Origin: Roseateles subflavus
GTDB lineage: Bacteria; Pseudomonadota; Gammaproteobacteria; Burkholderiales; Burkholderiaceae_C
NCBI RefSeq assembly: GCF_030285365.1
Contig: NZ_JASVDS010000005.1
Span: forward strand, 186,001 to 250,000
DNA: 64,000 nucleotides
Direction of reading: 5' to 3'
Shown: positions 1-64,000 of the stretch, in pieces
Position numbering within the stretch: position 1 is the first letter of the stretch
Layout: each line of letters opens with the position of its first letter
Position numbers and translations under genes: made by a program
Notes under the pieces: model-generated
What the model was told of the DNA's origin: nothing
Databases searched by the model: none
Seen by the model: only the letters and a program-made list of their open reading frames with translations

Positions 1-733
1 CGTCCAGGCGGATCACCTCGCCATTGAGCATGTCGTTCGTGACGATCTGGTGCACCAGCTTGGCGTAGTCGTCCGGGCGGCCCAGGCGCGAGGGGAAGGG
101 CACGCTGGCGGCCAGGGCGTCCTGCACTTCCTGGGGCATGCCGAAGAGCATGGGCGTGCCGAAGATGCCGGGGGCGATGGTCATGTTGCGGATGCCATTG
201 CGGGCCAGGTCGCGGGCGATGGGCAGGGTCATGCCCACGATGCCGCCCTTGGATGCCGCATACGCCGCTTGGCCGATCTGGCCGTCATAGGCGGCCACCG
301 AGGCGGTGGAGATCATCACGCCGCGCTCGCCGGTCGCCTCCGGCTCGTTCTTGCACATGGCTTCCGAGGCCAGGCGGATCATGTTGAAGCTGCCGACCAG
401 GTTCACGTTGATGACCTTCTGGAACAGCGACAGGGCGTGGGCGCCGTCCTTGCCGACCGTCTTGGCGGCCGGGGCGATGCCGGCGCAGTTCACCAGGCCC
501 ATCAGCTTGCCCAGGCTCACGGCCTTGGCCACGACGGCCTGCGCGTCGGCTTCCTGGCTCACATCGGCCTTCACGAAGGCGCCGCCCAGCTCGGCGGCCA
601 GGGCCTCACCCTTTTCCACGTTCAGGTCGGCGATCACGACCTTGCCGCCTTCACGGGCCAGCATGCGGGCCGTGCCCTCGCCCAGACCCGATGCGCCGCC
701 GGTGACGATGAAAACCTTGTTTGCGATGTCCAT
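1..733 (-). CDS. SDR-family 3-hydroxyacyl-CoA dehydrogenase, 3' end outside window
   Basis: Short-chain dehydrogenase related to the HSD17B10 / type II 3-hydroxyacyl-CoA dehydrogenases that oxidise 3-hydroxyacyl-CoA with NAD in fatty-acid or branched-chain amino-acid breakdown. Translating the minus strand from the ATG at 733-731 gives [20 protein letters not shown]: the cofactor-binding TGGxSGLG loop lies near residues 11-18. An NCAG motif, a catalytic Ser in a STAS segment and a YAASK catalytic pair follow. About 244 codons are visible; the C-terminus runs off the left edge. A GGAG ribosome site lies about 8 nt before the ATG. Just upstream is a 20-bp near-palindrome that could be its operator. 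The substrate is inferred from the family. Confidence 0.85.
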
Positions 734-754
734 GCTTGTTGTCTCCTGAACAAC

Positions 755-774
755 TGACGTTAACGTAAACGTCA
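755..774. promoter_or_regulatory. Operator-like 20-bp palindrome (LiuR/MerR-like)
   Basis: TGACGTTAAC followed by GTAAACGTCA forms a 20-bp inverted repeat with one mismatched pair, 22 bp upstream of the dehydrogenase start. From memory it resembles sites of the MerR-family regulator LiuR, which controls branched-chain amino-acid and acyl-CoA degradation genes in proteobacteria. No regulator gene lies nearby, so the assignment is inference. Confidence 0.55.
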
Positions 775-784
775 ATTCTCCCGC

Positions 785-812
785 AAAAGAAAAGCCGCTG
801 AACAGCGGCTTG
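785..812 (-). terminator. Rho-independent terminator of adk
   Basis: Read on the minus strand, the stem AAGCCGCT / AGCGGCTT with a 4-nt loop is followed by a T-rich tract (TTCTTTT), 22 nt beyond the adk stop codon. Confidence 0.85.
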
Positions 813-833
813 GGAGGATTTTTGTGACGCGGG

Positions 834-1505
<672 letters not shown>

Positions 1506-1692
1506 TCAAGGGGGCGCACCTGCCCGGTGCTCCGACAAACTGCCGGGGAGAATATCACGCGCCAGCCTTCGCCTGGCTGACGGGCTCCCGGCTGTTCATG
1601 CGGTGTAACCCGAGGTTTCCGGCAAGGCTTGCTTGCGCTAGACAGAGGCCGGGACGCGCCTCTTTGCCGAGGCCCCGCGACGTCAACCGCGC

Positions 1693-2457
1693 TCAGCGCG
1701 CGGCATCGGCGGCCAACTGCGCCCGCACCCGCGCCAGGTCTTCCGGGGTGTCGACGCCCGGTCCCGGCCGCGTGTCGCTCACGTGCACGGCAATGCGCTC
1801 GCCATGCCACAGCACCCGGAGCTGCTCCAGGGCCTCGATCTGCTCCAGCGGGCTTTGCGCCAGCTGCGGGAAGCGCCGCAGGAAGCCGGCGCGGTAGCCA
1901 TACAGCCCCACATGCCGCAGCACCGCCCCGGGGTAGGGCTGGGCACCGCCGCCGGGCGCGTCGCGCCACCAGGGCAGCGGTGCGCGCGAGAAGTACAGCG
2001 CATGGCCCGCCGCGTCGCAGACCAGCTTGACGACATTGGGGTTGGCGAACTCCTCGGCGCTGTCGATGCCGTGGGCCACGGTGCTCATCGCACAGTGCGG
2101 GCGGCTCAGGAGCAGCTCGGCACAGGCGCGGATCATGGCGGGGTCGATCAGGGGCTCGTCGCCCTGCACGTTCAGCACGACGGCGTCGTCCGCCAGCGCC
2201 AGCAACTCCACGGCCTCGGCCAGGCGGTCGCTGCCGCTGGGGTGGTCCGCGCGCGTGAGCAGGGCACGCACGCCATGGGCCTCGCAGGCGGCCTGCACGT
2301 CGGCGGCGTCGGTCGCGACGACCACCTGCAGGGCCCCCGCCATCGCCGCCCGCTGGGCCACGCGCACGATCATCGGCAGGCCGGCCAGGTCGGCCAGCGG
2401 CTTGTTCGGCAGGCGCGTGGAGGCCAGGCGGGCCGGGATGACGATGTGGAAGCTCAT
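1693..2457 (-). CDS. kdsB: 3-deoxy-manno-octulosonate cytidylyltransferase
   Basis: Activates Kdo with CTP to CMP-Kdo for the lipid A inner core. The 254-residue protein starts [20 protein letters not shown], the nucleotide-binding signature of KdsB. It also has the NVQGDEPLI motif and the HVGLYGYR segment typical of the family. The ATG at 2457 overlaps the stop of the upstream Trm112-like gene by 4 bp (ATGA), which fixes the start and implies translational coupling. With lpxK two genes upstream, it forms a small LPS biosynthesis unit. Confidence 0.96.
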
Positions 2458-2660
2458 GCCGGCTCGGCGGGCTGCGCGCCCGGGCTGGCGGCGTCCAGCG
2501 AACGTGCCTCGTTCTCCAGCATCACGGGGATGCCGTCCCGGATGGGGAAGGCCAGGCGGTCGGCGTGGCAGACCAGCTCGCGGCGATCGCCCTCGCGCAC
2601 GTGTTCCAGGGGGCCCTTGCAGATCGGGCAGACCAGCATTTCCAGCAGTCGCGTGTCCAT
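2454..2660 (-). CDS. Trm112-family zinc-ribbon protein (YcaR-like)
   Basis: A 68-residue protein starting [24 protein letters not shown] and a second, weaker metal-ligand region characterise the Trm112/UPF0434 family, whose eukaryotic member is a methyltransferase-activating zinc protein; the bacterial role is not settled. It starts 2 nt after the lpxK stop and overlaps kdsB by 4 bp, the usual lpxK-ycaR-kdsB order of proteobacteria. Of the four zinc cysteines expected in eukaryotic Trm112, only the CPIC pair is evident, so metal binding may be weak. Confidence 0.9.
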
Positions 2661-2662
2661 GT

Positions 2663-3694
2663 TCAGCGGAGCAGGGCCTCGATGCGGGTGCACAGGGCCT
2701 GCTCGAAAGCAATCTCGGGCCTGAAGTCTAGCGCCACCACCCACACCTCCGTGGTGCCGATGCGATCCGGGGAGAGCTTCACAGCATCTTTTTCGGTGAG
2801 CACCACCGTCGGGCTGCCCGCCGGCCAGGGCAGGGGGGTGAAGTCGTGGTGGTCTGGCAGTGGCAGCGGGCGGATGTCCAGGCCTTCGGCCCGCAGCATG
2901 TCGAAGAAGGGCGTCGGCCGCGCGAGGCCCGCGCAGGCGAGCAGGGGCCGGCCGCGCAGGGCCTGGAGGGCGTCGAGGCGGGCGGGCTGCCCCTGCCACC
3001 AATCCTGCAGCCGTACGGCACCCGCGAGGCGGCGGGTGCCCACGAAGCCGGGATGCGCCGTGGTGACGCGTCCGGCGCTGTAGAGCACCAGCGTGTCATC
3101 ACGGCTGCCGGGTGGGGCGGGCAGGGGGCCGGGCTGGCGCAGCGGTCCGGCCGGCAGCAGGCGGCCATTGGCGAGGCCGCGGTCGTCGATGACGACGATG
3201 CTCAGCTGGCGCGGCAGGCGCCAGTGCTGCAGGCCGTCGTCGGCGACGAGGAGGTCCAGCGCCGGGTGGGCCGCCAGCAGCGCTTCGGCCGCCGCGATGC
3301 GGTCACGCCCGACGGCGACCGGGCAGCGGCTTCGAAGATGGATCAGCAGCGGCTCGTCCCCGACATCCGCCGCGAGGCTGTCCGGGCGAACGAGCAGGGT
3401 CCGTGCGTCATCCCGGCGGCCGTAGCCTCGGGACACGACACCCGCGCGCCAGCCGTGCCGGGTGAGGAGTTCCAGCAGCGCCAGCGTGGCGGGCGTCTTG
3501 CCGGCGCCGCCGACAATCCAGTTGCCGACGACGATCACGGGGCGCGGCAGCGGCGTGCTGCGGCGACGCCCGGTCCGGTAGGCCCAGACGCGCAGCTTCA
3601 GCAGGGCCGCGTGCAGCGCTCCCAGCGGGCGCAGGCATTGCGCGAGGGCATCGTCGGTCGCCCAGGCGCGTTGCAGCCGCTCCTGCCAGCTCAT
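2663..3694 (-). CDS. lpxK: Tetraacyldisaccharide 4'-kinase
   Basis: Phosphorylates the 4' position of the lipid A disaccharide at the inner face of the cytoplasmic membrane. The 343-residue protein has the LpxK P-loop [12 protein letters not shown] at residues 57-68 and a hydrophobic segment around residues 24-38 that would seat it on the membrane. A SRGYGRR motif and the DDGLQHWRL segment, both conserved in LpxK, follow. It lies between exbD and the Trm112-like gene, all on the minus strand with short gaps, suggesting one transcript from exbB. Confidence 0.96.
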
Positions 3695-3726
3695 GGAATC
3701 GAGGCTCCGCGAGCGCGCTCAGGCGC

Positions 3727-4158
3727 TCAATTGCCGCTCGTGCCCTGGGCCGCGAAGGTCAGGCGGGCGAGCCCCACCCGGCGAGCGGCGTCCATCACAT
3801 TCATGACGGACTGGTGGGCGGCGGCGGCATCGGCGGACACGGTGATCGTGGTCTCGGGGTCCACGCCGTTGCTGCCCTGGGCGGCCTGCGCCAGGGCGGC
3901 GGCCAGGATGTCCACCGAGCGGCCCTCGATGAGCTGGCGGTTGATGGCGTAGTGCCCGTCGGCCGAGATGGCGACGATGATCTCTTTCGGGCGATCCTTC
4001 AGCGGGTCGGCGCTGGCGGTCGGCAGGGTGATCTGCAGCTCGGTGAACTTCGAGTAGCTGGTGGACAGCATCAGGAAGATCAGGATCACCAGCAGCACAT
4101 CGATGAAGGGGATCAGGTTGATCTCGGGCTCCTCGCCCTGACGCTGGCGGAATTTCAT
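3727..4158 (-). CDS. exbD: ExbD/TolR-family proton-channel subunit
   Basis: A 143-residue single-pass inner-membrane protein that, with its ExbB partner, uses proton flow to energise an outer-membrane process. Residues 1-14 are cytoplasmic (MKFRQRQGEEPEIN). One transmembrane helix follows at about 16-36 with the essential aspartate in LIPFIDVLLVILI, then a periplasmic domain. Its start overlaps the exbB stop by 4 bp. There is no TonB, TolA, TolB or Pal gene nearby, so TonB versus Tol function cannot be decided from the sequence. The exbBD name follows the usual annotation of the lpxK-linked pair. Confidence 0.9.
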   Translation of the reverse strand: MKFRQRQGEEPEINLIPFIDVLLVILIFLMLSTSYSKFTELQITLPTASADPLKDRPKEIIVAISADGHYAINRQLIEGRSVDILAAALAQAAQGSNGVDPETTITVSADAAAAHQSVMNVMDAARRVGLARLTFAAQGTSGN

Positions 4159-4784
4159 CGCGAGCCGCCCTGCGTCAGGCGCATGAGGTGGCCCAGCAGC
4201 GCATCGCAGGACTCCTCCATCTCGAGCACATAGGCTTCGATGCGGCCGCGGAAATAGCGGTAGAACATCAGCGAGGGGATGGCGATGATCAGGCCGAAGG
4301 CGGTGTTGTAGAGCGCGATCGAGATGCCGTGGGCAAGCTGGGCAGGGTTGTTGCCGCTCGGGCCCTGGCTGCCGAAGATCTCGATCATGCCGACCACGGT
4401 GCCCAGCAGGCCCAGCAGCGGCGCGGCCGTGGCGATGGTGCCCAGCGTGTTGAGGTAGCGCTCGAGCTGGTGGATGGCGCCGCGGCCGGCCAGCTCGAAG
4501 GTCAGGCGAAGCTTCGGCTCGGGAATGCGAGGCTCGAGCACGCAGGCCCGCAGGCCGGTGGCCAGGACCTGGCCGAGCAGGGAGCTGTCGGAGAGCTTGT
4601 TCACGACGTCAGCGGGCGGGATCTGCTGCTGCGTGACGGCGATCACCTCCTCGACGAGCTTGGGCGGGGCGATGCGCTGCGGGCGCAGGCTGGCCAGGCG
4701 CTCGATGATCAAGGCCATGGCGACGATGGAACACAGAAGCAAGGGCCAGATCGGCCAGCCAGCGGCTTGTATGATCGAAAACAA
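4155..4784 (-). CDS. exbB: ExbB/TolQ/MotA-family proton-channel subunit
   Basis: A 209-residue inner-membrane protein starting MFSIIQAAGWPIWPLLLCSI. It has one N-terminal transmembrane helix, then a cytoplasmic stretch. Two further helices carry the family signature around LNTLGTIATAAPLLGLLGTV and ALYNTAFGLIIAIPSL. It forms the stator with ExbD. It is the first gene of the minus-strand run that continues through lpxK, kdsB and adk, so the promoter for that run should lie in the 420-bp region upstream. Confidence 0.93.
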   Translation of the reverse strand: MFSIIQAAGWPIWPLLLCSIVAMALIIERLASLRPQRIAPPKLVEEVIAVTQQQIPPADVVNKLSDSSLLGQVLATGLRACVLEPRIPEPKLRLTFELAGRGAIHQLERYLNTLGTIATAAPLLGLLGTVVGMIEIFGSQGPSGNNPAQLAHGISIALYNTAFGLIIAIPSLMFYRYFRGRIEAYVLEMEESCDALLGHLMRLTQGGSR

Positions 4785-5205
4785 AGGCTACCCCTCGGCG
4801 GTTTCGCAGGTCTGCAGCACGGACGCTGCGCGCGGGATTATGGCGCGAAGCCACCCCGCCCGGACCCAGGTTTGCAAGTAGACGTGAGAGCCGCGCTCCC
4901 GTAAAGCGGCACCGACCCGCCGGCAGGCGCGGTGCTCGCGCCGGCCGGTTCAGGCGCCCGTGGCGCGGGCCGGCAAGTCATCCACCGAGCCTGTGGATAA
5001 CTTTGTGGGCAAGCTGTCAGCCGGTGTCGCCAGGGCCCGTCAAATCGAGGCCTGGCTCAGATTGCTGCATTTTTGAGCAGGAAAAAGGTGTTGAAAAACA
5101 AGCGTTTATGTGTCTGTGACGCAGGCATGACGGGGTGGATGGGCCGCAAAGCCTTGATTGGCGCGGCTGTGGAGTTCTGGACCCGCATGGATACTGGGCT
5201 GGCGC
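4785..5205. other. Divergent exbB-xseA intergenic region with DnaA-box-like cluster
   Basis: A 421-bp stretch with no convincing gene. It holds one perfect DnaA box on the minus strand (TTATCCACA, seen as TGTGGATAA at 4992-5000) and two near-matches at 4978-4986 and 5004-5012 with two mismatches each. About 60 bp further on is a stretch rich in A/T for this genome (around 5060-5112). It must also hold the promoters of exbB and xseA, which I could not place. Confidence 0.55.
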
Positions 5206-6579
5206 ATGGATGAGGGCTTCAAACCCGCATCGGCACGGCTCACGTGGTCGGTCGCAGGGCTCGTCCGCGCCATCGGCGACAGCCTCGCCAGCCGCTTCGC
5301 CAGCGTGACCGTGGAGGGGGAGCTCTCGGGCTTCACCCGCGCCGCGAGCGGCCACTGCTACTTCAGCCTGAAGGACGCCGACGGCGGCAATGCGCTGCTG
5401 CGCTGTGCGCTGTTCCGCCGCACCGCAGCGATGCTCGACTTCCAGCCGGCCGACGGCCAGCGGGTGCAGATCCGTGGCCGGGTGGCCCTGTACGAACCGC
5501 GGGGCGACCTGCAGTTCGTGGCGGAGTCCATGCGCCGCGCTGGCGCCGGGGCGCTGTACGAGCAGTTCCTGCGGCTCAAGGCGCGCCTGGAGGCGGAAGG
5601 TCTCTTCGATGCGGACCGCAAGCGCGAGCTGCCGGCCTTCCCCCGCCGCATCGGGGTGATCACCTCGACCGCCGGTGCGGCCCTGCACGATGTGCTGACC
5701 GCCTTGGAGCGCCGGGCGCCGCATGTGGAGGTCTTCGTGTACCCGAGTCTTGTGCAGGGTGCGGATGCACCGGCCAGCGTGATGGCCGCACTGGCCCAGG
5801 CCAATGCGCGCCGTGACGCCGAAGTGCTCATCGTGTGCCGGGGCGGCGGATCGCTGGAGGACCTGTGGGCCTTCAACGACGAGCGCCTAGTCCGGGCGAT
5901 GGCGGCCAGCGCGCTGCCGGTCATCGCGGGCATCGGCCATGAAACCGACATCACCCTGGCCGACCTGGCCGCGGACCTGCGCGCCCCGACCCCCACGGCC
6001 GCGGCTGAGCTGGCCGCACCCTCGCGCCAGGAGTGCCTGGGGCAGCTCGCGCATCTGCAGCATCTCCTGCAGCGTCGCGTGCACCGGGAGCTGGACACCG
6101 CGGCGCAGCGCCTGGACCGTGTCGCCCTGCGCCTGGCGCGGCCGGCCGAGGGCCTGGCGCGCCAGCGGCGGCAGGTGGCCCTGCTGGCGCAGCGCTGGGG
6201 GCAGGTCCTGCCGCGCTGGCAGGCACTGCAGGCGCAGCGCCTGGAGCACCTGGCCCAGCGCCACCGCACGAGCGCGCCGCAGCTGTTGCGCGCGGGTGGC
6301 CAGCGGCTGGACGGCCTGGCGGCCCGGCTGGCGGCCCTGGACCCCCAGCAGGTGCTGGCCCGCGGCTATGCCTGGCTGGACGATGGCCAGGGCCGGGCGC
6401 TGACGTCGGTCAACCAGCTGCAGGCCGGCCAGACGCTGCGCGCGGTGCTGGCCGACGGGGAGGCGGCGATGGCCGTCCTGAGCCTGGGAAGCGCGGGCGC
6501 CGAGGCCCCGCCTGCCGCGCCTGCCGCGCCTGCACGCAAGACGGCGGCCCGGCGCCCCCGCAAATCCGCCGAAGGCTGA
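5206..6579 (+). CDS. xseA: Exodeoxyribonuclease VII large subunit
   Basis: Catalytic subunit of exonuclease VII, which degrades single-stranded DNA in either direction. From the ATG at 5206 the protein is 457 residues. An N-terminal OB-fold follows [16 protein letters not shown], then the nuclease core with [32 protein letters not shown] and [17 protein letters not shown] long coiled-coil region comes next, and the tail is Ala/Pro/Lys/Arg-rich (about the last 25 residues). No clear ribosome site precedes the start; an in-frame TTG 48 nt upstream is the alternative. The small subunit xseB is not adjacent. Confidence 0.95.
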
Positions 6580-6742
6580 GGCAGATCAAAGCGCCTGGAT
6601 CCCCCAGGGTCTTGGCGGCTCTGCCTACAATGCCCCGGCACCGCGTGCGGCGGCCCGTCGCCGCGCCTGGATTTCGTCTCGCGGGCCCTGGCACCCTGTC
6701 AGGCCACGGACCCTTCCACCATCGACAACGAGAGGACCCACC

Positions 6743-7324
6743 ATGGAACACACCCTGCCCGCCTTGCCCTATGCCAAGGACGCCCTGGCTCCCCACTACA
6801 GCGCCGAGACGCTGGAGTTCCACCACGGCAAGCATCACAACGCCTACGTGGTGAACCTGAACAATCTGCAGAAGGGCACCGAGTTCGAGAGCAAGACGCT
6901 GGAAGAGATCGTCAAGACCTCCAGCGGCGGCATCTACAACAACGCCGCCCAGATCTGGAACCACACCTTCTTCTGGAACTGCATGAAGCCCAACGGCGGC
7001 GGCGCTCCCACCGGCGCGCTGGCCGAGGCCATCAACGCCAAGTGGGGCAGCTACGACGCCTTCAAGGAAGCCTTCGTGAAGAGCGCCGTCGGCAACTTCG
7101 GTTCCGGCTGGACCTGGCTGGTCAAGAAGGCCGATGGCAGCGTGGACATCGTCAACACCGGTGCCGCCGGCACGCCGCTGACCACCGCCGACAAGGCCCT
7201 GCTGACCGTCGACGTGTGGGAACACGCCTACTACATCGACTACCGCAACCTGCGCCAGAAGTTCGTCGAGACCTTCCTGTCCAATCTGGTGAACTGGGAG
7301 TTCGCTCAGGCCAACTTCGCCTGA
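6743..7324 (+). CDS. sodB: Superoxide dismutase, iron type
   Basis: Converts superoxide to oxygen and hydrogen peroxide. The 193-residue protein has the expected metal ligands in [18 protein letters not shown] and [13 protein letters not shown]. The Gln in the AAQxWNHTF segment is the position that marks iron rather than manganese SODs. No signal peptide, so cytoplasmic. GAGAGG lies upstream of the ATG; a possible -10 (TACAAT) at 6626-6631 has no convincing -35. The gene stands alone and ends in a strong terminator. Confidence 0.96.
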
Positions 7325-7379
7325 GCCCCGCGCTATGGCGCGTGGGCGGCAGCGATGTCGCCTCCGTGCCGCCTCAGTG

Positions 7380-7410
7380 AAAGACCGGCCCCGTGCCGGT
7401 CTTTTTTCTT
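7380..7410 (+). terminator. Rho-independent terminator of sodB
   Basis: AAGACCGGC, a 5-nt loop and GCCGGTCTT are followed by a T run (TTTTTTCTT). It separates sodB from the two-component genes. Confidence 0.9.
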
Positions 7411-7459
7411 GCCCGCAGGCGGCACAATCGACGCCTTCCCCTGCAGTAGATGGTGTGCG

Positions 7460-8155
7460 ATGCGAGTGCTCCTGGTCGAAGACGATGCCGCCCTGGGCCT
7501 GGGCGTGGCCCGGGCGCTGGAGCGCGAAGGCTGGCAGGTGGACCTGCTCCAGGAGGGGCGCGCGGCTCTGGCGCCGGGTCTGATGGGGCAATTCGACCTG
7601 GCGGTGCTGGACCTCGGCCTGCCGGGGGTCGATGGCATGACCGTGCTGCGCGAGTGGCGCTCCCAGGGCCTCAAGTTGCCGGTGCTGCTGCTGACGGCCC
7701 GCGATGAACTGGCGGACCGCGTGAGCGGCCTCAACGCCGGTGCGGACGACTACCTCGTCAAGCCCTTCGACCTGAGCGAGCTCATCGCCCGGCTGCGGGC
7801 CCTCAAGCGCCGCGCCGAGGGGCGCACGAGCGACTGCCTGGTGCTGGGGGCGCTGAGCCTGGACCTGGCGCACAAGGAACTGAGCCACAAGGGCGAGATC
7901 GTGCGGCTGAGCCCGCGCGAGTACGCCCTCACGGAGATGCTGATGCAGCGCCCGGGCCGCGTGGTCAGCAAGGACGCCATCGTGGCGCGCCTCTCCAGCT
8001 GGGAGTCCGACTTCAGCGAGAACTCGGTCGAGGTCTACGTCTGCCGGCTGCGCAAGCGCTTCGTCGAGCTGGGCGTGGCCATCCGCACGGTGCGGGGCTT
8101 TGGCTATGCCATCGACCAGGCGCAGCCGGGAGAGACCGTCGGTGCAGACGGCTGA
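7460..8155 (+). CDS. OmpR-family response regulator
   Basis: A 231-residue regulator starting MRVLLVEDDAALGLG. The receiver domain (about 1-115) has acidic residues at 7-9, the phospho-acceptor D51 in LDLGLPG, a conserved T in LLTARDE and K101 in LVKPFDL. The winged-helix DNA-binding domain (about 130-225) contains LSPREYALTEMLMQRPGRVVSK and the VYVCRLRKRF / IRTVRGFGYAI segments. It is closest in style to QseB/PmrA/TctD. The kinase gene overlaps its 3' end by 14 bp. The signal and target genes are unknown. Confidence 0.92.
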   Translation: MRVLLVEDDAALGLGVARALEREGWQVDLLQEGRAALAPGLMGQFDLAVLDLGLPGVDGMTVLREWRSQGLKLPVLLLTARDELADRVSGLNAGADDYLVKPFDLSELIARLRALKRRAEGRTSDCLVLGALSLDLAHKELSHKGEIVRLSPREYALTEMLMQRPGRVVSKDAIVARLSSWESDFSENSVEVYVCRLRKRFVELGVAIRTVRGFGYAIDQAQPGETVGADG

Positions 8156-9590
8156 GGGCGCGCTGCCGGCCGGTCCGCGGCGTGCGCGCAGCCTGCGGGC
8201 CCAGCTGCTGCGACCGTTGGCCTGGATCTGGTCCCTGGGGCTTGCGGTGGCAGCTTTCGGCGCCTACGAGCTGGCCGTCGTGGCGGGGGATGCTGCCTTC
8301 GACCGCGGCCTGCAGGACTCCGCCACGGCGCTGGCCGGCAAGGTCGTCTGGACGGACCGCGGGCCGCTGCTGGACGTCAGCCGGCAGTACTTCGAGCTGC
8401 TCACCTGGGACCAGACCGAGCTGAGCAACTATGCGATGCTGGACGAGCAGGGCCGGGTGCTGGCGGGCGACGCCGCGGTGCCGCCGCCGCTGCAGCGCGT
8501 CTCGCGCCGCGCCTTCGAGCGGCCCATGCTCTACAACGCCCGCATGGGGGACGAGCCGGTGCGTGGCGCGCTGTTCTCCATCGCCTCGCCCATGCTGGAC
8601 CGGCACGTCAGCATCCTGGTCGTCGAGACGCTGCACAAGCGTCAGCGCCTGGTGCTGGACGTGCTGACGGTGATGGCCGTGCCGACGCTGGGGCTGGGCT
8701 TTCTCACGCTGTCGCTGCTGGCCTGGGGCATCCGCCGCGGCGTGGCGCCGCTGCGAGCGGTGGCGGCCGAGGTGGCCAGCCGCGAGCCGAGCGACTGGCG
8801 GCCGCTGTCCGTCCAGGGCGTGCCGGCCGAGGTGCTGCCCCTGATCGAGCGGATCAACAGCCTGCTGGCCAACGTCGAGGACGCCGTGGCCCTGCAGCGC
8901 CGCTTCGTGGCGGATGCCGCGCACCAGCTGCGAACGCCGGTGGCAGGCCTGCGGGTGCTGAGCCAGGAGCTGGGGGCGGAGCTCAGTGGCGTCGGCGGTC
9001 CCCTGGCCGGGCGGACGGCGCCGCTGCTGGACGGTCTGCAACAGTCCAGTGAGCGTATGGGCAAGCTGATCGCCCAGCTGCTGACGCTGGCCCGCGCCGA
9101 GGCGGCGCTGATGCAGCTGCAGGGCGTCGAGACCCTGGCCCTCGGGCCCCTGATCCATGAGGCCGTGGAGCCGCTGGCGCTGGAGGCCGTGCGGCGAGGG
9201 CGGGAGATCCAGCTGCAGCTCGACGAGACGCCGCAGCAGCCCATCGAGGCCCGGGCGCATCCCCTGTGGCTCGGCGAGGCGATCAGCAACGCCGTGGACA
9301 ACGCCTTGCGCTATGGCGGCCGGCACATCAGGGTCCGGCTGCAGGCCGAGGAGGGCTGGGCGTGCATCCGCATCAGCGACGACGGCCCCGGCGTGCCGAG
9401 CGCCGATCTGGCGCGGCTGGGCCAGGCCTTCTGGCGCGGCGAGCGGGCGGATGTGCGGGCGCAGGATGGCACCGGCCTGGGCCTGGCGATCGCCCGGGAC
9501 GTCATCCAGCGCCTCGGCGGACGGTGGGAGGCGCGCAGCCGGCCCGAGTTCGACGGCCTGGAGCTGGTCTGGCGCCTGCCGCTGGCCTGA
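8142..9590 (+). CDS. TctE/QseC-type sensor histidine kinase
   Basis: A 482-residue membrane kinase paired with the preceding regulator. Transmembrane helices lie at about 26-46 and 175-200 and flank a roughly 130-residue periplasmic region resembling the 2CSK_N sensor of TctE. The HAMP-linker region is followed by the H-box ADAAHQLRTP with the phospho-accepting H261, the N-box NAVDNALRYG near 383, and G-boxes DDGPGVP and GTGLGLAI. I chose the GTG at 8142 because GGGAGAGA lies about 7 nt before it. The GTG is inside the regulator gene, pointing to coupled translation. TctE kinases sense tricarboxylates, but nothing nearby supports that ligand. Confidence 0.88.
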   Translation: MQTAEGALPAGPRRARSLRAQLLRPLAWIWSLGLAVAAFGAYELAVVAGDAAFDRGLQDSATALAGKVVWTDRGPLLDVSRQYFELLTWDQTELSNYAMLDEQGRVLAGDAAVPPPLQRVSRRAFERPMLYNARMGDEPVRGALFSIASPMLDRHVSILVVETLHKRQRLVLDVLTVMAVPTLGLGFLTLSLLAWGIRRGVAPLRAVAAEVASREPSDWRPLSVQGVPAEVLPLIERINSLLANVEDAVALQRRFVADAAHQLRTPVAGLRVLSQELGAELSGVGGPLAGRTAPLLDGLQQSSERMGKLIAQLLTLARAEAALMQLQGVETLALGPLIHEAVEPLALEAVRRGREIQLQLDETPQQPIEARAHPLWLGEAISNAVDNALRYGGRHIRVRLQAEEGWACIRISDDGPGVPSADLARLGQAFWRGERADVRAQDGTGLGLAIARDVIQRLGGRWEARSRPEFDGLELVWRLPLA

Positions 9591-9671
9591 GGGACGCGGG
9601 CCGCGGTCTGGACGCCAGGCGTACCAGCGGGACGCAAGACTGTGGCGTTCTGGCGGAATCTGGGGCTGGTC

Positions 9672-9712
9672 TTGACATAAGTCATGCCTCTTTGGCGTGC
9701 TTTGGCTAGATT
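9672..9712 (+). promoter_or_regulatory. FNR-dependent promoter of ccoI-ccoS
   Basis: An FNR/ANR-type box TTGAC-ATAA-GTCAT at 9672-9685 is followed by a -10-like TAGATT at 9707-9712. The hexamer starts 28.5 bp from the box centre. If the box sits at -41.5, as in class II FNR promoters, transcription would start near 9720, 57 bp before the ccoI ATG. Confidence 0.7.
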
Positions 9713-9776
9713 CGTGGCTTGACGGAGTCCGCCGGATTCCGTGCCCTTCAGCCCCGAGAGCAGGACGCCCCAGCCC

Positions 9777-12089
9777 ATGAGTGCCACGCTGAGCGCCGCC
9801 GCATTGAACCCACCTGCGGGAGCGGCCGCCACGGTGCCCGCCCCTGCGGCCGGCGCCGCCGACCCGGCGATGGCGGGCCCGTCCGCGGCCTGCGACGATG
9901 CCGCGCAACTGGACCGCTACACCGACTGGCGCGAGGAAGGCGGGCGCCGCCTCGGCCGCTCGCAGCTGCAGCTCTCCGGCATGCATTGCGCCGCCTGCGC
10001 CGGCCTCATCGAGCGCGCCCTGCTGGGACAGGCCGGCGTGCTCGAGGCCCGGGTCAACAGCGCCGCCGAACGCCTCCAGGTGCAGTGGGATCCCGCGCAG
10101 ACGCAGGTGTCCCGCCTGATCCAGGCCATCGAGCGGGCAGGCTATGGGGCGGTGCCGGATCTTGCCGCGCCCGCTCGCCAGTTGCGCGAGAAGGAGCACC
10201 GCCAGGCGCTGTGGCGTCTCTTCGTTGCCAGCTTCCTGATGATGCAGGTGATGATGCTGGCCACGCCCATCTACGTCGCGGCCCCGGGTGACATGGAGCC
10301 GGACCTGCGCAATCTGCTGCAGTGGGGCGAATGGGTGCTCAGCCTGCCGGTGATGCTCTTCTCGGCCGGCCCCTTCTTCAGCGCGGCCTGGCGCCAGTTG
10401 CGCACCCGCAGCCTTGGCATGGACGTGCCGGTGGCGCTCGGTCTGCTGGTGACTTTCGTCGCCAGCACCGGCGCGGTCTTCGACCCGGCCGGCATCTTCG
10501 GCCACGAGGTCTACTTCGATTCGCTCACGATGTTCGTCAGCTTCCTGCTGGGCGGGCGCTACCTGGAGCTGCGTGCGCGGCACAAGGTCGCACGCTCGCT
10601 GGAGCTGGCGGGGGACCGCCTGCCCGAGCTGGTGCAGCGGCAGCAGCCCGACGGGCAGTTCGTCGCCGTAGGCGTCTCCGACCTGCGGGTCGGCGATCGC
10701 GTGCGCATCCTCGTGGGGCAGGCCTTCCCTGGCGACGGCGTGGTGCTCGACGGTGCCAGCGCGGCGGACGAATCCCTGCTGAGCGGCGAGTCCCTGCCGG
10801 TGAGCAAGGCCGCCGGTGATGCGCTGGTGGCCGGCAGCGTCAATCTGCAGGCGCCCGTGCTGATGGAGGTGCGCGGCCTCGGCGCCGACACGCGCTATGA
10901 GTCCATCGTCCGGCTGATGCGCAGCGCGCTCACGCAGCGGCCGTCCCAGCTGCGGCTGGCCGATCGCGCCGCCGGGCCCTTCCTGTGGGGGGTGCTGGTG
11001 CTCGCAGCCGGTGCGGCCGTCGCCTGGAGCTGGATCGATCCCTCGCGGGCCGTGTGGGTGGCGGTGTCGGTGCTGATCGTGACCTGCCCGTGCGCCCTGT
11101 CGCTGGCGGCGCCGTCGGCCTGGCTCGCGGCCACGGGCCTGCTGGCGCGCCGCGGCGTGCTGCTGTCGCGCCTGGACCTGCTGGAGACGCTGGCCCAGGT
11201 GGACACGGTGGTGATGGACAAGACGGGCACGTTGACCGAGGACCGCATGCGCCTGGGCAAGACCTGGCCCCAGGAGCCGTCGGCGTCGGATCTGGCGGTG
11301 ATGCAGGCACTGGGGCGGCAGTCGCTGCATCCCTTTGCCCAGGCGGCGCTGGCGGCCTTCGAGGCGCAAGCGGATGTCGAGCTGCACGACGTCGTCGAGC
11401 ATCGAGGGCAGGGCATGGAGGCCACGGACGCCCAGGGCCGGCGCTGGCGCCTGGGTGCGGGCGGCTGGGCCGCGCCGGCCTGCCCGCAGCTGCCCTCGGC
11501 CCAGCTGTTGCTGAGCTGCGACGGGCAGGCCCGGCTCGCCCTGCAGTTCGAGGAGTCGCTGCGCCCTGATGCCGTGACTGCCGTGCAGTCGTTGCAGGGG
11601 CTGGGTCTGCAGGTCGAGCTGCTGTCAGGGGACCGCCCCGAGCGCGTGGCGGCCGTGGCACAGTCCGCCGGCATCGCGCAGGCCACGGGCGGGGCCACGC
11701 CAGAGGGCAAGCTGGCGCGCGTCGAGGCGCTGCAGGCCCAGGGCCGCCGGGTGCTCATGCTGGGCGACGGCATCAACGACGCGCCGGTGCTGGCGCGGGC
11801 CGACGCCAGCATCGCGATGGGGCAGGGCGCCCTGATCGCGCGGACGCAGGCGGATGCCGTGCTGCTGTCCGGACGCCTGTCCGAGCTGGCCCGCATGCGT
11901 GCACTGGCCCTGCGCACCCGCCGCGTGATCCGCCAGAACCTGGCCTGGTCCGCCGTCTACAACGCCGCCTGCATCCCGCTGGCGCTCACGGGCTGGCTGC
12001 CGCCCTGGGCCGCGGGCATCGGCATGGCCAGCAGCTCGCTGCTGGTGATCCTCAACGCCCTGCGCCTGGCGCGGGAAAGCAAGACCTGA
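9777..12089 (+). CDS. ccoI: Copper-translocating P1B-type ATPase for cbb3 oxidase assembly
   Basis: Moves copper across the inner membrane to supply the binuclear centre of the cbb3 oxidase (CcoI/FixI family). From the ATG at 9777 the protein has 770 residues. An Ala/Pro-rich N-terminus is followed by a heavy-metal domain with GMHCAAC (Cys71, Cys74), the SGES actuator motif, the copper-path CPC at 437-439, the phosphorylation motif DKTGTLT (Asp481) and GDGINDAP near 663. An in-frame GTG at 9741 is a possible alternative start. ccoS follows after 23 bp and then ccoN, so both maturation genes precede the structural operon. Confidence 0.94.
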   Translation: MSATLSAAALNPPAGAAATVPAPAAGAADPAMAGPSAACDDAAQLDRYTDWREEGGRRLGRSQLQLSGMHCAACAGLIERALLGQAGVLEARVNSAAERLQVQWDPAQTQVSRLIQAIERAGYGAVPDLAAPARQLREKEHRQALWRLFVASFLMMQVMMLATPIYVAAPGDMEPDLRNLLQWGEWVLSLPVMLFSAGPFFSAAWRQLRTRSLGMDVPVALGLLVTFVASTGAVFDPAGIFGHEVYFDSLTMFVSFLLGGRYLELRARHKVARSLELAGDRLPELVQRQQPDGQFVAVGVSDLRVGDRVRILVGQAFPGDGVVLDGASAADESLLSGESLPVSKAAGDALVAGSVNLQAPVLMEVRGLGADTRYESIVRLMRSALTQRPSQLRLADRAAGPFLWGVLVLAAGAAVAWSWIDPSRAVWVAVSVLIVTCPCALSLAAPSAWLAATGLLARRGVLLSRLDLLETLAQVDTVVMDKTGTLTEDRMRLGKTWPQEPSASDLAVMQALGRQSLHPFAQAALAAFEAQADVELHDVVEHRGQGMEATDAQGRRWRLGAGGWAAPACPQLPSAQLLLSCDGQARLALQFEESLRPDAVTAVQSLQGLGLQVELLSGDRPERVAAVAQSAGIAQATGGATPEGKLARVEALQAQGRRVLMLGDGINDAPVLARADASIAMGQGALIARTQADAVLLSGRLSELARMRALALRTRRVIRQNLAWSAVYNAACIPLALTGWLPPWAAGIGMASSSLLVILNALRLARESKT

Positions 12090-12112
12090 CCCCAGGCGGT
12101 CGGGCGCATGAC

Positions 12113-12295
12113 ATGGACATTCTCTATCTGCTGATTCCGATGTCGGTGGTGCTGGTGCTGCTGATCGTCGGGGTGTTCGGCTGGGCCATCAACAGTGGCC
12201 AGCTGGACGATCTCGAGCGCGAAGGCGAGCGCATTCTGGACGATGAATCTCAGGGGGTTGATGGCGATCAAGCCATGAACAAAGTAATCCCCTAA
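12113..12295 (+). CDS. ccoS: cbb3 oxidase assembly protein CcoS
   Basis: A 60-residue single-span membrane protein starting MDILYLLIPMSVVLVLLIVG, with the FGWAINSGQLDDLEREGERI segment diagnostic of CcoS. It is needed to insert the haem and copper cofactors into CcoN. The 3' end of its coding sequence contains the FNR box for ccoN, so the two functions share DNA. Confidence 0.93.
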   Translation: MDILYLLIPMSVVLVLLIVGVFGWAINSGQLDDLEREGERILDDESQGVDGDQAMNKVIP

Positions 12296-12299
12296 GAAT
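12258..12299 (+). promoter_or_regulatory. FNR-dependent promoter of ccoNOQP
   Basis: A perfect FNR box TTGAT-GGCG-ATCAA at 12258-12271 lies inside the end of ccoS. A -10-like TAAGAAT begins at 12293, again 28.5 bp from the box centre, exactly as upstream of ccoI. The inferred start near 12306 is 27 bp before the ccoN ATG. Confidence 0.82.
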
Positions 12300-12332
12300 C
12301 CAGTGGTCAATCAAGTGTGAAGGAGCACGTCA

Positions 12333-13772
12333 ATGGCAAGTGTCGCTCAGCCGGCCGGGCCGGTTTATGAGGACGGTGTCGTCAGAGCGTTTGCGCTCGC
12401 GGCCGTCCTGTGGGGCATCGTGGGCATGCTGGTGGGGGTGGTCATCGCCGCCCAGCTGGCATGGCCCGAGCTCAATCTCGGAATTCCCTGGCTCAGCTAC
12501 GGCCGATTGCGGCCCCTGCACACCAACGCGGTGATCTTCGCGTTCGGTGGTTGCACGCTGTTTGCCACCTGCTACCACGTGGTGCAGCGCACCGGCCAGA
12601 CACGCCTGTTCGCGCCCGGCCTGGCCTGGTTCACCTTCGTGGGCTGGCAGCTGGTCATCCTGGCCGCAGCGATCACGCTGCCGCTGGGTATCACGTCCGG
12701 CAAGGAATACGCTGAGCTCGAATGGCCCGTCGACATCCTGATCACGCTGGTCTGGGTCTCGTTCGCCATCGTGTTCTTCGGCTCCGTCGGCATCCGCAAG
12801 ATCCGCCACATCTACGTGGCGAACTGGTTCTTCGGTGCCTTCATCATCGCCGTCGCCCTGCTGCATCTGGTCAACAGCGCCGCCATCCCGGTGAGCCTGT
12901 TCAAGAGCTACTCGGCCTACGCCGGTGTGCAGGACGCCATGGTGCAATGGTGGTACGGCCACAATGCCGTGGGCTTCTTCCTGACCGCAGGCTTCCTGGG
13001 GATGATGTACTACTACATCCCGAAGCAGGCCGGCCGTCCGGTGTACAGCTATCGCCTGTCGATCGTGCACTTCTGGGCCCTGATCTTCACCTACATGTGG
13101 GCGGGCCCCCACCACCTGCACTACACCGCGCTGCCCGACTGGGCGCAGTCGGTGGGCATGCTGTTCTCGCTGGTGCTGCTGGCTCCCTCCTGGGGCGGCA
13201 TGATCAACGGCATCATGACCCTGTCGGGTGCCTGGCACAAGCTGCGTGACGACCCGATCCTGAAGTTCCTGATCGTGTCCCTGTCGTTCTACGGCATGTC
13301 GACCTTCGAGGGTCCGATGATGTCGATCAAGACGGTGAACGCCCTGAGCCACTACACGGACTGGACCGTCGGCCACGTGCACTCCGGTGCCCTGGGTTGG
13401 GTGGGCCTGATCTCCATGGGTTCGCTGTATCACCTGATCCCGCGCATGTTCGGCCGCACCGAGATGTACTCCAAGCGCGCCATCGAGCTGCACTTCTGGG
13501 TCGCCACGCTCGGCATCGTGCTGTACATCGCCGCGATGTGGATCGCCGGCGTGATGCAGGGCCTGATGTGGCGTGCGGTCAATCCTGACGGCACCCTGGT
13601 CTACACCTTCGTCGAAAGCGTCAAGGCGACCTATCCCTTCTACGTCATCCGTCTGTGCGGTGGCCTGCTGTACCTCGGCGGCATGCTGATCATGGCCTGG
13701 AACGTCGTGAAGACGGTCGGCGTCGGCAAGGTGCAGGCACAACCTGTCCCCGCTGTCGCGGCTCACGCCTGA
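12333..13772 (+). CDS. ccoN: cbb3-type cytochrome c oxidase subunit I
   Basis: Catalytic haem-copper subunit that reduces oxygen with high affinity and pumps protons. The 479-residue polytopic protein contains the haem ligand region [15 protein letters not shown], the CuB segment [20 protein letters not shown] and the [11 protein letters not shown] metal-binding motif. The later haem-ligand pair is in [18 protein letters not shown]. Start at the ATG after GAAGGAGC. It is the first gene of the ccoNOQP operon and the electrons arrive from CcoP and CcoO. Confidence 0.98.
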
Positions 13773-13790
13773 GGCAAGGGAGAACTCAAC

Positions 13791-14417
13791 ATGGCTAACA
13801 ACAACCACGCCGTTTCCGGTCACGAGAAGATCGAGACCAGCAACTTCCTGATGATCGTGCTGGTGCTGCTGACGGTGGTCGTCGGCGGCATCGTGGAAAT
13901 CGTGCCGCTGTTCTTCCAGCGCTCGACCACCCAGGCGGTCGAAGGCCTCAAGCCCTACACCGCGCTGCAGCTGGCCGGCCGGGACGTCTACATCCGCGAG
14001 GGCTGCTACAACTGCCACTCGCAGATGATCCGTCCCTTCCGCGCCGAGACGCTGCGCTACGGCCACTACTCCGTGGCGGGCGAGTTCGTGTACGACCACC
14101 CCTTCCAGTGGGGCTCCAAGCGGACCGGTCCCGACCTGCACCGCGTGGGCGGCAAGTACAGCGACGAATGGCATCGCATCCACCTGAACAACCCGCGTGA
14201 CCTGGTCCCCGAGTCCAACATGCCGGCCTATCCGTGGCTCACCAAGGCCATGGTCGATCCGGCGGACATGGCGCCCAAGATGAAGGCCCTGCGTGTGGTC
14301 GGCGTGCCTTACACCGATGACGAGATCGCCAAGGCTGGCGAGGAAGTCAAGGGCAAGACCGAGCTGGATGCCGTCGTCGCCTACCTGCAGGTGATGGGCA
14401 CCGCCCTGAAGAAGTAA
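13791..14417 (+). CDS. ccoO: cbb3-type cytochrome c oxidase subunit II (mono-haem)
   Basis: Membrane-anchored c-type cytochrome that passes electrons to CcoN. The 208 residues include an N-terminal helix (about 20-43) and the single haem c site CYNCH in [15 protein letters not shown]. The axial methionine is in [11 protein letters not shown]. It starts 18 nt after ccoN with its own AAGGGAG site. Confidence 0.97.
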
Positions 14418-14428
14418 GGAGGCCTCTC

Positions 14429-14608
14429 ATGGACGTCAATGACATCCGCATCGCCTTCACGCTGTTCTCCATGGTGATCTTCCTGGGCATCGTGTCCTGG
14501 GCGTTCTCCAAGCGGAACAAGCAATCCTTTGACGAGCTGGGCGGTCTGCCCCTGATGGACGATCAGGCCCCCGGCGCACTCTCCTCGCAAGGAGGCCGCA
14601 ATGAGTGA
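14429..14608 (+). CDS. ccoQ: cbb3-type cytochrome c oxidase subunit IV, CcoQ/FixQ
   Basis: A 59-residue protein translated from the ATG at 14429, starting MDVNDIRIAFTLFSMVIFLG with one transmembrane helix (about 7-27), a basic SKRNKQ border and an acidic tail ending GGRNE. CcoQ stabilises the oxidase complex. AAGGAGG stands 6-8 nt before the start. Its stop overlaps the ccoP start by 8 bp, so translation of the two is probably coupled. Confidence 0.93.
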   Translation: MDVNDIRIAFTLFSMVIFLGIVSWAFSKRNKQSFDELGGLPLMDDQAPGALSSQGGRNE

Positions 14609-15515
14609 CTTTTTCTCCAGCGGCTGGTCGACCTTTGTCGCAGCCGCCACCATCGCAGGGCTGGTCCTGTGCCTGGTGCTGCTGATCATCGCCAGCCGTC
14701 GTCGGGTGATGGCCGACGACAACACCACCGGCCACGTCTGGGACGTGGACCTGCGTGAGATGAACAACCCGCTGCCTCGCTGGTGGATGGGCCTGTTCGT
14801 GATCACGGTGGTGTTCTCGGGCATCTACCTGGCCATGTACCCGGGCCTGGGCAGCAGCGAGGGCACCCTCAAGTGGTCCAGCGCCGGCCAGTACGAGGCA
14901 GAGCAGGCCAAGGCCCGTGCGGCCCTGGAAGGCGTCTATGCCAAGTACCAGGCGATGGACGCGGCGGCCCTGTCCAAGGATCCGTCGGCCATGGCCATCG
15001 GCGAGCGCCTGTTCGCCAACAACTGCGCCGGCTGCCACGGCTCCGACGCCAAGGGCTCCAAGGGCTTCCCGAACCTCACCGACAACGACTGGCTGTACGG
15101 CGGCGCGCACGAGACCATCGTGCAGACCATCAACGGCGGTCGCAACGGCGTGATGCCCCCGATGGCCGCGGCCATCGGTGGTCCCGAGGACGTGAAGAAC
15201 GTGGCGAACTATGTGCTGAGCCTGTCGGGCAGCCCGCACAACTCGATCGCTGCCCAGCTGGGCAAGGCCAAGTTCGGCGCCTGCGCGGCCTGCCACGGTC
15301 CTGATGGCAAGGGCAACCAGGCCATCGGTGCCCCGAACCTGACCGACAAGGTCTGGCTGCACGGCTGGGGCGAGGACGCTGTCATTGCCATGATCAACAA
15401 CGGCAAGAACAACGTCATGCCGGCCCATGCCTCGCGCCTGAGCCCCGAGCAGATCCACGTCCTGGGTGCCTATGTGTGGAGCCTGTCGCAGGGCACCGCC
15501 GTCGCCGCCCAGTAA
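14601..15515 (+). CDS. ccoP: cbb3-type cytochrome c oxidase subunit III (di-haem)
   Basis: Di-haem c-type cytochrome that accepts electrons from soluble cytochromes or the bc1 complex. The 304-residue protein has two membrane helices near the N-terminus (about 10-32 and 62-82, the long CcoP form). The periplasmic domains have haem sites CAGCH and CAACH, each with a downstream methionine ligand (NGVMPPM and NNVMPAH). A ribosome site AAGGAGG lies inside the ccoQ end. Confidence 0.97.
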   Translation: MSDFFSSGWSTFVAAATIAGLVLCLVLLIIASRRRVMADDNTTGHVWDVDLREMNNPLPRWWMGLFVITVVFSGIYLAMYPGLGSSEGTLKWSSAGQYEAEQAKARAALEGVYAKYQAMDAAALSKDPSAMAIGERLFANNCAGCHGSDAKGSKGFPNLTDNDWLYGGAHETIVQTINGGRNGVMPPMAAAIGGPEDVKNVANYVLSLSGSPHNSIAAQLGKAKFGACAACHGPDGKGNQAIGAPNLTDKVWLHGWGEDAVIAMINNGKNNVMPAHASRLSPEQIHVLGAYVWSLSQGTAVAAQ

Positions 15516-15542
15516 CGTCCAACGCAGCAAGGATTGATCCCC

Positions 15543-17006
15543 ATGAGCAGTAGCAGCGACACCTCCTCGAGCGCCCCGAATCAAGCCCTCCCGGGCGATG
15601 ATGCAGCCCGCGAGATGGTGTCGCTCTACCAGGCTCAGAAGAAGATCTACCCCAAGGCCGTCAGCGGATGGTTCATCCGCTGGCGCTGGGCCTTGGTCTG
15701 GTTCACGCAGCTCCTGTTCTACGGGCTGCCCTGGCTGGAGTGGAATGCGCGGCAGGCGGTCCTGTTCGACCTCGGTGCGCGCCGGTTCTACATCTTCGGC
15801 ATGGTCCTGTATCCGCAGGACTTCATCTACCTCACGGCGCTGCTGCTGATCTCAGCCTACGCGCTCTTTCTTTTCACCGCAGTCGCCGGTCGACTGTGGT
15901 GCGGCTACGCTTGTCCGCAGACGGTCTACACCGAGATCTTCATGTGGATCGAGCGCAAGTTCGAAGGCGACCGCGCCGCCCGCATGAAGCTGGACGCCGC
16001 TCCCTGGTCCCTCGACAAGTTCATCCGCAAGGGCGGCAAGCAGGCGGCGTGGATCGCCCTGGCGCTCTGGACGGGCTTCACCTTCGTCGGCTACTTTACC
16101 CCCATCCAGGTCCTGGCGACCGAGGTGGCGGCCTTTGGCCTCGGGCCGTGGGAGCTGTTCTGGGTGCTGTTCTACGGCTTTGCCACCTACCTGTTCGCCG
16201 GCTACATGCGCGAGCAGGTCTGCAAGTACATGTGCCCGTACGCGCGCTTCCAGAGCGCGATGTTCGACAAGGACACGCTGATCATCAGCTACGACGCGGA
16301 GCGCGGCGAGCCGCGTGGCTCCCGCGGCCGCAAGATCGACATCAAGGCTGCCGGCCTGGGTTCCTGCATCGACTGCAATCTGTGCGTGCACGTCTGCCCC
16401 ACCGGCATCGACATCCGCAACGGCCTGCAGTACGAATGCATCGGCTGCGCCGCCTGCATCGACGTCTGCAATGGCGTGATGGACAAGATGGGCTACCCGC
16501 GTGGCCTCGTCCGCTACGACACGCAGAACGGCCTGAGCCAGCACCTGAGCCGCACGCAGCTGATCCGCCGCATGTTCCGGCCACGCGTGCTGGTCTACTC
16601 GAGCATCCTCGTCATCATCTGCATCGCGCTGTTCTGGCACATGCTCACGCGCACGCCGTTCAAGGTCGACGTGGTGCGGGACCGCGCCTCGCTGGCCCGG
16701 TTGGTGGACGATGGCTTCATCGAGAACGTCTACCGCCTGCAGGTCATGAACGCGACCGAGCAGACGCAGTCCTACACCGTGACCGCCGACGGCCTGCAGG
16801 GCCTGGCGATGACGCAGCCGCTGCACATGAGCGTCGGTCCGGCCGAGGCGCGCTGGGTGTCCGTGTCGCTTCGCGTCCCGCCGCAGACAGCACAATCGGC
16901 GGGCAGCGGTGCCCATGAGATCCATTTCCGCATCGTCCGTGATGCAGCCATTGGCGAGGAACAACGCCAGCTGGCCGAAAAATCCACCTTCGTGGTTCCC
17001 CGCTAG
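15543..17006 (+). CDS. ccoG: cbb3 oxidase accessory iron-sulfur membrane protein CcoG
   Basis: CcoG/FixG/RdxA is a polytopic ferredoxin-like protein thought to reduce copper for oxidase assembly. The 487-residue product has several helices in the first half with RLWCGYACPQTVYTEIF. Two 4Fe-4S motifs, CIDCNLCVHVCP and CIGCAACIDVC, follow, and a C-terminal Ig-like domain after the last helix (about 350-370) is typical of FixG. I chose the ATG at 15543 (after AAGGA) over an in-frame TTG 9 nt upstream. It is 27 bp downstream of ccoP and followed by the FixH-like gene. Confidence 0.95.
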   Translation: MSSSSDTSSSAPNQALPGDDAAREMVSLYQAQKKIYPKAVSGWFIRWRWALVWFTQLLFYGLPWLEWNARQAVLFDLGARRFYIFGMVLYPQDFIYLTALLLISAYALFLFTAVAGRLWCGYACPQTVYTEIFMWIERKFEGDRAARMKLDAAPWSLDKFIRKGGKQAAWIALALWTGFTFVGYFTPIQVLATEVAAFGLGPWELFWVLFYGFATYLFAGYMREQVCKYMCPYARFQSAMFDKDTLIISYDAERGEPRGSRGRKIDIKAAGLGSCIDCNLCVHVCPTGIDIRNGLQYECIGCAACIDVCNGVMDKMGYPRGLVRYDTQNGLSQHLSRTQLIRRMFRPRVLVYSSILVIICIALFWHMLTRTPFKVDVVRDRASLARLVDDGFIENVYRLQVMNATEQTQSYTVTADGLQGLAMTQPLHMSVGPAEARWVSVSLRVPPQTAQSAGSGAHEIHFRIVRDAAIGEEQRQLAEKSTFVVPR

Positions 17007-17015
17007 GAGCGCAAC

Positions 17016-17282
17016 ATGAGTGACTCGCAAACTGCTTCGACCCCGCCGCGTGCCTGGTGGCACGAGCGCATGATGTGGCTCGTCGTCGGCGGGCCGGCCG
17101 CGGTGGTCTGCGCCAGCTTCCTGACGCTGGGCATGGCCATCAAGCACCCGGACCCGGTGATCGAGACGCAGCAGCGCGTCTCTGCCGACAGCGCGGCTGA
17201 CGGCCCGCAGGCCGCGGCCCTGGCGCCCGCCATCGCGGCCCGCAACCATGCCGCCACTGGCGGTCCCGCGAGCGGCAAGTAA
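17016..17282 (+). CDS. Short FixH/CcoH-like membrane protein
   Basis: An 88-residue protein with one transmembrane helix (about 20-42) preceded by PPRAWWHERMMWLVVGG and followed by the FixH-like border GMAIKHPDPVIE. Family members of the usual size (about 150-170 residues) continue with a folded periplasmic domain. Here the rest is a short Ala-rich tail. CcoH/FixH interacts with the cbb3 oxidase and helps its assembly. Position directly after ccoG supports the assignment; the missing domain makes it tentative. Confidence 0.65.
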   Translation: MSDSQTASTPPRAWWHERMMWLVVGGPAAVVCASFLTLGMAIKHPDPVIETQQRVSADSAADGPQAAALAPAIAARNHAATGGPASGK

Positions 17283-17312
17283 GCCGCCGCAGTCCATCTG
17301 GAGGACACCGGG

Positions 17313-17600
17313 ATGGGACTGATAGGTGAGAAACCGGGCCCGGCGCGCTGGGCCATGCACATCCTCTGGCCGGCTTTCGTGATGGCCGGCGTCACCGAAG
17401 CGCTGGTCTTCACGCTCGTCGACCCCATGGACCTCAGCTGGTTCGGCGCCGCCCCCGTGCAGCTGAGCCGCGAGGCGGTCTACACGCTGGCCTTCATGGC
17501 CTTCTGGGTGCTGATCAGCCTGGCGTCGTCGATGACGCTCCTGCTGGCCCGGCTGCCGGCCGACGCCGTGCCCGGGCATCCGCGCCGCTGGCCGCAGTGA
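17313..17600 (+). CDS. Small membrane protein of the cco cluster, function unknown
   Basis: A 95-residue protein starting MGLIGEKPGPARWAMHILWP with three predicted hydrophobic segments (about 14-36, 53-72 and the C-terminal part). It follows the FixH-like gene by 30 bp with GGAGGACACCGGG before the ATG, and ends 86 bp before a bidirectional terminator, so it is probably the last gene of the ccoN-to-ccoG transcript. I recognise no domain; the context suggests an oxidase-related role. Confidence 0.65.
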   Translation: MGLIGEKPGPARWAMHILWPAFVMAGVTEALVFTLVDPMDLSWFGAAPVQLSREAVYTLAFMAFWVLISLASSMTLLLARLPADAVPGHPRRWPQ

Positions 17601-17683
17601 GCGGCCGGGGTGGCCTGGCGCCCCCAGACGCGTCCCCGCGTACGCTGACCTCCGGCCGCCATCGCGCCCGAACATCGCCCAAC

Positions 17684-17712
17684 AAAAAGCCCGCTCGAGA
17701 GCGGGCTTTGTT
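17684..17712. terminator. Bidirectional terminator between the cco cluster and fnr
   Basis: AAAGCCCGCT and AGCGGGCTTT form a 10-bp stem with a CGAG loop. On the minus strand it is followed by TTTTTGTT (end of fnr); on the plus strand by a weaker TTTGTT (end of the cco transcript). Confidence 0.88.
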
Positions 17713-17730
17713 CGTTCGGGGGCGCTGGCG

Positions 17731-18549
17731 TCAGGTGCAGTGCGCCGTGTTGACCAGCTTCTGCAGGCCGTTCTGGTCGATGATGCGGATCTGGCGCTGC
17801 TTCACCTCGAGCAGGCCCTCGTCCTGGAACTTGGAGAAGGTGCGGCTGACGGTCTCGAGCTTGAGGCCCAGATAGCTGCCGATCTCCTCGCGGGTCATGC
17901 GCAGCACGAGCGCGGAGGCGGAGAAGCCGCGCGCCTGCAGGCGTTGGGTGAGGTTCAGCAGGAAGGCGGCGAGGCGCTCCTCGGCACGCATGGAGCCCAG
18001 CAGCAGCATCACGCCGTGGTCGCGCACGATCTCGCGGCTCATGATCTTGTGGAACTGGTGCTGCAGGTCGGTGAACTCGCGGGAGAGTTCCTCGAGCTGG
18101 CTGTAGGGAATCACGCAGACCTGGCTGTCCTCGAGCGCCACGGCATCGCAGGAGTGGCGGTCATTGCTGATGCCATCGAGGCCCAGCAGCTCGCCGGCCA
18201 TCTGGAAGCCGGTGACCTGGTCACGGCCGTCTTCGGAGGACACGCAGGTCTTGAAGAAACCGGTGCGCACCGCGTACAGCGACTGGAAGGCATCGCCGGT
18301 GCGGAACAGGGTGTCCCCGCGGGACACATTGCGGCGCGTGGCCACCAGGTTGTCCAGCTGGTCCAGGTCCGATTGCGATAGGCCCACGGGCAGGCAAAGC
18401 TCGCGCAGGTTGCAGCTGGAGCATGCGACCTTGAAGGGCTCGATCTTGATCGGGGTCTGGGTATTCATGGTGCGCATTATGGGCTGGGACTGCGAGTTCA
18501 GCGGCGAATTGTCAATAGCCGCGGCCGGGGCAGGGGATGGGTTGAACAT
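17731..18549 (-). CDS. fnr: FNR-type oxygen-sensing transcription regulator
   Basis: CRP/FNR-family regulator whose 4Fe-4S cluster is lost in oxygen. From the ATG at 18549 it has 272 residues; GAGGAG lies 4-5 nt before this start, which favours it over the downstream ATG at 18468. Cluster ligands appear as Cys43, Cys46, Cys52 (VACSSCNLRELC) and Cys102 (FFKTCVSSEDG). A cyclic-nucleotide-like beta barrel and a C-terminal helix-turn-helix with ETVSRTFSKFQ follow; the E-SR residues contact TTGAT half-sites. The first 28 residues are an extension not needed for the family fold. Three matching FNR boxes are in this window, one in its own promoter region. Confidence 0.95.
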   Translation of the reverse strand: MFNPSPAPAAAIDNSPLNSQSQPIMRTMNTQTPIKIEPFKVACSSCNLRELCLPVGLSQSDLDQLDNLVATRRNVSRGDTLFRTGDAFQSLYAVRTGFFKTCVSSEDGRDQVTGFQMAGELLGLDGISNDRHSCDAVALEDSQVCVIPYSQLEELSREFTDLQHQFHKIMSREIVRDHGVMLLLGSMRAEERLAAFLLNLTQRLQARGFSASALVLRMTREEIGSYLGLKLETVSRTFSKFQDEGLLEVKQRQIRIIDQNGLQKLVNTAHCT

Positions 18550-18599
18550 GACGCTCCTCAAGGCTGGGGCCATTGTTTACCCGCGGCTTTTGATCAATC

Positions 18600-18613
18600 T
18601 TGATACAGGTCAA
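18600..18613. promoter_or_regulatory. FNR box between fnr and hemN
   Basis: TTGAT-ACAG-GTCAA matches the FNR consensus with one substitution. It is centred 57 bp from the fnr start and 40.5 bp from the hemN start. A -10-like AACAAT on the minus strand at 18577-18572 would fit autoregulation of fnr. On the hemN side class II spacing would put the transcript start at about the ATG itself. A second palindrome, TTGATCAA, lies beside it at 18590-18597. Confidence 0.75.
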
Positions 18614-18646
18614 TCAGTGCTTGTGCAGGCTTGGCACAGTGGCGAC

Positions 18647-20056
18647 ATGGAAACCATCACCACTGCCGCCCTGCCGGGCATCACCGAAGACGTGCTGCGC
18701 CGTTTCGATGTGTCCGGCCCGCGCTACACCTCCTATCCCACGGCCGACCGCTTCGTCGAGGCGTTCTCTGTCGAGCAGTACAGGCAGGCACTGAACCAGC
18801 GTGCGCAGGGCGGTGTGGTGGGCGGCGGGGCGCCGCTGTCGTTGTACATCCACGTGCCGTTCTGCGAGTCGGTCTGCTACTACTGTGCCTGCAACAAGGT
18901 CATCACCAAGCACCACGACCGTGCGGCGGAATACCTCGAGGTGCTGATCCAGGAGATGGACCTGACCATGGCCGAGCTCGGCCGCGCACAGGCGCTGTCG
19001 CAGCTGCACTTCGGTGGCGGCTCGCCCACCTTCCTGAGCGACGAGGAACTGACGCAGCTGATGGACGCCATCAAGCAGCGTTTCCGCCTGGCGCCGGGGG
19101 CGGAGATTTCCATCGAGGTGGATCCCCGCACCGTCACCTCGGATCGCCTGAAGCACCTGCGCAGCCTCGGCTTCAACCGCCTGAGCTTCGGCGTGCAGGA
19201 CTTCGATCCTGAGGTGCAGAAGGCGGTCCACCGCATCCAGAGCTACGAGATGGTCGAGGCGCTGATGCAGGACGCGCGCGCGCTCGGTTTCGAGTCCACC
19301 AATGTCGACCTGATCTACGGCCTGCCGCAGCAGACGCCGGAGAGCTTCCAGCGCACGATCCAGCAGGTCGCCACGCTGCGCCCGGACCGCATCGCGCTGT
19401 ACGGCTACGCGCACCTGCCGACGCGCTTCAAGCCGCAGCGCCGCATCGACGCCACGCAGCTGCCGGTCGCCGCTTCCAAGCTGACCATGCTGTCGACGGC
19501 ATTGAGCGGCTTCGTGGGCCTTGGCTATGCCTACATCGGCATGGACCATTTCGCGCTGCCCAACGACTCGCTGGCCGTCGCCAAGCGGCAGGGCCGCCTG
19601 CACCGCAACTTCCAGGGCTACAGCACGCAGCCGGACTGCGACCTGATCGGCCTGGGCGTCTCGGCCATCGGCCGCGTCGGGGCGACCTACAGCCAGAACG
19701 CCAAGACGCTGCCCGAGTACTACGACGCCATCCGCCAGGGCCAGCTGCCCATCCAGCGTGGCCTGGCGCTGAACCGGGACGACCTGGTGCGTCGCGCCAT
19801 GATCATGGCCCTGATGTGCCAGGGGCGGGTGGAGTTCGAGTCCATCGAGGTGGCCCACCTGATCCGCGTGCGGGACTACTTCCGCAGCGAACTGGAGCTG
19901 CTGACGTCCATGCAGGACACGGGGCTCGTCGTCGTCGAGCCCGAAGCCATCCAGGTCACGCCGCTGGGCTGGTACTTCGTGCGGGCGGTGGCCATGGTCT
20001 TTGACCGTTACCTCCAGGCCGACCGGACCCGCGCGCAGTTCTCGCGCATCATCTGA
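18647..20056 (+). CDS. hemN: Oxygen-independent coproporphyrinogen III oxidase
   Basis: Radical SAM enzyme that converts coproporphyrinogen III to protoporphyrinogen IX without oxygen, supplying haem in microaerobic cells. The 469-residue protein has the HemN N-terminal signature RYTSYPTADRF and the cluster motif FCESVCYYCAC with Cys73, Cys77, Cys80 and Cys82. The GGGSPTFL SAM-binding loop and a C-terminal HemN domain follow. No clear ribosome site precedes the ATG at 18647. Its place beside fnr and downstream of an FNR box fits haem supply for the cbb3 oxidase. Confidence 0.96.
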   Translation: METITTAALPGITEDVLRRFDVSGPRYTSYPTADRFVEAFSVEQYRQALNQRAQGGVVGGGAPLSLYIHVPFCESVCYYCACNKVITKHHDRAAEYLEVLIQEMDLTMAELGRAQALSQLHFGGGSPTFLSDEELTQLMDAIKQRFRLAPGAEISIEVDPRTVTSDRLKHLRSLGFNRLSFGVQDFDPEVQKAVHRIQSYEMVEALMQDARALGFESTNVDLIYGLPQQTPESFQRTIQQVATLRPDRIALYGYAHLPTRFKPQRRIDATQLPVAASKLTMLSTALSGFVGLGYAYIGMDHFALPNDSLAVAKRQGRLHRNFQGYSTQPDCDLIGLGVSAIGRVGATYSQNAKTLPEYYDAIRQGQLPIQRGLALNRDDLVRRAMIMALMCQGRVEFESIEVAHLIRVRDYFRSELELLTSMQDTGLVVVEPEAIQVTPLGWYFVRAVAMVFDRYLQADRTRAQFSRII

Positions 20057-20095
20057 CGCGCCAGGCAACGGACTTTTCGCGCATCATTGCCGCCC

Positions 20096-20815
20096 ATGGA
20101 AGCAGCGCTCGTCGGCTCGGCCCTCCTGATGGGCCTGGCGGGAACCCCGCATTGCGCCGTCATGTGCGGCGCGCCTTGCGCTGCGCTCAGCGAGGGGTCG
20201 CCACGCAGCGTCGCCCACCTCAGTTTCCAGGCGGGGCGCCTGCTCAGCTACGCCGCGGCTGGGGCCGTGGCCGCCTCCAGCGTCTCCCTGATGGCGCACT
20301 GGGGGCAGACGGTGGCCTGGCTGCGTCCGCTGTGGCTGCTGCTGCACCTGGGCGCGCTGGGCCTGGGGCTCTACCTGCTGTGGAAGGCGCGCCAGCCGGC
20401 CTGGCTCTCGGCTCTCGGGCGCGAGGGCAGCCGTGACAACGCGATCGGCGTGGCGGCGCTCGCGGCCGGCGGGCCGGCGCTGAGCGTGCCGCGCCGTCCG
20501 CGCTGGCGCTCGCTGCTGGCTGGCCTCGGCTGGGTCGCCTGGCCCTGCGGCCTGCTGCAGTCGGCTCTGCTCCTGGCGGCGCTGGCGAACGGTGCCGCGG
20601 GCGGTGCCGCCGTCATGGGCGCCTTCGCGCTCACCTCCGGCCTGGGGCTGGCCGTCGGGCCGGCCCTCCTGTGGAAGCTCCTCGGCCTCGGCGCCGTGGA
20701 GGAGGGCCGCGGCATGCGCTGGGCCACGCGCCTGGGCGGGCTGGGCCTGGTGCTCAGTGCCGGCTGGGCGCTCGGTCATGGCGTCTGGGCGCAGATCCAG
20801 GCCTATTGCGCCTGA
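20096..20815 (+). CDS. SafE/TauE-like sulfite exporter family membrane protein
   Basis: A 239-residue polytopic protein starting MEAALVGSALLMGLAGTPHC. Family members next to cbb3 oxidase genes in Pseudomonas and Burkholderiales are annotated as sulfite-exporter/heavy-metal transport proteins. HC and MCGAPC near the N-terminus (residues 20-30) could bind copper. About six helices are apparent. It starts 39 bp after hemN, and the context suggests a role in metal handling during oxidase assembly rather than sulfite export; this is inference. Confidence 0.82.
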   Translation: MEAALVGSALLMGLAGTPHCAVMCGAPCAALSEGSPRSVAHLSFQAGRLLSYAAAGAVAASSVSLMAHWGQTVAWLRPLWLLLHLGALGLGLYLLWKARQPAWLSALGREGSRDNAIGVAALAAGGPALSVPRRPRWRSLLAGLGWVAWPCGLLQSALLLAALANGAAGGAAVMGAFALTSGLGLAVGPALLWKLLGLGAVEEGRGMRWATRLGGLGLVLSAGWALGHGVWAQIQAYCA

Positions 20816-20936
20816 ACGCCCGGGCATGGCCCTGAAACCGGTCCCCGCTCGTCAGCCGCGGACGACGACCGCGGGTGAAACCGCATTGAAACGCCAGACG
20901 GGCCGTCGTATCAGGCCCGTGAAAGCTCTGCTGGCA

Positions 20937-20942
20937 TAGAAT
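20937..20942 (+). promoter_or_regulatory. Possible -10 element of icd
   Basis: TAGAAT lies 62 bp before the icd ATG in the context TAGAATCG, which recurs before clpS and lysC. No convincing -35 hexamer was found at 17 bp spacing. Confidence 0.35.
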
Positions 20943-21003
20943 CGATTTCTTTATGGCGGCACCCCGCCGCAACCAACCTCGCGACTAGCGGAGACGACTA
21001 CAC

Positions 21004-22257
21004 ATGTACCAACACATCAAGGTGCCCGAAGGCGGGCAGAAGATCACGGTCAACGCCGACTTCTCCCTGAATGTGCCCGACCAGCCGATCATTCCCTACA
21101 TCGAGGGTGACGGCACGGGGTTTGACATCACGCCCGTGATGATCAAGGTCGTCGACGCAGCGGTGGCCAAGGCCTACGGCGGCAAGAAGAAGATCCACTG
21201 GATGGAGATCTACGCCGGCGAGAAGTCGACCAAGGTCTACGGCCCCGACGTCTGGCTGCCCGAAGAGACCCTGCAGGTCCTGAAGGACTACGTGGTGTCC
21301 ATCAAGGGCCCGCTGACCACGCCCGTCGGCGGTGGCATCCGTTCGCTGAACGTGGCCCTGCGCCAGGAGCTGGACCTTTACGTCTGCCTGCGTCCGGTGC
21401 GCTACTTCAAGGGCGTGCCTTCCCCCGTCAAGGAACCGCACAAGACCGACATGGTCATCTTCCGTGAGAACTCGGAAGACATCTACGCCGGCATCGAGTT
21501 CGAGGCCCAGAGCGACAAGGCCAAGAAGCTGATCGCCTTCCTGCAGAACGAGTTCGGCGTCAAGAAGATCCGCTTCCCGGAAACCTCCGGCATCGGCATC
21601 AAGCCGGTGTCGAAGGAAGGCACCGAGCGCCTGGTGCGCAAGGCCATCCAGTACGCCATCGACAATGACAAGCCCAGCGTGACCATCGTGCACAAGGGCA
21701 ACATCATGAAGTTCACCGAAGGTGGCTTCCGTGACTGGGCCTACGCCCTGGCCCAGACCGAGTTCGGCGCCGAGCTGATCGACGGCGGCCCGTGGTGCAA
21801 GTTCAAGAACCCGAAGACCGGCAAGGACATCGTGGTCAAGGACTCCATCGCCGACGCCTTCCTGCAGCAGATCCTGCTGCGCCCGGCCGAGTACTCCGTG
21901 ATCGCCACGCTGAACCTGAACGGTGACTACGTGTCTGACGCCCTGGCAGCCCAGGTCGGCGGCATCGGCATCGCCCCCGGCGCGAACCTGAGCGACTCCG
22001 TCGCCATGTTCGAAGCCACCCACGGCACCGCGCCGAAGTACGCTGGCAAGGACTACGTGAACCCCGGTTCCGAGATCCTGTCCGCCGAAATGATGCTGCG
22101 CCACATGGGCTGGCTGGAGGCTGCCGACCTGATCATCTCGTCGATGGAAAAGTCCATCCTGAGCAAGAAGGTCACCTATGACTTCGCCCGCCTGCTGGAC
22201 GGCGCCACGCAAGTGTCGTGCTCCGGTTTCGGTCAAGTCATGATTGACCACATGTGA
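21004..22257 (+). CDS. icd: NADP-dependent isocitrate dehydrogenase
   Basis: TCA-cycle enzyme that converts isocitrate to 2-oxoglutarate and CO2. The 417-residue protein has the family start with [12 protein letters not shown]. The substrate-binding phospho-regulated loop is [13 protein letters not shown], and [16 protein letters not shown] follows. [19 protein letters not shown] carries the acidic metal ligands. It is close to the E. coli Icd type, including the serine (in IRSLN) that AceK phosphorylates in E. coli. Monocistronic, with a strong terminator. Confidence 0.97.
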
Positions 22258-22289
22258 TGGCTGCGGCGCAAGCCGCATCCCGCATGACG

Positions 22290-22315
22290 AGGCACCTTCG
22301 GGTGCCTTTTTCTTT
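22290..22315 (+). terminator. Rho-independent terminator of icd
   Basis: AGGCACC-TTCG-GGTGCCT followed by TTTTTCTTT. A second hairpin, TGCGGC-GCAA-GCCGCA, lies just after the icd stop. Confidence 0.92.
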
Positions 22316-22467
22316 GCCCGCCCGCTGGACGGAAGGGCGGCCCTGGTGCACAGGCGGGCGCTGGGTGCGCCTTCGCGGCGCGCCCCGCCTGGCACCAATG
22401 ACAAACGCCTGCAACACACCCCTGATGGCAGGGGCGCACTGCAGGCGCCTAGGGGCTGACGTGCGGG

Positions 22468-22692
22468 TCAGCTGAGGGCGGCTTCACCGCCGATCGGCGT
22501 GATGTTCTGGGCCAGCTGACCCTTGGGGCCAGCCACCAGCTCGAAGCTGACCTTGCTGCCCTGTTTGAGGGTACGGAAGCCCTCCATCTGGATCGCCGAA
22601 AAATGGGCGAACACGTCTTCGCCACCTTGCTCCGGTTCAATGAAGCCAAAACCCTTGGCATCGTTGAACCACTTCACGGTTCCTTGTTGCAT
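22468..22692 (-). CDS. Cold-shock domain protein (CspA family)
   Basis: A 74-residue single-stranded nucleic-acid-binding protein starting [20 protein letters not shown], with RNP1 (KGFGFI) and RNP2-like (DVFAHF) motifs on an OB-fold. The C-terminus is a little longer than E. coli CspA. I chose the ATG at 22692 because GGAGAAGGAA immediately precedes it. A potential 5' leader lies in the 290-bp gap towards clpS; I did not resolve a promoter or RNA structure there. Confidence 0.94.
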
Positions 22693-22968
22693 TTCCTTCT
22701 CCATCCCGGTGTCTAACGCACCGAGGCGGATTCTCAAAGCTCTGTCGCCTTTGTGTCAATTCGGGGCCTCCCCCGAGGTGCGGATGTGCCGGTGGCGGGG
22801 GCCGCAACCTGTCAGACTTTGCGGGGTGGCCGCCGCGGCCGTGCCGAAACGCAGCCTGGCGTGGCATATGGCGCGAATATGGCCGCACCGCGCCCTGCAG
22901 ATCACATATTCAAGCCCCCGTCCTTGAATCATGATCAAGCCAGCGGCATGTGAGGCCATGTGCCTCTC

Positions 22969-22976
22969 TATAGAAT
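22969..22976 (+). promoter_or_regulatory. -10 element of clpS suggesting a leaderless mRNA
   Basis: TATAGAAT ends only 6 nt before the clpS ATG and there is no ribosome-binding site in between. A normal -10 to start distance would place the first transcribed base at or next to the A of the ATG. Confidence 0.5.
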
Positions 22977-22982
22977 CGGTCC

Positions 22983-23351
22983 ATGCCAGATCTTCCCAAC
23001 CAGCCCCCCGTGCCGCCGGGCCAGCCGCCCGGCGCGGTGCCGGGCCGTGACGATGCGGACGGGACCGTCATCCTCGAGCGCGTTCCCCAGAAAACCGAGC
23101 CTCCGCGCCTGTACCAGGTGCTGCTGCTCAACGACGATTTCACCCCGATGGAGTTTGTCGTGATGGTGTTGCAGGAGTTCTTCCGCCATGACCTGGACAC
23201 GGCCACCCAGATCATGCTCAAGATCCATCACGAAGGGCGCGGCGTCTGCGGTGTCTTCACCAAGGATGTGGCCGCGACCAAGGTCGAACTGGTGCTGGCC
23301 GCCTCACGGCGTGCCGGCCATCCCTTGCAGTGCATTATGGAGGCCGCATGA
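22983..23351 (+). CDS. clpS: ATP-dependent Clp protease adaptor ClpS
   Basis: N-recognin that hands substrates with destabilising N-terminal residues to ClpA. The 122-residue protein has a disordered Pro-rich N-terminus (about 1-38). The ClpS fold has [18 protein letters not shown], the acidic binding pocket and [16 protein letters not shown]. Its TGA overlaps the clpA ATG by 4 bp. Confidence 0.96.
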
Positions 23352-25681
23352 TTGCCCAAGAACTTGAAGTCAGCCTGCACATGGCCTTCGTCGAGGCGCG
23401 CCAGCAGCGCCACGAATTCATCACCGTCGAGCATCTGCTGCAGGCGCTGCTGGACAATCCGTCCGCGGCGGAAGTGCTGCGCGCCTGCTCGGCCAACATC
23501 GATGACCTGCGTAAGAGCCTCGCGCAGTTCATCAAGGACAACACGCCCACGGTGGGCGGCACCGAGGAGGTGGACACCCAGCCCACGCTCGGCTTCCAGC
23601 GCGTGATCCAGCGCGCGATCATGCATGTGCAGTCCACCGGCAGCGGCAAGAAGGAAGTGACCGGCGCGAACGTGCTGGTCGCCATCTTCGGCGAGAAGGA
23701 CTCCCATGCCGTCTACTACCTGCACCAGCAGGGCGTGACGCGCCTGGACGTCGTCAACTACATCGCCCACGGCATCAAGAAGAGCGAGCCGCCCGAGCCC
23801 CCGAAGGGCCAGGACGGGCAAGGCAGCGGCTCCGATGCGGAACGCGAGGAGGGGGACGGCGCGGCCTCGGGCTCCAAGGGCTCGCCGCTGGAGCAGTTCA
23901 CCCAGAACCTCAACCAGCAGGCCAAGGACGGCAAGATCGATCCCTTGATCGGCCGCGAGGCCGAGGTGGAGCGCGTGGTGCAGGTGCTGTGCCGCCGACG
24001 CAAGAACAACCCGCTGCTGGTGGGCGAGGCCGGTGTCGGCAAGACCGCCATCGCCGAGGGTCTGGCCTGGCGCATCACGGAGGGCGACGTCCCCGACGTC
24101 CTGGCCGAGGCCCAGGTCTATTCCCTGGACATGGGCGCTCTGCTGGCCGGTACCAAGTACCGCGGCGACTTCGAACAGCGCCTGAAGGCCGTGCTCAAGC
24201 AGCTCAAGGACCAGCCCAACGCCATCCTCTTCATCGATGAGATCCACACGCTCATCGGCGCGGGCGCGGCCTCGGGGGGCACGCTCGACGCCAGCAACCT
24301 CCTCAAGCCGGCGCTGAGCTCCGGCGCGATGAAGTGCATCGGCGCGACCACCTTCACCGAGTACCGCGGCATCTTTGAGAAGGACGCCGCGCTGTCCCGC
24401 CGCTTCCAGAAGGTGGATGTGGCGGAGCCGTCCGTCGAGCAGACCATCGAGATCCTGAAGGGGCTGAAGTCGCGCTTCGAGGAGCATCACAGCGTGAAGT
24501 ACGCGCTGGGCGCCCTGCAGGCGGCGGCGGAGCTGTCGGCCAAGTACATCAACGACCGCCACCTGCCCGACAAGGCGATCGACGTCATCGACGAGGCCGG
24601 CGCCGCGCAGCGCATCCTGCCCAAGAGCAAGCAGAAGAAGACCATCACGCGTGCCGAGGTCGAGGACATCGTCGCCAAGATCGCCCGCATCCCGCCGGCG
24701 AGCGTGTCCAGCGACGACCGCGGCAAGCTCAAGAGCCTGGACCGCGACCTCAAGAGCGTCGTGTTCGGCCAGGATCCCGCCATCGACGCGCTGGCCGCCG
24801 CCATCAAGATGGCGCGCTCGGGGCTCGGCAAGCCGGACAAGCCCATCGGCAGCTTCCTGTTCTCGGGCCCCACCGGCGTGGGCAAGACCGAGGTGGCGAA
24901 GCAGCTGGCCTACATCCTGGGCATCGAGCTGATCCGCTTCGACATGTCCGAGTACATGGAGCGCCACGCCGTGAGCCGCCTCATCGGCGCGCCTCCGGGC
25001 TATGTGGGCTTCGACCAGGGCGGCCTGCTGACCGAGGCCGTCACCAAGAAGCCGCACAGCGTGCTGCTGCTGGACGAGATCGAGAAGGCGCACCCGGACG
25101 TCTTCAACGTGCTGCTGCAGGTCATGGACCACGGCTCGCTGACCGACAACAACGGGCGCAAGGCCGACTTCCGCAATGTCATCATCGTCATGACGACGAA
25201 TGCGGGCGCGGAGATCATGAACAAGTCCACCATCGGCTTCACCACCCAGCGCCAGCAGGGTGATGAGATGGCGGACATCAAGCGCCTGTTCACGCCCGAG
25301 TTCCGCAATCGCCTGGATGCCATCGTGTCCTTCCGTGCGCTGGACGAGGAGATCATCCTGCGCGTGGTGGACAAGTTCCTGCTGCAGCTGGAAAGCCAGC
25401 TGGCCGAGAAGAAGGTGGAGGTCACCTTCACCGACGCCCTGCGCCAGCAACTCGCCAAGAAGGGCTTCGACCCGCTCATGGGCGCGCGGCCGATGCAGCG
25501 CCTGATCCAGGACACCATCCGGCGGGCGCTGGCCGACGAGCTGCTGTTCGGCCGACTGGTCGATGGCGGGCGCCTGAAGGTGGATGTCGATGCCGCCGGC
25601 GAAGTGCAGCTGGACATTCAGCCGGCCGGCAAGAAGTCCGACAGCAAGCCGCCCAAGGCGGAGGCCGCCACGGCGGGCTGA
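23348..25681 (+). CDS. clpA: ATP-dependent Clp protease ATP-binding subunit ClpA
   Basis: AAA+ unfoldase that feeds proteins to ClpP. The 777-residue protein starts [20 protein letters not shown]. It has an N-domain, a first ATPase module with GEAGVGKT and Walker [12 protein letters not shown], and a second with GPTGVGKT and [10 protein letters not shown]. The ClpP-contact loop IGF occurs in [12 protein letters not shown]. No ClpB-type long coiled-coil insert is present, so ClpA and not ClpB. It is coupled to clpS and followed by a terminator. Confidence 0.97.
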
Positions 25682-25712
25682 CGTTCGACGCGAGCGACCT
25701 GGCTCCTGACAG

Positions 25713-25736
25713 ACGCGCCCCGAGGGGCGCGTTTTT
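25713..25736 (+). terminator. Rho-independent terminator of clpA
   Basis: ACGCGCCCC-GA-GGGGCGCGT followed by TTTT. It precedes the first 12-bp repeat array. Confidence 0.9.
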
Positions 25737-25788
25737 CATGCTCTCGATGGCGTCTGCCGTACGGACAGGCGGGTATCGATGCAGCGTG

Positions 25789-25896
25789 CGCCCTGGAGTC
25801 GGACCCGATATCGGACCGGATATCGGGCCAGACGTCGGGTCAGCGGTTGGGCCGGATGCCAGGCCGGCATTGCCCCCCGGCGTGGCGCCGGATGCC
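25789..25896. repeat. Degenerate 12-bp tandem array, about nine units
   Basis: From 25801 the sequence falls into 12-mers: GGACCCGATATC, GGACCGGATATC, GGGCCAGACGTC, GGGTCAGCGGTT, GGGCCGGATGCC and more diverged units to 25896, with one unit before 25801. The first two differ at one base and divergence grows to the right. In one frame it would encode GPDI-type tetrapeptides, but no supported gene uses that frame. Confidence 0.75.
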
Positions 25897-25901
25897 GCTG
25901 T

Positions 25902-26639
25902 TCACCATTCGTGGACGGAGGCCACCACGCGGCCGATGACCTCGAGGTCGGGGGCGGCTGACAGGTCCACGTCGTAGGCCGCGAAGGCCGGGTTGGCGCT
26001 GGTCACCCGCAGCACGCGCCCCGGAAGCATCTGGCAGTACCGCACCAGCAGCTCCTCACCCTGGCGCAGCGCATAGGCGTAGCCGCTGCGGGGCGTGATG
26101 TCCTGCTGGTCGATCAGCACCTGGTCCCCGTCGGACAGCGTGCCTTCCATGGCCGACCCCCGCACCGTCACCACGGTCAGTTTGCCGACCTCCAGCTGGC
26201 GCGAGGCGAGCCAGTCCTTGCCGAAGCACAGGCCGCTGACGTCCTGACGGGTGTCATAGGCGGCAGCGTCTTCATTGGCGGCGGCCAGGCCGCGGGCCGG
26301 CCGCTCCGGCAGCGCGGGGACGCGGACGTAGCGTTCGGCGCCGCTGTCGTCCTTGCGCCCGGTGATGACGAGCAGGAGGTCCATGCCCAGCGCTGCCGCC
26401 CTGCGCAGATAGCGGGCATCCGGGCTGCGGTCGCCGGCTTCGTAGTTGAACTGGGTGGTCTTGCTGACGCCGACGGCGGCACCAAAGTCCGCCTGGGCAT
26501 AGCCGAGCCGCTGGCGCTCCGCTCGAAGGCGGTCGCCAATGCCCACGTTCGTGGAATCTTGGGGGTCAACGGGATGGGTCACAGTGCATTGACTGTACGC
26601 GCTTTTTCCGCAGCAGACACCCACAAATGACAGCGCCAT
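25902..26639 (-). CDS. XRE/S24-type phage-like repressor lacking the catalytic lysine
   Basis: A 245-residue regulator with an N-terminal helix-turn-helix (about 33-80, GDRLRAERQRLGYAQADFGA then SKTTQFNYEAGDRSP). The C-terminal S24/LexA-like domain has the serine in VRGSAMEGTLSDGD (Ser162). Where LexA-fold proteases have the general-base lysine (LLVK), this protein has LLVRY with Arg200, so self-cleavage is probably lost. The ATG at 26639 gives 31 residues before the helix-turn-helix and has a weak ribosome site; a shorter start is possible. It diverges from a Cro-like gene across 138 bp with several inverted repeats, the arrangement of a phage switch. Confidence 0.82.
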   Translation of the reverse strand: MALSFVGVCCGKSAYSQCTVTHPVDPQDSTNVGIGDRLRAERQRLGYAQADFGAAVGVSKTTQFNYEAGDRSPDARYLRRAAALGMDLLLVITGRKDDSGAERYVRVPALPERPARGLAAANEDAAAYDTRQDVSGLCFGKDWLASRQLEVGKLTVVTVRGSAMEGTLSDGDQVLIDQQDITPRSGYAYALRQGEELLVRYCQMLPGRVLRVTSANPAFAAYDVDLSAAPDLEVIGRVVASVHEW

Positions 26640-26693
26640 GGTCTCACTATGTCATCAATCGAGGGGATGAACTGACCCATGTCTCACGTATGG

Positions 26694-26711
26694 AAACAGA
26701 ATCAACTGTTT
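26694..26711. promoter_or_regulatory. Operator-like inverted repeat AAACAG-N6-CTGTTT
   Basis: A perfect 6-bp inverted repeat in the intergenic region between the S24 repressor and the Cro-like gene. An overlapping ATCAA-N5-TTGAT repeat lies at 26701-26715. Confidence 0.5.
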
Positions 26712-26730
26712 TGATGATGTGAATTCCATT

Positions 26731-26760
26731 TGTTGAAACTACAGTGGCTGCAGTTCAACA
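26731..26760. promoter_or_regulatory. Operator-like inverted repeat TGTTGAAACT / AGTTCAACA
   Basis: Arms separated by 11 bp, ending 17 bp before the start of the Cro-like gene. They are 9-10 bp long with one bulged base. Candidate binding site for the divergent repressor or the Cro-like protein. Confidence 0.45.
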
Positions 26761-26777
26761 GGACATCAGCAACCATC

Positions 26778-27020
26778 ATGAGCAATCAACAAACGGATGG
26801 TCTGGTCGCGGAAGGTGGTAAGCGGTTTCTGCAAGACCAGGCGTCGCCCGCAGCGGCAAAACGGACGCTTCAGATGCAGGGCATCACCCTGAGCGAGTTC
26901 GCGCGACAGCACGGCTTCAAGTACCGCACGGTGTCGGAGGTGGTGCGGGGGGTGAACAAGGGCCTGTATGGGGAGGGGCACCGCGTGGCGGTGGCCCTCG
27001 GTCTGAAGCGTGGGCCCTGA
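26778..27020 (+). CDS. Small Cro-like DNA-binding protein
   Basis: An 80-residue protein. Residues 33-78 contain the helix-turn-helix LQMQGITLSEFARQHGFKYR then TVSEVVRGVNKG, a Cro/CI-like recognition unit, and it ends with a basic GLKRGP. I chose the ATG at 26778; an in-frame TTG 48 nt upstream would extend through the operator-like repeat. It is transcribed away from the S24 repressor and is followed after 2 nt by an unknown gene. With the repressor it looks like a domesticated lysogeny switch. Confidence 0.72.
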   Translation: MSNQQTDGLVAEGGKRFLQDQASPAAAKRTLQMQGITLSEFARQHGFKYRTVSEVVRGVNKGLYGEGHRVAVALGLKRGP

Positions 27021-27022
27021 GC

Positions 27023-27301
27023 ATGGCGCCCGCTTCCTCCGATGCCCCCGGGCCGGCGCCTCCGCCCGAGCCGGCAGCGAGCGTTCCGCCGCGCATCGAC
27101 CGGCTCGTCCTGCGCGTCGCCTACGCCTATGACGTCCTTCCATTCGACGTCTTCCAGCGTCTGCGATCGGCGCTGGCGGGGGACCACAACATCGCCCAGG
27201 CCCTCGAGACGGCTCGCGAGGTGGTGGCGGTGTTGTCGGCGGACGATCTGGCCTACGTGCTGGCTCGCCTGCTGGTCTGCACGTCGGACGCGATCGACTA
27301 G
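27023..27301 (+). CDS. Unknown 92-residue protein of the phage-like switch
   Basis: Starts 2 nt after the Cro-like gene. A Pro/Ala-rich N-terminus (1-22) is followed by a helical-looking part: LVLRVAYAYDVLPFDVFQRL, then residues about 50-92 with amphipathic repeats and an acidic end (TSDAID). No catalytic motif, signal peptide or membrane segment, and I do not recognise the family. The tight spacing suggests co-translation with the Cro-like protein. It ends 62 bp before the second 12-bp repeat array. Confidence 0.55.
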   Translation: MAPASSDAPGPAPPPEPAASVPPRIDRLVLRVAYAYDVLPFDVFQRLRSALAGDHNIAQALETAREVVAVLSADDLAYVLARLLVCTSDAID

Positions 27302-27362
27302 CCGCCTGCTGTGGCGCCGTCGCCCGGGCGTGTCGGGGGCGGCGACGTGCCGGGAGGCGTCG

Positions 27363-27479
27363 CCCGGCGTGCTGCCCGGTGTGCTGCCCGGCAGATTGCC
27401 CCGCCGGGTGGGCCGTCTCGTGGGCGGTCTCGTGGGCGGTCTTGTGCGCAGTCTTGTGCGCGGTCTCGTGACCCGGCTC
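27363..27479. repeat. Second degenerate 12-bp tandem array, ending at the mtfA stop
   Basis: About ten 12-bp units in register. Left units read CCCGGCGTGCTG, CCCGGTGTGCTG, CCCGGCAGATTG. Right units read GTGGGCCGTCTC, GTGGGCGGTCTC, GTGGGCGGTCTT, GTGCGCAGTCTT, GTGCGCGGTCTC. The last unit runs into the mtfA stop codon. It differs in sequence from the array at 25.8 kb but shares the 12-bp period. On the minus strand it would read as HETA/HKTA-type tetrapeptides beyond the mtfA stop. Confidence 0.75.
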
Positions 27480-28260
27480 AGCGGGCGGCCGGATCCTGGC
27501 GGTAGAAGCTGGCAAAGAGCGCGTAGAGGGCCGGGTCGCTCTGCTGCAGCAGCTGCGGCTCGACGAAGAAGGCCTCCGTGGCCACGGCAAAGAACTCCTC
27601 GACGGATTCCGCGCCGTAGGGGTCGATGACCGTCTCGATGCCGGCATCGACCTGCTCGCAGAACCGTTCCCAGGCCGGGTCGATCACCGCGATCCAGGCC
27701 TCGGTCGCGGCGGCCGAGGGCAGCGGGGGAATGCCGTCGGGCGCCCCGTTGGCCATGTCCAGCACATGGGCGAACTCATGGATCACCACGTTGTAGACCG
27801 GCCCGGCGCCCAGGGCCGGATCGGGCTGAAGCTCGCTCCAGGCCAGCATCAGGGGGCCGCCCTCCATGGCCTCGCCGGCCAGCTCTTCCTCGTAGTGATG
27901 CACGACGCCATCCTCGTCCATCACCTCGCGAGGCGCGACGACCTCCGACTCGTGCATCACGATGCCCACGAAGCCGTCGTAGGCCGCCAGCCCAAGCGCC
28001 AGCACTGGCAGGCAGGCCTGGGCAGCCACGGCCACGGCGACCTCGTCCGTGACCTCGAAGCCGCCGGCGCCGTGGAATTCCTTGCGGGCCAGGAACAACG
28101 AACACAGGCGCCGAAGCGACGCGAGATCCGCCTCGCTGCGGCGGCCGATGAAGGGATAGCGGGCCAGCGTCAGCGCCCACAAGGCGTCGGGTATGGCATG
28201 GCGTGCCAGCTGTCGCTGCTCGCGCCGCGCCTGCCAGGACTGCAGGAGCCGCGTCAGCAT
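27478..28260 (-). CDS. mtfA: MtfA-family zinc metallopeptidase
   Basis: A 260-residue cytoplasmic M90-family protein. The zinc-binding HEFAH is at residues 161-165 in VVIHEFAHVLDMANGAPDG. PYGAESVEEFFAVATEAFF supplies the third ligand and is typical of MtfA. E. coli MtfA binds the glucose regulator Mlc and has aminopeptidase activity; that role is not shown here. Its start overlaps lpxH by 7 bp, making it the last gene of the ppiA-ppiB-lpxH-mtfA run. A 12-bp repeat array begins at its stop codon. Confidence 0.9.
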   Translation of the reverse strand: MLTRLLQSWQARREQRQLARHAIPDALWALTLARYPFIGRRSEADLASLRRLCSLFLARKEFHGAGGFEVTDEVAVAVAAQACLPVLALGLAAYDGFVGIVMHESEVVAPREVMDEDGVVHHYEEELAGEAMEGGPLMLAWSELQPDPALGAGPVYNVVIHEFAHVLDMANGAPDGIPPLPSAAATEAWIAVIDPAWERFCEQVDAGIETVIDPYGAESVEEFFAVATEAFFVEPQLLQQSDPALYALFASFYRQDPAAR

Positions 28261-29171
28261 GGTGGTTGGGTGGGGGTGTCGGGACCGTCGGCGTCGGTCG
28301 TCGGGGCGGACGCTGGCAGGGCCGTTGGCGTGGCGGCGGCCTGCAGCCCAGCGATGAACGGGCCTTCTGCCTCGGGCAGCGACAGCCGCAGCAAGCCCTG
28401 GGTGCTCAGCCGCAGGACGTCAGCGCGCAAGGGCGGGTGGTCGAGATCCCAGTCGCTGAGCACGTCCCGGTGCCGCCCGTCGCCGAGCACGTGCCGGGCG
28501 GGGCGATGGGTGTGGCCATGGATCAGCCGCTCGCAGGACCGCGCCTGCAAGGCCTGGCGCACGGCGTCCGCGTCGAGGTCCGCCCACAGCTCGGGGCGAT
28601 CGGCGACCCCCGCTTTTTGCGCCATGCTGCGCTCTCGCAGGCCCCGGGCGATGCGCCGACGCGCATCCAGCGCTTGCGCCAGGAAGGTCTGCTGCCAGGT
28701 GGCGGCGCGCACCTGGGCGCGGAAGGCCTGGTAGTCCCGGTCCTCCAGGCACCAGGCATCGCCATGGCTCAGCAGGAGGCGCCGCCCGAAGGCCTGCAGC
28801 ACGCAGGGGTCGGCCAGTCGGGTCAGGCCGGCGTCCTGCGCGGCAGCGCTGCCGAACAGGAAATCGCGGTTGCCCGCCATGAAGAAGAGAGGTGTCCGCG
28901 TGCTGGCCTGCCGCAGCAGGGCGAGCAGTGCGGCTTCCTCGGGCTGGTGTCGGGCGTCGTCGCCGATCCAGACCTCGAAGATGTCCCCCAGCAGGAAGAC
29001 GGCGTCGGCCGCCGTGTGGCTCAGGTAGTGAGCCAGGGCCGCGCGAGTGCAGGGGGTGTGCTCGGACAGGTGCAGGTCCGAGATGAAGTCGATCGCCCGC
29101 CAGTGAGGCGGGGCGATCCACTCGCCTGGCAGTTCATCCAGGCAGGGCAGGGGCTCAGCCCTGGACTTCAA
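28254..29171 (-). CDS. lpxH: UDP-2,3-diacylglucosamine diphosphatase
   Basis: Cleaves UDP-2,3-diacylglucosamine to lipid X plus UMP in lipid A synthesis. The 305-residue calcineurin-like phosphoesterase has the metal motifs [43 protein letters not shown] and IHGHTHRP in order. A C-terminal extension of some 40 residues (Ala/Thr/Pro-rich) exceeds the usual length of about 240-260. Its start lies within the end of ppiB (17-bp overlap). Confidence 0.93.
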
Positions 29172-29673
29172 CAGCCTTCTCGATCACGACAGCCTCGACA
29201 GGCACGTCGCCGTGGCCGTTCTTGTTGCCGGTGCGGACCTTCTCGATCTCGCCCACGACGTCGGCGCCGGCCACGACCTTGCCGAACACGGCATAGCCCC
29301 AGCCCGAGGGCGACTCGGACTTGAAGTCCAGGAAGTCGTTGTTGATGGCGTTGATGAAGAACTGGGCCGAGGCCGAGTGCGGCGCGTTGGTACGGGCCAT
29401 CGCGATCGTGTACTGGGCGTTCTTCAGGCCGTTGTTGGCCTCGTTCTGGATCGGGGCGTCGGTGGGCTTCTGGCTCATGTCGGCCGTGAAGCCGCCGCCC
29501 TGGATCATGAAGCGCTTGATCACGCGGTGGAAGATCGTGCCGTCGTAGTGGCCCTTGTTCACGTAGCTCAGGAAGTTGGCCACGGTGATGGGCGCCTTGG
29601 CGTCATCGAGCTCCAGCTTGATGACCTTGGCGGCGCCGTTCAGGTTGATGGTCAGTTCGACGAATTTGCTCAT
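29155..29673 (-). CDS. ppiB: Cytoplasmic peptidyl-prolyl cis-trans isomerase (cyclophilin)
   Basis: A 172-residue cyclophilin without signal peptide, starting [20 protein letters not shown]. It has the active-site segments [29 protein letters not shown] and [10 protein letters not shown]. It accelerates proline isomerisation in cytoplasmic proteins. Its ATG overlaps the ppiA stop by 4 bp, so the two cyclophilins are translated as a pair. Confidence 0.95.
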
Positions 29674-30254
29674 GGCTTGCACTCCAGGGTGGCCTTGTTG
29701 ATGAAGATGGGGGTGGCCGGCAGGTGCTGGAAGGCGCCCTTGGCCTCCACCGGCGTGGCGCGGATCTTGTCGACGACGTCCATGCCGGCGACGACCTGGC
29801 CGAAGACGGCATAGCCGCGGCCGGTGTTCGAGTTCTCGGCATCCAGGCCGGTGTTGTCAGCCACGTTGATGAAGAACTGCGAGGTGGCGGAGTCAGGGAA
29901 GGCGGTGCGGGCCATCGAGATGGTGCCGCGCAGGTTCTTCAGGTCCGACTTGTCTTCCAGCGGGATCGGCGCACGGGTGGGCTTTTGCACGAGCTTGTCG
30001 GTGAAGCCGCCAGTCTGGATCATGAAGCCGTCGATCACGCGGTGGAAGATCACCCCGTTGTAGTGGCCGGCCTTCACGTACTGGACGAAGTTGGCCACGG
30101 TCTTCGGGGCCTTCTCGGCGTTCAGCTCGACGCAGATGTCGCCCACGGTGGTGGAGAGCTTGACCTGCTGGGCCTGGACGCTGAGCGCCAGGGGCAGCAG
30201 GGCGGCGGCCAGCAGGCCGCGGAGGCAGGTGAGAGGCGGCAGGTGGTGGGCCAT
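29670..30254 (-). CDS. ppiA: Periplasmic peptidyl-prolyl cis-trans isomerase (cyclophilin)
   Basis: A 194-residue cyclophilin with a signal peptide of about 30 residues (a hydrophobic run [18 protein letters not shown], cleavage likely after VQA). The active-site segments are [15 protein letters not shown] and [12 protein letters not shown]. It folds proteins in the periplasm. I chose the ATG at 30254 since the signal peptide then has normal length and AAGGGAG precedes it. First gene of the run leading to lpxH and mtfA. Confidence 0.93.
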
Positions 30255-30360
30255 GTGGCGTGGACTCCCTTGGCAAATGGTTCTGGAGGGATGCCCGTCG
30301 TGCCGGGCGCATCTCACCGGGGCGAGCGCGCGGCGGCCGGGGCGGCTGCCGCATTCTCGC

Positions 30361-30912
30361 TCAGCGGGCCGGGCCGTTCAGGTGGCGCAGCAGTTCCTGC
30401 GTGCGGCGCAGCTTCAGGCCGGCGTTGACCGAGCTCTGGGGGCCGGGTCGGGCGGCGATGCCATAGGCGCGGGCGGCCATCTGCAGCAGCACGTCGCCCA
30501 GGTTCTCCTGGGCCTGGACGTGGTCGGGCTGCAGGGCCACGGCGCGCTGCAGCGCGTCCTGGGCGGCGTCCAGCTCGCCACGGCCGGCGAGGATCACGGC
30601 GAGGTTGTTGAAGGGGTCCGCCAGGTCCGGGAAGTCCTCGGTCAGGTGGCGCAGCAGCGTCTCGGCCTGGGCCGTCTCACCGGATTCCATGCGCATCAGC
30701 GCCAGGGCGAAGCGCACGCGGGCGTTGTTGGGGTCCTCGCCCAGCGCCTGCTCCAGCGTCTTCTTGGCGTCGGCCTGGTGGCCCTGCAGCCACTGCTGCT
30801 GGGCCTTCTCCAGCTCACCCGCCGCCAGGACGGGCCCGGCGAAGCTCAGGCTGGCGGCCATCAGCAGGGCGGGGAGGGCGGACATGGCGAAACCGGGGAG
30901 GCGGAGCTTCAT
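30361..30912 (-). CDS. Exported tetratricopeptide-repeat protein
   Basis: A 183-residue protein with a signal peptide (MKLRLPGFAMSALPALLMAA, cleavage near VLAAG). About three TPR units lie between residues 33 and 140, for example ARVRFALALMRMESGETAQA and DPFNNLAVILAGRGELDAAQ. TPRs bind partner proteins; the partner is unknown. The gene ends 106 bp before ppiA on the same strand and diverges from cysS. Confidence 0.83.
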   Translation of the reverse strand: MKLRLPGFAMSALPALLMAASLSFAGPVLAAGELEKAQQQWLQGHQADAKKTLEQALGEDPNNARVRFALALMRMESGETAQAETLLRHLTEDFPDLADPFNNLAVILAGRGELDAAQDALQRAVALQPDHVQAQENLGDVLLQMAARAYGIAARPGPQSSVNAGLKLRRTQELLRHLNGPAR

Positions 30913-31040
30913 GGGCAGGTGGACAGGTGGGCAGGGCCGCGAAGGCCCAATCGGTATACTGGATGATTCTATAAGCTGGCTCCCTCCGGCACCGCGCCTT
31001 GGCGGCGATGCCCTTGCCCGGCGTCACGCTTTCGTTCCGG

Positions 31041-31081
31041 TTCGCCCTGAGTTCGCCCTGCGAGCCCCTACTTTCGCCCTG
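31041..31081 (+). repeat. Three TTCGCCCTG direct repeats in the cysS leader
   Basis: TTCGCCCTG occurs at 31041-31049, 31052-31060 and 31073-31081, offset by 11 and 21 bp, i.e. about one and two helical turns. The last copy ends 7 bp before the cysS ATG. Confidence 0.55.
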
Positions 31082-31088
31082 CGAGTCC

Positions 31089-32462
31089 ATGTCCCTGCGC
31101 ATCTACAACACCCTGACCCGCGCGGTCGAGCCCTTCGCCCCCATCGAGCCTGGCCATGTGCGCATGTACGTCTGCGGCATGACCATCTACGACCTGTGTC
31201 ACGTGGGGCATGCCCGCATGATGATGGCGTTCGATGTGGTCCAGCGCTGGCTCAAGGCCTCGGGCTACCGGGTGACCTATGTCCGCAACATCACGGACAT
31301 CGAGGACAAGATCATCAAGCGGGCCCTGGAGCGCGGCATCAGCATCCGTCAGCTGACGGACGAGATGATCGACGCCATGCACCGCGACATCGGTGCCCTG
31401 GGCGTCGAGCGCCCGACGCACGAGCCGCGCGCCACGGAGTACGTCGGCCAGATGCTGGACATGATCGGCCTGCTCGAGGAGAAGGGCCTGGCCTATCAGG
31501 CGAGCAACGGGGATGTGAACTACGCCGTGCGCAAGTTCCCGGGCTATGGCAAGCTCTCCCGTCGCAACCTCGACGATCTGCGCGCCGGCGAGCGCGTGGC
31601 CGTGGATGAGGGCAAGCATGACCCGCTCGATTTCGTGCTCTGGAAGGCCGCCAAGGCCGACGAGCCGGCGGACGCCAAGTACGACGGCCGCTACGGCCCG
31701 GGCCGTCCCGGCTGGCACATCGAGTGCTCGGCCATGAGTTGCGCCGTGCTGGGCGAGACCTTCGACATCCACGGCGGCGGCCTGGACCTGCAGTTCCCGC
31801 ACCATGAGAACGAGATCGCCCAGAGCGAGGGGGCCCTCGGCAAGCCCTTCGTGCGCACCTGGATGCACAACGGCTTCCTGAACGTCGACAACGAGAAGAT
31901 GTCCAAGTCCCTGGGCAACTTCTTCACCATCCAGGACGTGCTCAAGAGCTACGACGGCGAGACGGTGCGCTTCTTCATGCTGCGTACCCACTACCGCAGC
32001 CCGATCAACTACAGCGATGCCGCCCTGGAGGATGCCCGCCAGGCGCTGCGCCGCCTGTACACGGCGCTGGACGGCGTCGAGGCGGCTGACGTCACGATCG
32101 ACTGGACCCATCCGGTGGCCGCCGCCTTCCGTGCGGCCATGGACGAGGACTTCAACGCCCCGGCGGCGCTGGCGGTGCTCTTCGACCTGGCGTCCAGCGT
32201 CAACCGCAGCCGCTCGCCCGAGGAGGCCGGCCTGCTGAAGGCGCTGGCCGCCACGCTGGGCCTGCTGCAGCAGTCGCCCCGCGCCTACCTGCAGGCTGGC
32301 AGCACGCTGGACGAGGCCGCCATCCAGGCCCAGATCGAGGCCCGTGCCGCCGCGAAGGCCGCCCGGGACTTCGCCGAGGCCGACCGCATTCGCAAGGCGC
32401 TGCTGGACGCCGGCATCGTGCTGCAGGACTCGCCCGCCGGCACGACCTGGATGAAGGCCTGA
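31089..32462 (+). CDS. cysS: Cysteinyl-tRNA synthetase
   Basis: Charges tRNA-Cys. The 457-residue class I synthetase begins [20 protein letters not shown]. The zinc cysteine is in [13 protein letters not shown]-like motif HVGHARMM, the [10 protein letters not shown] zinc ligands and the KMSKS loop ([10 protein letters not shown]) follow. The start at 31089 fits the family; a longer start would only translate the repeat-containing leader. The glycosylase gene begins within its stop codon. Confidence 0.97.
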
Positions 32463-33115
32463 TGGGGCGCTCGGCAGCGGCCGGGGTCACCCCGGAGTAT
32501 TGGGATGAGGCCTGCAGGCACCTGGTCAAGCGCGACCGGGTGATGAAGAAGCTCATCCCCCAGTTCGGTGAGGCCCGCCTGCAGAGCAAGGCGGACGCCT
32601 TCACCACGCTGGCCCGCTCCATCGTGGGGCAGCAGATCTCCGTGAAGTCCGCGCAGTCCGTCTGGGACAAGTTCCTGGCGCTGGTGGGGGGGGCCGTGCA
32701 CCGCATCCAGCCCACCGCGGTGCTGGCCCTGGACATCGCGGCGCTGCGGGCCGCCGGGCTGTCCGTGCGCAAGGTGGAATACCTGCGCGACCTGGCCGAG
32801 CACTTCGAGGCCGGCCGCGTACATGTGCGCCAATGGACGCAGATGGACGACGAAGCCATCATCGAGGAGCTGGTTGCCATCCGCGGCATCGGTCGCTGGA
32901 CGGCCGAGATGTTCCTCATCTTTCACCTGATGCGCCCCAATGTGATGCCGCTGGACGACGTCGGGCTGCTCAAGGGCATCAGCGAAAACTACTTCTCCGG
33001 CGAACCCGTCTCGCGGGCCGAAGCGCGGGAAGTGGGGGAGGCCTGGGCCCCCTACCGCTCGGTAGCCACATGGTACATTTGGCGAAGTCTCGATCCGCTA
33101 CCGGTGGAGTACTAG
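32462..33115 (+). CDS. DNA-3-methyladenine glycosylase II (AlkA-like, HhH-GPD)
   Basis: Removes alkylated purines from DNA. The 217-residue protein has the HhH-GPD core with SIVGQQISVKSAQSVWDKF, the hairpin VAIRGIGRWTAEMFLIFHL and the catalytic aspartate of MPLDDVGLLKG (probably Asp166). There is no Cys4 iron-sulfur loop, so it is not an EndoIII type. It is shorter than E. coli AlkA, lacking its N-terminal domain. Its ATG overlaps the cysS TGA by one base. Confidence 0.9.
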   Translation: MGRSAAAGVTPEYWDEACRHLVKRDRVMKKLIPQFGEARLQSKADAFTTLARSIVGQQISVKSAQSVWDKFLALVGGAVHRIQPTAVLALDIAALRAAGLSVRKVEYLRDLAEHFEAGRVHVRQWTQMDDEAIIEELVAIRGIGRWTAEMFLIFHLMRPNVMPLDDVGLLKGISENYFSGEPVSRAEAREVGEAWAPYRSVATWYIWRSLDPLPVEY

Positions 33116-33224
33116 CCCATTCCGTCTCGGCTGCACCAGCCCCCACGAAGGGTGAATCCGCCGACCCGGTTCCGCCGCCGGCCCTCGGGCCCCCGCGGCG
33201 GGCGCTTTGAAATCAGGACGACTG

Positions 33225-34196
33225 ATGAGCAAGAAACATTTCCTCGAATTCGAGCAGCCCATTGCCGAGCTCGAAACCAAGATCGAAGAGCTGCGCTACG
33301 TGCAGAGCGAGTCCGCCGTCGACATCTCCGAGGAGATCGACCGCCTCTCCAAGAAGAGCCAGCAGCTCACCAAGGACATCTACTCCAGCGTGGCCCCGTG
33401 GCAGACCTACCAGGTCGCCCGCCACCCGCAGCGTCCGCAAACGCTGGACTACTGCAAGGACGTCTTCACCGAGTTCCAGGAACTCCACGGTGACCGCCAC
33501 TTCGCCGACGACGCCGCCATCGTGGGCGGCATCGCCCGGTTCAACGGCCAGCCTTGCGTGGTCGTGGGCCACCAGCGTGGTGCCGATGCCAAGGAGCGCA
33601 CGCTGCGCAACTTCGGCATGCCGCGTCCCGAGGGCTACCGCAAGGCCCTGCGCCTGATGAAGCTGGCCGAGAAGTTCGGCCTGCCGGTCTTCACCTTCAT
33701 CGACACCATGGGGGCCTATCCCGGCATCGGTGCGGAGGAGCGCGGCCAGTCCGAGGCCATCGGCCGCAACATCTTCGAGATGGCGCAGCTGGAAGTGCCT
33801 ATCATCGCGACCGTGATCGGTGAAGGCGGCTCCGGCGGGGCGCTGGCCATCGGCGTGGCGGACCAGGTGCTGATGCTGCAGTTCTCGGCCTACTCGGTGA
33901 TCTCGCCGGAAGGCTGTGCTTCCATCCTGTGGAAGACCTCCGAGCGTGCGCCCGACGCTGCCGAGGCGCTGGGCATCACCGCCCACCGCCTGAAGGCCCT
34001 GGGCCTGATCGACAAGATCGTGAATGAGCCGGTCGGTGGTGCTCACCGCGACGCCAAGCAGATGTGCTCCAACCTGAAGCGCGCGCTCTCGGATGCCCTG
34101 CGCCAGGTGTCGGACCTCAAGCCCAAGGAGCTGCTGGACCGCCGCTACGAGCGCCTGCAGGCCTATGGCCGATTCGGCGACACCAAGAATCGCTGA
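33225..34196 (+). CDS. accA: Acetyl-CoA carboxylase carboxyltransferase subunit alpha
   Basis: With AccD, transfers the carboxyl group from biotin to acetyl-CoA to make malonyl-CoA. The 323-residue protein starts [20 protein letters not shown] with the N-terminal helical arm. [34 protein letters not shown] and [20 protein letters not shown] form the crotonase-like core. CAGGA precedes the ATG at 33225. tilS begins inside its last 32 bp. Confidence 0.97.
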
Positions 34197-35574
34197 GCCT
34201 GACTCCGGCGCCTCCGGCGCCTGCGTGGCCGTCGCCTGGAGCGGCGGCCGCGACTCCACCGCCCTCATGCATGCCACGGCCCGCTGCGCGCAGGCCCTGG
34301 CCCATGAGGGTTTTGCTTTGCGGGTGCTGGGGCTGCATGTCCATCACGGCTTGAGCCCCCACGCGGACGCCTGGCTGGCCCATCTGCAACGGCAGGTCGA
34401 GACCTGGCGCGGGCAGGGGCTGCCCGTGACGCTGCAGTGGCACCGGCTCGACGGCGTGCCCGCGGCGGGCGAGAGCATCGAGGCCTGGGCCCGCAGCGGC
34501 CGGCATGCGGCGCTGCAGGCCATGGCCCGTGCGGCGGGCGCTTCGCTGCTGATGCTGGCGCATCACCGGCGGGACCAGGCGGAGACCTGGCTGTTGCAGG
34601 CCCTGCGCGGGGCCGGTCTGGCTGGGCTGGCCGCCATGCCGCGGCAGCAGGCGCGCGGGGGCCTGGTCTGGGCGCGCCCCTGGCTGGAGCAGCCGCGCGC
34701 GCGCATCGAGCATTACGTCCAGGCGCGAGGCCTGGTCCACATCGAGGACGAGAGCAACGCCGACCCGCGCTTCGCCCGCAACCGGCTGCGGCTTCAGGGG
34801 TGGCCCGCCTTGCAGGCGGCGTTTCCGGGCGCCGAGGCCGCGCTGGCGCAGTCCGCGCGCTGGGCGCAGGAGGCCGGCGAGCTGCTGGCAGAACTGGCGC
34901 AGGACGACGCGCAGCGCTGGCTCGAGCCGGCGCCTGGTGCCTTGCCGGCCCTGCGGCTGGCGGCCTTTGAGGCCCTGTCCCGCCCGCGCCTGAGCAATCT
35001 GCTGCGGCACTGGCTGCAGCGGTCGCTGCCTCAGTCCGCTCCCGCCAGCCTGGTGACCCGCCTGCTGGACGAGGCCGCCGCGGCGCCCGCCGGCGCCTCC
35101 TGGCCGGCGGGCCGGCGGGTGGTCCAGAAGCATCAGGGCCAGTTGCTGGTGCTGCCCGTGCCGGCCGTGGCACCGGCGCAGGCCTGTCGCATGGACCTCA
35201 GCACGCCCGGCCTCCACGCCTGCCCGGCCTTCGCCGGTTGCTGGCACGTCGCGCTCGTGGAAGGGGTCGCTGAGCCTTCGTCGGAATGGGTGGGCTCATC
35301 GCTATTGCGCAATGTGATCTTGCGTCCACGCGAAGGCAGCGAGCAATTCCAGCGCGCGCCGGGCACGCCGCCGCGGGCCTTGAAGAAGGCCTGGCAGGCC
35401 GCGGGCGTGCCCGCGCTGGGGCGGGGGGGGCCGCTGGTTTATGCCGATTTCCCTGGGGAAACGGGCGCCCCGCCGCGTCTGCTGTGGGTGCCGGCCCTGG
35501 GCCTGGATGCGCGTTGCCGGGGGCAGGGGGAGGGACCGCGCCTGCGCCTGAGGTGGCTGCCGGACGCTCGCTGA
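34165..35574 (+). CDS. tilS: tRNA(Ile)-lysidine synthetase
   Basis: Converts C34 of tRNA-Ile(CAU) to lysidine so that AUA is read as isoleucine. The 469-residue protein has the PP-loop SGGRDS at 26-31, [11 protein letters not shown] and [18 protein letters not shown]. Substrate-binding and C-terminal TilS domains follow ([20 protein letters not shown] near 405). The ATG at 34165 overlaps accA by 32 bp and has GCAGG upstream. A later start would cut close to the PP-loop. Confidence 0.92.
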
Positions 35575-35635
35575 CGCGGGGCTGATGCCCTCGCCGCCGC
35601 GCTGGCAGGGCTTCGTGCTTCGCCAAGCCCAACCT

Positions 35636-35641
35636 TAGAAT
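35636..35641 (+). promoter_or_regulatory. Possible -10 element of lysC
   Basis: TAGAAT in the context TAGAATCGG, 58 bp before the lysC start; a weak -35-like TTCGTG lies about 18 bp upstream. Confidence 0.4.
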
Positions 35642-35698
35642 CGGCCCCAGCGACCGCGGCGCAAGAAACCCCCTCCAACTCCGCGCATCTTCACAACC

Positions 35699-36967
35699 AT
35701 GGCATTGATCGTTCACAAGTACGGCGGCACCTCGATGGGCTCGACCGACCGTATCCGCAACGTGGCCAAGCGCGTCGCCAAGTGGGCGCGTGCGGGCCAT
35801 CAGATGGTGGTGGTGCCCTCGGCCATGAGCGGCGAGACCAACCGTCTGCTGGGCCTCGCCAAGGAGCTCTCGCCCGCCAGCAGCAGCCCCGCGCTGATGC
35901 GCGAGCTGGACATGATCGCCGCCACCGGCGAGCAGGTCTCGGTGGGTCTCCTGGCCATCGCGCTGCAGGCCGAAGGGCTGGAGTCCGTCAGCTACACCGG
36001 CTGGCAGGTGCCCGTGGCGACCGACTCGTCCTACACCAAGGCCCGCATCGAGAGCATCGACGACAAGCGCGTCCGTGCCGACCTGGCCGCCGGCAAGGTG
36101 GTGGTCATCACCGGCTTCCAGGGCATCGACGAGCACAACAACATCACCACGCTGGGCCGTGGCGGCTCCGACACCTCGGCCGTGGCCATTGCCGCCGCCA
36201 TGAAGGCGGACGAGTGCCTGATCTACACCGACGTCGACGGCGTCTACACGACCGACCCGCGCGTGGTGCCCGAGGCGCGCCGCCTCAAGAGCATCAGTTT
36301 CGAGGAAATGCTCGAGATGGCCTCGCTGGGCTCCAAGGTGCTGCAGATCCGCTCGGTGGAGTTCGCCGGCAAGTACCGCGTGCCGCTGCGCGTGCTGTCC
36401 AGCTTCACGGCCTGGGACATCGACATCAACGAGGAAGCCAAGTCCGGCACCCTGATCACTTTTGAAGAGGACGAAAACATGGAACAAGCCGTCGTGTCGG
36501 GCATCGCCTTCAACCGCGACGAGGCCAAGGTGACGCTGCTGGGCGTGCCTGACAAGCCGGGCATCGCCTTCCAGATCCTCGGCCCCGTGGCAGAGGCCAA
36601 CATCGACATCGACGTCATCATCCAGAACGTCTCGCACGACGGGAAGACCGACTTCAGCTTCACCGTGCACCGCAACGACTACCAGCGCACGCTGGAGCTG
36701 CTGGAGAAGACCGTCGCCCCGGCCACCGGCGCCGCCAAGGTGATGGGTGACCCGCGCATCTGCAAGGTCTCCATCGTGGGCATCGGCATGCGCTCGCACG
36801 TGGGCGTGGCGTCCAAGATGTTCCGCTCCCTCAGCGAGGAAGGCATCAACATCCAGATGATCTCGACCAGCGAGATCAAGACCAGCGTGGTCATCGACGA
36901 GAAGTACATGGAGCTCGCCGTGCGCGCACTGCACCGGGCCTTCGACCTGGACCAGCCGGCCACCTGA
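35699..36967 (+). CDS. lysC: Aspartate kinase
   Basis: Phosphorylates aspartate, the first step to lysine, threonine and methionine. The 422-residue protein has the kinase signature HKYGGTSMG, LGRGGSDTSAVA and TDVDGVYTTDPR. Two C-terminal ACT domains include VTLLGVPDKPGIAFQILGPV. An in-frame ATG at 36479 (residue 261) preceded by GAAGAGG could make a separate ACT-only beta subunit, as in Bacillus and Corynebacterium class II aspartokinases. Confidence 0.96.
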   Translation: MALIVHKYGGTSMGSTDRIRNVAKRVAKWARAGHQMVVVPSAMSGETNRLLGLAKELSPASSSPALMRELDMIAATGEQVSVGLLAIALQAEGLESVSYTGWQVPVATDSSYTKARIESIDDKRVRADLAAGKVVVITGFQGIDEHNNITTLGRGGSDTSAVAIAAAMKADECLIYTDVDGVYTTDPRVVPEARRLKSISFEEMLEMASLGSKVLQIRSVEFAGKYRVPLRVLSSFTAWDIDINEEAKSGTLITFEEDENMEQAVVSGIAFNRDEAKVTLLGVPDKPGIAFQILGPVAEANIDIDVIIQNVSHDGKTDFSFTVHRNDYQRTLELLEKTVAPATGAAKVMGDPRICKVSIVGIGMRSHVGVASKMFRSLSEEGINIQMISTSEIKTSVVIDEKYMELAVRALHRAFDLDQPAT

Positions 36968-37033
36968 TCTGGCCTCTCCCGTGCTTTTCTGAAAAAAGTC
37001 GGGAATTTGTAGCAGGGGCTCAAAAACCGCTGC

Positions 37034-37039
37034 TATACT
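37034..37039 (+). promoter_or_regulatory. -10 element of tRNA-Ser
   Basis: TATACT 13 bp before the first base of the tRNA. The nearest -35-like hexamer is TTGTAG at 37007-37012 with an over-long 21-bp spacer. Confidence 0.5.
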
Positions 37040-37052
37040 GCGAGGCTCTGCT

Positions 37053-37145
37053 GGAGACGTGACCGAGTGGCCGAAGGTGCTCCCCTGCTAAGGGAGTATG
37101 TGGGCAAAACCTGCATCGAGGGTTCGAATCCCTCCGTCTCCGCCA
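37053..37145 (+). tRNA. tRNA-Ser (anticodon GCU)
   Basis: Acceptor stem GGAGACG pairs with CGTCTCC. The anticodon stem-loop CTCCC-CTGCTAA-GGGAG gives GCU, reading AGC/AGU serine codons. A long variable arm and the T-loop GGTTCGAATCC follow, with G as discriminator and an encoded CCA. The 93-nt length fits a class II tRNA. Confidence 0.97.
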
Positions 37146-37157
37146 GACAGTATTGAG

Positions 37158-37191
37158 AAACCCGCCCAAGCGTGCTTGTGGCGGGTTTTTT
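37158..37191 (+). terminator. Rho-independent terminator after tRNA-Ser
   Basis: AAACCCGCC and GGCGGGTTT stem with a 13-nt loop followed by a T run. It ends 50 bp before map. Confidence 0.88.
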
Positions 37192-37240
37192 CATTGTTCC
37201 TTCATTGACCCAGTGCCTGCTGCTGTGGAAGTCTTGTGAC

Positions 37241-38035
37241 ATGAACAACGTTGTGAAGATCCGCACCCCGGAAGAGATCGCCAAGGCCCGCGAGGCCGCC
37301 GGCCTGGTGGCCCAGGTGCTGGCCATGATCGGCGAGCACGTGAAGCCCGGCGTCAGCACGGAGGACCTGGACCGGATCTGCCATGACTTCATCGTCCATG
37401 AGCTGAAGGTCATCCCGGCCAATGTCGGCTATCACGGCTTCCCCAAGACCATCTGCGCCTCGGTCAATGACGTCGTCTGCCATGGCATCCCGACGCCGGC
37501 CAAGATCCTGAAGAACGGCGACATCGTCAACATCGACGTGGCCATCATCAAGGACGGCTGGTTCGGGGACAGCAGCCGCATGTTCTTCGCGGGCGAGCCC
37601 AAGCTGCATGCCCGCCGGCTCGTGAACACCTGCTACGAGGCGATGTGCGCCGGCATCCGCCAGGTGAAGCCGGGCGCGACGCTGGGCGATGTCGGCCATG
37701 CCATCCAGAGCATCGCCTTCCGCGACGGCTACAGCGTCGTGCGCGAGTACGGCGGCCACGGCATCGGCGACATCTACCATGACGCCCCGCACGTGAACCA
37801 CTTCGGCCGCCCTGGCGAAGGGGTGAAGCTGGTGCCGGGCATGATCTTCACCATCGAGCCCATGATCAACGCCGGGCGCCGCGAGGTGAAGGAAATGAAG
37901 GACGGCTGGACCGTCGTCACCAAGGACCGCTCGCTGTCCGCCCAGTGGGAGCACATGGTGCTCGTCACGGACACGGGTTTCGAGGTCCTCACCACCTGGC
38001 CGGACGGCCTGGGGGCCTATCCGCCCATCGCCTGA
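37241..38035 (+). CDS. map: Methionine aminopeptidase type I
   Basis: Removes initiator methionine. The 264-residue protein starts MNNVVKIRTPEEIAKAREAA. It has the metal ligands of the pita-bread fold in NIDVAIIKDGWFGDSSRMF (two aspartates), GGHGIGDIYHDAPHV (His), FTIEPMIN (Glu) and SAQWEHMVLV (Glu). I chose the ATG at 37241; an upstream in-frame start would translate the tRNA terminator. Confidence 0.96.
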   Translation: MNNVVKIRTPEEIAKAREAAGLVAQVLAMIGEHVKPGVSTEDLDRICHDFIVHELKVIPANVGYHGFPKTICASVNDVVCHGIPTPAKILKNGDIVNIDVAIIKDGWFGDSSRMFFAGEPKLHARRLVNTCYEAMCAGIRQVKPGATLGDVGHAIQSIAFRDGYSVVREYGGHGIGDIYHDAPHVNHFGRPGEGVKLVPGMIFTIEPMINAGRREVKEMKDGWTVVTKDRSLSAQWEHMVLVTDTGFEVLTTWPDGLGAYPPIA

Positions 38036-38216
38036 GCGGGTCTGGGTGCCGGCCGCCGTGCGATGGCCGGCTCCGGTGTCCCTGCTACGGCGCCGGCTCT
38101 GCGCTGATTTCGCGTGGAGGCGGTCAGCGGGCGCGCCGCTGGCGCGTTAGTGCAGGATGCGGGACTCAACGGCCGTGCCGTTGCGAGTCCGTGACCGTCC
38201 TGACCCCGGAGTGCCC

Positions 38217-38840
38217 ATGATGCTGCTGCCCGCCCTGCCTGCCTGTGCCCGACGTGCCATGGCGCTGTCCTTGTTCCTGAGCCTCCCCGCGCTGGCCTTT
38301 GCGCAGGTCCAGTGCACCGATGCCGACGGGCGCGTCGTCTACCAGCAGGCGCCCTGCGCGGCCGGACAGCAGCAACGGACGCTCGCGCCGCTGCCCGCGC
38401 CGCTGACCGTGCCCTCCACACCGTCGCTGACGCCCTCGGGCAGCGGCAGCCCGCGCGCCGGGCTGCGCAGCGTCGGGCCGCTGCCGGCCGTCGGCGACGT
38501 CGGCCCGGTGAGCGTCGGCATGACGCAAGCGCAGGTGCTGGCCGTCCTCGGGCAACCCGATCGCTCGCGAACGGTGCAGGACGGCGCCAGCGTCTACAGC
38601 CATTGGAGCTACCAGCGGGAGAGCAGCCGCGTGGTGGTGGTGATGGAGCGCGGCGTGGTCCGCGCCGTGCAGGCGGACGAGGGCGCGCCGGCACCCTGGG
38701 CGCCCGCGCCGCGGGCCTGCGCGTCGGCGGCCGAGATCCGCGAGATCGAGATCGACATCAGCAAGATTCAGAACCGTGACAACCCGCTCGTGCAACAGGC
38801 GCTGCATCGGCGCCTGAGCGACGCCCGCGCCTGCCGCTGA
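38217..38840 (+). CDS. Exported DUF4124-like protein with SmpA-like repeat
   Basis: A 207-residue protein with a signal peptide (cleavage likely after ALAFA). CTDADGRVVYQQAPCAAGQQ resembles the DUF4124 motif of small periplasmic proteins. After a Pro/Ser linker, VSVGMTQAQVLAVLGQPDRS with the following YQRES region resembles the SmpA/OmlA-type fold. Four cysteines could form disulfides. I chose the first of two adjacent ATGs because GGAG precedes it. Convergent with the MocR gene, only 5 bp apart. Function unknown. Confidence 0.75.
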   Translation: MMLLPALPACARRAMALSLFLSLPALAFAQVQCTDADGRVVYQQAPCAAGQQQRTLAPLPAPLTVPSTPSLTPSGSGSPRAGLRSVGPLPAVGDVGPVSVGMTQAQVLAVLGQPDRSRTVQDGASVYSHWSYQRESSRVVVVMERGVVRAVQADEGAPAPWAPAPRACASAAEIREIEIDISKIQNRDNPLVQQALHRRLSDARACR

Positions 38841-38845
38841 GCCGG

Positions 38846-40351
38846 CTAGCCGATCTCCGGCCGCCAGGCCTGGGCCAGGCGCGCGACCGCGTCGCCCAGG
38901 CCCGCTGCGCTCACGGCCGCGAAACCCAGCACCAGCCCGGCGCGCGCCGAGCTGTCCGGCAGACCGCCGACGCGCCGCATCGCCCCGACCTCGAGCCGTG
39001 CCCGCACGGCCGCCTCGGTCAGGCGCTGCTCGAGGGCCGCGCTGGGCAGCGGCAGGTAGGCGTGCAGCCCCGCCTCCGGCGCCGGCAGGGGCAGGCCCAG
39101 CGGGGCGATGTGCCGGCCCCAGGCGTCGAGCAGGGCGTCGCGCCGCTCCCGGGCCGCACGGCGCATGCGCCGCACGTGGCGCAGGAAGTGCCCCTCGGCG
39201 ATGAAGGCGGCCATCACCTGCTGGTCCATGCAGGCGCTGTGCCGGTCCAGCACCGAACGCAGGCGGGCGAGTGTCGGCAGCCAGGCCGGCGGGGCCACGA
39301 GGTAGCCCAGGCGCAGGCCCGGGAACATCAGCTTGGACAGGCTGCCCACATAGAGCGTCCGTCCGGCGGTGTCCAGGCTCGCGAGCGGTGCCAGCGGCAG
39401 GCCGACATGGCGGTACTCGCTGTCGTAGTCGTCCTCGAGGATCCAGGCCTGCTGCCGGCGGGCCCAGGCGAGCAGATCCAGCCGGCGCTGCAGGCTCATC
39501 GCCACGCCCGTGGGGAACTGGTGGGAGGGCGTGACATAGAGCAGCCGGCAGCGCGACCCGAGCGCCTCCAGGGCCGCGGGGCGCAGGCCCTCGGCGTCGA
39601 CTGGCACGTGATGCACCCGGGTGGCCTGCAGGGCCAGCGCGGCGGCGGCGGAGCGGTAGCCGGGCGATTCCGTGGCCGCTTCGTCGCCCGGCCCCAGCAG
39701 GGCCAGGGCCGCCAGCGCGATGCCCTGCTGCGCCCCGCCGGTGATGAGGATCTGCTCGGCGCTGCAGGGCAGGCCCCGGGCGCTGCGCAGGTAGTCCGCC
39801 AGCCACTCGCGCAGCGCCGGGAGGCCCGCCGGATCGCCGTAGGCCAGATCGCTGACGCTGTGCCGTCGCCAGGCGCGTGCCTGCAGTCGTGACCACAGGG
39901 CGGCCGGGAACAGGTCCATGGCGGGGCTGCCCCAGCGGAAGGCCCGCACCGGGCCGTCCGGTGTGCGGGACGGCGTGAAGTGCTGGAGAGCCTGCCAGCG
40001 CGGGGTCTGCGGCTCGGGGGCCTGGGCCGGCGCTGTCGCGCGCGAGGGCGGCCGTGCCAGGGGCGAAGCCATCTGGGCCAAGGGCGGCGTCACGTAGCTG
40101 CCGTCGCCGACCCGGCTGCTGATCAGGCCTTCGTCCAGCAGATGCTCGAAGGCGCGGACCACCGTGTTGCGAGAGACGCCCAGCGCCGCTGCCAGATCCC
40201 GCGTGGCCGGCATGCGCGCACCGGCCGGCAGCTGGCCCTGGAGCATGCGCTGGCGCAGCTGCTCGACCAGCTGGCGTGCCAGCGGGCCGGGCCCGTCCAG
40301 CCGGATGCCGGCAACGTCGAAGGGCAGGGCGGGCAGAGGCGGCGAGTTCAT
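38846..40351 (-). CDS. MocR-family GntR/aminotransferase-like regulator
   Basis: A 501-residue chimera. The N-terminal winged helix-turn-helix (about 12-85) has ARMPATRDLAAALGVSRNTV. A class I aminotransferase-like domain follows with TGGAQQG, LEDDYDSEYR and the PLP lysine in VGSLSKLMFPG (Lys340). MocR proteins use PLP or an amino compound as effector; some (PdxR) control vitamin B6 synthesis. It diverges from a PaiB-like gene across 113 bp with ATTGG-containing repeats, so it probably regulates that gene and the acetyltransferase after it. Confidence 0.9.
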   Translation of the reverse strand: MNSPPLPALPFDVAGIRLDGPGPLARQLVEQLRQRMLQGQLPAGARMPATRDLAAALGVSRNTVVRAFEHLLDEGLISSRVGDGSYVTPPLAQMASPLARPPSRATAPAQAPEPQTPRWQALQHFTPSRTPDGPVRAFRWGSPAMDLFPAALWSRLQARAWRRHSVSDLAYGDPAGLPALREWLADYLRSARGLPCSAEQILITGGAQQGIALAALALLGPGDEAATESPGYRSAAAALALQATRVHHVPVDAEGLRPAALEALGSRCRLLYVTPSHQFPTGVAMSLQRRLDLLAWARRQQAWILEDDYDSEYRHVGLPLAPLASLDTAGRTLYVGSLSKLMFPGLRLGYLVAPPAWLPTLARLRSVLDRHSACMDQQVMAAFIAEGHFLRHVRRMRRAARERRDALLDAWGRHIAPLGLPLPAPEAGLHAYLPLPSAALEQRLTEAAVRARLEVGAMRRVGGLPDSSARAGLVLGFAAVSAAGLGDAVARLAQAWRPEIG

Positions 40352-40354
40352 GGT

Positions 40355-40401
40355 ATTGGTCCGTCCGATATTGATTGAATTGGCTCTTTGATCGTACCAA
40401 T
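40355..40401. promoter_or_regulatory. Candidate MocR operator region
   Basis: ATTGG at 40355-40359 and again at 40379-40383 (24 bp apart, direct), plus inverted ACCAAT at 40396-40401. MocR regulators usually bind direct repeats in such divergent regions. Confidence 0.4.
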
Positions 40402-40464
40402 GCGCGGCCTATGCTTCGTTCGAAATCGTCACCGACTCCGCCCCGAACCCCTACCTACAGCCGC

Positions 40465-41082
40465 ATGTACACCCCCCCGCACTTCCAGCTCGACGACCCC
40501 TCCCTGCAGCGCCAGCTGGTGCAGGCCCACCCGCTCGCGCTGCTCGTGGCGGCCGATGCCCGCGACGCCGCGGCGCCGGCTCTCGCGCTGCACCTGCCCA
40601 TGGTGTGGGTCGACGACGGGGAGCAATCGTGGCTCGAGGGTCATCTGGCGCGTGCCAATCCGCACCTGGCGGGCCTGGCCGAGGGGCAGGCCGTCCGTCT
40701 CGTCTTCACCGGGCCGGATGCCTACGTGTCACCCGCCCACTACGACAGCCCGCGCAACGTCCCGACCTGGAACTACCTGGCGCTGGAGGTGCTCGGCACG
40801 CTGCATCGCGTGGACGACGCGCTGTCCAAGGACCGGCTTCTCAAGCGCCTGATCGAGCCGCGGGATCCGGCCTATGTCGCGCAATGGCAGGGCCTGCCGG
40901 AGGACTTCCAGCGGAGCCTGCTGGGGGCGATCGTCGGCCTGCGCGTGGCGGTGCAGTCCGTGCAGGGCAAGGCCAAGCTGAGCCAGAACCGCGCGGCCGG
41001 CGAGCGGCAGCGGCTGATCGAGCATTTCGAGGCCGGTTCCTCGCCCGCCATGGCGCGCTGGATGCGGCAGCTGGGCCTGTGA
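40465..41082 (+). CDS. PaiB-family FMN-binding protein
   Basis: A 205-residue FMN-binding split-barrel protein starting MYTPPHFQLDDPSLQRQLVQ. Conserved PaiB segments LHLPMVWV, GHLARANPH, YVSPAHY and VPTWNYLALEVLG appear in order. Bacillus PaiB is named a negative regulator of sporulation and protease genes. The biochemical role is unclear. MocR-PaiB-acetyltransferase neighbourhoods recall the paiA/paiB polyamine acetyltransferase pair. Confidence 0.87.
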   Translation: MYTPPHFQLDDPSLQRQLVQAHPLALLVAADARDAAAPALALHLPMVWVDDGEQSWLEGHLARANPHLAGLAEGQAVRLVFTGPDAYVSPAHYDSPRNVPTWNYLALEVLGTLHRVDDALSKDRLLKRLIEPRDPAYVAQWQGLPEDFQRSLLGAIVGLRVAVQSVQGKAKLSQNRAAGERQRLIEHFEAGSSPAMARWMRQLGL

Positions 41083-41120
41083 GCCCGTCCCTTCATCATC
41101 AACCGTTTCCTGACAGCATC

Positions 41121-41717
41121 ATGGCAAGACCTGACCCCCTGGACATCCGCCCTGTCGTTCTCACCGGCCGTCTCGTGCAGCTGGAGCCCCTGAGCCTGGG
41201 CCACGTCGAGGGCCTGTGCGTGCATGGCCTCGATCCGCAGCTGTGGCGCTGGATCCCGAGCAGCGTGGGCACGGCGGCTGAGATGCGCGCCTACGTGGAG
41301 GCGGCCCTGGCCGAGCAGGCACGCGGCCTGGCCCTGCCCTTCGTGATCCGGGACCGCGGCACGGGCGAGCTCGTGGGCAACACGCGCTTCGGCAACATCT
41401 CGGCGGCGGACCGCCGCCTGGAGATCGGCTGGACCTGGGTGGCGGCCCGGCACCAGCGCACGGGCGTCAACACCGAGGCCAAGACCCTGCTGCTGACCCA
41501 TGCCTTCGAGACGCTGGGGGCCCATCGCGTGGAGCTCAAGACCGATGCGCTCAATGAGAAGTCCCGCACTGCCATCGCGCGCATCGGCGCCGTGCAGGAG
41601 GGCATCTTCCGCCGGCACATCGTGTGCGCCTCCGGCCGGGTGCGCGACACCGTCTACTTCTCCATCATCGACAGCGAGTGGCCGGCCGTGAAGGCCAGGC
41701 TCGCGGGCATGGCCTGA
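41121..41717 (+). CDS. GNAT-family N-acetyltransferase
   Basis: A 198-residue RimJ/RimL-like acetyltransferase. The acetyl-CoA site is around HQRTGVNTEAKTLLLTHAFE, preceded by strands with LVGNTRFGNISAADRRLEIG. KTDALNEKSRTAIARIGAVQ leads into the last strand pair. It starts 38 bp after the PaiB-like gene. The substrate is unknown; polyamines or amino acids would fit the context but this is inference. Confidence 0.85.
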   Translation: MARPDPLDIRPVVLTGRLVQLEPLSLGHVEGLCVHGLDPQLWRWIPSSVGTAAEMRAYVEAALAEQARGLALPFVIRDRGTGELVGNTRFGNISAADRRLEIGWTWVAARHQRTGVNTEAKTLLLTHAFETLGAHRVELKTDALNEKSRTAIARIGAVQEGIFRRHIVCASGRVRDTVYFSIIDSEWPAVKARLAGMA

Positions 41718-41768
41718 GGCCGCGCGCCGGCGGCCGCCCGGCACCTTGCCGGGCCGGCCGTCCGCCCA

Positions 41769-41795
41769 CGAAAAAGCCCGCACGAGGCGGGCTTT
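41769..41795 (-). terminator. Terminator of etfQO, shared with the acetyltransferase
   Basis: AAAGCCCGC and GCGGGCTTT stem with a 5-nt loop. On the minus strand it is followed by TTTTTCG just beyond the etfQO stop. It lies between the convergent genes. Confidence 0.85.
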
Positions 41796-41815
41796 CCTTG
41801 GGGAGGCGGGGGCGC

Positions 41816-43501
41816 TTACATGCCCGCGTAGTTCGGGCCGCCGCCACCTTCCGGCGTGATCCAGACGATGTTCTGCGTCGGGTCCTTGATGTCGCAGGTC
41901 TTGCAGTGCACGCAGTTCTGCGCGTTGATCTGCAGGCGGTCGCTGTTGTCCTCGTTCTTCACGAACTCGTACACACCGGCCGGGCAGTAGCGGCTCTCCG
42001 GACCGGCGAACTTGGCCAGGTTGAGCGTCACCGGCACGCTGGCGTCCTTGAGGGTCAGGTGGACCGGCTGGTCTTCCGCGTGGTTGGTGTTGGAGATGAA
42101 CACCGAGGAGAGGCGGTCGAAGGTCAGCTTGCCGTCGGGCTTGGGGTAGTCGATCTTGGCGCACTCCGCGGCCGGACGCAGGTACACGTGGTCCGGCAGC
42201 TCGCGGCGGATCGTCCAGGGCGGGCTCTTGAAGCCGAGCTTGGGCAGCAGCCACTGCTCGATGCCCGTCATCAGCGTGCCGACGGTGTTGCCCTTCTTGA
42301 ACCACTGCTTGAAGTTGCGCGAGCGGTCCAGCTCCTCGTGCAGCCAGCTCTTCTCGAAGGCCGCGGGGTAGGCGCTCAGCTCGTCGTGCTGACGGCCAGC
42401 GGTGACGGCCTCGAAGGCGGCCTCGGCGGCCAGCATGCCGGTCTTGATGGCGGCATGGCTGCCCTTGATGCGGGCGGCGTTCAGGTAGCCGGCATCGCAG
42501 CCCACGAGCGCGCCGCCGGGGAAGACCTGCTTGGGCAGGGACAGCAGGCCGCCGGCCGTGATGGCGCGGGCACCGTAGCCGATGCGCTTGCCGCCCTCGA
42601 TGTGCGGGCGGATGCTCGGGTGCGTCTTCCAGCGCTGCATTTCCTCGAAGGGCGAGAGCCAGGGGTTCTTGTAGTCGAGGCCGACCACATAGCCCAGCGT
42701 GACCTTGTTGCCTTCCAGGTGGTAGAGGAAGCCGCCGCCGTAGGTCTCGTGGTCCGCGGGCCAGCCGGCGGTGTGCACCACCAGGCCGGGCTTGGCCTGG
42801 CCGGCCGGCACTTCCCACAGTTCCTTGATGCCGATGGCGTAGGACTGCGGGTCCTTGCCGGCATCCAGCTGGAACTTGGCGATCAGCTGCTTGCCCAGGT
42901 GGCCGCGGGCGCCCTCGGCGAAGATGGTGTACTTGCCCAGCAGCTCCATGCCCAGCTGGAAGCCGTCGTGCGGCTCGCCGTCCCGGCCGACGCCGACGTT
43001 GCCCGTGGCCACGCCACGCACGCTGCCGTCCTCACCGTAGACGATCTCGGCGGCGGTGAAGCCGGGGAAGATCTCCACGCCCAGGGCTTCGGCCTGCTCG
43101 CCCAGCCACTTGGTGACGGCGCCCAGCGAGATCACGTAGTTGCCGTGGTTGTGGAAGCACTCGGGGATGAGCCACTGCGGCGTGTCGCGCGCGCCGTCCT
43201 GCGAGAGGAACAGCACCTGGTCGGCCGACACCGGCTGGTTCAGCGGCGCGCCCAGCTCCTTCCAGTTGGGGAAGAGCTCGGTGATCGCGCGCGGGTCCAT
43301 CACGGCGCCCGAGAGGATGTGCGCGCCGGGCTCGGAACCCTTCTCCAGCACCACGACCGACAGCTCCTGGCCCTTCTCGGCGGCCAGCTGCTTCAGACGG
43401 ATGGCCGTGGCCAGGCCGGCGGGGCCGCCGCCCACGACGACCACGTCGTATTCCATGTTCTCGCGTGGGCCGAACTGGGCCAGAAGTTCTTCGCTGGTCA
43501 T
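41816..43501 (-). CDS. Electron-transfer flavoprotein:ubiquinone oxidoreductase
   Basis: Passes electrons from acyl-CoA dehydrogenases, via ETF, to ubiquinone at the inner membrane. The 561-residue protein has an FAD-binding start (YDVVVVGGGPAGLATAIRLK), a ubiquinone-binding core and a C-terminal 4Fe-4S domain with CPAGVYEFV and NCVHCKTCDIKDP. Start at the ATG at 43501, preceded by GAAGGACACCCG. ETF subunit genes are not adjacent. The palindrome 96 bp upstream resembles operators of fatty-acid-responsive TetR regulators. Confidence 0.95.
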   Translation of the reverse strand: MTSEELLAQFGPRENMEYDVVVVGGGPAGLATAIRLKQLAAEKGQELSVVVLEKGSEPGAHILSGAVMDPRAITELFPNWKELGAPLNQPVSADQVLFLSQDGARDTPQWLIPECFHNHGNYVISLGAVTKWLGEQAEALGVEIFPGFTAAEIVYGEDGSVRGVATGNVGVGRDGEPHDGFQLGMELLGKYTIFAEGARGHLGKQLIAKFQLDAGKDPQSYAIGIKELWEVPAGQAKPGLVVHTAGWPADHETYGGGFLYHLEGNKVTLGYVVGLDYKNPWLSPFEEMQRWKTHPSIRPHIEGGKRIGYGARAITAGGLLSLPKQVFPGGALVGCDAGYLNAARIKGSHAAIKTGMLAAEAAFEAVTAGRQHDELSAYPAAFEKSWLHEELDRSRNFKQWFKKGNTVGTLMTGIEQWLLPKLGFKSPPWTIRRELPDHVYLRPAAECAKIDYPKPDGKLTFDRLSSVFISNTNHAEDQPVHLTLKDASVPVTLNLAKFAGPESRYCPAGVYEFVKNEDNSDRLQINAQNCVHCKTCDIKDPTQNIVWITPEGGGGPNYAGM

Positions 43502-43596
43502 CGGGTGTCCTTCAGGATTTGCAAATGGGGTTTGCCGCGCGGCAGGGCCAGGCCCCGACTTGGCACAATTGCGGCGCATTCTACTGGTGTGCAGAG

Positions 43597-43620
43597 AAAA
43601 TAGAACGATCGTGCTATTTT
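43597..43620. promoter_or_regulatory. 24-bp operator-like palindrome upstream of etfQO
   Basis: Arms AAAATAG and CTATTTT flank AACGATCGTG; only one of twelve base pairs is mismatched. It resembles, from memory, the sites of the betaproteobacterial TetR-type fatty-acid regulator FadP. It could also serve the divergent SDR gene 147 bp away. Confidence 0.6.
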
Positions 43621-43634
43621 TGTGGTGCCCGGCC

Positions 43635-43652
43635 CTAGAGCCGCGGCTCTAG
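43635..43652. repeat. Perfect 18-bp palindrome CTAGAGCCG/CGGCTCTAG
   Basis: A perfect two-fold repeat without loop or T run, 15 bp from the previous palindrome. Not a terminator; possibly another operator. Confidence 0.5.
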
Positions 43653-43766
43653 CCGGGTGGAGATCCCGATGGCGTGTGGCCGCCCATCGCGGACGGCAAG
43701 CCGGATGCCTTGGCCCTGCCGCCAGGGCTTAACATCCTCCCGGACATTGCATGAAGGATGTGATCC

Positions 43767-44549
43767 ATGAGCTACAGCATTGATCTGGCAGGGCGCGTCG
43801 CCCTGGTGACGGGCGCCAGCAGCGGCCTGGGCGCGCAGTTCGCGCGGACCCTGGCGAAGGCGGGTGCGGGCGTGGTCCTGGCGGGGCGACGCATCGAGCG
43901 CCTCAAGGATCTGCGCGCCGAGATCGAGGGATCGGGCGGCGACGCCCACGTCGTGGCCCTGGACGTCACGGACCTCGACTCCATCAAGGCGGCCGTGGCC
44001 CATGCCGAGACGGAGATGGGCACCATCGACATCCTCGTCAACAACTCCGGCGTGAGCACCACGCAGAAGCTCACCGACGTCTCCGTCGACGACTACGACT
44101 TCGTGATGGACACCAATGTGCGCGGCGCCTTCTTCGTGGCCCAGGAAGTGGGCAAGCGCATGCTGGCGCGAGCCCGCGGTGCGGCGCCGGGCACCTTCAC
44201 GGGCGGGCGCATCGTCAATATCGCCTCCATGGCGGGCCTGCGCGTGCTGAGCCAGATCGGCGTCTATTCCATGAGCAAGGCGGCGGTCATCCACATGACC
44301 CGCGCGATGGCGCTGGAGTGGGGCAAGTTCGGCATCAACGTCAACGCCATCTGCCCCGGCTACATCGACACCGAGATCAACCACCACCACTGGGGCACCG
44401 AGCAGGGGAAGAAGCTCATCGAGCTGCTGCCGCGCAAGCGCGTGGGGCACCCGCAGGACCTCGACACCACGCTGCTGATGCTGTGCGCCAACGAGAGCCA
44501 CTTCATCAACGGTGCCGTGATCCAGGCAGACGACGGCTTCGGAGTCTGA
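43767..44549 (+). CDS. SDR-family oxidoreductase
   Basis: A 260-residue classical short-chain dehydrogenase with TGASSGLG (15-22), NNSG (92-95), a catalytic Ser154, and Tyr167/Lys171 in YSMSK. NADP preference is suggested by the basic GRRIERL after the second strand. Insert residues 136-147 (ARGAAPGTFTGG) lengthen one loop. Its position opposite etfQO and a shared operator-like site suggest an acyl-CoA or fatty-acid substrate. It is followed after 3 bp by yceH. Confidence 0.87.
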   Translation: MSYSIDLAGRVALVTGASSGLGAQFARTLAKAGAGVVLAGRRIERLKDLRAEIEGSGGDAHVVALDVTDLDSIKAAVAHAETEMGTIDILVNNSGVSTTQKLTDVSVDDYDFVMDTNVRGAFFVAQEVGKRMLARARGAAPGTFTGGRIVNIASMAGLRVLSQIGVYSMSKAAVIHMTRAMALEWGKFGINVNAICPGYIDTEINHHHWGTEQGKKLIELLPRKRVGHPQDLDTTLLMLCANESHFINGAVIQADDGFGV

Positions 44550-44552
44550 TCG

Positions 44553-45191
44553 ATGAGCCTGCGTGATCTGAGCGCCGCCGAGGCGCGCGTGCTGGCCGTG
44601 CTGGTCGAGAAGCAGCACACCGTGCCGGACAGCTACCCGATGTCCCTCAACGCCCTGACCCAGGGCTGCAACCAGAAGACGGCGCGTGACCCGGTCATGA
44701 ACCTGAGCGAGCCCGAGGTGCTGGACGCGCTCAACGAGCTCAAGGGCATGAGCCTGGTGCACGAGGTGAGCGGCAGCCGCGTCGTCCGCTTCGAGCACAA
44801 CCTGCGGCGCGTCTACGGCGTGCCGGGCCAGGCCGAGGCCCTGCTGACCGTGCTGATGCTGCGCGGCCCGCTGACGGCGGCGGAGCTGCGGCTCAACACC
44901 GAGCGCCTGCACCGCTTCGCCGACATCTCGTCCGTGGAGGGCTTCCTGGACGAGCTGGCGGCGCGCGAGCCCGCCCTGGCCGTGAAGCTGCCCCGCGCGC
45001 CGGGCGCCCGGGAGCAGCGCTGGGCGCACCAGCTGTGCGGGGCGGTGTCCGCCGATCTGCTGCAGGCCGCACCCGCGGAGGGCCGGGCTGCGGGCGCGCG
45101 CGACGAGGAACTGCAGCAGCTGCGTGCCGAGGTGGACACGCTCAAGGCCCAGGTCGCCCGCCTGATGGCGGAGCTGGGGCTGCAGGGCTGA
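44553..45191 (+). CDS. YceH-family protein (DUF480)
   Basis: A 212-residue protein starting MSLRDLSAAEARVLAVLVEK. It has the conserved double winged-helix of the YceH family (PMSLNALTQGCNQKTARDPV, then MLRGPLTAAELRLNTERLH). A C-terminal coiled coil runs from about 180 to 208. YceH has no settled function. It is probably co-transcribed with the SDR gene. Confidence 0.9.
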   Translation: MSLRDLSAAEARVLAVLVEKQHTVPDSYPMSLNALTQGCNQKTARDPVMNLSEPEVLDALNELKGMSLVHEVSGSRVVRFEHNLRRVYGVPGQAEALLTVLMLRGPLTAAELRLNTERLHRFADISSVEGFLDELAAREPALAVKLPRAPGAREQRWAHQLCGAVSADLLQAAPAEGRAAGARDEELQQLRAEVDTLKAQVARLMAELGLQG

Positions 45192-45338
45192 GCGCCGTCG
45201 GCACCCGTCGCGGAGCCTGCCCGAGGGGCGGGCCGCGCCCGACGGGCGCCGTGCGATTGCCGATCCTGCCGCGAGGAGTGCGCGGCCCGCAGCGGCCGGC
45301 CTGCCGCCTACACTGCGGGCCTCAACAAGGGGATCCGC

Positions 45339-45599
45339 ATGAACAAGAAGATGTCTGCCTGGCTGATGCTGGGCGCCTTTGTCGCTGTCTCGGGCCTGAG
45401 TGCCTGCGCCGGAACGCCGGACACGCCGGAGGAGCAGAAGGCCCGCGCCGAGCGCGAGGAGCCGGAGTACCTCACCGGCTCGCGTCTGCCGCGCAAGAAC
45501 CGCGACACGCCCTCCGGCATCCAGGTGACCAATGGCGAGAGCCTGTCCAAGCAGACGTCCCAGGCCGGTCGTTCCATGACCCCTTCCGGCCCTCGCTGA
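45339..45599 (+). CDS. Small lipoprotein, function unknown
   Basis: An 86-residue protein with a lipoprotein signal peptide and lipobox LSAC (the cysteine near residue 23 would be acylated). A charged mature part rich in Glu, Arg and Ser follows, with no recognised domain. AAGGGG precedes the ATG. Monocistronic. Confidence 0.7.
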
Positions 45600-45645
45600 T
45601 CCCCGCTCAGGGCGAGGCGGCGGGCGGCACTGCTACAGTGCCGCC

Positions 45646-46773
45646 ATGCATGCCACCACCGCTCCCGCGCACGACTGGGTGCGCCAGGCCATCGCCCGCA
45701 TCGAGGCCGATTTCCAGCGTTCCGCCGACACCCACCTGATCGCGCTGGGCCTGCCGGGCTTTCCCGGCATCGACCTCTACCTCAAGGACGAGTCCAGCCA
45801 TCCCACGGGCAGCCTGAAGCACCGCCTGGCGCGCTCGCTGTTCCTCTATGCCCTGTGCAACGGCTGGTTGCACGAGGGCAGCACCGTGGTGGAGTCCTCC
45901 AGCGGCTCCACGGCGGTCTCCGAGGCCTACTTCGCGCGTCTGCTGGGCCTGCCCTTCGTGGCGGTGATGCCGGCCACGGTGTCCACCGAGAAGATCCGCG
46001 CCATCGAGTTCCAGGGCGGCCGCTGCCACCTCGTGCAGGACCCGACGCAGATCTACGTCGAGTCCCAGCGCCTCGCGCGCGAGCTGGGCGGCCACTACAT
46101 GGACCAGTTCACCTACGCCGAACGGGCCACGGACTGGCGCAGCAACAACAACATCGCCGAGTCCATCTTCGAGCAGATGAAGAAGGAGGCGCATCCGGTG
46201 CCGCACTGGATTGTCTGCTCCGCCGGCACGGGCGGCACGCTGGCGACAATGGGGCGCTTCGTGCGCTACTCGCGGCACGCCACGCTGGTGTGCGGGGCCG
46301 ATGCGGAGCGCTCGGTCTTCTTCGAACACTACCTCAGCCGCGATCCGGACCTGCGCATCGAGCAGGGCTCGCGCATCGAGGGCATCGGGCGCCCGCGGGT
46401 CGAGGCGAGCTTCCTGCCGTCGGTGATCGACGCCATGGTGAAGCTCCCGGATGTGTGGTCGCTGGCGGCCACACTGGCGCTCAGCGAGCATCTCGGGCGG
46501 CCGGTCGGCCCGTCGACGGGCACGAATCTCCTGGCGGCCCTGGCCTGCACGCAGCAGATGCGAGAGCGCGGCGAGCAGGGCTCCGTGGTCACGCTGCTGT
46601 GCGACAGCGGCGAGCGCTACCGCCACACCTACCACGACGCGGCCTGGCGCGAGGCGCAGGGCCTGGGCTGCGAGGCCGAGGTCATCGCCATGGCGGCCCT
46701 GCTGCAGAAGGGGCAGTGGCCCGCGGCCCTGCTCGGCGGCTGGGCGCTGGCCGGCGCCCTGCGCACGGCCTGA
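45646..46773 (+). CDS. Cysteine-synthase-like PLP enzyme (Cds1-type)
   Basis: A 375-residue fold-type II PLP enzyme with the lysine in the [11 protein letters not shown] motif, [20 protein letters not shown], the phosphate-binding [11 protein letters not shown] and a C-terminal [11 protein letters not shown]. It groups with proteins annotated as cysteine desulfhydrases or lyases (Cds1) rather than CysK/CysM: the substrate loop is SSSGST instead of TSGNTG. Likely activity: cysteine to sulfide, ammonia and pyruvate; unproven. Convergent with the hydrolase gene. Confidence 0.85.
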
Positions 46774-46794
46774 CCGCGCGCCGGCCGGTCTGGC

Positions 46795-48042
46795 TCAGAG
46801 GTCCTTCGCTGCCGTGCCGAACTGCTGCAGCATGTAGTTCCAGAACGGCGGCACGCAGTCCAGGTGGCCCGACGGTTGCGCGGGGCAGTCCGTCAGCGTG
46901 ACGAGGCTGCCGGCGCCGCGCTGCTGCATGGCGGTGAGCGTGTCGCTCGAGGCGCGGTAGCTCACGGTGGCGTCGTCACGCCCGTGATAGAGCCGCAGCG
47001 GCAGGGCGGGCAGCCAGTTGTAGACGTTGCTGCGGGCCTCGATGCCGGCCACGTCATCCATGAGGTAGAGATCGAGGAAGGTCGGGTCGAAGACGACGTC
47101 GGCGTCATCGCCGATGGCCTTGCTCAGCAGCAGGTCGCGGACCTTGCGCCGGTCACCGTCGCCCAGCAGCTTGAGGAAGCCGGGGTTGAGCAGGGCGCCC
47201 AGCACCTTGTTCTCGGCCTTGACCTTGGCCAGCAGGTCGTCCAGCGCGCGGTCGACCTCGTAGGGCCCGGCGCCGGCCACTGTCATCTGCAGCTGCGCCT
47301 TGAGCTCGCTGCTGCCGCCCTGCAGTGCCCGGAAGGCCGCGACGCTGGCGTAGCCGCCCTCGGAATAGCCGCCGAGGAAGAGCTGCCGGTTGTCCTTGAT
47401 GCCCTGGGTGTAGCGCCAGTAGCGCGCGGCGGTCAGGAGGTCGTTCACCGCGGCGGCGGTCGGCGTCGAGAGCAGGTAGGGGTGCGGCCGGCCCTTGCTG
47501 GCGCCGTAGCCCACGTAGTCGGCGGCCAGCACGATATAGCCGGCCGAGGCCATCACCACGGCCGCCTCGTCGGGCGTCGCATGGTTGCTGGGCGCCTCGG
47601 CGTCCTTGGTCGTGGTGCCGTGCTGGTAGCTCAGCACCGGGCTGCGGCTGCCGGTCGGCTTGACGGGGATGCAGACCAGCGCCGAGGCCTCCACGCTCGC
47701 GCCGGTGGCGTCCACGGTGAGGTAGTTCAGGCGCCAGGTCTGGACGGCGTACCGTGCCGTCACCGCGGGCGCCTTGGGGCCGGCGGCGGTGAGGGCGGAC
47801 TGGATGTCGCTGCTGCTCAGCAGCTTCAGTGCGGTCGCGGACTTGAGCTCACCCGGGCCCGTCACGGGCAGGACCGGCGGCTCCACGGGCTCGACGGGCT
47901 TCTCCGGGGTGCTGCCGCCGCCGCTGCCGCCACAGGCGCCCAGCAGCAGGCACAGCGTGGCGACCGGCATCAGGCGCCGCAGCGTCGTGGCGTGATTCTT
48001 GGCGAGCGGCTGGTCGGGCCGCTCCTTCCCCTGTTCGGACAT
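46795..48042 (-). CDS. Lipoprotein alpha/beta hydrolase
   Basis: A 415-residue secreted hydrolase. The lipobox is LLGAC with the acylated cysteine near residue 37, followed by a Gly/Ser/Pro linker. The nucleophile serine is in LGGYSEGGYAS, an aspartate in LRLYHGRDDATVSYR and a histidine in GHLDCVPPFW. The dimensions resemble fungal-type secretory lipases. I chose the ATG at 48042 because GGGGAG precedes it. It diverges from the glucanotransferase gene across 354 bp with two operator-like repeats. Confidence 0.82.
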   Translation of the reverse strand: MSEQGKERPDQPLAKNHATTLRRLMPVATLCLLLGACGGSGGGSTPEKPVEPVEPPVLPVTGPGELKSATALKLLSSSDIQSALTAAGPKAPAVTARYAVQTWRLNYLTVDATGASVEASALVCIPVKPTGSRSPVLSYQHGTTTKDAEAPSNHATPDEAAVVMASAGYIVLAADYVGYGASKGRPHPYLLSTPTAAAVNDLLTAARYWRYTQGIKDNRQLFLGGYSEGGYASVAAFRALQGGSSELKAQLQMTVAGAGPYEVDRALDDLLAKVKAENKVLGALLNPGFLKLLGDGDRRKVRDLLLSKAIGDDADVVFDPTFLDLYLMDDVAGIEARSNVYNWLPALPLRLYHGRDDATVSYRASSDTLTAMQQRGAGSLVTLTDCPAQPSGHLDCVPPFWNYMLQQFGTAAKDL

Positions 48043-48147
48043 GGCGTGTGCTCCCCTCGTTGTGCCGCCATTGTGTGATGCCTTCGCGCGCCTGCGCGAG
48101 GCGGCCCTGCGAGTCTGTGCGCCCAGCGATTCAGCGCCTCGCCGAGG

Positions 48148-48164
48148 ATGTATCAAAAATACAT
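48148..48164. promoter_or_regulatory. Inverted repeat ATGTAT-CAAAA-ATACAT
   Basis: A perfect 6-bp inverted repeat with 5-bp spacer, 106 bp upstream of the hydrolase start; operator-like. Confidence 0.5.
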
Positions 48165-48278
48165 TTGCAACCGCCCGGGTTGTCACGGCCGGCACGCAGG
48201 CTTGTGTGCCTGAATGACGCTATTTGTATGGGTGTCGTCATGAAATCCCCTGGTGATCCTCCCGATACTGATTGCCAA

Positions 48279-48299
48279 AAATGTAGCAATACTACTTTT
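48279..48299. promoter_or_regulatory. Inverted repeat GTAG-CAATA-CTAC with A/T flanks
   Basis: GTAG and CTAC arms (48283-48295) are flanked by A and T runs, 100 bp upstream of the glucanotransferase start. The shape recalls LacI-family sugar regulator sites; no such regulator is in the window. Confidence 0.5.
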
Positions 48300-48396
48300 G
48301 CCACCTGCGGGCTTCTTGACTCGCGGGGGCATGGGGGGATCACCCATCACCCACCCCTGACGGGCCGGCACAGGCCTGACACCGGAGACAAGAGAC

Positions 48397-50541
48397 ATGC
48401 CTACCCTCAGCGCCGGCCGCCTTGCGCGGCCCTGGCTCGCCCTCGGCCTGCTCGCCGCGGCCGCCTCCCTGGCCCTGGCCAGCCCGGACACCCATGTGTC
48501 CAACAAGCAGAGCTTCGCGACCGACGTCGTCTACCAGATCGTCACCGACCGCTTCAAGGACGGGGACGCCAGCAACAACCCGACGGGCCCGGCCTTCAGC
48601 GCCGGCTGCACCCAGCTCAAGCTCTACTGCGGCGGAGACTGGAAAGGCATCACCCAGAAGATCAGCGATGGCTACCTCACCGGGATGGGCGTGACGGCCC
48701 TGTGGATCTCGCAGCCCGTCGAGAACATCAGCGCCGTCATCAACTACTCGGGCACGCCCAGCACCTCGTACCACGGCTACTGGGCGCGCGACTTCAAGAA
48801 GCCCAACACGGCCTTCGGTTCGATCGCGGACTTCCAGGCGCTGATCACGGCGGCGCACAACGCCGGCATCAAGGTCATCATCGACTTCGCGCCCAACCAC
48901 AGCTCGCCGGCCGATCCGGCCAACACTGCCTTCGCCGAGAACGGCCGCCTCTTCAACAACGGCACGCTGATGGCGAGCTACAGCAGCGACCCGTCCGGGC
49001 TGTTCCACCACAACGGCGGCACCACCTTCGCGACGCTGGAGGACGGCATCTACCGCAACCTCTTCGATCTCGCGGACCTGAACCACCACAACGCCACGGT
49101 GGACGGCTACTTCAAGTCCGCCATCCAGGGCTGGCTGGACCTGGGCGTCGACGGCCTGCGCGTCGACGCCGTCAAGCACATGCCCTTCGGATGGCAGAAG
49201 AACTGGATGGCGCACATCCACGGCTACAAGCCCGTCTTCACCTTCGGCGAGTGGTTCCTCGGCGTCAATGAGGTGGACGGCAACAACCACGGCTTCGCCA
49301 ACAGCAGCGGCATGAGTCTGCTGGACTTCCAGTTCGCCCAGCGCATGCGCCAGGTGCTGCGCGACGGCAGCAAGACGATGCAGGACCTGCACCAGACCCT
49401 CGTCGACACCGCCGGCCAGTACCGCCAGGTGATCGACCAGGTCACCTTCGTGGACAACCACGACATGGACCGCTTCCACCAGATCGGCGCGCCGCAGCGC
49501 AAGCTCGAACAGGCGCTGGCCATCACGCTGACCTCCCGCGGCGTGCCGGCCATCTACTACGGCAGCGAGCAGTACATGACCGGCAATGGCGATCCGAACA
49601 ACCGCGCCATGATGAGCGGCTTCGGCACCACGACGCCGGCCTACCAGCTCATCAAGAAACTCGCCGCCCTGCGCAAGAGCAATGCCGCGCTGGCCTACGG
49701 CACGCAGCAGGAACGCTGGCTGAGCCCGGACGTCTACATCTACGAGCGCAGGTTCGGCACGCAGGGCGTGCTGGTCGCGGTCAACCGCAGCGCGACGACG
49801 GCGACGACGATCAGCGGCCTCGTGACGGCCCTGCCGGCGGGCAGCTACCCCGATGTGCTGGGCGGACTGCTGGGCGGCGGCTCGCTGAGCGTGGGCAGCA
49901 GTGGCGCGGTGCCCAACTTCGTGCTCGGCGCCGGCGCGGTCGCCGTCTGGCAGGCCGCTCCGGCCGTCACATCGCCGACGCTCGGCCATGTGGGCCCGAT
50001 GATGGGCAAGCCGGGCAATGTGCTGACGATCGACGGCCGCGGCTTCGGCGCCACCAAGGGTTCCGTCTTCTTCGGCAGCACGGCCGTCACCGGCGCGAGC
50101 ATCCTGAGCTGGGAGGACAGCCAGATCAAGGTCACCGTGCCGTCCATCGCCGCCGGCAGCTACGCCGTGAAGGTGCGCAACGCCAGCGCCGTGGACAGCA
50201 ACGCCTATGCCGGCTACCAGCTGCTGAGCGGCCCGCAGGTGACCGTGCGCTTCATCGTCACCAATGCCACGACGGCGCTGGGCGAGAACGTCTACCTGAC
50301 CGGTGACAAGTTCGAGCTCAGTGGCTGGAGCACCAGCACGCCCGTGGGCCCGGCCTTCAACCAGGTCGTCACCAGCTACCCGAACTGGTACTACGACGTC
50401 AGCGTGCCGGCCAGCACCACGCTGCAGTTCAAGTTCATCAAGAAGAACGGCGCGGCCGTCACCTGGGAAGGCGGCGCCAACCACACCTTCACCACGCCGG
50501 CCAGCGGGACGGCGACGGTAACGGTGCCGTGGCAGCCCTGA
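48397..50541 (+). CDS. Secreted cyclodextrin glucanotransferase (GH13, five domains)
   Basis: Converts starch to cyclodextrins by intramolecular transglycosylation outside the cell. The 714-residue protein has a signal peptide (cleavage near LALAS-PDT), then domains A/B to about 430, C to about 520, a TIG-type D domain (about 527-610) and a CBM20 starch-binding domain E (about 612-714). Catalytic residues: Asp257 in RVDAVKH, Glu285 in FTFGEWF, Asp356 in VDNHD. The central aromatic residue that favours cyclisation is Phe223 in [12 protein letters not shown]. Domain order and long shared stretches such as MSLLDF match Bacillus CGTases. No other starch genes are adjacent. Confidence 0.95.
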
Positions 50542-50589
50542 GCAGGTCTGGCGGGCGCTGACTCGGCCCGGTAGCGCCCTTGATGGCAA

Positions 50590-50624
50590 GCCGCCCCGCG
50601 TGTCGGTCTCGACACCGGGGCGGC
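50590..50624 (+). terminator. Long hairpin after the glucanotransferase gene
   Basis: GCCGCCCCG-c-GTGTCG-GTCT-CGACAC-CGGGGCGGC: fifteen pairs with one bulge, 48 bp after the stop. The T run is weak (GTT), so termination strength is uncertain; it lies before a convergent gene. Confidence 0.65.
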
Positions 50625-50660
50625 GTTGCGTCGAGGGGCGCACGGGGCGCGCCCGAGGCC

Positions 50661-51716
50661 TCAGTCGATCAGCTCACGGCGCAGCGTCGCCTCGTCCCAG
50701 TCCCCATTGCGGCGGCGGGTCTGCTGGCCGCCCTCGATGACGAGGTAGGTCGGCAGGCCATTGACACCCAGTTGCTGGGCCACCGGGCTCTGCCCGACGC
50801 TCTGCCAGGGCTGGAAGCTCATGCGCAGGAACACCGTGCCCTCGGGGACCGGCCGGCTGGACAGCGCGGCATAGACCGGGTTGGCGCGGGCGCAGTGGCC
50901 GCACTTGGGGTCGAAGCTGGTGAGCTGCAGCACCACGCGTCGCGTCGGATGGTCGGTCAGCCACTTCGCCAGATCGCTGGGGGCGATGTCGGTGATCTTC
51001 GGCGGGCCGGCCGGCGGCTCGGCCGATGCCGAGGGCGCCGTGCGTTGCGGCGGCGGGGGCAGGGCGGCGGACGGGGTCGGTGCCTGCTGCTGGGCGATCC
51101 AGGCCTTCAGCGGCCCGAGATCCAGACTGGCGGATTGCACCCGCTTGACCGTGGACACGGGACGCTCGCCAAACTGGCCCACGCGCACGGCCGCAATGGC
51201 ATCGGGCTTGTAGGCCATGAAGTAGAGGCCGTGGTGACCAAAGCGGTAGAGGTCCAGCTTCTTGCCGACCATGTCGAACTCGTTGCGCCAGCTCTGCGAG
51301 CTGTCCGAGCTGCCGTCCGGCGCCTGGCAGGGCATGTCGCAGATCGTCACCAGCTCGTAGCCTTGGGCCTTCAGCTGCCCGGCGTAATGGCGGGCGATCA
51401 GCAGCGGGCTGTCGTCATTCTTGTGGTCATACTGGACCACGCTCACGGCGCCTTCGTAGTTCATGCGCCAGCGGCTCTGCATGCCGCCGCCGGACTTGCG
51501 CTCCGGCGGCGAGATCGGCAGCGTGCCCTGCTCGAGCGGGTTGATGTGGCGGACGTACTCGGTGGCCCGCGGGAAAGGCGTGAGCGGCGTGGCGCCCGGG
51601 CCCTGCGGCGCCTGCGCATGGGCCATCGACAGCGCACCGGCGGCCAGGCTCAGGGCGACGACGGCGCGGCGTGCGCTGGCGTGGCACGGCGGGGTGGGCG
51701 TTGTGGATGCAAGCAT
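50661..51716 (-). CDS. Secreted protein with thioredoxin-like C-terminal domain
   Basis: A 351-residue protein with a signal peptide (hydrophobic RRAVVALSLAAGALSMAHAQ, cleavage after AHA). Residues about 40-190 form an unrecognised region with CDMPC. A Pro/Ala linker is followed by a thioredoxin-like domain with CGHC in SFDPKCGHCARANPVY and LGVNGLPTYLVIEGG. CGHC is the protein-disulfide-isomerase type motif. Start at 51716 after GGAGGA. The redox partner and target are unknown. Confidence 0.78.
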   Translation of the reverse strand: MLASTTPTPPCHASARRAVVALSLAAGALSMAHAQAPQGPGATPLTPFPRATEYVRHINPLEQGTLPISPPERKSGGGMQSRWRMNYEGAVSVVQYDHKNDDSPLLIARHYAGQLKAQGYELVTICDMPCQAPDGSSDSSQSWRNEFDMVGKKLDLYRFGHHGLYFMAYKPDAIAAVRVGQFGERPVSTVKRVQSASLDLGPLKAWIAQQQAPTPSAALPPPPQRTAPSASAEPPAGPPKITDIAPSDLAKWLTDHPTRRVVLQLTSFDPKCGHCARANPVYAALSSRPVPEGTVFLRMSFQPWQSVGQSPVAQQLGVNGLPTYLVIEGGQQTRRRNGDWDEATLRRELID

Positions 51717-51861
51717 GGGATCCTCCCTCCGAATCATTTTGGATGGCGCCTCGACGCTCGCCGGGCGATGCCGGCCGCGAGGCCGCGGCAGTATTCCACG
51801 GCACGGTCGGCGGGCCGGCCCGGACGTGGGGGGCAATGGCAACCCTTTGTGAACCGGGGCG

Positions 51862-52251
51862 TCAGGGGCGGCCCCGGCCGGGGCGCCTCAGCGACCGTGC
51901 CCACTGCAGCAGCTGCAGGATCCAGGCGGCCGCCCCGATCATGGGCAGGGGCGACAGCAGCAGGCCGATGAGGAGTCCGAATCCCAGGGCGTTGCCGTCT
52001 CCGGCCCATGGCGTACTCAGGGCCGCGAAGCAGAGGGCGGCGGCCGCCGTCAGCGCATGACCCATCCAGCACAGCGCCCGCACGCCCGGCCGCGGGCGCA
52101 GCAGCGCGCGCCATCGGCTGCGCAGCCACAGCAGCACGGCGAGCGGCAGCAGCAGTGCGAAGCCGGCCAGCGCCGTCGGCGCCGCGAGCCGCGCGACCGC
52201 GATCACGACCCCGCTCATCACCCAGATCCAGGCGAAGCCCAGATGCATCAT
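51862..52251 (-). CDS. Small polytopic membrane protein next to the radical SAM gene
   Basis: A 129-residue protein translated from the first of two adjacent ATGs at 52251, starting MMHLGFAWIWVMSGVVIAVA. Four hydrophobic segments are evident (about 5-25, 27-46, 62-83 and 91-115) and the C-terminus is basic (SLRRPGRGRP). It starts 11 bp after the radical SAM stop and is probably in the same transcript. No known domain recognised. Confidence 0.68.
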   Translation of the reverse strand: MMHLGFAWIWVMSGVVIAVARLAAPTALAGFALLLPLAVLLWLRSRWRALLRPRPGVRALCWMGHALTAAAALCFAALSTPWAGDGNALGFGLLIGLLLSPLPMIGAAAWILQLLQWARSLRRPGRGRP

Positions 52252-52262
52252 GCCGACGCCCG

Positions 52263-54164
52263 TCAATCCCGCTGCGCCAGCGCCCGCGCGATGTGCCCGC
52301 GCTTGACGGTGGGCTTGGGCACGCGGACGTCGAACCAGCGGCGCACGTCCTCGTCCACACCGATGCCGTGCATGAAGTTGTAGAGACCCTTCTTGAGCGC
52401 GCGGCCCATGGCGTCGTGGTCGGTGCCCGTGGGGTCGACGAAGCCGACATCGTTCTTCGCGAAACGGCCCTCGGGCAGCGGCAGCAGCTGCACGCCGAAC
52501 TGCTCGGGGTTCAGGCCCACCGGCGAGTGCACGGTACAGGCGAAGCGATGGAAGAAGCCGCTGTGGATGCAGCCGTTCTCGAAGAGCTGGCGGACGTATT
52601 CGAGCGCATCCACGGTGTCCTGCACCGTCTGCGTGGGGAAGCCGTACATCAGGTAGGCGTGGACCAGCACGCCGGCCTCCGCGAAGGCCTTGGTGACCCG
52701 CGCCACCTGCTCGACGCTCACGCCCTTGTTCATCAGCTTCAGCAGGCGATCCGAGGCCACCTCGAGGCCGCCGGAGATGGCGATGCAGCCGCTGTCCGCG
52801 AGCTGCTGGCACAGCTCGGGCGTGAAGGTTTTCTCGAAGCGGACATTGCCCCACCAGCTGATGGCGGTGCCGCGCGCCTGCAGCTCGGCGGCCAGCGCCT
52901 TCAGCGATTTCGGCGGCGCCGCCTCGTCGACGAAGTGGAAGCCCGTCTGCCCCGTCTCCTTCACGATCGCCTCGATGCGGTCGACCAGCGTGGCGGCCGT
53001 GGCGCCCTCGTAGCGGGAGATGTAGTCCAGCGAGACATCGCAGAAGCTGCACTTCTTCCAGTAGCAGCCGTGGGCCACGGTGAGCTTGTTCCAGCGCCCG
53101 TCGCTCCACAGCCGGTTCATGGGGTTGAGCATGTCCAGCAGCGACAGGTAGCGGTCGATGGGCAGGCCGTCCCAGGTGGGCGTGCCGACGTCCTCGAAGG
53201 GAATGTCGGGCTCGGCCAGATGGCGCCAGCGCACCTCGCCGTCCTCCCGCACAAAGGTCCGCACCAGGCGCTGCGCCGATCGCTGGCCGGCCAGATGCTC
53301 CAGCAGCGCCAGCAGCGGGCGCTCGCCGCCGTCCATGGTGACGAAGTCGACGTAGTCGAACAGGCGCGGCTCGGAGAGCTCGCGCAGCTCGGTGTTGACG
53401 AAGCCGCCGCCGAGGATGAGCGTCACGCCGGGCCGGTGCGCCTTGATGGTCTGCCCCATGCGCAGTGCGGCATAGACGGCGCCGGGGAAGGGCACGGAGA
53501 GCAGCACGACGTCCGGCTTCACCTCGTCCATCGCGGCGAGGGTCAGGTCTTGCAGGGTGCGGTCGATGAGGTTGGGCGCGGCCGCCAGGGCCTGGGCCAG
53601 CGGGTCGAAATGCGGCTGCGCCGTGGCCAGGCTCTCGGCATAGCGGACGAACTCGAAGCGCGGATCGACGGCGTCGCGCAGCACGTCCGCGAGGTCGTTG
53701 AGGTACAGCGTGGCCAGATGGCGGGCGCGGTCCTGCAGGCCCAGCGCTCCGAAGGCCCAGGCCAGCGGGTCCTCGCCCTCGTCGGCCAGGTAGTGGTCGA
53801 TGGCGGCGAAGCGCGCGCCCTCGGGCAGGAACTGCCGGGTGTTGATGCGGTGCGCCAGCGTGGGGTCGCGGCCCTGTAGAAAGCCGATGACGCGTTCGAT
53901 CGTGGCCTCGTAGGCCGGGAACTGCTCGGCGAAGCTGCGCGTCTGTGCCGTCTGCTGCTGGCGATCGAGCGCCTCCACCGCCGTGCGCATGCCCTGCAGG
54001 CCTTCGCGCGAGAACAGCGCCAGCACGAGCGCCAGCGCCAGGTCGCGCTGCTCGCAGTGCAGCCCGCGTGAGCGCAGGAAACCGGTCAGGTAGGCGGTCG
54101 AGGGGTAGGGCGTGTTCAGCTGCGTCATCGGGGGGATGAGCGCAAGCACGCGCAGGTCGGTCAC
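52263..54164 (-). CDS. Cobalamin-binding-type radical SAM protein
   Basis: A protein of about 633 residues. The N-terminal region (LIPPMTQLNTPYPSTAYLTG, then VVLLSVPFPGAVYAALRMGQ) is the B12-binding-like fold of BchE-type radical SAM proteins. The cluster motif is GCYWKKCSFC, i.e. CX4CX2C, near residues 367-375, instead of the usual CX3CX2C. A TIM-barrel core and a C-terminal region with LMYGFPTQTVQDTVDALEYV follow. I chose the GTG at 54164 (VTDLRVLALIPPM), but no ribosome site is clear and a GTG at 54263 is possible. The substrate is unknown; a small membrane protein follows. Confidence 0.82.
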   Translation of the reverse strand: MTDLRVLALIPPMTQLNTPYPSTAYLTGFLRSRGLHCEQRDLALALVLALFSREGLQGMRTAVEALDRQQQTAQTRSFAEQFPAYEATIERVIGFLQGRDPTLAHRINTRQFLPEGARFAAIDHYLADEGEDPLAWAFGALGLQDRARHLATLYLNDLADVLRDAVDPRFEFVRYAESLATAQPHFDPLAQALAAAPNLIDRTLQDLTLAAMDEVKPDVVLLSVPFPGAVYAALRMGQTIKAHRPGVTLILGGGFVNTELRELSEPRLFDYVDFVTMDGGERPLLALLEHLAGQRSAQRLVRTFVREDGEVRWRHLAEPDIPFEDVGTPTWDGLPIDRYLSLLDMLNPMNRLWSDGRWNKLTVAHGCYWKKCSFCDVSLDYISRYEGATAATLVDRIEAIVKETGQTGFHFVDEAAPPKSLKALAAELQARGTAISWWGNVRFEKTFTPELCQQLADSGCIAISGGLEVASDRLLKLMNKGVSVEQVARVTKAFAEAGVLVHAYLMYGFPTQTVQDTVDALEYVRQLFENGCIHSGFFHRFACTVHSPVGLNPEQFGVQLLPLPEGRFAKNDVGFVDPTGTDHDAMGRALKKGLYNFMHGIGVDEDVRRWFDVRVPKPTVKRGHIARALAQRD

Positions 54165-54267
54165 GGCGGGCACGGTGGCGGGGCGGGCGAGAGTGGAGTG
54201 GAGGGCGGGTCTGCGTGAACTGTACGCGGCCCCGGCACCGCTGGCATGCGAACAACTTGGCACGCCA

Positions 54268-54308
54268 AAGAGAAAGCCCGCGTGGCACGGCGTGCGCCAC
54301 AGCGGGCT
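54268..54308 (-). terminator. Terminator of the HU gene
   Basis: On the minus strand AGCCCGC...GTGGC pairs with GCCAC...GCGGGCT around a 9-nt loop, followed by TTCTCTTT, 38 bp beyond the HU stop. Confidence 0.8.
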
Positions 54309-54345
54309 CGAGCATCACGGGGCAGGCGCGGGGCCTGCGCGGTGA

Positions 54346-54702
54346 TTACTTCTTCTTCTTGGCGACGGGCTTGGCAGCCTTGGCAGCCGGCTTGGCCTCA
54401 GCCTTGGCGGCCTTGCGAGCGGCGGCCTTGGGGTCCACGGCGGCCTTGAAGCCAGCGCCCGGGGTGAACTTCGGCAGCTTGGCGGCGGCGATCTTGATCT
54501 TTTCGCCGGTGCTGGGGTTCACGCCGGTGCGGGCAGCGCGAGCGTGCTGCTTGAAGGAGCCGAAGCCGGGGATGGACACGGAGCCACCCTTCTTCACCGT
54601 GGTGACCACGGCGTCCAGCAGGGTTTCGACGATGCGGCCGGCTTCGGCCTTGGTCAGCTCGTGCTTGGAAGCCAGGTGTTCGATCAGTTCGGTCTTGTTC
54701 AT
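54346..54702 (-). CDS. HU-family nucleoid protein with lysine/alanine-rich tail
   Basis: A 118-residue protein. Residues 1-90 are an HU fold (MNKTELIEHLASKHELTKAE at the start, then SIPGFGSFKQHARAARTGVN with the DNA-intercalating arm). The last 25-30 residues are Lys/Ala/Pro repeats ending AKPVAKKKK, a histone H1-like tail not found in E. coli HU. It compacts DNA and the tail may increase non-specific binding. Followed by a strong terminator. Confidence 0.93.
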   Translation of the reverse strand: MNKTELIEHLASKHELTKAEAGRIVETLLDAVVTTVKKGGSVSIPGFGSFKQHARAARTGVNPSTGEKIKIAAAKLPKFTPGAGFKAAVDPKAAARKAAKAEAKPAAKAAKPVAKKKK

Positions 54703-55059
54703 TCGTGTGACTGTTTGGTTGAGCCCGAACAGGCTCGGGCGGCGCGGATTGTGCCCCATAAACAGGGGCCTGCCAGCCGGCTCGTGCGCAAAAGTCCCAA
54801 GGGCAGGGGGCTGCAGGGCCTCGACCGCGGGAAAGTCCCATGCCCACGGGGTCTCCGGCCCCGGCCCGGACGGCCGGAGGCAGGGCGGCGATGTCACCTG
54901 CCGGACAGCGCTGGGCCGGCGCCGGCGGCGGCCGGGCGCACTTTGCCGGGAATGGCGCTTGCCACCTTCCGGCAGGTCCGGCGCACCGACGTGGAGCGCC
55001 AGCCGCCCCGCTGGCGTCGGACCACGACATGACGACTGAATCATCGGAAAGGATGCAAC
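54703..55059. other. Divergent HU / Gly-rich protein intergenic region
   Basis: 357 bp. Apart from an expected HU promoter region and a ribosome site (GAAAGGA) just before 55060, I see no gene, repeat or clear promoter. Confidence 0.5.
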
Positions 55060-55956
55060 ATGAACCAGCAGGGTCGAAACCAGGGACGCCACGAGGACCA
55101 GGGCCATCGCAGCCAGAGTGGCAGCAACTACGGTGACTGGTCGAACCAACGCGCCCCAGGCCAGGAAGGCCAGCCGCACACGCCGTACCAGGAGGGCCCG
55201 CAAGGGGGCTACCAGGGCGGCTATCAGGGCAGCCAGCAGCACCTGGGCGGTGGCTACGGCGCTCAGCAAGGCGGCTTCGGCCGCGGCGATGGCGATGCCA
55301 ATGGCGGCCGCTACGGGCCGAACTACCCCGGCGCCGGCAGCGACGTCGCCAGCCAGCACAGCCCGTATGGTCAGTTCGGCGGCCACCCAGGCAGCATGCC
55401 CTGGGGGCAGTCCGGTTCCTACGGCGGGGGCTACCAGGGCGGCAGCTACCAGGGGGGTTATCCGGGCGGGCAGCAGGACATGGCACGCCCGTGGCAGTCC
55501 CTGCAGGGGCAGGGCGGCTCCTACGGCGGCTCCGGCACGACGGCGGGCATGAGCCATGGCGGCTACGGCGGCCAGGGTGGCCTGCACAGCGGCATGGGCG
55601 GGATGAGCAGTGGCATGGGCGGCAACGGTGGCTACGGCGACCACGGCGGCCAGCAGACGCACTTCGATCCCGACTACCACCAGTGGCGCACGGAGCAGAT
55701 GCGCAACCTGGACAACGACTACCAGTCGTGGCGCCAGGACCGCTATCGCAAGTTCTCCGACGAGTTCAGCCAATGGCGCAGCCAGCGCCCGCAGCAGTTG
55801 GGCAGCAGTTCGGGCAGCGGCAGCGAGACGAGCGGCCATCACACGGACCCGGGCAGCGAGGGCCATGGCAGCAGCGCCAGCACGGGCTCGTCCGGCACGC
55901 CGGGCAGCTCGTCCTCCGGCTCCGGCGGCAGCGCCTCCAGCGGCAAGACCAAGTAA
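55060..55956 (+). CDS. Low-complexity Gly/Gln/Tyr-rich protein with a 15-residue WR repeat
   Basis: A 298-residue protein. Residues 1-200 are rich in Gly, Gln, Ser and Tyr (GGYQGGYQGS-type runs), like prion-like or phase-separating domains. Residues 206-244 contain a charged repeat of period 15: YHQWR (206), YQSWR (221), FSQWR (236), each followed by acidic/basic residues. The tail (248-298) is Ser/Gly-rich with no membrane segment or signal peptide. Related proteins with a W-R motif occur in Burkholderiales but I know no function. It diverges from HU and precedes glycan genes. Confidence 0.72.
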   Translation: MNQQGRNQGRHEDQGHRSQSGSNYGDWSNQRAPGQEGQPHTPYQEGPQGGYQGGYQGSQQHLGGGYGAQQGGFGRGDGDANGGRYGPNYPGAGSDVASQHSPYGQFGGHPGSMPWGQSGSYGGGYQGGSYQGGYPGGQQDMARPWQSLQGQGGSYGGSGTTAGMSHGGYGGQGGLHSGMGGMSSGMGGNGGYGDHGGQQTHFDPDYHQWRTEQMRNLDNDYQSWRQDRYRKFSDEFSQWRSQRPQQLGSSSGSGSETSGHHTDPGSEGHGSSASTGSSGTPGSSSSGSGGSASSGKTK

Positions 55957-56108
55957 GTCACGCCCGGGCGGCGCCCTGCGATGCCCGCCAGCCCTGCCGT
56001 CGAGCGGGCTGACACAGCAGGGGCCGCCCGCCTCGAGCCCCCGCCTGCGCCAGCGGCAGGACGCCATCGGCATGCGTCCCTCACCCTGGCGCGGGCATCA
56101 GGAACTCC

Positions 56109-57398
56109 ATGTCACCCCTTGTCGTCTTCAGCCATCTGCGCTGGTCCTTCGTCTACCAGCGGCCCCAGCACCTCATGTCCCGGCTGGCGCTGCACCGACC
56201 CGTGCTCTTCATCGAGGAGCCGATTCACGACCCCGGCCCCGTCCGGCTGGACAGCAGCTGGCAGGGCCGTTCCATCGAGGTCCTGACGCCGCGCACGCCG
56301 CTGCCGGCCCGGGGTTTCGACCTGGCCCAGGCGCAGCTGCTGCGCCCCGTCCTGCGGCAGGCGCTGCGGGAGCGAGGCCTCCGTTCGCCGATCGCCTGGC
56401 TCTACACGCCCCTGGCGCTGCCGCTGGCGCGGGACCTCGATCCCGCGCTGTGGGCCTACGACTGCATGGACGAGCTCTCCGCCTTCCAGGGCGCCTCCCC
56501 CGAACTCCCCGCGCGCGAGCGGGAGCTGCTGGCGCTGGCGGATGTCGTGCTGGCCGGCGGCCCCGGGCTGGCGGATGCCAAGCGCGCGCTGCGACCGGAC
56601 GTGCACTGCATGCCCAGCGCGGTGGACGTCGAGCACTTCCAGCCCGGTTCCGCCAGCGAGGAGGCCCGCCAGCATGCCGAGCAGGTGCAGGGCCACCTGC
56701 CGCATCCGCGCCTCGGCTTCTTCGGCGTGATCGACGAGCGCATGGACCTGGCCCTGCTGGCCCAGCTGGCCGATGCGCGCCCGCACTGGCAGATCGTGAT
56801 GGCCGGGCCGGTCGTGAAGGTGGATCCGGCGAGCCTGCCTCGTCGGCCCAATCTGCACTGGATCGGCATGCAGCGCTACCCGTCGCTGCCGGCATTGATG
56901 GAGGGCTGGGACGTCTGCCTGATGCCCTTTGCGCTGAACGATGCCACCCGCTTCATCAGTCCCACCAAGACGCTGGAGTACCTCGCGGGCGAGAAGCCCG
57001 TGGTGAGCACGCCGGTGCCCGATGTCCTGCGGCTCTACGGTGCCGTGGTGCGCACGGCCCGGGCGGGCGAGGCCTTTGTGGAGGCCTGCGAGCAGGCCCT
57101 GCACGAGACGCCCGCCCAGCGCCGCCAGCGGCTGACGCACGCCATGGACGTCGTGGCTTCCTACTCGTGGGACGGCTGCGCGCAGGTCGTGCAGGCATTG
57201 CTCGAGGCGGCGCTGAAGCGTCGGCAGGTCGAGGCGCAGCGGAAGGCCGCCCCGGCGGGCGCTGGGCTGCGGATCGGCAAGCCCGCCGACGCCGGCGCCG
57301 AGGCGGTGCTGGCCACGTCCCGGCGGACGGTGCCGCTGCCGCCGACCGCCGGCGCTGGCGGTACGCGGGTCTGGGCGCTGCGTTCCGGCCGCAGCTGA
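56109..57398 (+). CDS. GT4-type glycosyltransferase
   Basis: A 429-residue protein with a GT-B fold. The N-terminal LVVFSHLRWSFVYQRPQHLM and the C-terminal donor site FISPTKTLEYLAGEKPVVST with the E-containing motif are typical of family 1/4 enzymes that use nucleotide sugars. SAVDVEHFQPG is the inter-domain linker. CAGGAACTCC precedes the ATG. It is the first of three such genes in the cluster; donor and acceptor are unknown. Confidence 0.85.
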   Translation: MSPLVVFSHLRWSFVYQRPQHLMSRLALHRPVLFIEEPIHDPGPVRLDSSWQGRSIEVLTPRTPLPARGFDLAQAQLLRPVLRQALRERGLRSPIAWLYTPLALPLARDLDPALWAYDCMDELSAFQGASPELPARERELLALADVVLAGGPGLADAKRALRPDVHCMPSAVDVEHFQPGSASEEARQHAEQVQGHLPHPRLGFFGVIDERMDLALLAQLADARPHWQIVMAGPVVKVDPASLPRRPNLHWIGMQRYPSLPALMEGWDVCLMPFALNDATRFISPTKTLEYLAGEKPVVSTPVPDVLRLYGAVVRTARAGEAFVEACEQALHETPAQRRQRLTHAMDVVASYSWDGCAQVVQALLEAALKRRQVEAQRKAAPAGAGLRIGKPADAGAEAVLATSRRTVPLPPTAGAGGTRVWALRSGRS

Positions 57399-57410
57399 GC
57401 CGGGCCCGCC

Positions 57411-58391
57411 ATGCGGATCCTGGATGCCCACCTGCATTGCAGCGGCAGGGAAGACAGCGCCGGTGTGCTGCATGCGCTGGACGAGGCCGGCATCGAGCGC
57501 GCCGTGCTGCTGGCGCCGTTCCTGAGCCCCGGCTACTCGCTGGGCGATGCCGGCTCGCTGCGCCGCGCCAACGACCACCTCGCGCGCCTGGTGCGCGGTC
57601 ATGAGGACCGCCTGACCGGCTTCGCCGTCGTCGATCCCCGGCATGACCACGCGGCACAGGACCTGCGCCATGCCATCGAGCAGCTGGGCCTGCACGGCGT
57701 CAAGATGGTGCCCACGGGCTGGTACCCCTTCGAGGAGCGCGCCCACAGCGTCTACGAGGTGGCATCGGCGCTGGCGCTGCCCATGCTCTTCCACAGCGGC
57801 ATCTTCATCGACGGCCGCTCGGGGCGCTTCTGCCGCCCCGCCTACTTCGAGGCCCTGCGCGACCATCCCGGTGCCCGCGTGACGCTGGCCCACATGGGCT
57901 GGCCCTGGACGGACGAGGCCCTGGCCGTCACGCTGATCGACCGCATCCACCAGGTGCCGGTCGAGGAGGCGCAGTTCCGCCTGGACATCTCCTTCGGCCC
58001 ACCGCCCCCCTACCGGCGCGAAGTGCTGGCCCGCATGCTGGAGGTGCTCGGGCCCGGATCGCTGCAGTTCGGCAGCGACTGCTTCCTCCCCTGCAGCGGG
58101 GCGCATCTGCGCGAGCGCTGCGGCTGGGTGCAGACGCTGATGGACGAGCTGGGCCTGGACGCGGCGGCCCGCGAGCAGATCCTCTGGGGCACGGCGGCGG
58201 CGTGGCTGCGCCTGCCGGCGAGGGGACGCCCGGCGGATCTGCCGGTGCCATCCCCGGCCGCCACCGGGCGCCCACCGCTTCCCCCCGGGCCGCCCGCACC
58301 GCCGCTGAGCGCGCCGGATGCCTCGCCCGGCCTCGCCCAGCACCTGCGCCGCGGCAGCCCGCGGCTCGCGCTGCTCGGGCGTTGCTGCTGA
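57411..58391 (+). CDS. Amidohydrolase-superfamily protein
   Basis: A 326-residue TIM-barrel hydrolase starting MRILDAHLHCSGREDSAGVL. HLH binds metal 1; LFHSGIF, LAHMGWPWTDEA and FGSDCFLP (aspartate) supply further ligands. The C-terminal 70 residues are Pro/Arg-rich and not part of the fold. It resembles amidohydrolase-2 enzymes (deacetylases or decarboxylases). Sandwiched 12 bp after and 12 bp before glycosyltransferase genes, so it may remove an N-acyl group from a sugar; inference. Confidence 0.82.
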   Translation: MRILDAHLHCSGREDSAGVLHALDEAGIERAVLLAPFLSPGYSLGDAGSLRRANDHLARLVRGHEDRLTGFAVVDPRHDHAAQDLRHAIEQLGLHGVKMVPTGWYPFEERAHSVYEVASALALPMLFHSGIFIDGRSGRFCRPAYFEALRDHPGARVTLAHMGWPWTDEALAVTLIDRIHQVPVEEAQFRLDISFGPPPPYRREVLARMLEVLGPGSLQFGSDCFLPCSGAHLRERCGWVQTLMDELGLDAAAREQILWGTAAAWLRLPARGRPADLPVPSPAATGRPPLPPGPPAPPLSAPDASPGLAQHLRRGSPRLALLGRCC

Positions 58392-58403
58392 GGACGCCCA
58401 CCC

Positions 58404-59594
58404 ATGCCGGGTCAGACCGTCGCCACCGCCGGGCCGGGCAGCGCGCTCGCCACCCGGCGCATCCATGTGATGGAGCTCGTGGGCAACGCCATCGTCGGCG
58501 GCATGGAATGCTGGGTCGAGCGATTGCTGCAGCATCTGCCACGGGAACGCTTCCGCATCACCGTCGTCTGCCCCTACGAAGGCCGCTTCAGCGCGGCCAT
58601 GCGGGCCCTGGGGGCGGACGTGGTCTGCATCCCCATGCCCGAGGACCCGGCCTGGAGTGCGGCCCAGCTGGGCCAGGCGCTGGCCCGCAGCACCGGCGTG
58701 GACCTGCTGCACGCGCATCTGCCCAATGCGCACGCACTGGGCGGGCTGGTGTCGCGCCTCACGGACCTGCCGCTGCTGTGCACCATCCATGGCCGGCAGA
58801 TCACGCTGCTGGACCTGGAGGTGCACCGCGCCGTCCGCAGCCACCTGAGCGTGGTGTGCCGCCACAGCTACCTGCATGCGCTGGGCGTCGGGGTGGATCG
58901 CCGCCGGCTGAGCTGCGAGCCCAACGGCGTGGACACCCGCTGCTTCCATCCCGGCCCGCGCCCCCTGGACGGCCTGCGCCAGCAACTGGGCCTGGACACG
59001 GTGGCGCCGCTGGTGGGATTTGTCGGGCGCCTCTCGCCGGAGAAGGGCCCCGAGCAGTTCCTGCGCGCGGCGGCGCTGCTGTCCGAGGGGCTGCCGCCGG
59101 GCACACGCTTCGTGATGGTGGGCGAGGGGCCCCTGCGAGGCGCGCTGGAGGCGGACCTGGCGCGCCTCGGCCTTGGCGACCGCGTGCGGATGGCGGGGCA
59201 GCGGGATGACATGCCCACGCTGTACCGCGAGCTCGACGTGCTGGTGTCCTGCTCGCATTCCGAGGCCATGCCCCTGGCCGTGATGGAGGCCCTGGCCAGC
59301 GGCGTCCCCGTGGTCGGCACGCGCGTCGGCGGCATGCCGGAGATCGTGCAGCACGGCGTCAGCGGCTGGCTGGTGGCGCCGCGCGACATCGAGGACCTGG
59401 CCGCCCGCATCCGCCAGCTCCTCGAGGCGCCCGCGCGGCGCCAGGCCATGGGCGCCGCGGCCCGCCGGGACATGGTGCAGCGGCTGGACCTGCGACCCAG
59501 CCTCGACCGCGTCGCCAGCCTGATGCAGGCCCTGGCCCGCCAGGCCCGCGAGCCGCATCGCCTGGAAGACGTCAGTGTCCTCGGGCGGGCGTGA
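58404..59594 (+). CDS. GT4-type glycosyltransferase
   Basis: A 396-residue enzyme of the GT4 type. GNAIVGGMECWVERLLQHLP lies in the acceptor domain and PNGVDTRCFHPGPRP in the linker. FVGRLSPEKGPEQFL (donor phosphate site) and the EX7E motif EAMPLAVME follow. The stop codon lies inside a 32-bp tandem repeat. Retaining mechanism expected; sugar unknown. Confidence 0.88.
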   Translation: MPGQTVATAGPGSALATRRIHVMELVGNAIVGGMECWVERLLQHLPRERFRITVVCPYEGRFSAAMRALGADVVCIPMPEDPAWSAAQLGQALARSTGVDLLHAHLPNAHALGGLVSRLTDLPLLCTIHGRQITLLDLEVHRAVRSHLSVVCRHSYLHALGVGVDRRRLSCEPNGVDTRCFHPGPRPLDGLRQQLGLDTVAPLVGFVGRLSPEKGPEQFLRAAALLSEGLPPGTRFVMVGEGPLRGALEADLARLGLGDRVRMAGQRDDMPTLYRELDVLVSCSHSEAMPLAVMEALASGVPVVGTRVGGMPEIVQHGVSGWLVAPRDIEDLAARIRQLLEAPARRQAMGAAARRDMVQRLDLRPSLDRVASLMQALARQAREPHRLEDVSVLGRA

Positions 59595-59666
59595 GACCGC
59601 CCGCAGCACGAGTCTGGCGGGCGTGAGACCGCCCGCAGCACGAGTCTGGCGGGCGTGAGACCGCCT
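59587..59666. repeat. 32-bp tandem repeat of hairpin units at the glycosyltransferase stop
   Basis: Copies start at 59587, 59619 and 59651 (period 32, two and a half copies). Each full copy carries an inverted repeat GCGGGC...GCCCGC with a short loop followed by AGCACGAGTCTG. The first copy includes the TGA stop of the preceding gene. Confidence 0.85.
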
Positions 59667-59731
59667 TCATTGCCGGCCAGTCGGGCATGAAAGCTGCCCT
59701 ACGTCGAGGCCCAGGAACCCAAAGGAAGGCC

Positions 59732-60133
59732 ATGACACATTCTTCTGCAAGACGGCTGCGTGCCGCATCACTGATCGCAGGATTGCTGATCCTGGCGGCC
59801 TGCGCCACTCCCAGCGGTCCGCCGGCCTCGGTGGCGGCGGCCCAGGTCGCCATCGACGCGGCTCGCAGCGACGGCGCCGAGGCGCTGTCCGGGCCCGAGC
59901 TGTCGCGCGCCCGCGCCAAGCTGGAACGGGCCCGGCAGCTCGTGCCGTCCGACCGCCTGCGCGCGCATCGCCTCGCCGAGGAGGCTGCGGCCGACGCCGA
60001 GCTCGCCCGTGCGCGCTCGGCGCAGCAGCGCTCGCAGCGCGCGCTGGCGGAGGTGCAGCAGTCCATGCAGGCGCTGCGCGATGAGCTGCAGCGCAGCGCC
60101 GCCCGGCCGCCGGGTATCGCGGCATCGCGCTGA
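59732..60133 (+). CDS. DUF4398-like lipoprotein
   Basis: A 133-residue lipoprotein with lipobox LLILAAC and a helical mature part (RARAKLERARQLVPSDRL, then Glu/Ala/Arg/Gln-rich heptads) resembling DUF4398 proteins that pair with OmpA-type lipoproteins. AAAGGAAGG precedes the ATG at 59732. Co-oriented with the OmpA-type gene 108 bp downstream. Confidence 0.78.
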   Translation: MTHSSARRLRAASLIAGLLILAACATPSGPPASVAAAQVAIDAARSDGAEALSGPELSRARAKLERARQLVPSDRLRAHRLAEEAAADAELARARSAQQRSQRALAEVQQSMQALRDELQRSAARPPGIAASR

Positions 60134-60241
60134 ACGTGTGCGCAGCACGTCGGCGCGGAACGTCTGTGCTGACGCGCTGCGGAGCCGGTGCGCCGCGCCG
60201 CTGCAGCCTGCTCCTCCCATTCCTTGATTGCAGGAGACCCC

Positions 60242-61087
60242 ATGCGAGAACTCAAGACCCTCTTGACGGCCGTCGCCGTCAGCGCGCTGGCTGCCTGCCA
60301 GACCCTGCCCGAGCGCGATCCGGCGCTGGATGCCGCGGAGCGCGAGTACCGTGAAGCGGCGGCGGACCCGACGGTCCAGCGCCAGGCCTCGGCCGAGCTG
60401 GCCCAGGTGCGAGGCATGCTGACCCGTGCCCAGCGCTATTACAGCGACGAGCGCAACCTCGAGCAGACCCGCCATCTGGCCTATCTCGCCAGCGTCGACC
60501 TCCAGACCCTGCGCGCCCAGGCCAGCCGGCGGGATGCGGACGCGCAGGTGCAGCAGTCCGGCGCCGAGCGCGACCGCCTGCAGCTGCAGGCCCGCGACGC
60601 CGAACTGGCCCGCGCACGTGCCGGCGAGGCGGACGCGCGGCGCACGGCGACCGACGCCCAGAACCAGGCCGCCCGCCTGCAGCGCGATCTCGCGGAGCTC
60701 GACGCCCGCAGCACGCAGCGCGGGCTGACCGTGGTGCTCAAGGACATGCTCTTTGCCACGGGTCGCGCCGAGCTCCAGCCCGGCGTGCGCCGCTCCCTCG
60801 AGCGTCTGGCCGAGGTGCTGCGCCAGCATCCCGAGCGCCGCGTCCTGATCGAGGGCTTCACGGACAGCACCGGCGGTGCGGCCATGAACCAGCGGCTGTC
60901 GCAGCGCCGTGCCGAGGCCGTGCGCGGCGCACTGGTCCGCTCGGGGGTCGCCCCGGACCGCGTGGAGGTGCGGGCCTTCGGGGAGGAATACCCCGTTGCC
61001 GACAACGCCACCGCCGCGGGCCGGCAGCAGAACCGCCGCGTGGAGATCCTCTTCTCCGACGAGCAGGGGCGCCTGAACTATCGCTGA
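60242..61087 (+). CDS. OmpA-family peptidoglycan-binding lipoprotein
   Basis: A 281-residue protein with lipobox LAAC. A long coiled coil runs from about 95 to 160 (Ala/Arg/Gln/Glu-rich). The C-terminal OmpA domain has TVVLKDMLFATGRAELQPG, GFTDSTGGAAMNQRLSQRRA and the peptidoglycan-contact NRRVEILF. It would tether an outer-membrane-anchored rod to the cell wall. Start at 60242 after CAGGAG. Confidence 0.88.
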   Translation: MRELKTLLTAVAVSALAACQTLPERDPALDAAEREYREAAADPTVQRQASAELAQVRGMLTRAQRYYSDERNLEQTRHLAYLASVDLQTLRAQASRRDADAQVQQSGAERDRLQLQARDAELARARAGEADARRTATDAQNQAARLQRDLAELDARSTQRGLTVVLKDMLFATGRAELQPGVRRSLERLAEVLRQHPERRVLIEGFTDSTGGAAMNQRLSQRRAEAVRGALVRSGVAPDRVEVRAFGEEYPVADNATAAGRQQNRRVEILFSDEQGRLNYR

Positions 61088-61105
61088 GGGCCGCCGGTCC
61101 AACTC

Positions 61106-61129
61106 AAAGAGGCCCCGCGGGGCCTCTTT
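61106..61129. terminator. Bidirectional terminator between the OmpA-type and beta-barrel genes
   Basis: AAAGAGGCCCCG and its exact complement CGGGGCCTCTTT form a perfect 24-bp palindrome between two convergent genes, with short T/A runs on both sides. Confidence 0.8.
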
Positions 61130-61176
61130 GCTTGGGGCGTCGGCGACATCAGTCGCGAAACGCCCGACGCGGGACG

Positions 61177-61932
61177 TCAGAAGCGGTACTTCAGCGCCAG
61201 GCTCGTGCTCTGCACATAGGTGCGGCCGCTACCGGCGAGGCGGAAGCGGTCGCGGCTGCGCTCGATCGACACATTGAAGTTGCGGTTGAAGTTGAAGCCC
61301 ACGCCGATCGTGGCGGACGGCCCCCAACCCGTGGCGGTACCGACCGGGACGCCGGAGAGCGGATCCGCCGTCAGCTTGGTGTGCCCGTAGATTGCGCCCG
61401 CCTTCACGTAGAAGTTGACGTTCTCCATGTCGAGCATGCCGACGAGGCTGATGTTCGCGCCATAGGCACGGACCGCGCCGCCGGCGCGGTTGACCTTGCC
61501 GAAGTGGCGCGCGCCGATTTCCAGGCCGAGGAAGTCATTGAACATGCCCCCGGTGTAGATCGCGACGGAGCGGTCGCGGTTGTCGCAGCTGAAGGGGGCA
61601 GGGCCGCAGGGCGTGTCGTAGTCGGAGTTGCCGAGGCTGACCCCGACGTAGCCGCGGCGGGTGTAGGGGATCCAGGAGTAGTCGCTGCCGGCATAGGCGC
61701 TGCCGTAGCTGCCCCCGCCCCCATGCTGGTCCTGCTGGGCGAGGCCGGGCTCGGTCGCGCTGGCATAGGCGCCCATGCCGGTGCCGGTGGTGCTTCCGGC
61801 GGTGGTTCCCGTGCCGGTCTGTGCGCCGACGCCCGTCGCGGCCAGGCCGCCGATCAGGGCCAGGCAGAGGCTGCCGCGCCAAGATGCGCTGCGCGCCGGT
61901 GCTCCGGAATTGAGGCCATGTCGTACATACAT
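61177..61932 (-). CDS. Outer-membrane beta-barrel protein
   Basis: A 251-residue protein with a signal peptide (about 1-37, cleavage after GVGA). A Gly/Thr-rich linker is followed by an eight-stranded barrel with alternating residues (GYVGVSLGNSDYD, LGLEIGARHF, ATIGVGFNFNRNFNVSIE). The C-terminal aromatic signature LALKYRF is recognised by BamA. Two cysteines in CGPAPFSC may form a loop disulfide. OmpA/OmpW-like size. AAGGAA precedes the start. Confidence 0.85.
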   Translation of the reverse strand: MYVRHGLNSGAPARSASWRGSLCLALIGGLAATGVGAQTGTGTTAGSTTGTGMGAYASATEPGLAQQDQHGGGGSYGSAYAGSDYSWIPYTRRGYVGVSLGNSDYDTPCGPAPFSCDNRDRSVAIYTGGMFNDFLGLEIGARHFGKVNRAGGAVRAYGANISLVGMLDMENVNFYVKAGAIYGHTKLTADPLSGVPVGTATGWGPSATIGVGFNFNRNFNVSIERSRDRFRLAGSGRTYVQSTSLALKYRF

Positions 61933-62117
61933 CTTGAGTTCCTTTGCGATGTTCAGGTTGGAAACGGACGCATGCCATCAAGGCAGTTGCCACCATCCGG
62001 TCGGCAAGTGCCATGCCATGGCGCCAGGGCGGTGTCGGCAAGATTTGCCGCAGAGCGTCGGGCGCGGCGGGCACTGCACTTGCCTTGGCTGGGCACGACA
62101 CACAGCACGGAGGCGCC

Positions 62118-63536
62118 ATGGCAGCCCGGTCCCTACGCATCGTCCTCATCAGCGAACATGCCTCGCCCCTGGCCCAGGCCGGCAGCGTGGACGCCGGCGG
62201 GCAGAACATCTACGTCGCCCACGTCGCGGCGGCGCTGGCCCGGCGCGGCCATGAGGTGGAGGTGCTCACCCGGCGCGACAGCCCCGAGCTGCCCGCGGTG
62301 CAGCCGATGGGAGAGGGCGTGCGCGTGCACCACCTGGACGCCGGCCCGGCGCAGTTCATTCCGAAGGAGCAGCTGCTGCCGCATGTGCGCGACTTCGAGC
62401 TCCAGGCCCGCGCGCTGCTGCGGCGGCTGCCGCCCTGCGACCTCGTGCACGCGAACTTCTTCATGTCGGGCCTAGCCGGGCTGCAGCTGCAGCGGCGTCT
62501 GGGCCTGCCGCTGGTCGTGACCTTCCACGCGCTGGGCGCGGTGCGCCGCCTGCATCAGGCCGGGGCCGACAGCTTTCCGGTGGAACGTGTGGACCTGGAG
62601 CGCCAGGTGGCGCACGGCGCGGACCGCGTGATCGCCGAGTGCCCCCAGGACCGGCAGGACCTGATGACCCACTACCACCTGCCCGAGCGCCAGATCACCG
62701 AGGTGCCCTGCGGTGTGGACCTGCACGAGTTCCGCCCTGGCGACCTGCAGGCGGCGCGGGCCCGTCTGGGCCTGTCGCCGCGGGACTTCATCGTGCTGCA
62801 GCTGGGCCGGCTCGTGCCGCGCAAGGGCATCGACAACGTCATCCGCGCGCTGTCCCGCCTGCCGGGCATCCACAACGACGAGTGCCCGCGCCGGGCGCGT
62901 CTGCTGGTCGTGGGCGGTGAGTCGGAGCAGCCGGACGAGCGCCTCACGCCGGAGATCGGGCGGCTGCGCCGGCTGGCGCAGTCGCTGGGCGTGAAGGACC
63001 GCGTGCAGTTCATCGGGCGCCGCAGTCGGCCGGAGCTGGCGAGCTACTACCAGGCTGCCGATGTGTTCGTCAGCACGCCCTGGTACGAGCCCTTCGGCAT
63101 CACGCCGCTGGAGAGCATGGCCTGTGCCCGCCCGGTGATCGGCAGCGCCGTGGGCGGCATCCAGCACACCGTGGTGGACGGCGTCACCGGCTATCTCGTG
63201 CCGCCCATGGACGCCGACACGTTGGCCGCCCATCTGGACTGGCTGCGCCAGCATCCGCAGCAGGCGGAGGCCATGGGGCGCGCCGGGCTCGGGCGCGTGC
63301 GCCGCATGTTCACCTGGGACCAGGTCGCCGCGCGGCTGGAGGCGGTCTATCGCCGCGTGATGGCCGAGCGCAGCCAGCCCGTGACCGCAACCGCGGCCCA
63401 CGGCCTGGGGCTGCTGCCGGCGGGGCTGGGCCGGGTGCCGGCGGGGGCGGTGGGCATGAAGCCTCTGCTGCCCGCGCGGACGCCCTTGTGGTCCGAGCCC
63501 GCATCGGCCGTCGCGGCCTGGGGAGCCAAGGCATGA
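62118..63536 (+). CDS. GT4-type glycosyltransferase
   Basis: A 472-residue protein resembling the sucrose/trehalose-synthase-like branch of GT4. SVDAGGQNIYVAHVAAALAR is the typical N-terminal glycine loop. LQLGRLVPRKGIDNVIRAL and the EX7E segment EPFGITPLESMA follow. The last 60 residues are Ala/Pro-rich. ACGGAGG precedes the ATG at 62118. It overlaps the HAD-like gene by 4 bp. Confidence 0.88.
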   Translation: MAARSLRIVLISEHASPLAQAGSVDAGGQNIYVAHVAAALARRGHEVEVLTRRDSPELPAVQPMGEGVRVHHLDAGPAQFIPKEQLLPHVRDFELQARALLRRLPPCDLVHANFFMSGLAGLQLQRRLGLPLVVTFHALGAVRRLHQAGADSFPVERVDLERQVAHGADRVIAECPQDRQDLMTHYHLPERQITEVPCGVDLHEFRPGDLQAARARLGLSPRDFIVLQLGRLVPRKGIDNVIRALSRLPGIHNDECPRRARLLVVGGESEQPDERLTPEIGRLRRLAQSLGVKDRVQFIGRRSRPELASYYQAADVFVSTPWYEPFGITPLESMACARPVIGSAVGGIQHTVVDGVTGYLVPPMDADTLAAHLDWLRQHPQQAEAMGRAGLGRVRRMFTWDQVAARLEAVYRRVMAERSQPVTATAAHGLGLLPAGLGRVPAGAVGMKPLLPARTPLWSEPASAVAAWGAKA

Positions 63537-64000
63537 ACGGCGACGCGCTGCATGGCATGCGGACCGACCAGTACGGTCACCGCGCGAGCCGCCGCAAGCC
63601 GCTGCCGGGGCGCGCTGCGGTCTTCGTGCCCGAGGCCTGCGTGCTGGACTGGCACCTGCCCGACGCGGCCGATGTCGAGGCCGTGCACTGGCGTCCCCGG
63701 GCGCTCGCCGCGCTGCAGACGCTGGAGCTGCGGGGCTATCGCGTGGTGCTGGTCAACGGGGCGGAGATGGCGGAGCCCGGCGCGCAGGACCCGGCGGCAC
63801 AGGCGATGCGCTCCGCCGGCGCGAACCGGGCCTTGCTGCAGCGCCTGGCCGAGGAAGGCCAGGTGCATCCGGCCGGCATCCTCGCACCGGTGACCCCGAA
63901 GGAGCTGCCCGACGTGCTGCAGCACACGGCGCAATGCCATCGCCTGGACCTGCGCCGGGGCTGGTTCCTGAGCTGGGAGGAGGGCCTGGGTGCGGCCAGC
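63533..64000 (+). CDS. HAD-like protein apparently lacking catalytic aspartates, 3' end outside window
   Basis: 156 codons are visible. After a 27-residue leader, RAAVFVPEACVLDWHLPDA occupies the place where HAD-IIIA phosphatases (GmhB type) have VFLDRDGVL. WRPRALAALQTLELRGYRVV then VLVN matches the P-R-A-L...GY-V-V-V pattern and the second strand. Both nucleophile positions (DxD) are absent (VPE/A). It starts by an ATGA overlap with the glycosyltransferase. It may be a catalytically dead relative or a different fold; cut by the right edge. Confidence 0.55.
   Translation, partial: MNGDALHGMRTDQYGHRASRRKPLPGRAAVFVPEACVLDWHLPDAADVEAVHWRPRALAALQTLELRGYRVVLVNGAEMAEPGAQDPAAQAMRSAGANRALLQRLAEEGQVHPAGILAPVTPKELPDVLQHTAQCHRLDLRRGWFLSWEEGLGAAS

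Follow-up and report, generated by a model that had tools for sequence, protein, structure and literature searches.

A putative domesticated phage switch between clpA and mtfA in Roseateles subflavus, with independent 12-bp repeat arrays beside it

Architecture of the clpA–mtfA locus

The 64-kb stretch of Roseateles subflavus DNA analyzed here (the window) contains a three-gene module between clpA and mtfA. It consists of an S24-type repressor gene on the minus strand (25902–26582) and two genes on the plus strand, a Ner-like gene (26778–27020, 80 aa) and u92 (27023–27301, 92 aa). The original prediction described an S24 repressor, a divergent Cro-like protein, and an unknown 92-residue protein; the reading frames and orientations are as described, and the domain searches agree. 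The stop codons of clpA, the repressor, and mtfA lie at 25681, 25902, and 27478, respectively. The repressor (226 aa) probably starts with the GTG at 26582 rather than the alternative ATG at 26639, because both congeners have a GTG at the same place. The predicted divergent promoter region (26583–26777) is A+T-rich, with 46% GC compared with 69% for the window, and contains the candidate operator GTTGAA-N16-TTCAAC (26732–26759). Outside the module, a period-12 scan and the layout of 12-mers delimit two degenerate tandem arrays with a 12-bp period, array 1 (25789–25896) and array 2 (27362–27481).

In all three available genomes of the genus (R. subflavus and the congeners G001 and G002), the module occupies one and the same clpA–mtfA site, with all three reading frames intact. 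The module is absent from the genomes of other genera examined, which are therefore uninformative on its borders. Where clpA lies beside mtfA in these (n = 8), seven gaps measure 0 to 77 bp and the eighth holds an unrelated 398-aa ORF. Across the three species pairs, dN/dS amounts to 0.17–0.29 for the repressor, 0.12–0.26 for the Ner-like gene, and 0.15–0.21 for u92, as determined by the simple Nei–Gojobori method on short genes from three genomes with dS up to ~0.7. Between R. subflavus and its congeners, all three genes reach ~0.2–0.3 (repressor ~0.29, u92 ~0.21).

The repressor and its cleavage residues

The repressor combines an N-terminal helix-turn-helix (HTH_3) with a Peptidase_S24 domain (PF00717) in the Pfam search. 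RmrA models of PADLOC also match the repressor, solely within the HTH part (residues 29–82, best E 7.6e-6). The repressor of Curvibacter phage TJ1 gives a 46% match over 99% of the 214-aa query. In the repressor tree, the three genus members form one group with a support of 99/98; the inner forks are weak, and the exact position of the module among the phages is not fixed by this tree.

The Ala-Gly cleavage site and the catalytic Ser and Lys are present in 10 of 10 aligned phage and prophage repressors. In the same alignment, the cleavage-site Ala is replaced in all three genus members, and R. subflavus alone additionally carries Ala in place of the catalytic Ser and Arg in place of Lys. In the repressors of G001 and G002, Ser and Lys are still present and only the cleavage Ala is missing; hence, any loss of cleavage in these two hinges on the P1 Ala. 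This residue sits in a linker of low conservation, and its alignment is less certain there. With the cleavage Ala replaced in all three species, and Ser and Lys in R. subflavus, RecA-stimulated self-cleavage should no longer inactivate the repressor. A literature search for domesticated or non-cleavable repressors found nothing on point.

Relationship to transposable phages

BcepMu/TJ1-type transposable phages have a control region that the module matches, with a repressor divergent from a gp16/Ner-like protein. The Ner-like protein of the module belongs to the BcepMu gp16 family, matching TIGR04111 in NCBIfam (E 7.6e-21) and phrog_925 in PHROGs (E 4.5e-21), and is 68% identical to its TJ1 homologue over 57 aa. 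The divergent order seen in TJ1 recurs in all nine IMG/VR contigs whose HTH match is strong. One of them, L199, represents TJ1 or a near-copy of it, the tested early proteins being 100% identical. According to its gene table (PMC2628397), Burkholderia phage KS10 has this gene order as well; its repressor, at 156 aa, is shorter. In all nine contigs, the HTH gene is followed by a gp10-like gene and then by the TnpA transposase. In the module, both are missing behind the Ner-like gene, and u92 is found there instead.

A search for the TJ1-type transposase found none in the three genus genomes, all of them drafts, while the positive control (G101) matches at E 3.5e-237. This absence, together with a repressor that is homologous to phage repressors along its length, would suit a superinfection-immunity cassette, whose repressor, kept along with its own operators, would shut out incoming TJ1-type phages. 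Absence from three drafts is weak evidence, however, and such a cassette leaves unexplained why the new gene u92 and its Ner-like neighbor are retained. Moreover, the repressor is only 43 to 53% identical to those of the nine phage contigs, so that the operators may not match, and the palindrome of the module is not obvious by eye in the phage control regions. We regard this explanation as unlikely.

The divergent region and its palindrome

The divergent region shows partly conserved blocks across the three-genome alignment and has drifted more in R. subflavus than in its congeners. The palindrome GTTGAA-N16-TTCAAC is separated from the start codon of the Ner-like gene by 18 bp. Its exact form occurs once in each of the three genus genomes, always at the module and with its spacing kept. 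Allowing one mismatch, the counts per strand are 10 (reversed control 7) in R. subflavus, 7 (6) in G001, and 7 (8) in G002. Since these counts resemble the control, no palindrome regulon is claimed. A scan for the sigma-70 consensus returned no promoter-like site in the region. By eye, and without a statistic attached, phage contig L198 and R. subflavus have the stretch TTTGTTGAA(A)CTACAGT in common upstream of the Ner-like gene.

The drift of this region and the lost catalytic residues of the repressor, both in R. subflavus, are what one would expect of a decaying prophage relic without function. This is highly improbable, however, given three intact frames in three of three genomes, dN/dS well below 1, and a palindrome kept with its spacing in all of them.

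The gene u92

The gene u92 is present in all three genus genomes and in R. subflavus follows the Ner-like gene with a gap of 2 bp, a spacing which suggests that the two form one operon. Its best Pfam match, DUF3248, stays below threshold (E 0.075, 13.4 bits versus a cutoff of 27), and PHROGs, NCBIfam, and PADLOC yield none. The predicted structure is a four-helix model with a mean pLDDT of 72.8 (best of five), for which the PDB gave 34 matches at E ≤ 10 and none at E ≤ 0.001. Outside the genus, a search of 399 genomes returned six weak family matches (E 1.8e-4 to 7.3e-4) that look spurious on translation; one of them carries what we take to be a uracil-DNA glycosylase motif. Phages contain no relative at E ≤ 1, and of 52 pattern matches in viral contigs none was confirmed. 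A derivation of u92 from the phage gp10-like gene was likewise rejected, as it does not match the gp10-like profile.

The gene order resembles that of RacR and YdaST: racR is divergent from the ydaS–ydaT operon, the first gene of which encodes a small DNA-binding protein, and in all three genomes studied here the repressor is divergent from two genes with the small HTH gene first. The repressor may accordingly silence a harmful Ner-like/u92 operon and be retained by addiction, much as RacR of the Escherichia coli Rac prophage adjoins and represses ydaS–ydaT (PMC5700377). The position of u92 directly behind the Ner-like gene and its dN/dS of ~0.21 would fit such an arrangement, and a non-cleavable repressor would suit permanent silencing. 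Against it, neither u92 nor the Ner-like protein matches any toxin or defense family in Pfam, PHROGs, NCBIfam, or PADLOC. The toxin status of the model pair is itself disputed, reportedly in a letter questioning whether YdaS and YdaT are true toxins. At the level of family profiles, the Pfam and NCBIfam matches of the module include no YdaS or YdaT family. Overall, we consider silencing of a harmful operon doubtful.

The 12-bp arrays

In the window, the period-12 signal is strongest at arrays 1 and 2, with match fractions of 0.67 at ~25784 and 0.79 at ~27386, followed by 0.60 for the next one. The arrays comprise nine and ten rows of 12-mers, respectively, with poorly alike outer rows, and their units differ in sequence. 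Two degenerate arrays with unrelated units, as originally predicted, are hence real. Both had also been placed at the 3' ends of the flanking core genes, which is correct for array 2, the only one to touch such a gene (mtfA); array 1 adjoins the 3' end of the repressor, ~110 bp away from clpA.

To be called, an array had to reach a match fraction of 0.65 at lag 12 within 48 positions while staying below 0.55 at lags 2, 3, 4, and 6; the array lists and the comparison of orthologous gaps used 0.62. The sample from R. subflavus covers 1.25 of 5.05 Mb in contiguous, nonrandom stretches, including 100 kb of contig C17 that were added because a unit-like pattern matched there and that supply none of the array-bearing gaps. 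Of the 595 gaps in this sample measuring 60 bp or more, 10 carry period-12 arrays with unrelated units, arrays 1 and 2 among them, versus a mean of 0.05 (at most 1 in 40 rounds) after dinucleotide shuffling. The differing units argue against a single repeat family. In all seven cases that could be tested, the orthologous gap stays below threshold; at the module itself, arrays 1 and 2 are absent from the gaps of G001 (below threshold) and G002 (gap as read). On this sample, the arrays are lineage-specific repeats that are independent of the module and turn over fast in the gaps of the genus, presumably by slippage.

In R. subflavus, arrays occur in 5 of 77 convergent, 5 of 345 tandem, and 0 of 173 divergent gaps (Fisher p = 0.005), classes that are approximate since the genes of the sample were called by our own codon-usage script. 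Without arrays 1 and 2, 3 of 75 convergent gaps compare with 5 of 518 others (p = 0.07), and in G001 the counts are 1 of 31 convergent, 2 of 50 divergent, and 1 of 107 tandem (p = 0.52). A preference for convergent gaps is not claimed. Our literature search found no description of noncoding arrays with a 12-bp period and units unrelated from locus to locus; the nearest case is said to be a minisatellite within a Porphyromonas MITE.

One array on each side of the module in R. subflavus had led to the suggestion that the repeats mark its boundaries, and they might even move or insulate it. This is scarcely credible: array 1 lies away from the clpA end, similar arrays occur between unrelated genes, and the proposed comparison of the clpA–mtfA interval in relatives counts against repeat borders, with both congeners carrying the same three genes at the same place and no arrays.

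Proposed origin and working of the switch

The module is most likely a domesticated, SOS-blind switch. The original prediction of a domesticated remnant or self-standing switch thus holds up, given the homology to a phage control region, no transposition genes beside it, one site in three of three genomes, and dN/dS far below 1. The phage homology, together with the empty site in other genera, suggests a capture event in an ancestor of the genus, by which the immunity/control region of a BcepMu/TJ1-type phage came to lie between clpA and mtfA. What remains would be the repressor facing the Ner-like protein, with the new gene u92 behind the latter. The target of both proteins is most likely the A+T-rich stretch that separates their genes, where the palindrome may serve as one operator. 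The pair would regulate itself and set the Ner-u92 operon on or off and may also regulate incoming related phages. With the repressor beyond self-cleavage, the switch is probably a constitutive host regulator of u92 that does not respond to SOS. Taken as a whole (captured TJ1-type control region, present SOS-blind regulator of u92, and independent arrays), this proposal, which is drawn from sequence comparison, appears probable to us. More tentatively, a phage lysis–lysogeny switch may have turned into a self-standing, bistable regulator of u92 that is blind to DNA damage and fixed in the genus, having lost its inducibility stepwise, first at the cleavage site and then at the catalytic dyad; we hold this version to be possible rather than probable.

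Pairs of repressor and Cro are common in decayed prophages. Here, the pair stands free, the site is empty in other genera, dN/dS is low for every gene, the palindrome is present in single copy, and the loss of self-cleavage residues can be traced, so that the locus offers a compact example, open to testing, of the way in which a phage decision circuit may turn into a host regulator. Independently of this, the genus has a class of noncoding 12-bp arrays with fast turnover.

Comparison with known systems

The repressor has the HTH and S24 domains in common with self-cleaving repressors of the LexA/CI type. In contrast to these, its cleavage Ala is replaced in the three genus members, and its Ser and Lys have become Ala and Arg in R. 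subflavus. As in the RacR–YdaS–YdaT system of the cryptic Rac prophage, a prophage-derived repressor lies beside a two-gene operon; unlike that system, which resides inside a prophage, the module stands alone. The 12-bp arrays resemble bacterial minisatellite-like or VNTR arrays in their head-to-tail, degenerate, and lineage-specific copies and are set apart by the period peak at 12, the unrelated units, and the location in noncoding gaps. The closest counterparts of the module are the BcepMu-like phages (TJ1, BcepMu, KS10), in which the repressor is likewise divergent from an HTH gene of the gp16 family. Both proteins of the module are homologous to those of TJ1, the repressor across nearly its full length, whereas the gp10-like gene and the transposase of these phages are missing behind them, where the genus-only u92 lies.

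Architecture of the module

Three genes lie between clpA (stop at 25681) and mtfA (stop at 27478). The first, on the minus strand (25902–26582), encodes an S24 repressor with Peptidase_S24 and HTH_3 matches and uses a GTG start that is common to the congeners. The second, on the plus strand (26778–27020), encodes a small Ner-like helix-turn-helix (HTH) protein that matches the NCBIfam entry TIGR04111, "BcepMu gp16 family" (E 7.6e-21); another, more distant gene of this family is found elsewhere in the genome (G000:C2:25560-25724; 38% identity, 55 aa). The third, u92 (27023–27301, plus strand), starts 2 bp behind the HTH gene. Gene calls and family matches bear out the original prediction of an S24 repressor, a divergent Cro-like protein, and a 92-residue protein in these orientations. 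The u92 product has a single, subthreshold Pfam match (DUF3248, E 0.075); searches of PHROGs, NCBIfam, and PADLOC gave no match. It is predicted as four helices, with a mean pLDDT of 72.8 in the best model and 53–57 in the remaining four, and a fold search gave no match at E ≤ 0.001.

The divergent region is A+T-rich (46% GC versus 69% for the window) and contains the palindrome GTTGAA-N16-TTCAAC (26732–26759). This motif occurs as an exact match once per genome in all three genomes of the genus, ending 18 bp before the HTH gene start. Behind clpA, a G+C-rich hairpin followed by a T-run (approximately 25712–25738) can be discerned by eye in the window and both congeners; it was not reported by the terminator scan.

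Kinship with transposable phages

Both the repressor (46% over 99% of the 214-aa query) and the HTH protein (68% over 57 aa) find their best match in the Mu-like Curvibacter phage TJ1, which also has the divergent arrangement. The order repressor, divergent HTH, gp10-like gene, and transposase gene (TnpA) recurs in all nine IMG/VR contigs with a strong HTH match (L194–L202), among them L199, which is TJ1 itself or nearly identical to it. Of the 21 loci in the search result, the remaining 12 were weak (44%), had no repressor match, and were left out. The gene table of Burkholderia phage KS10 shows the same order, with homologues given as BcepMu gp17, gp16, and gp10, the repressor there being just 156 aa long (PMC2628397). 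A TJ1 TnpA query had no match in any of the three genomes of the genus, all of them drafts (23, about 30, and about 180 contigs); as a positive control, G101, from another genus of the family, matched at E 3.5e-237.

Pairwise dN/dS (Nei–Gojobori) among the window species and its two congeners is low for all three genes. Between the window species and the congeners it amounts to 0.29 and 0.29 for the repressor, 0.20 and 0.26 for the HTH gene, and 0.21 and 0.21 for u92; between the congeners, to 0.17, 0.12, and 0.15, respectively. For comparison, clpA gives 0.02–0.05 over the three pairs, with frames extended upstream of the start, and mtfA 0.13 against each congener, the congener-pair value of 0.31 being left out because its frames extend upstream of the start. 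Phage homology, the lack of transposition genes at the locus, and low dN/dS together support the proposal of a domesticated regulatory remnant or self-standing switch.

Arrival and distribution

The module occupies the same place in both congeners, hence in all three genus genomes, and is missing from all eight informative genomes among 12 of other genera in the family, chosen as those with the best mtfA matches; the congeners carry it without arrays. In these eight, clpA lies beside mtfA, with gaps of 0–77 bp in seven and an unrelated 398-aa ORF in the eighth; the remaining four, with mtfA but no clpA in the fetched stretch, are uninformative. Since another genus holds an unrelated ORF in this gap, the site took inserts more than once. 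That ORF (G031, L034 1283-2479) has, by eye, a lipoprotein-like signal. At E ≤ 1e-20, four of 399 family genomes have a match to the repressor: the three of the genus, and G101, whose match has HTH, gp10-like, and transposase genes in its vicinity. The HTH family by itself is wider (57/399 at E ≤ 0.001). The genus repressors group together (support 99/98), and the forks linking them to phages are weak. The simplest explanation is that an ancestor of the genus captured the module once.

Loss of self-cleavage residues

The Ala-Gly cleavage site and the S24 Ser and Lys, whose roles in self-cleavage we assume from LexA/CI, are present in all 10 aligned phage or prophage repressors (L194–L202 and L167). 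In the genus, the Ala before Gly is replaced in all three repressors (by Arg, Asp, and Gly), within a linker that aligns less reliably; the window species alone has, in addition, Ala for Ser and Arg for Lys. With all three positions changed, the repressor of the window species should, judging from its sequence, be blind to RecA. For the congeners, such blindness would hang on the single residue before Gly, in the uncertain stretch of the alignment.

The 12-bp arrays

The two degenerate arrays of period 12 with unlike units are confirmed (25789–25896 and 27362–27481) and are the strongest period-12 signals in the window. Their supposed abutment on the 3′ ends of the flanking core genes applies to the second, at the mtfA stop; the first adjoins the 3′ end of the repressor gene, not clpA. 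G001, one congener, has no array at either orthologous gap (best period-12 match 0.44 in both), nor has the other, G002, as judged by reading the sequence. In the u92–mtfA gap, where the window species has its second array, the congeners show by eye an imperfect inverted repeat with GGAGGT in its arm (L032 4101-4200, L033 1750-1850).

Among the 595 intergenic gaps of 60 bp or more in the 1.25 Mb sampled from the own genome, 10 hold a pure period-12 array, including the pair at the locus, against a mean of 0.05 and a maximum of one in 40 rounds of shuffling. Such arrays occur in four of 188 gaps of G001 and in none of 140 gaps of G009, from another genus (0.4 Mb sampled each). Among periods 7–30, period 12 is the commonest in own-genome gaps (10, versus five for period 11 and four for period 9); G001 has four gaps with period 12 and three with period 11. 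Genes bear pure period-12 stretches as well (13/1121 own, 10/341 G001, 4/337 G009). For turnover, 12 own and five G001 gaps were listed at a threshold of 0.62, testable only where both flanking genes were found adjacent (3/12 own to G001, 3/5 G001 to own, 1/12 own to G009). The orthologous gap fell below threshold in all seven cases (0.40–0.60), two of these contrasts being slight (0.62 versus 0.58; 0.67 versus 0.60) and two being the arrays at the locus. Therefore, the arrays look like a genome-wide class with fast turnover, apparently lineage-specific, for which slippage would be the simplest origin. The original prediction that they mark the module's boundaries fails, since both congeners carry the module without arrays and arrays recur in other own-genome gaps of the sample; a tie between arrays and module was rejected on the same congener evidence. 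Examples from the own-genome sample (G000), with unlike units in noncoding gaps, are C12:114609-115098, C1:607291-608246, and C12:353409-353570. A perfect 32-bp tandem repeat at 59584–59665 (2.6 copies, 100% match) is much better conserved than the 12-bp arrays.

A probable host switch of phage origin

As far as sequence can tell, the module is quite likely a transposable-phage control region captured by the genus ancestor and now probably a constitutive, SOS-blind host switch; we put this no higher because the loss of the cleavage site in the congeners comes down to one residue in an uncertain alignment. The repressor and the HTH protein may regulate each other or themselves through the divergent region, and the switch would control u92 without an SOS response. 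The main rivals are a growth-inhibitor module, like RacR-YdaST (PMC5700377), and a superinfection-immunity cassette. A literature search with narrow terms and few subscription journals, and thus weak evidence of absence, found nothing on domesticated prophage repressors or noncleavable repressors of cryptic prophages. New here would be a prophage-derived repressor/Ner pair turned host switch, a variant on a known theme.

Like the control region of BcepMu/TJ1-type phages, the module pairs a repressor with a divergent gp16-family HTH gene. TJ1-type phages carry a gp10-like gene and a transposase gene behind the HTH gene, whereas the window locus has neither. LexA/CI-type repressors possess Ala-Gly and the Ser-Lys pair, whereas the window repressor is changed at all three positions.
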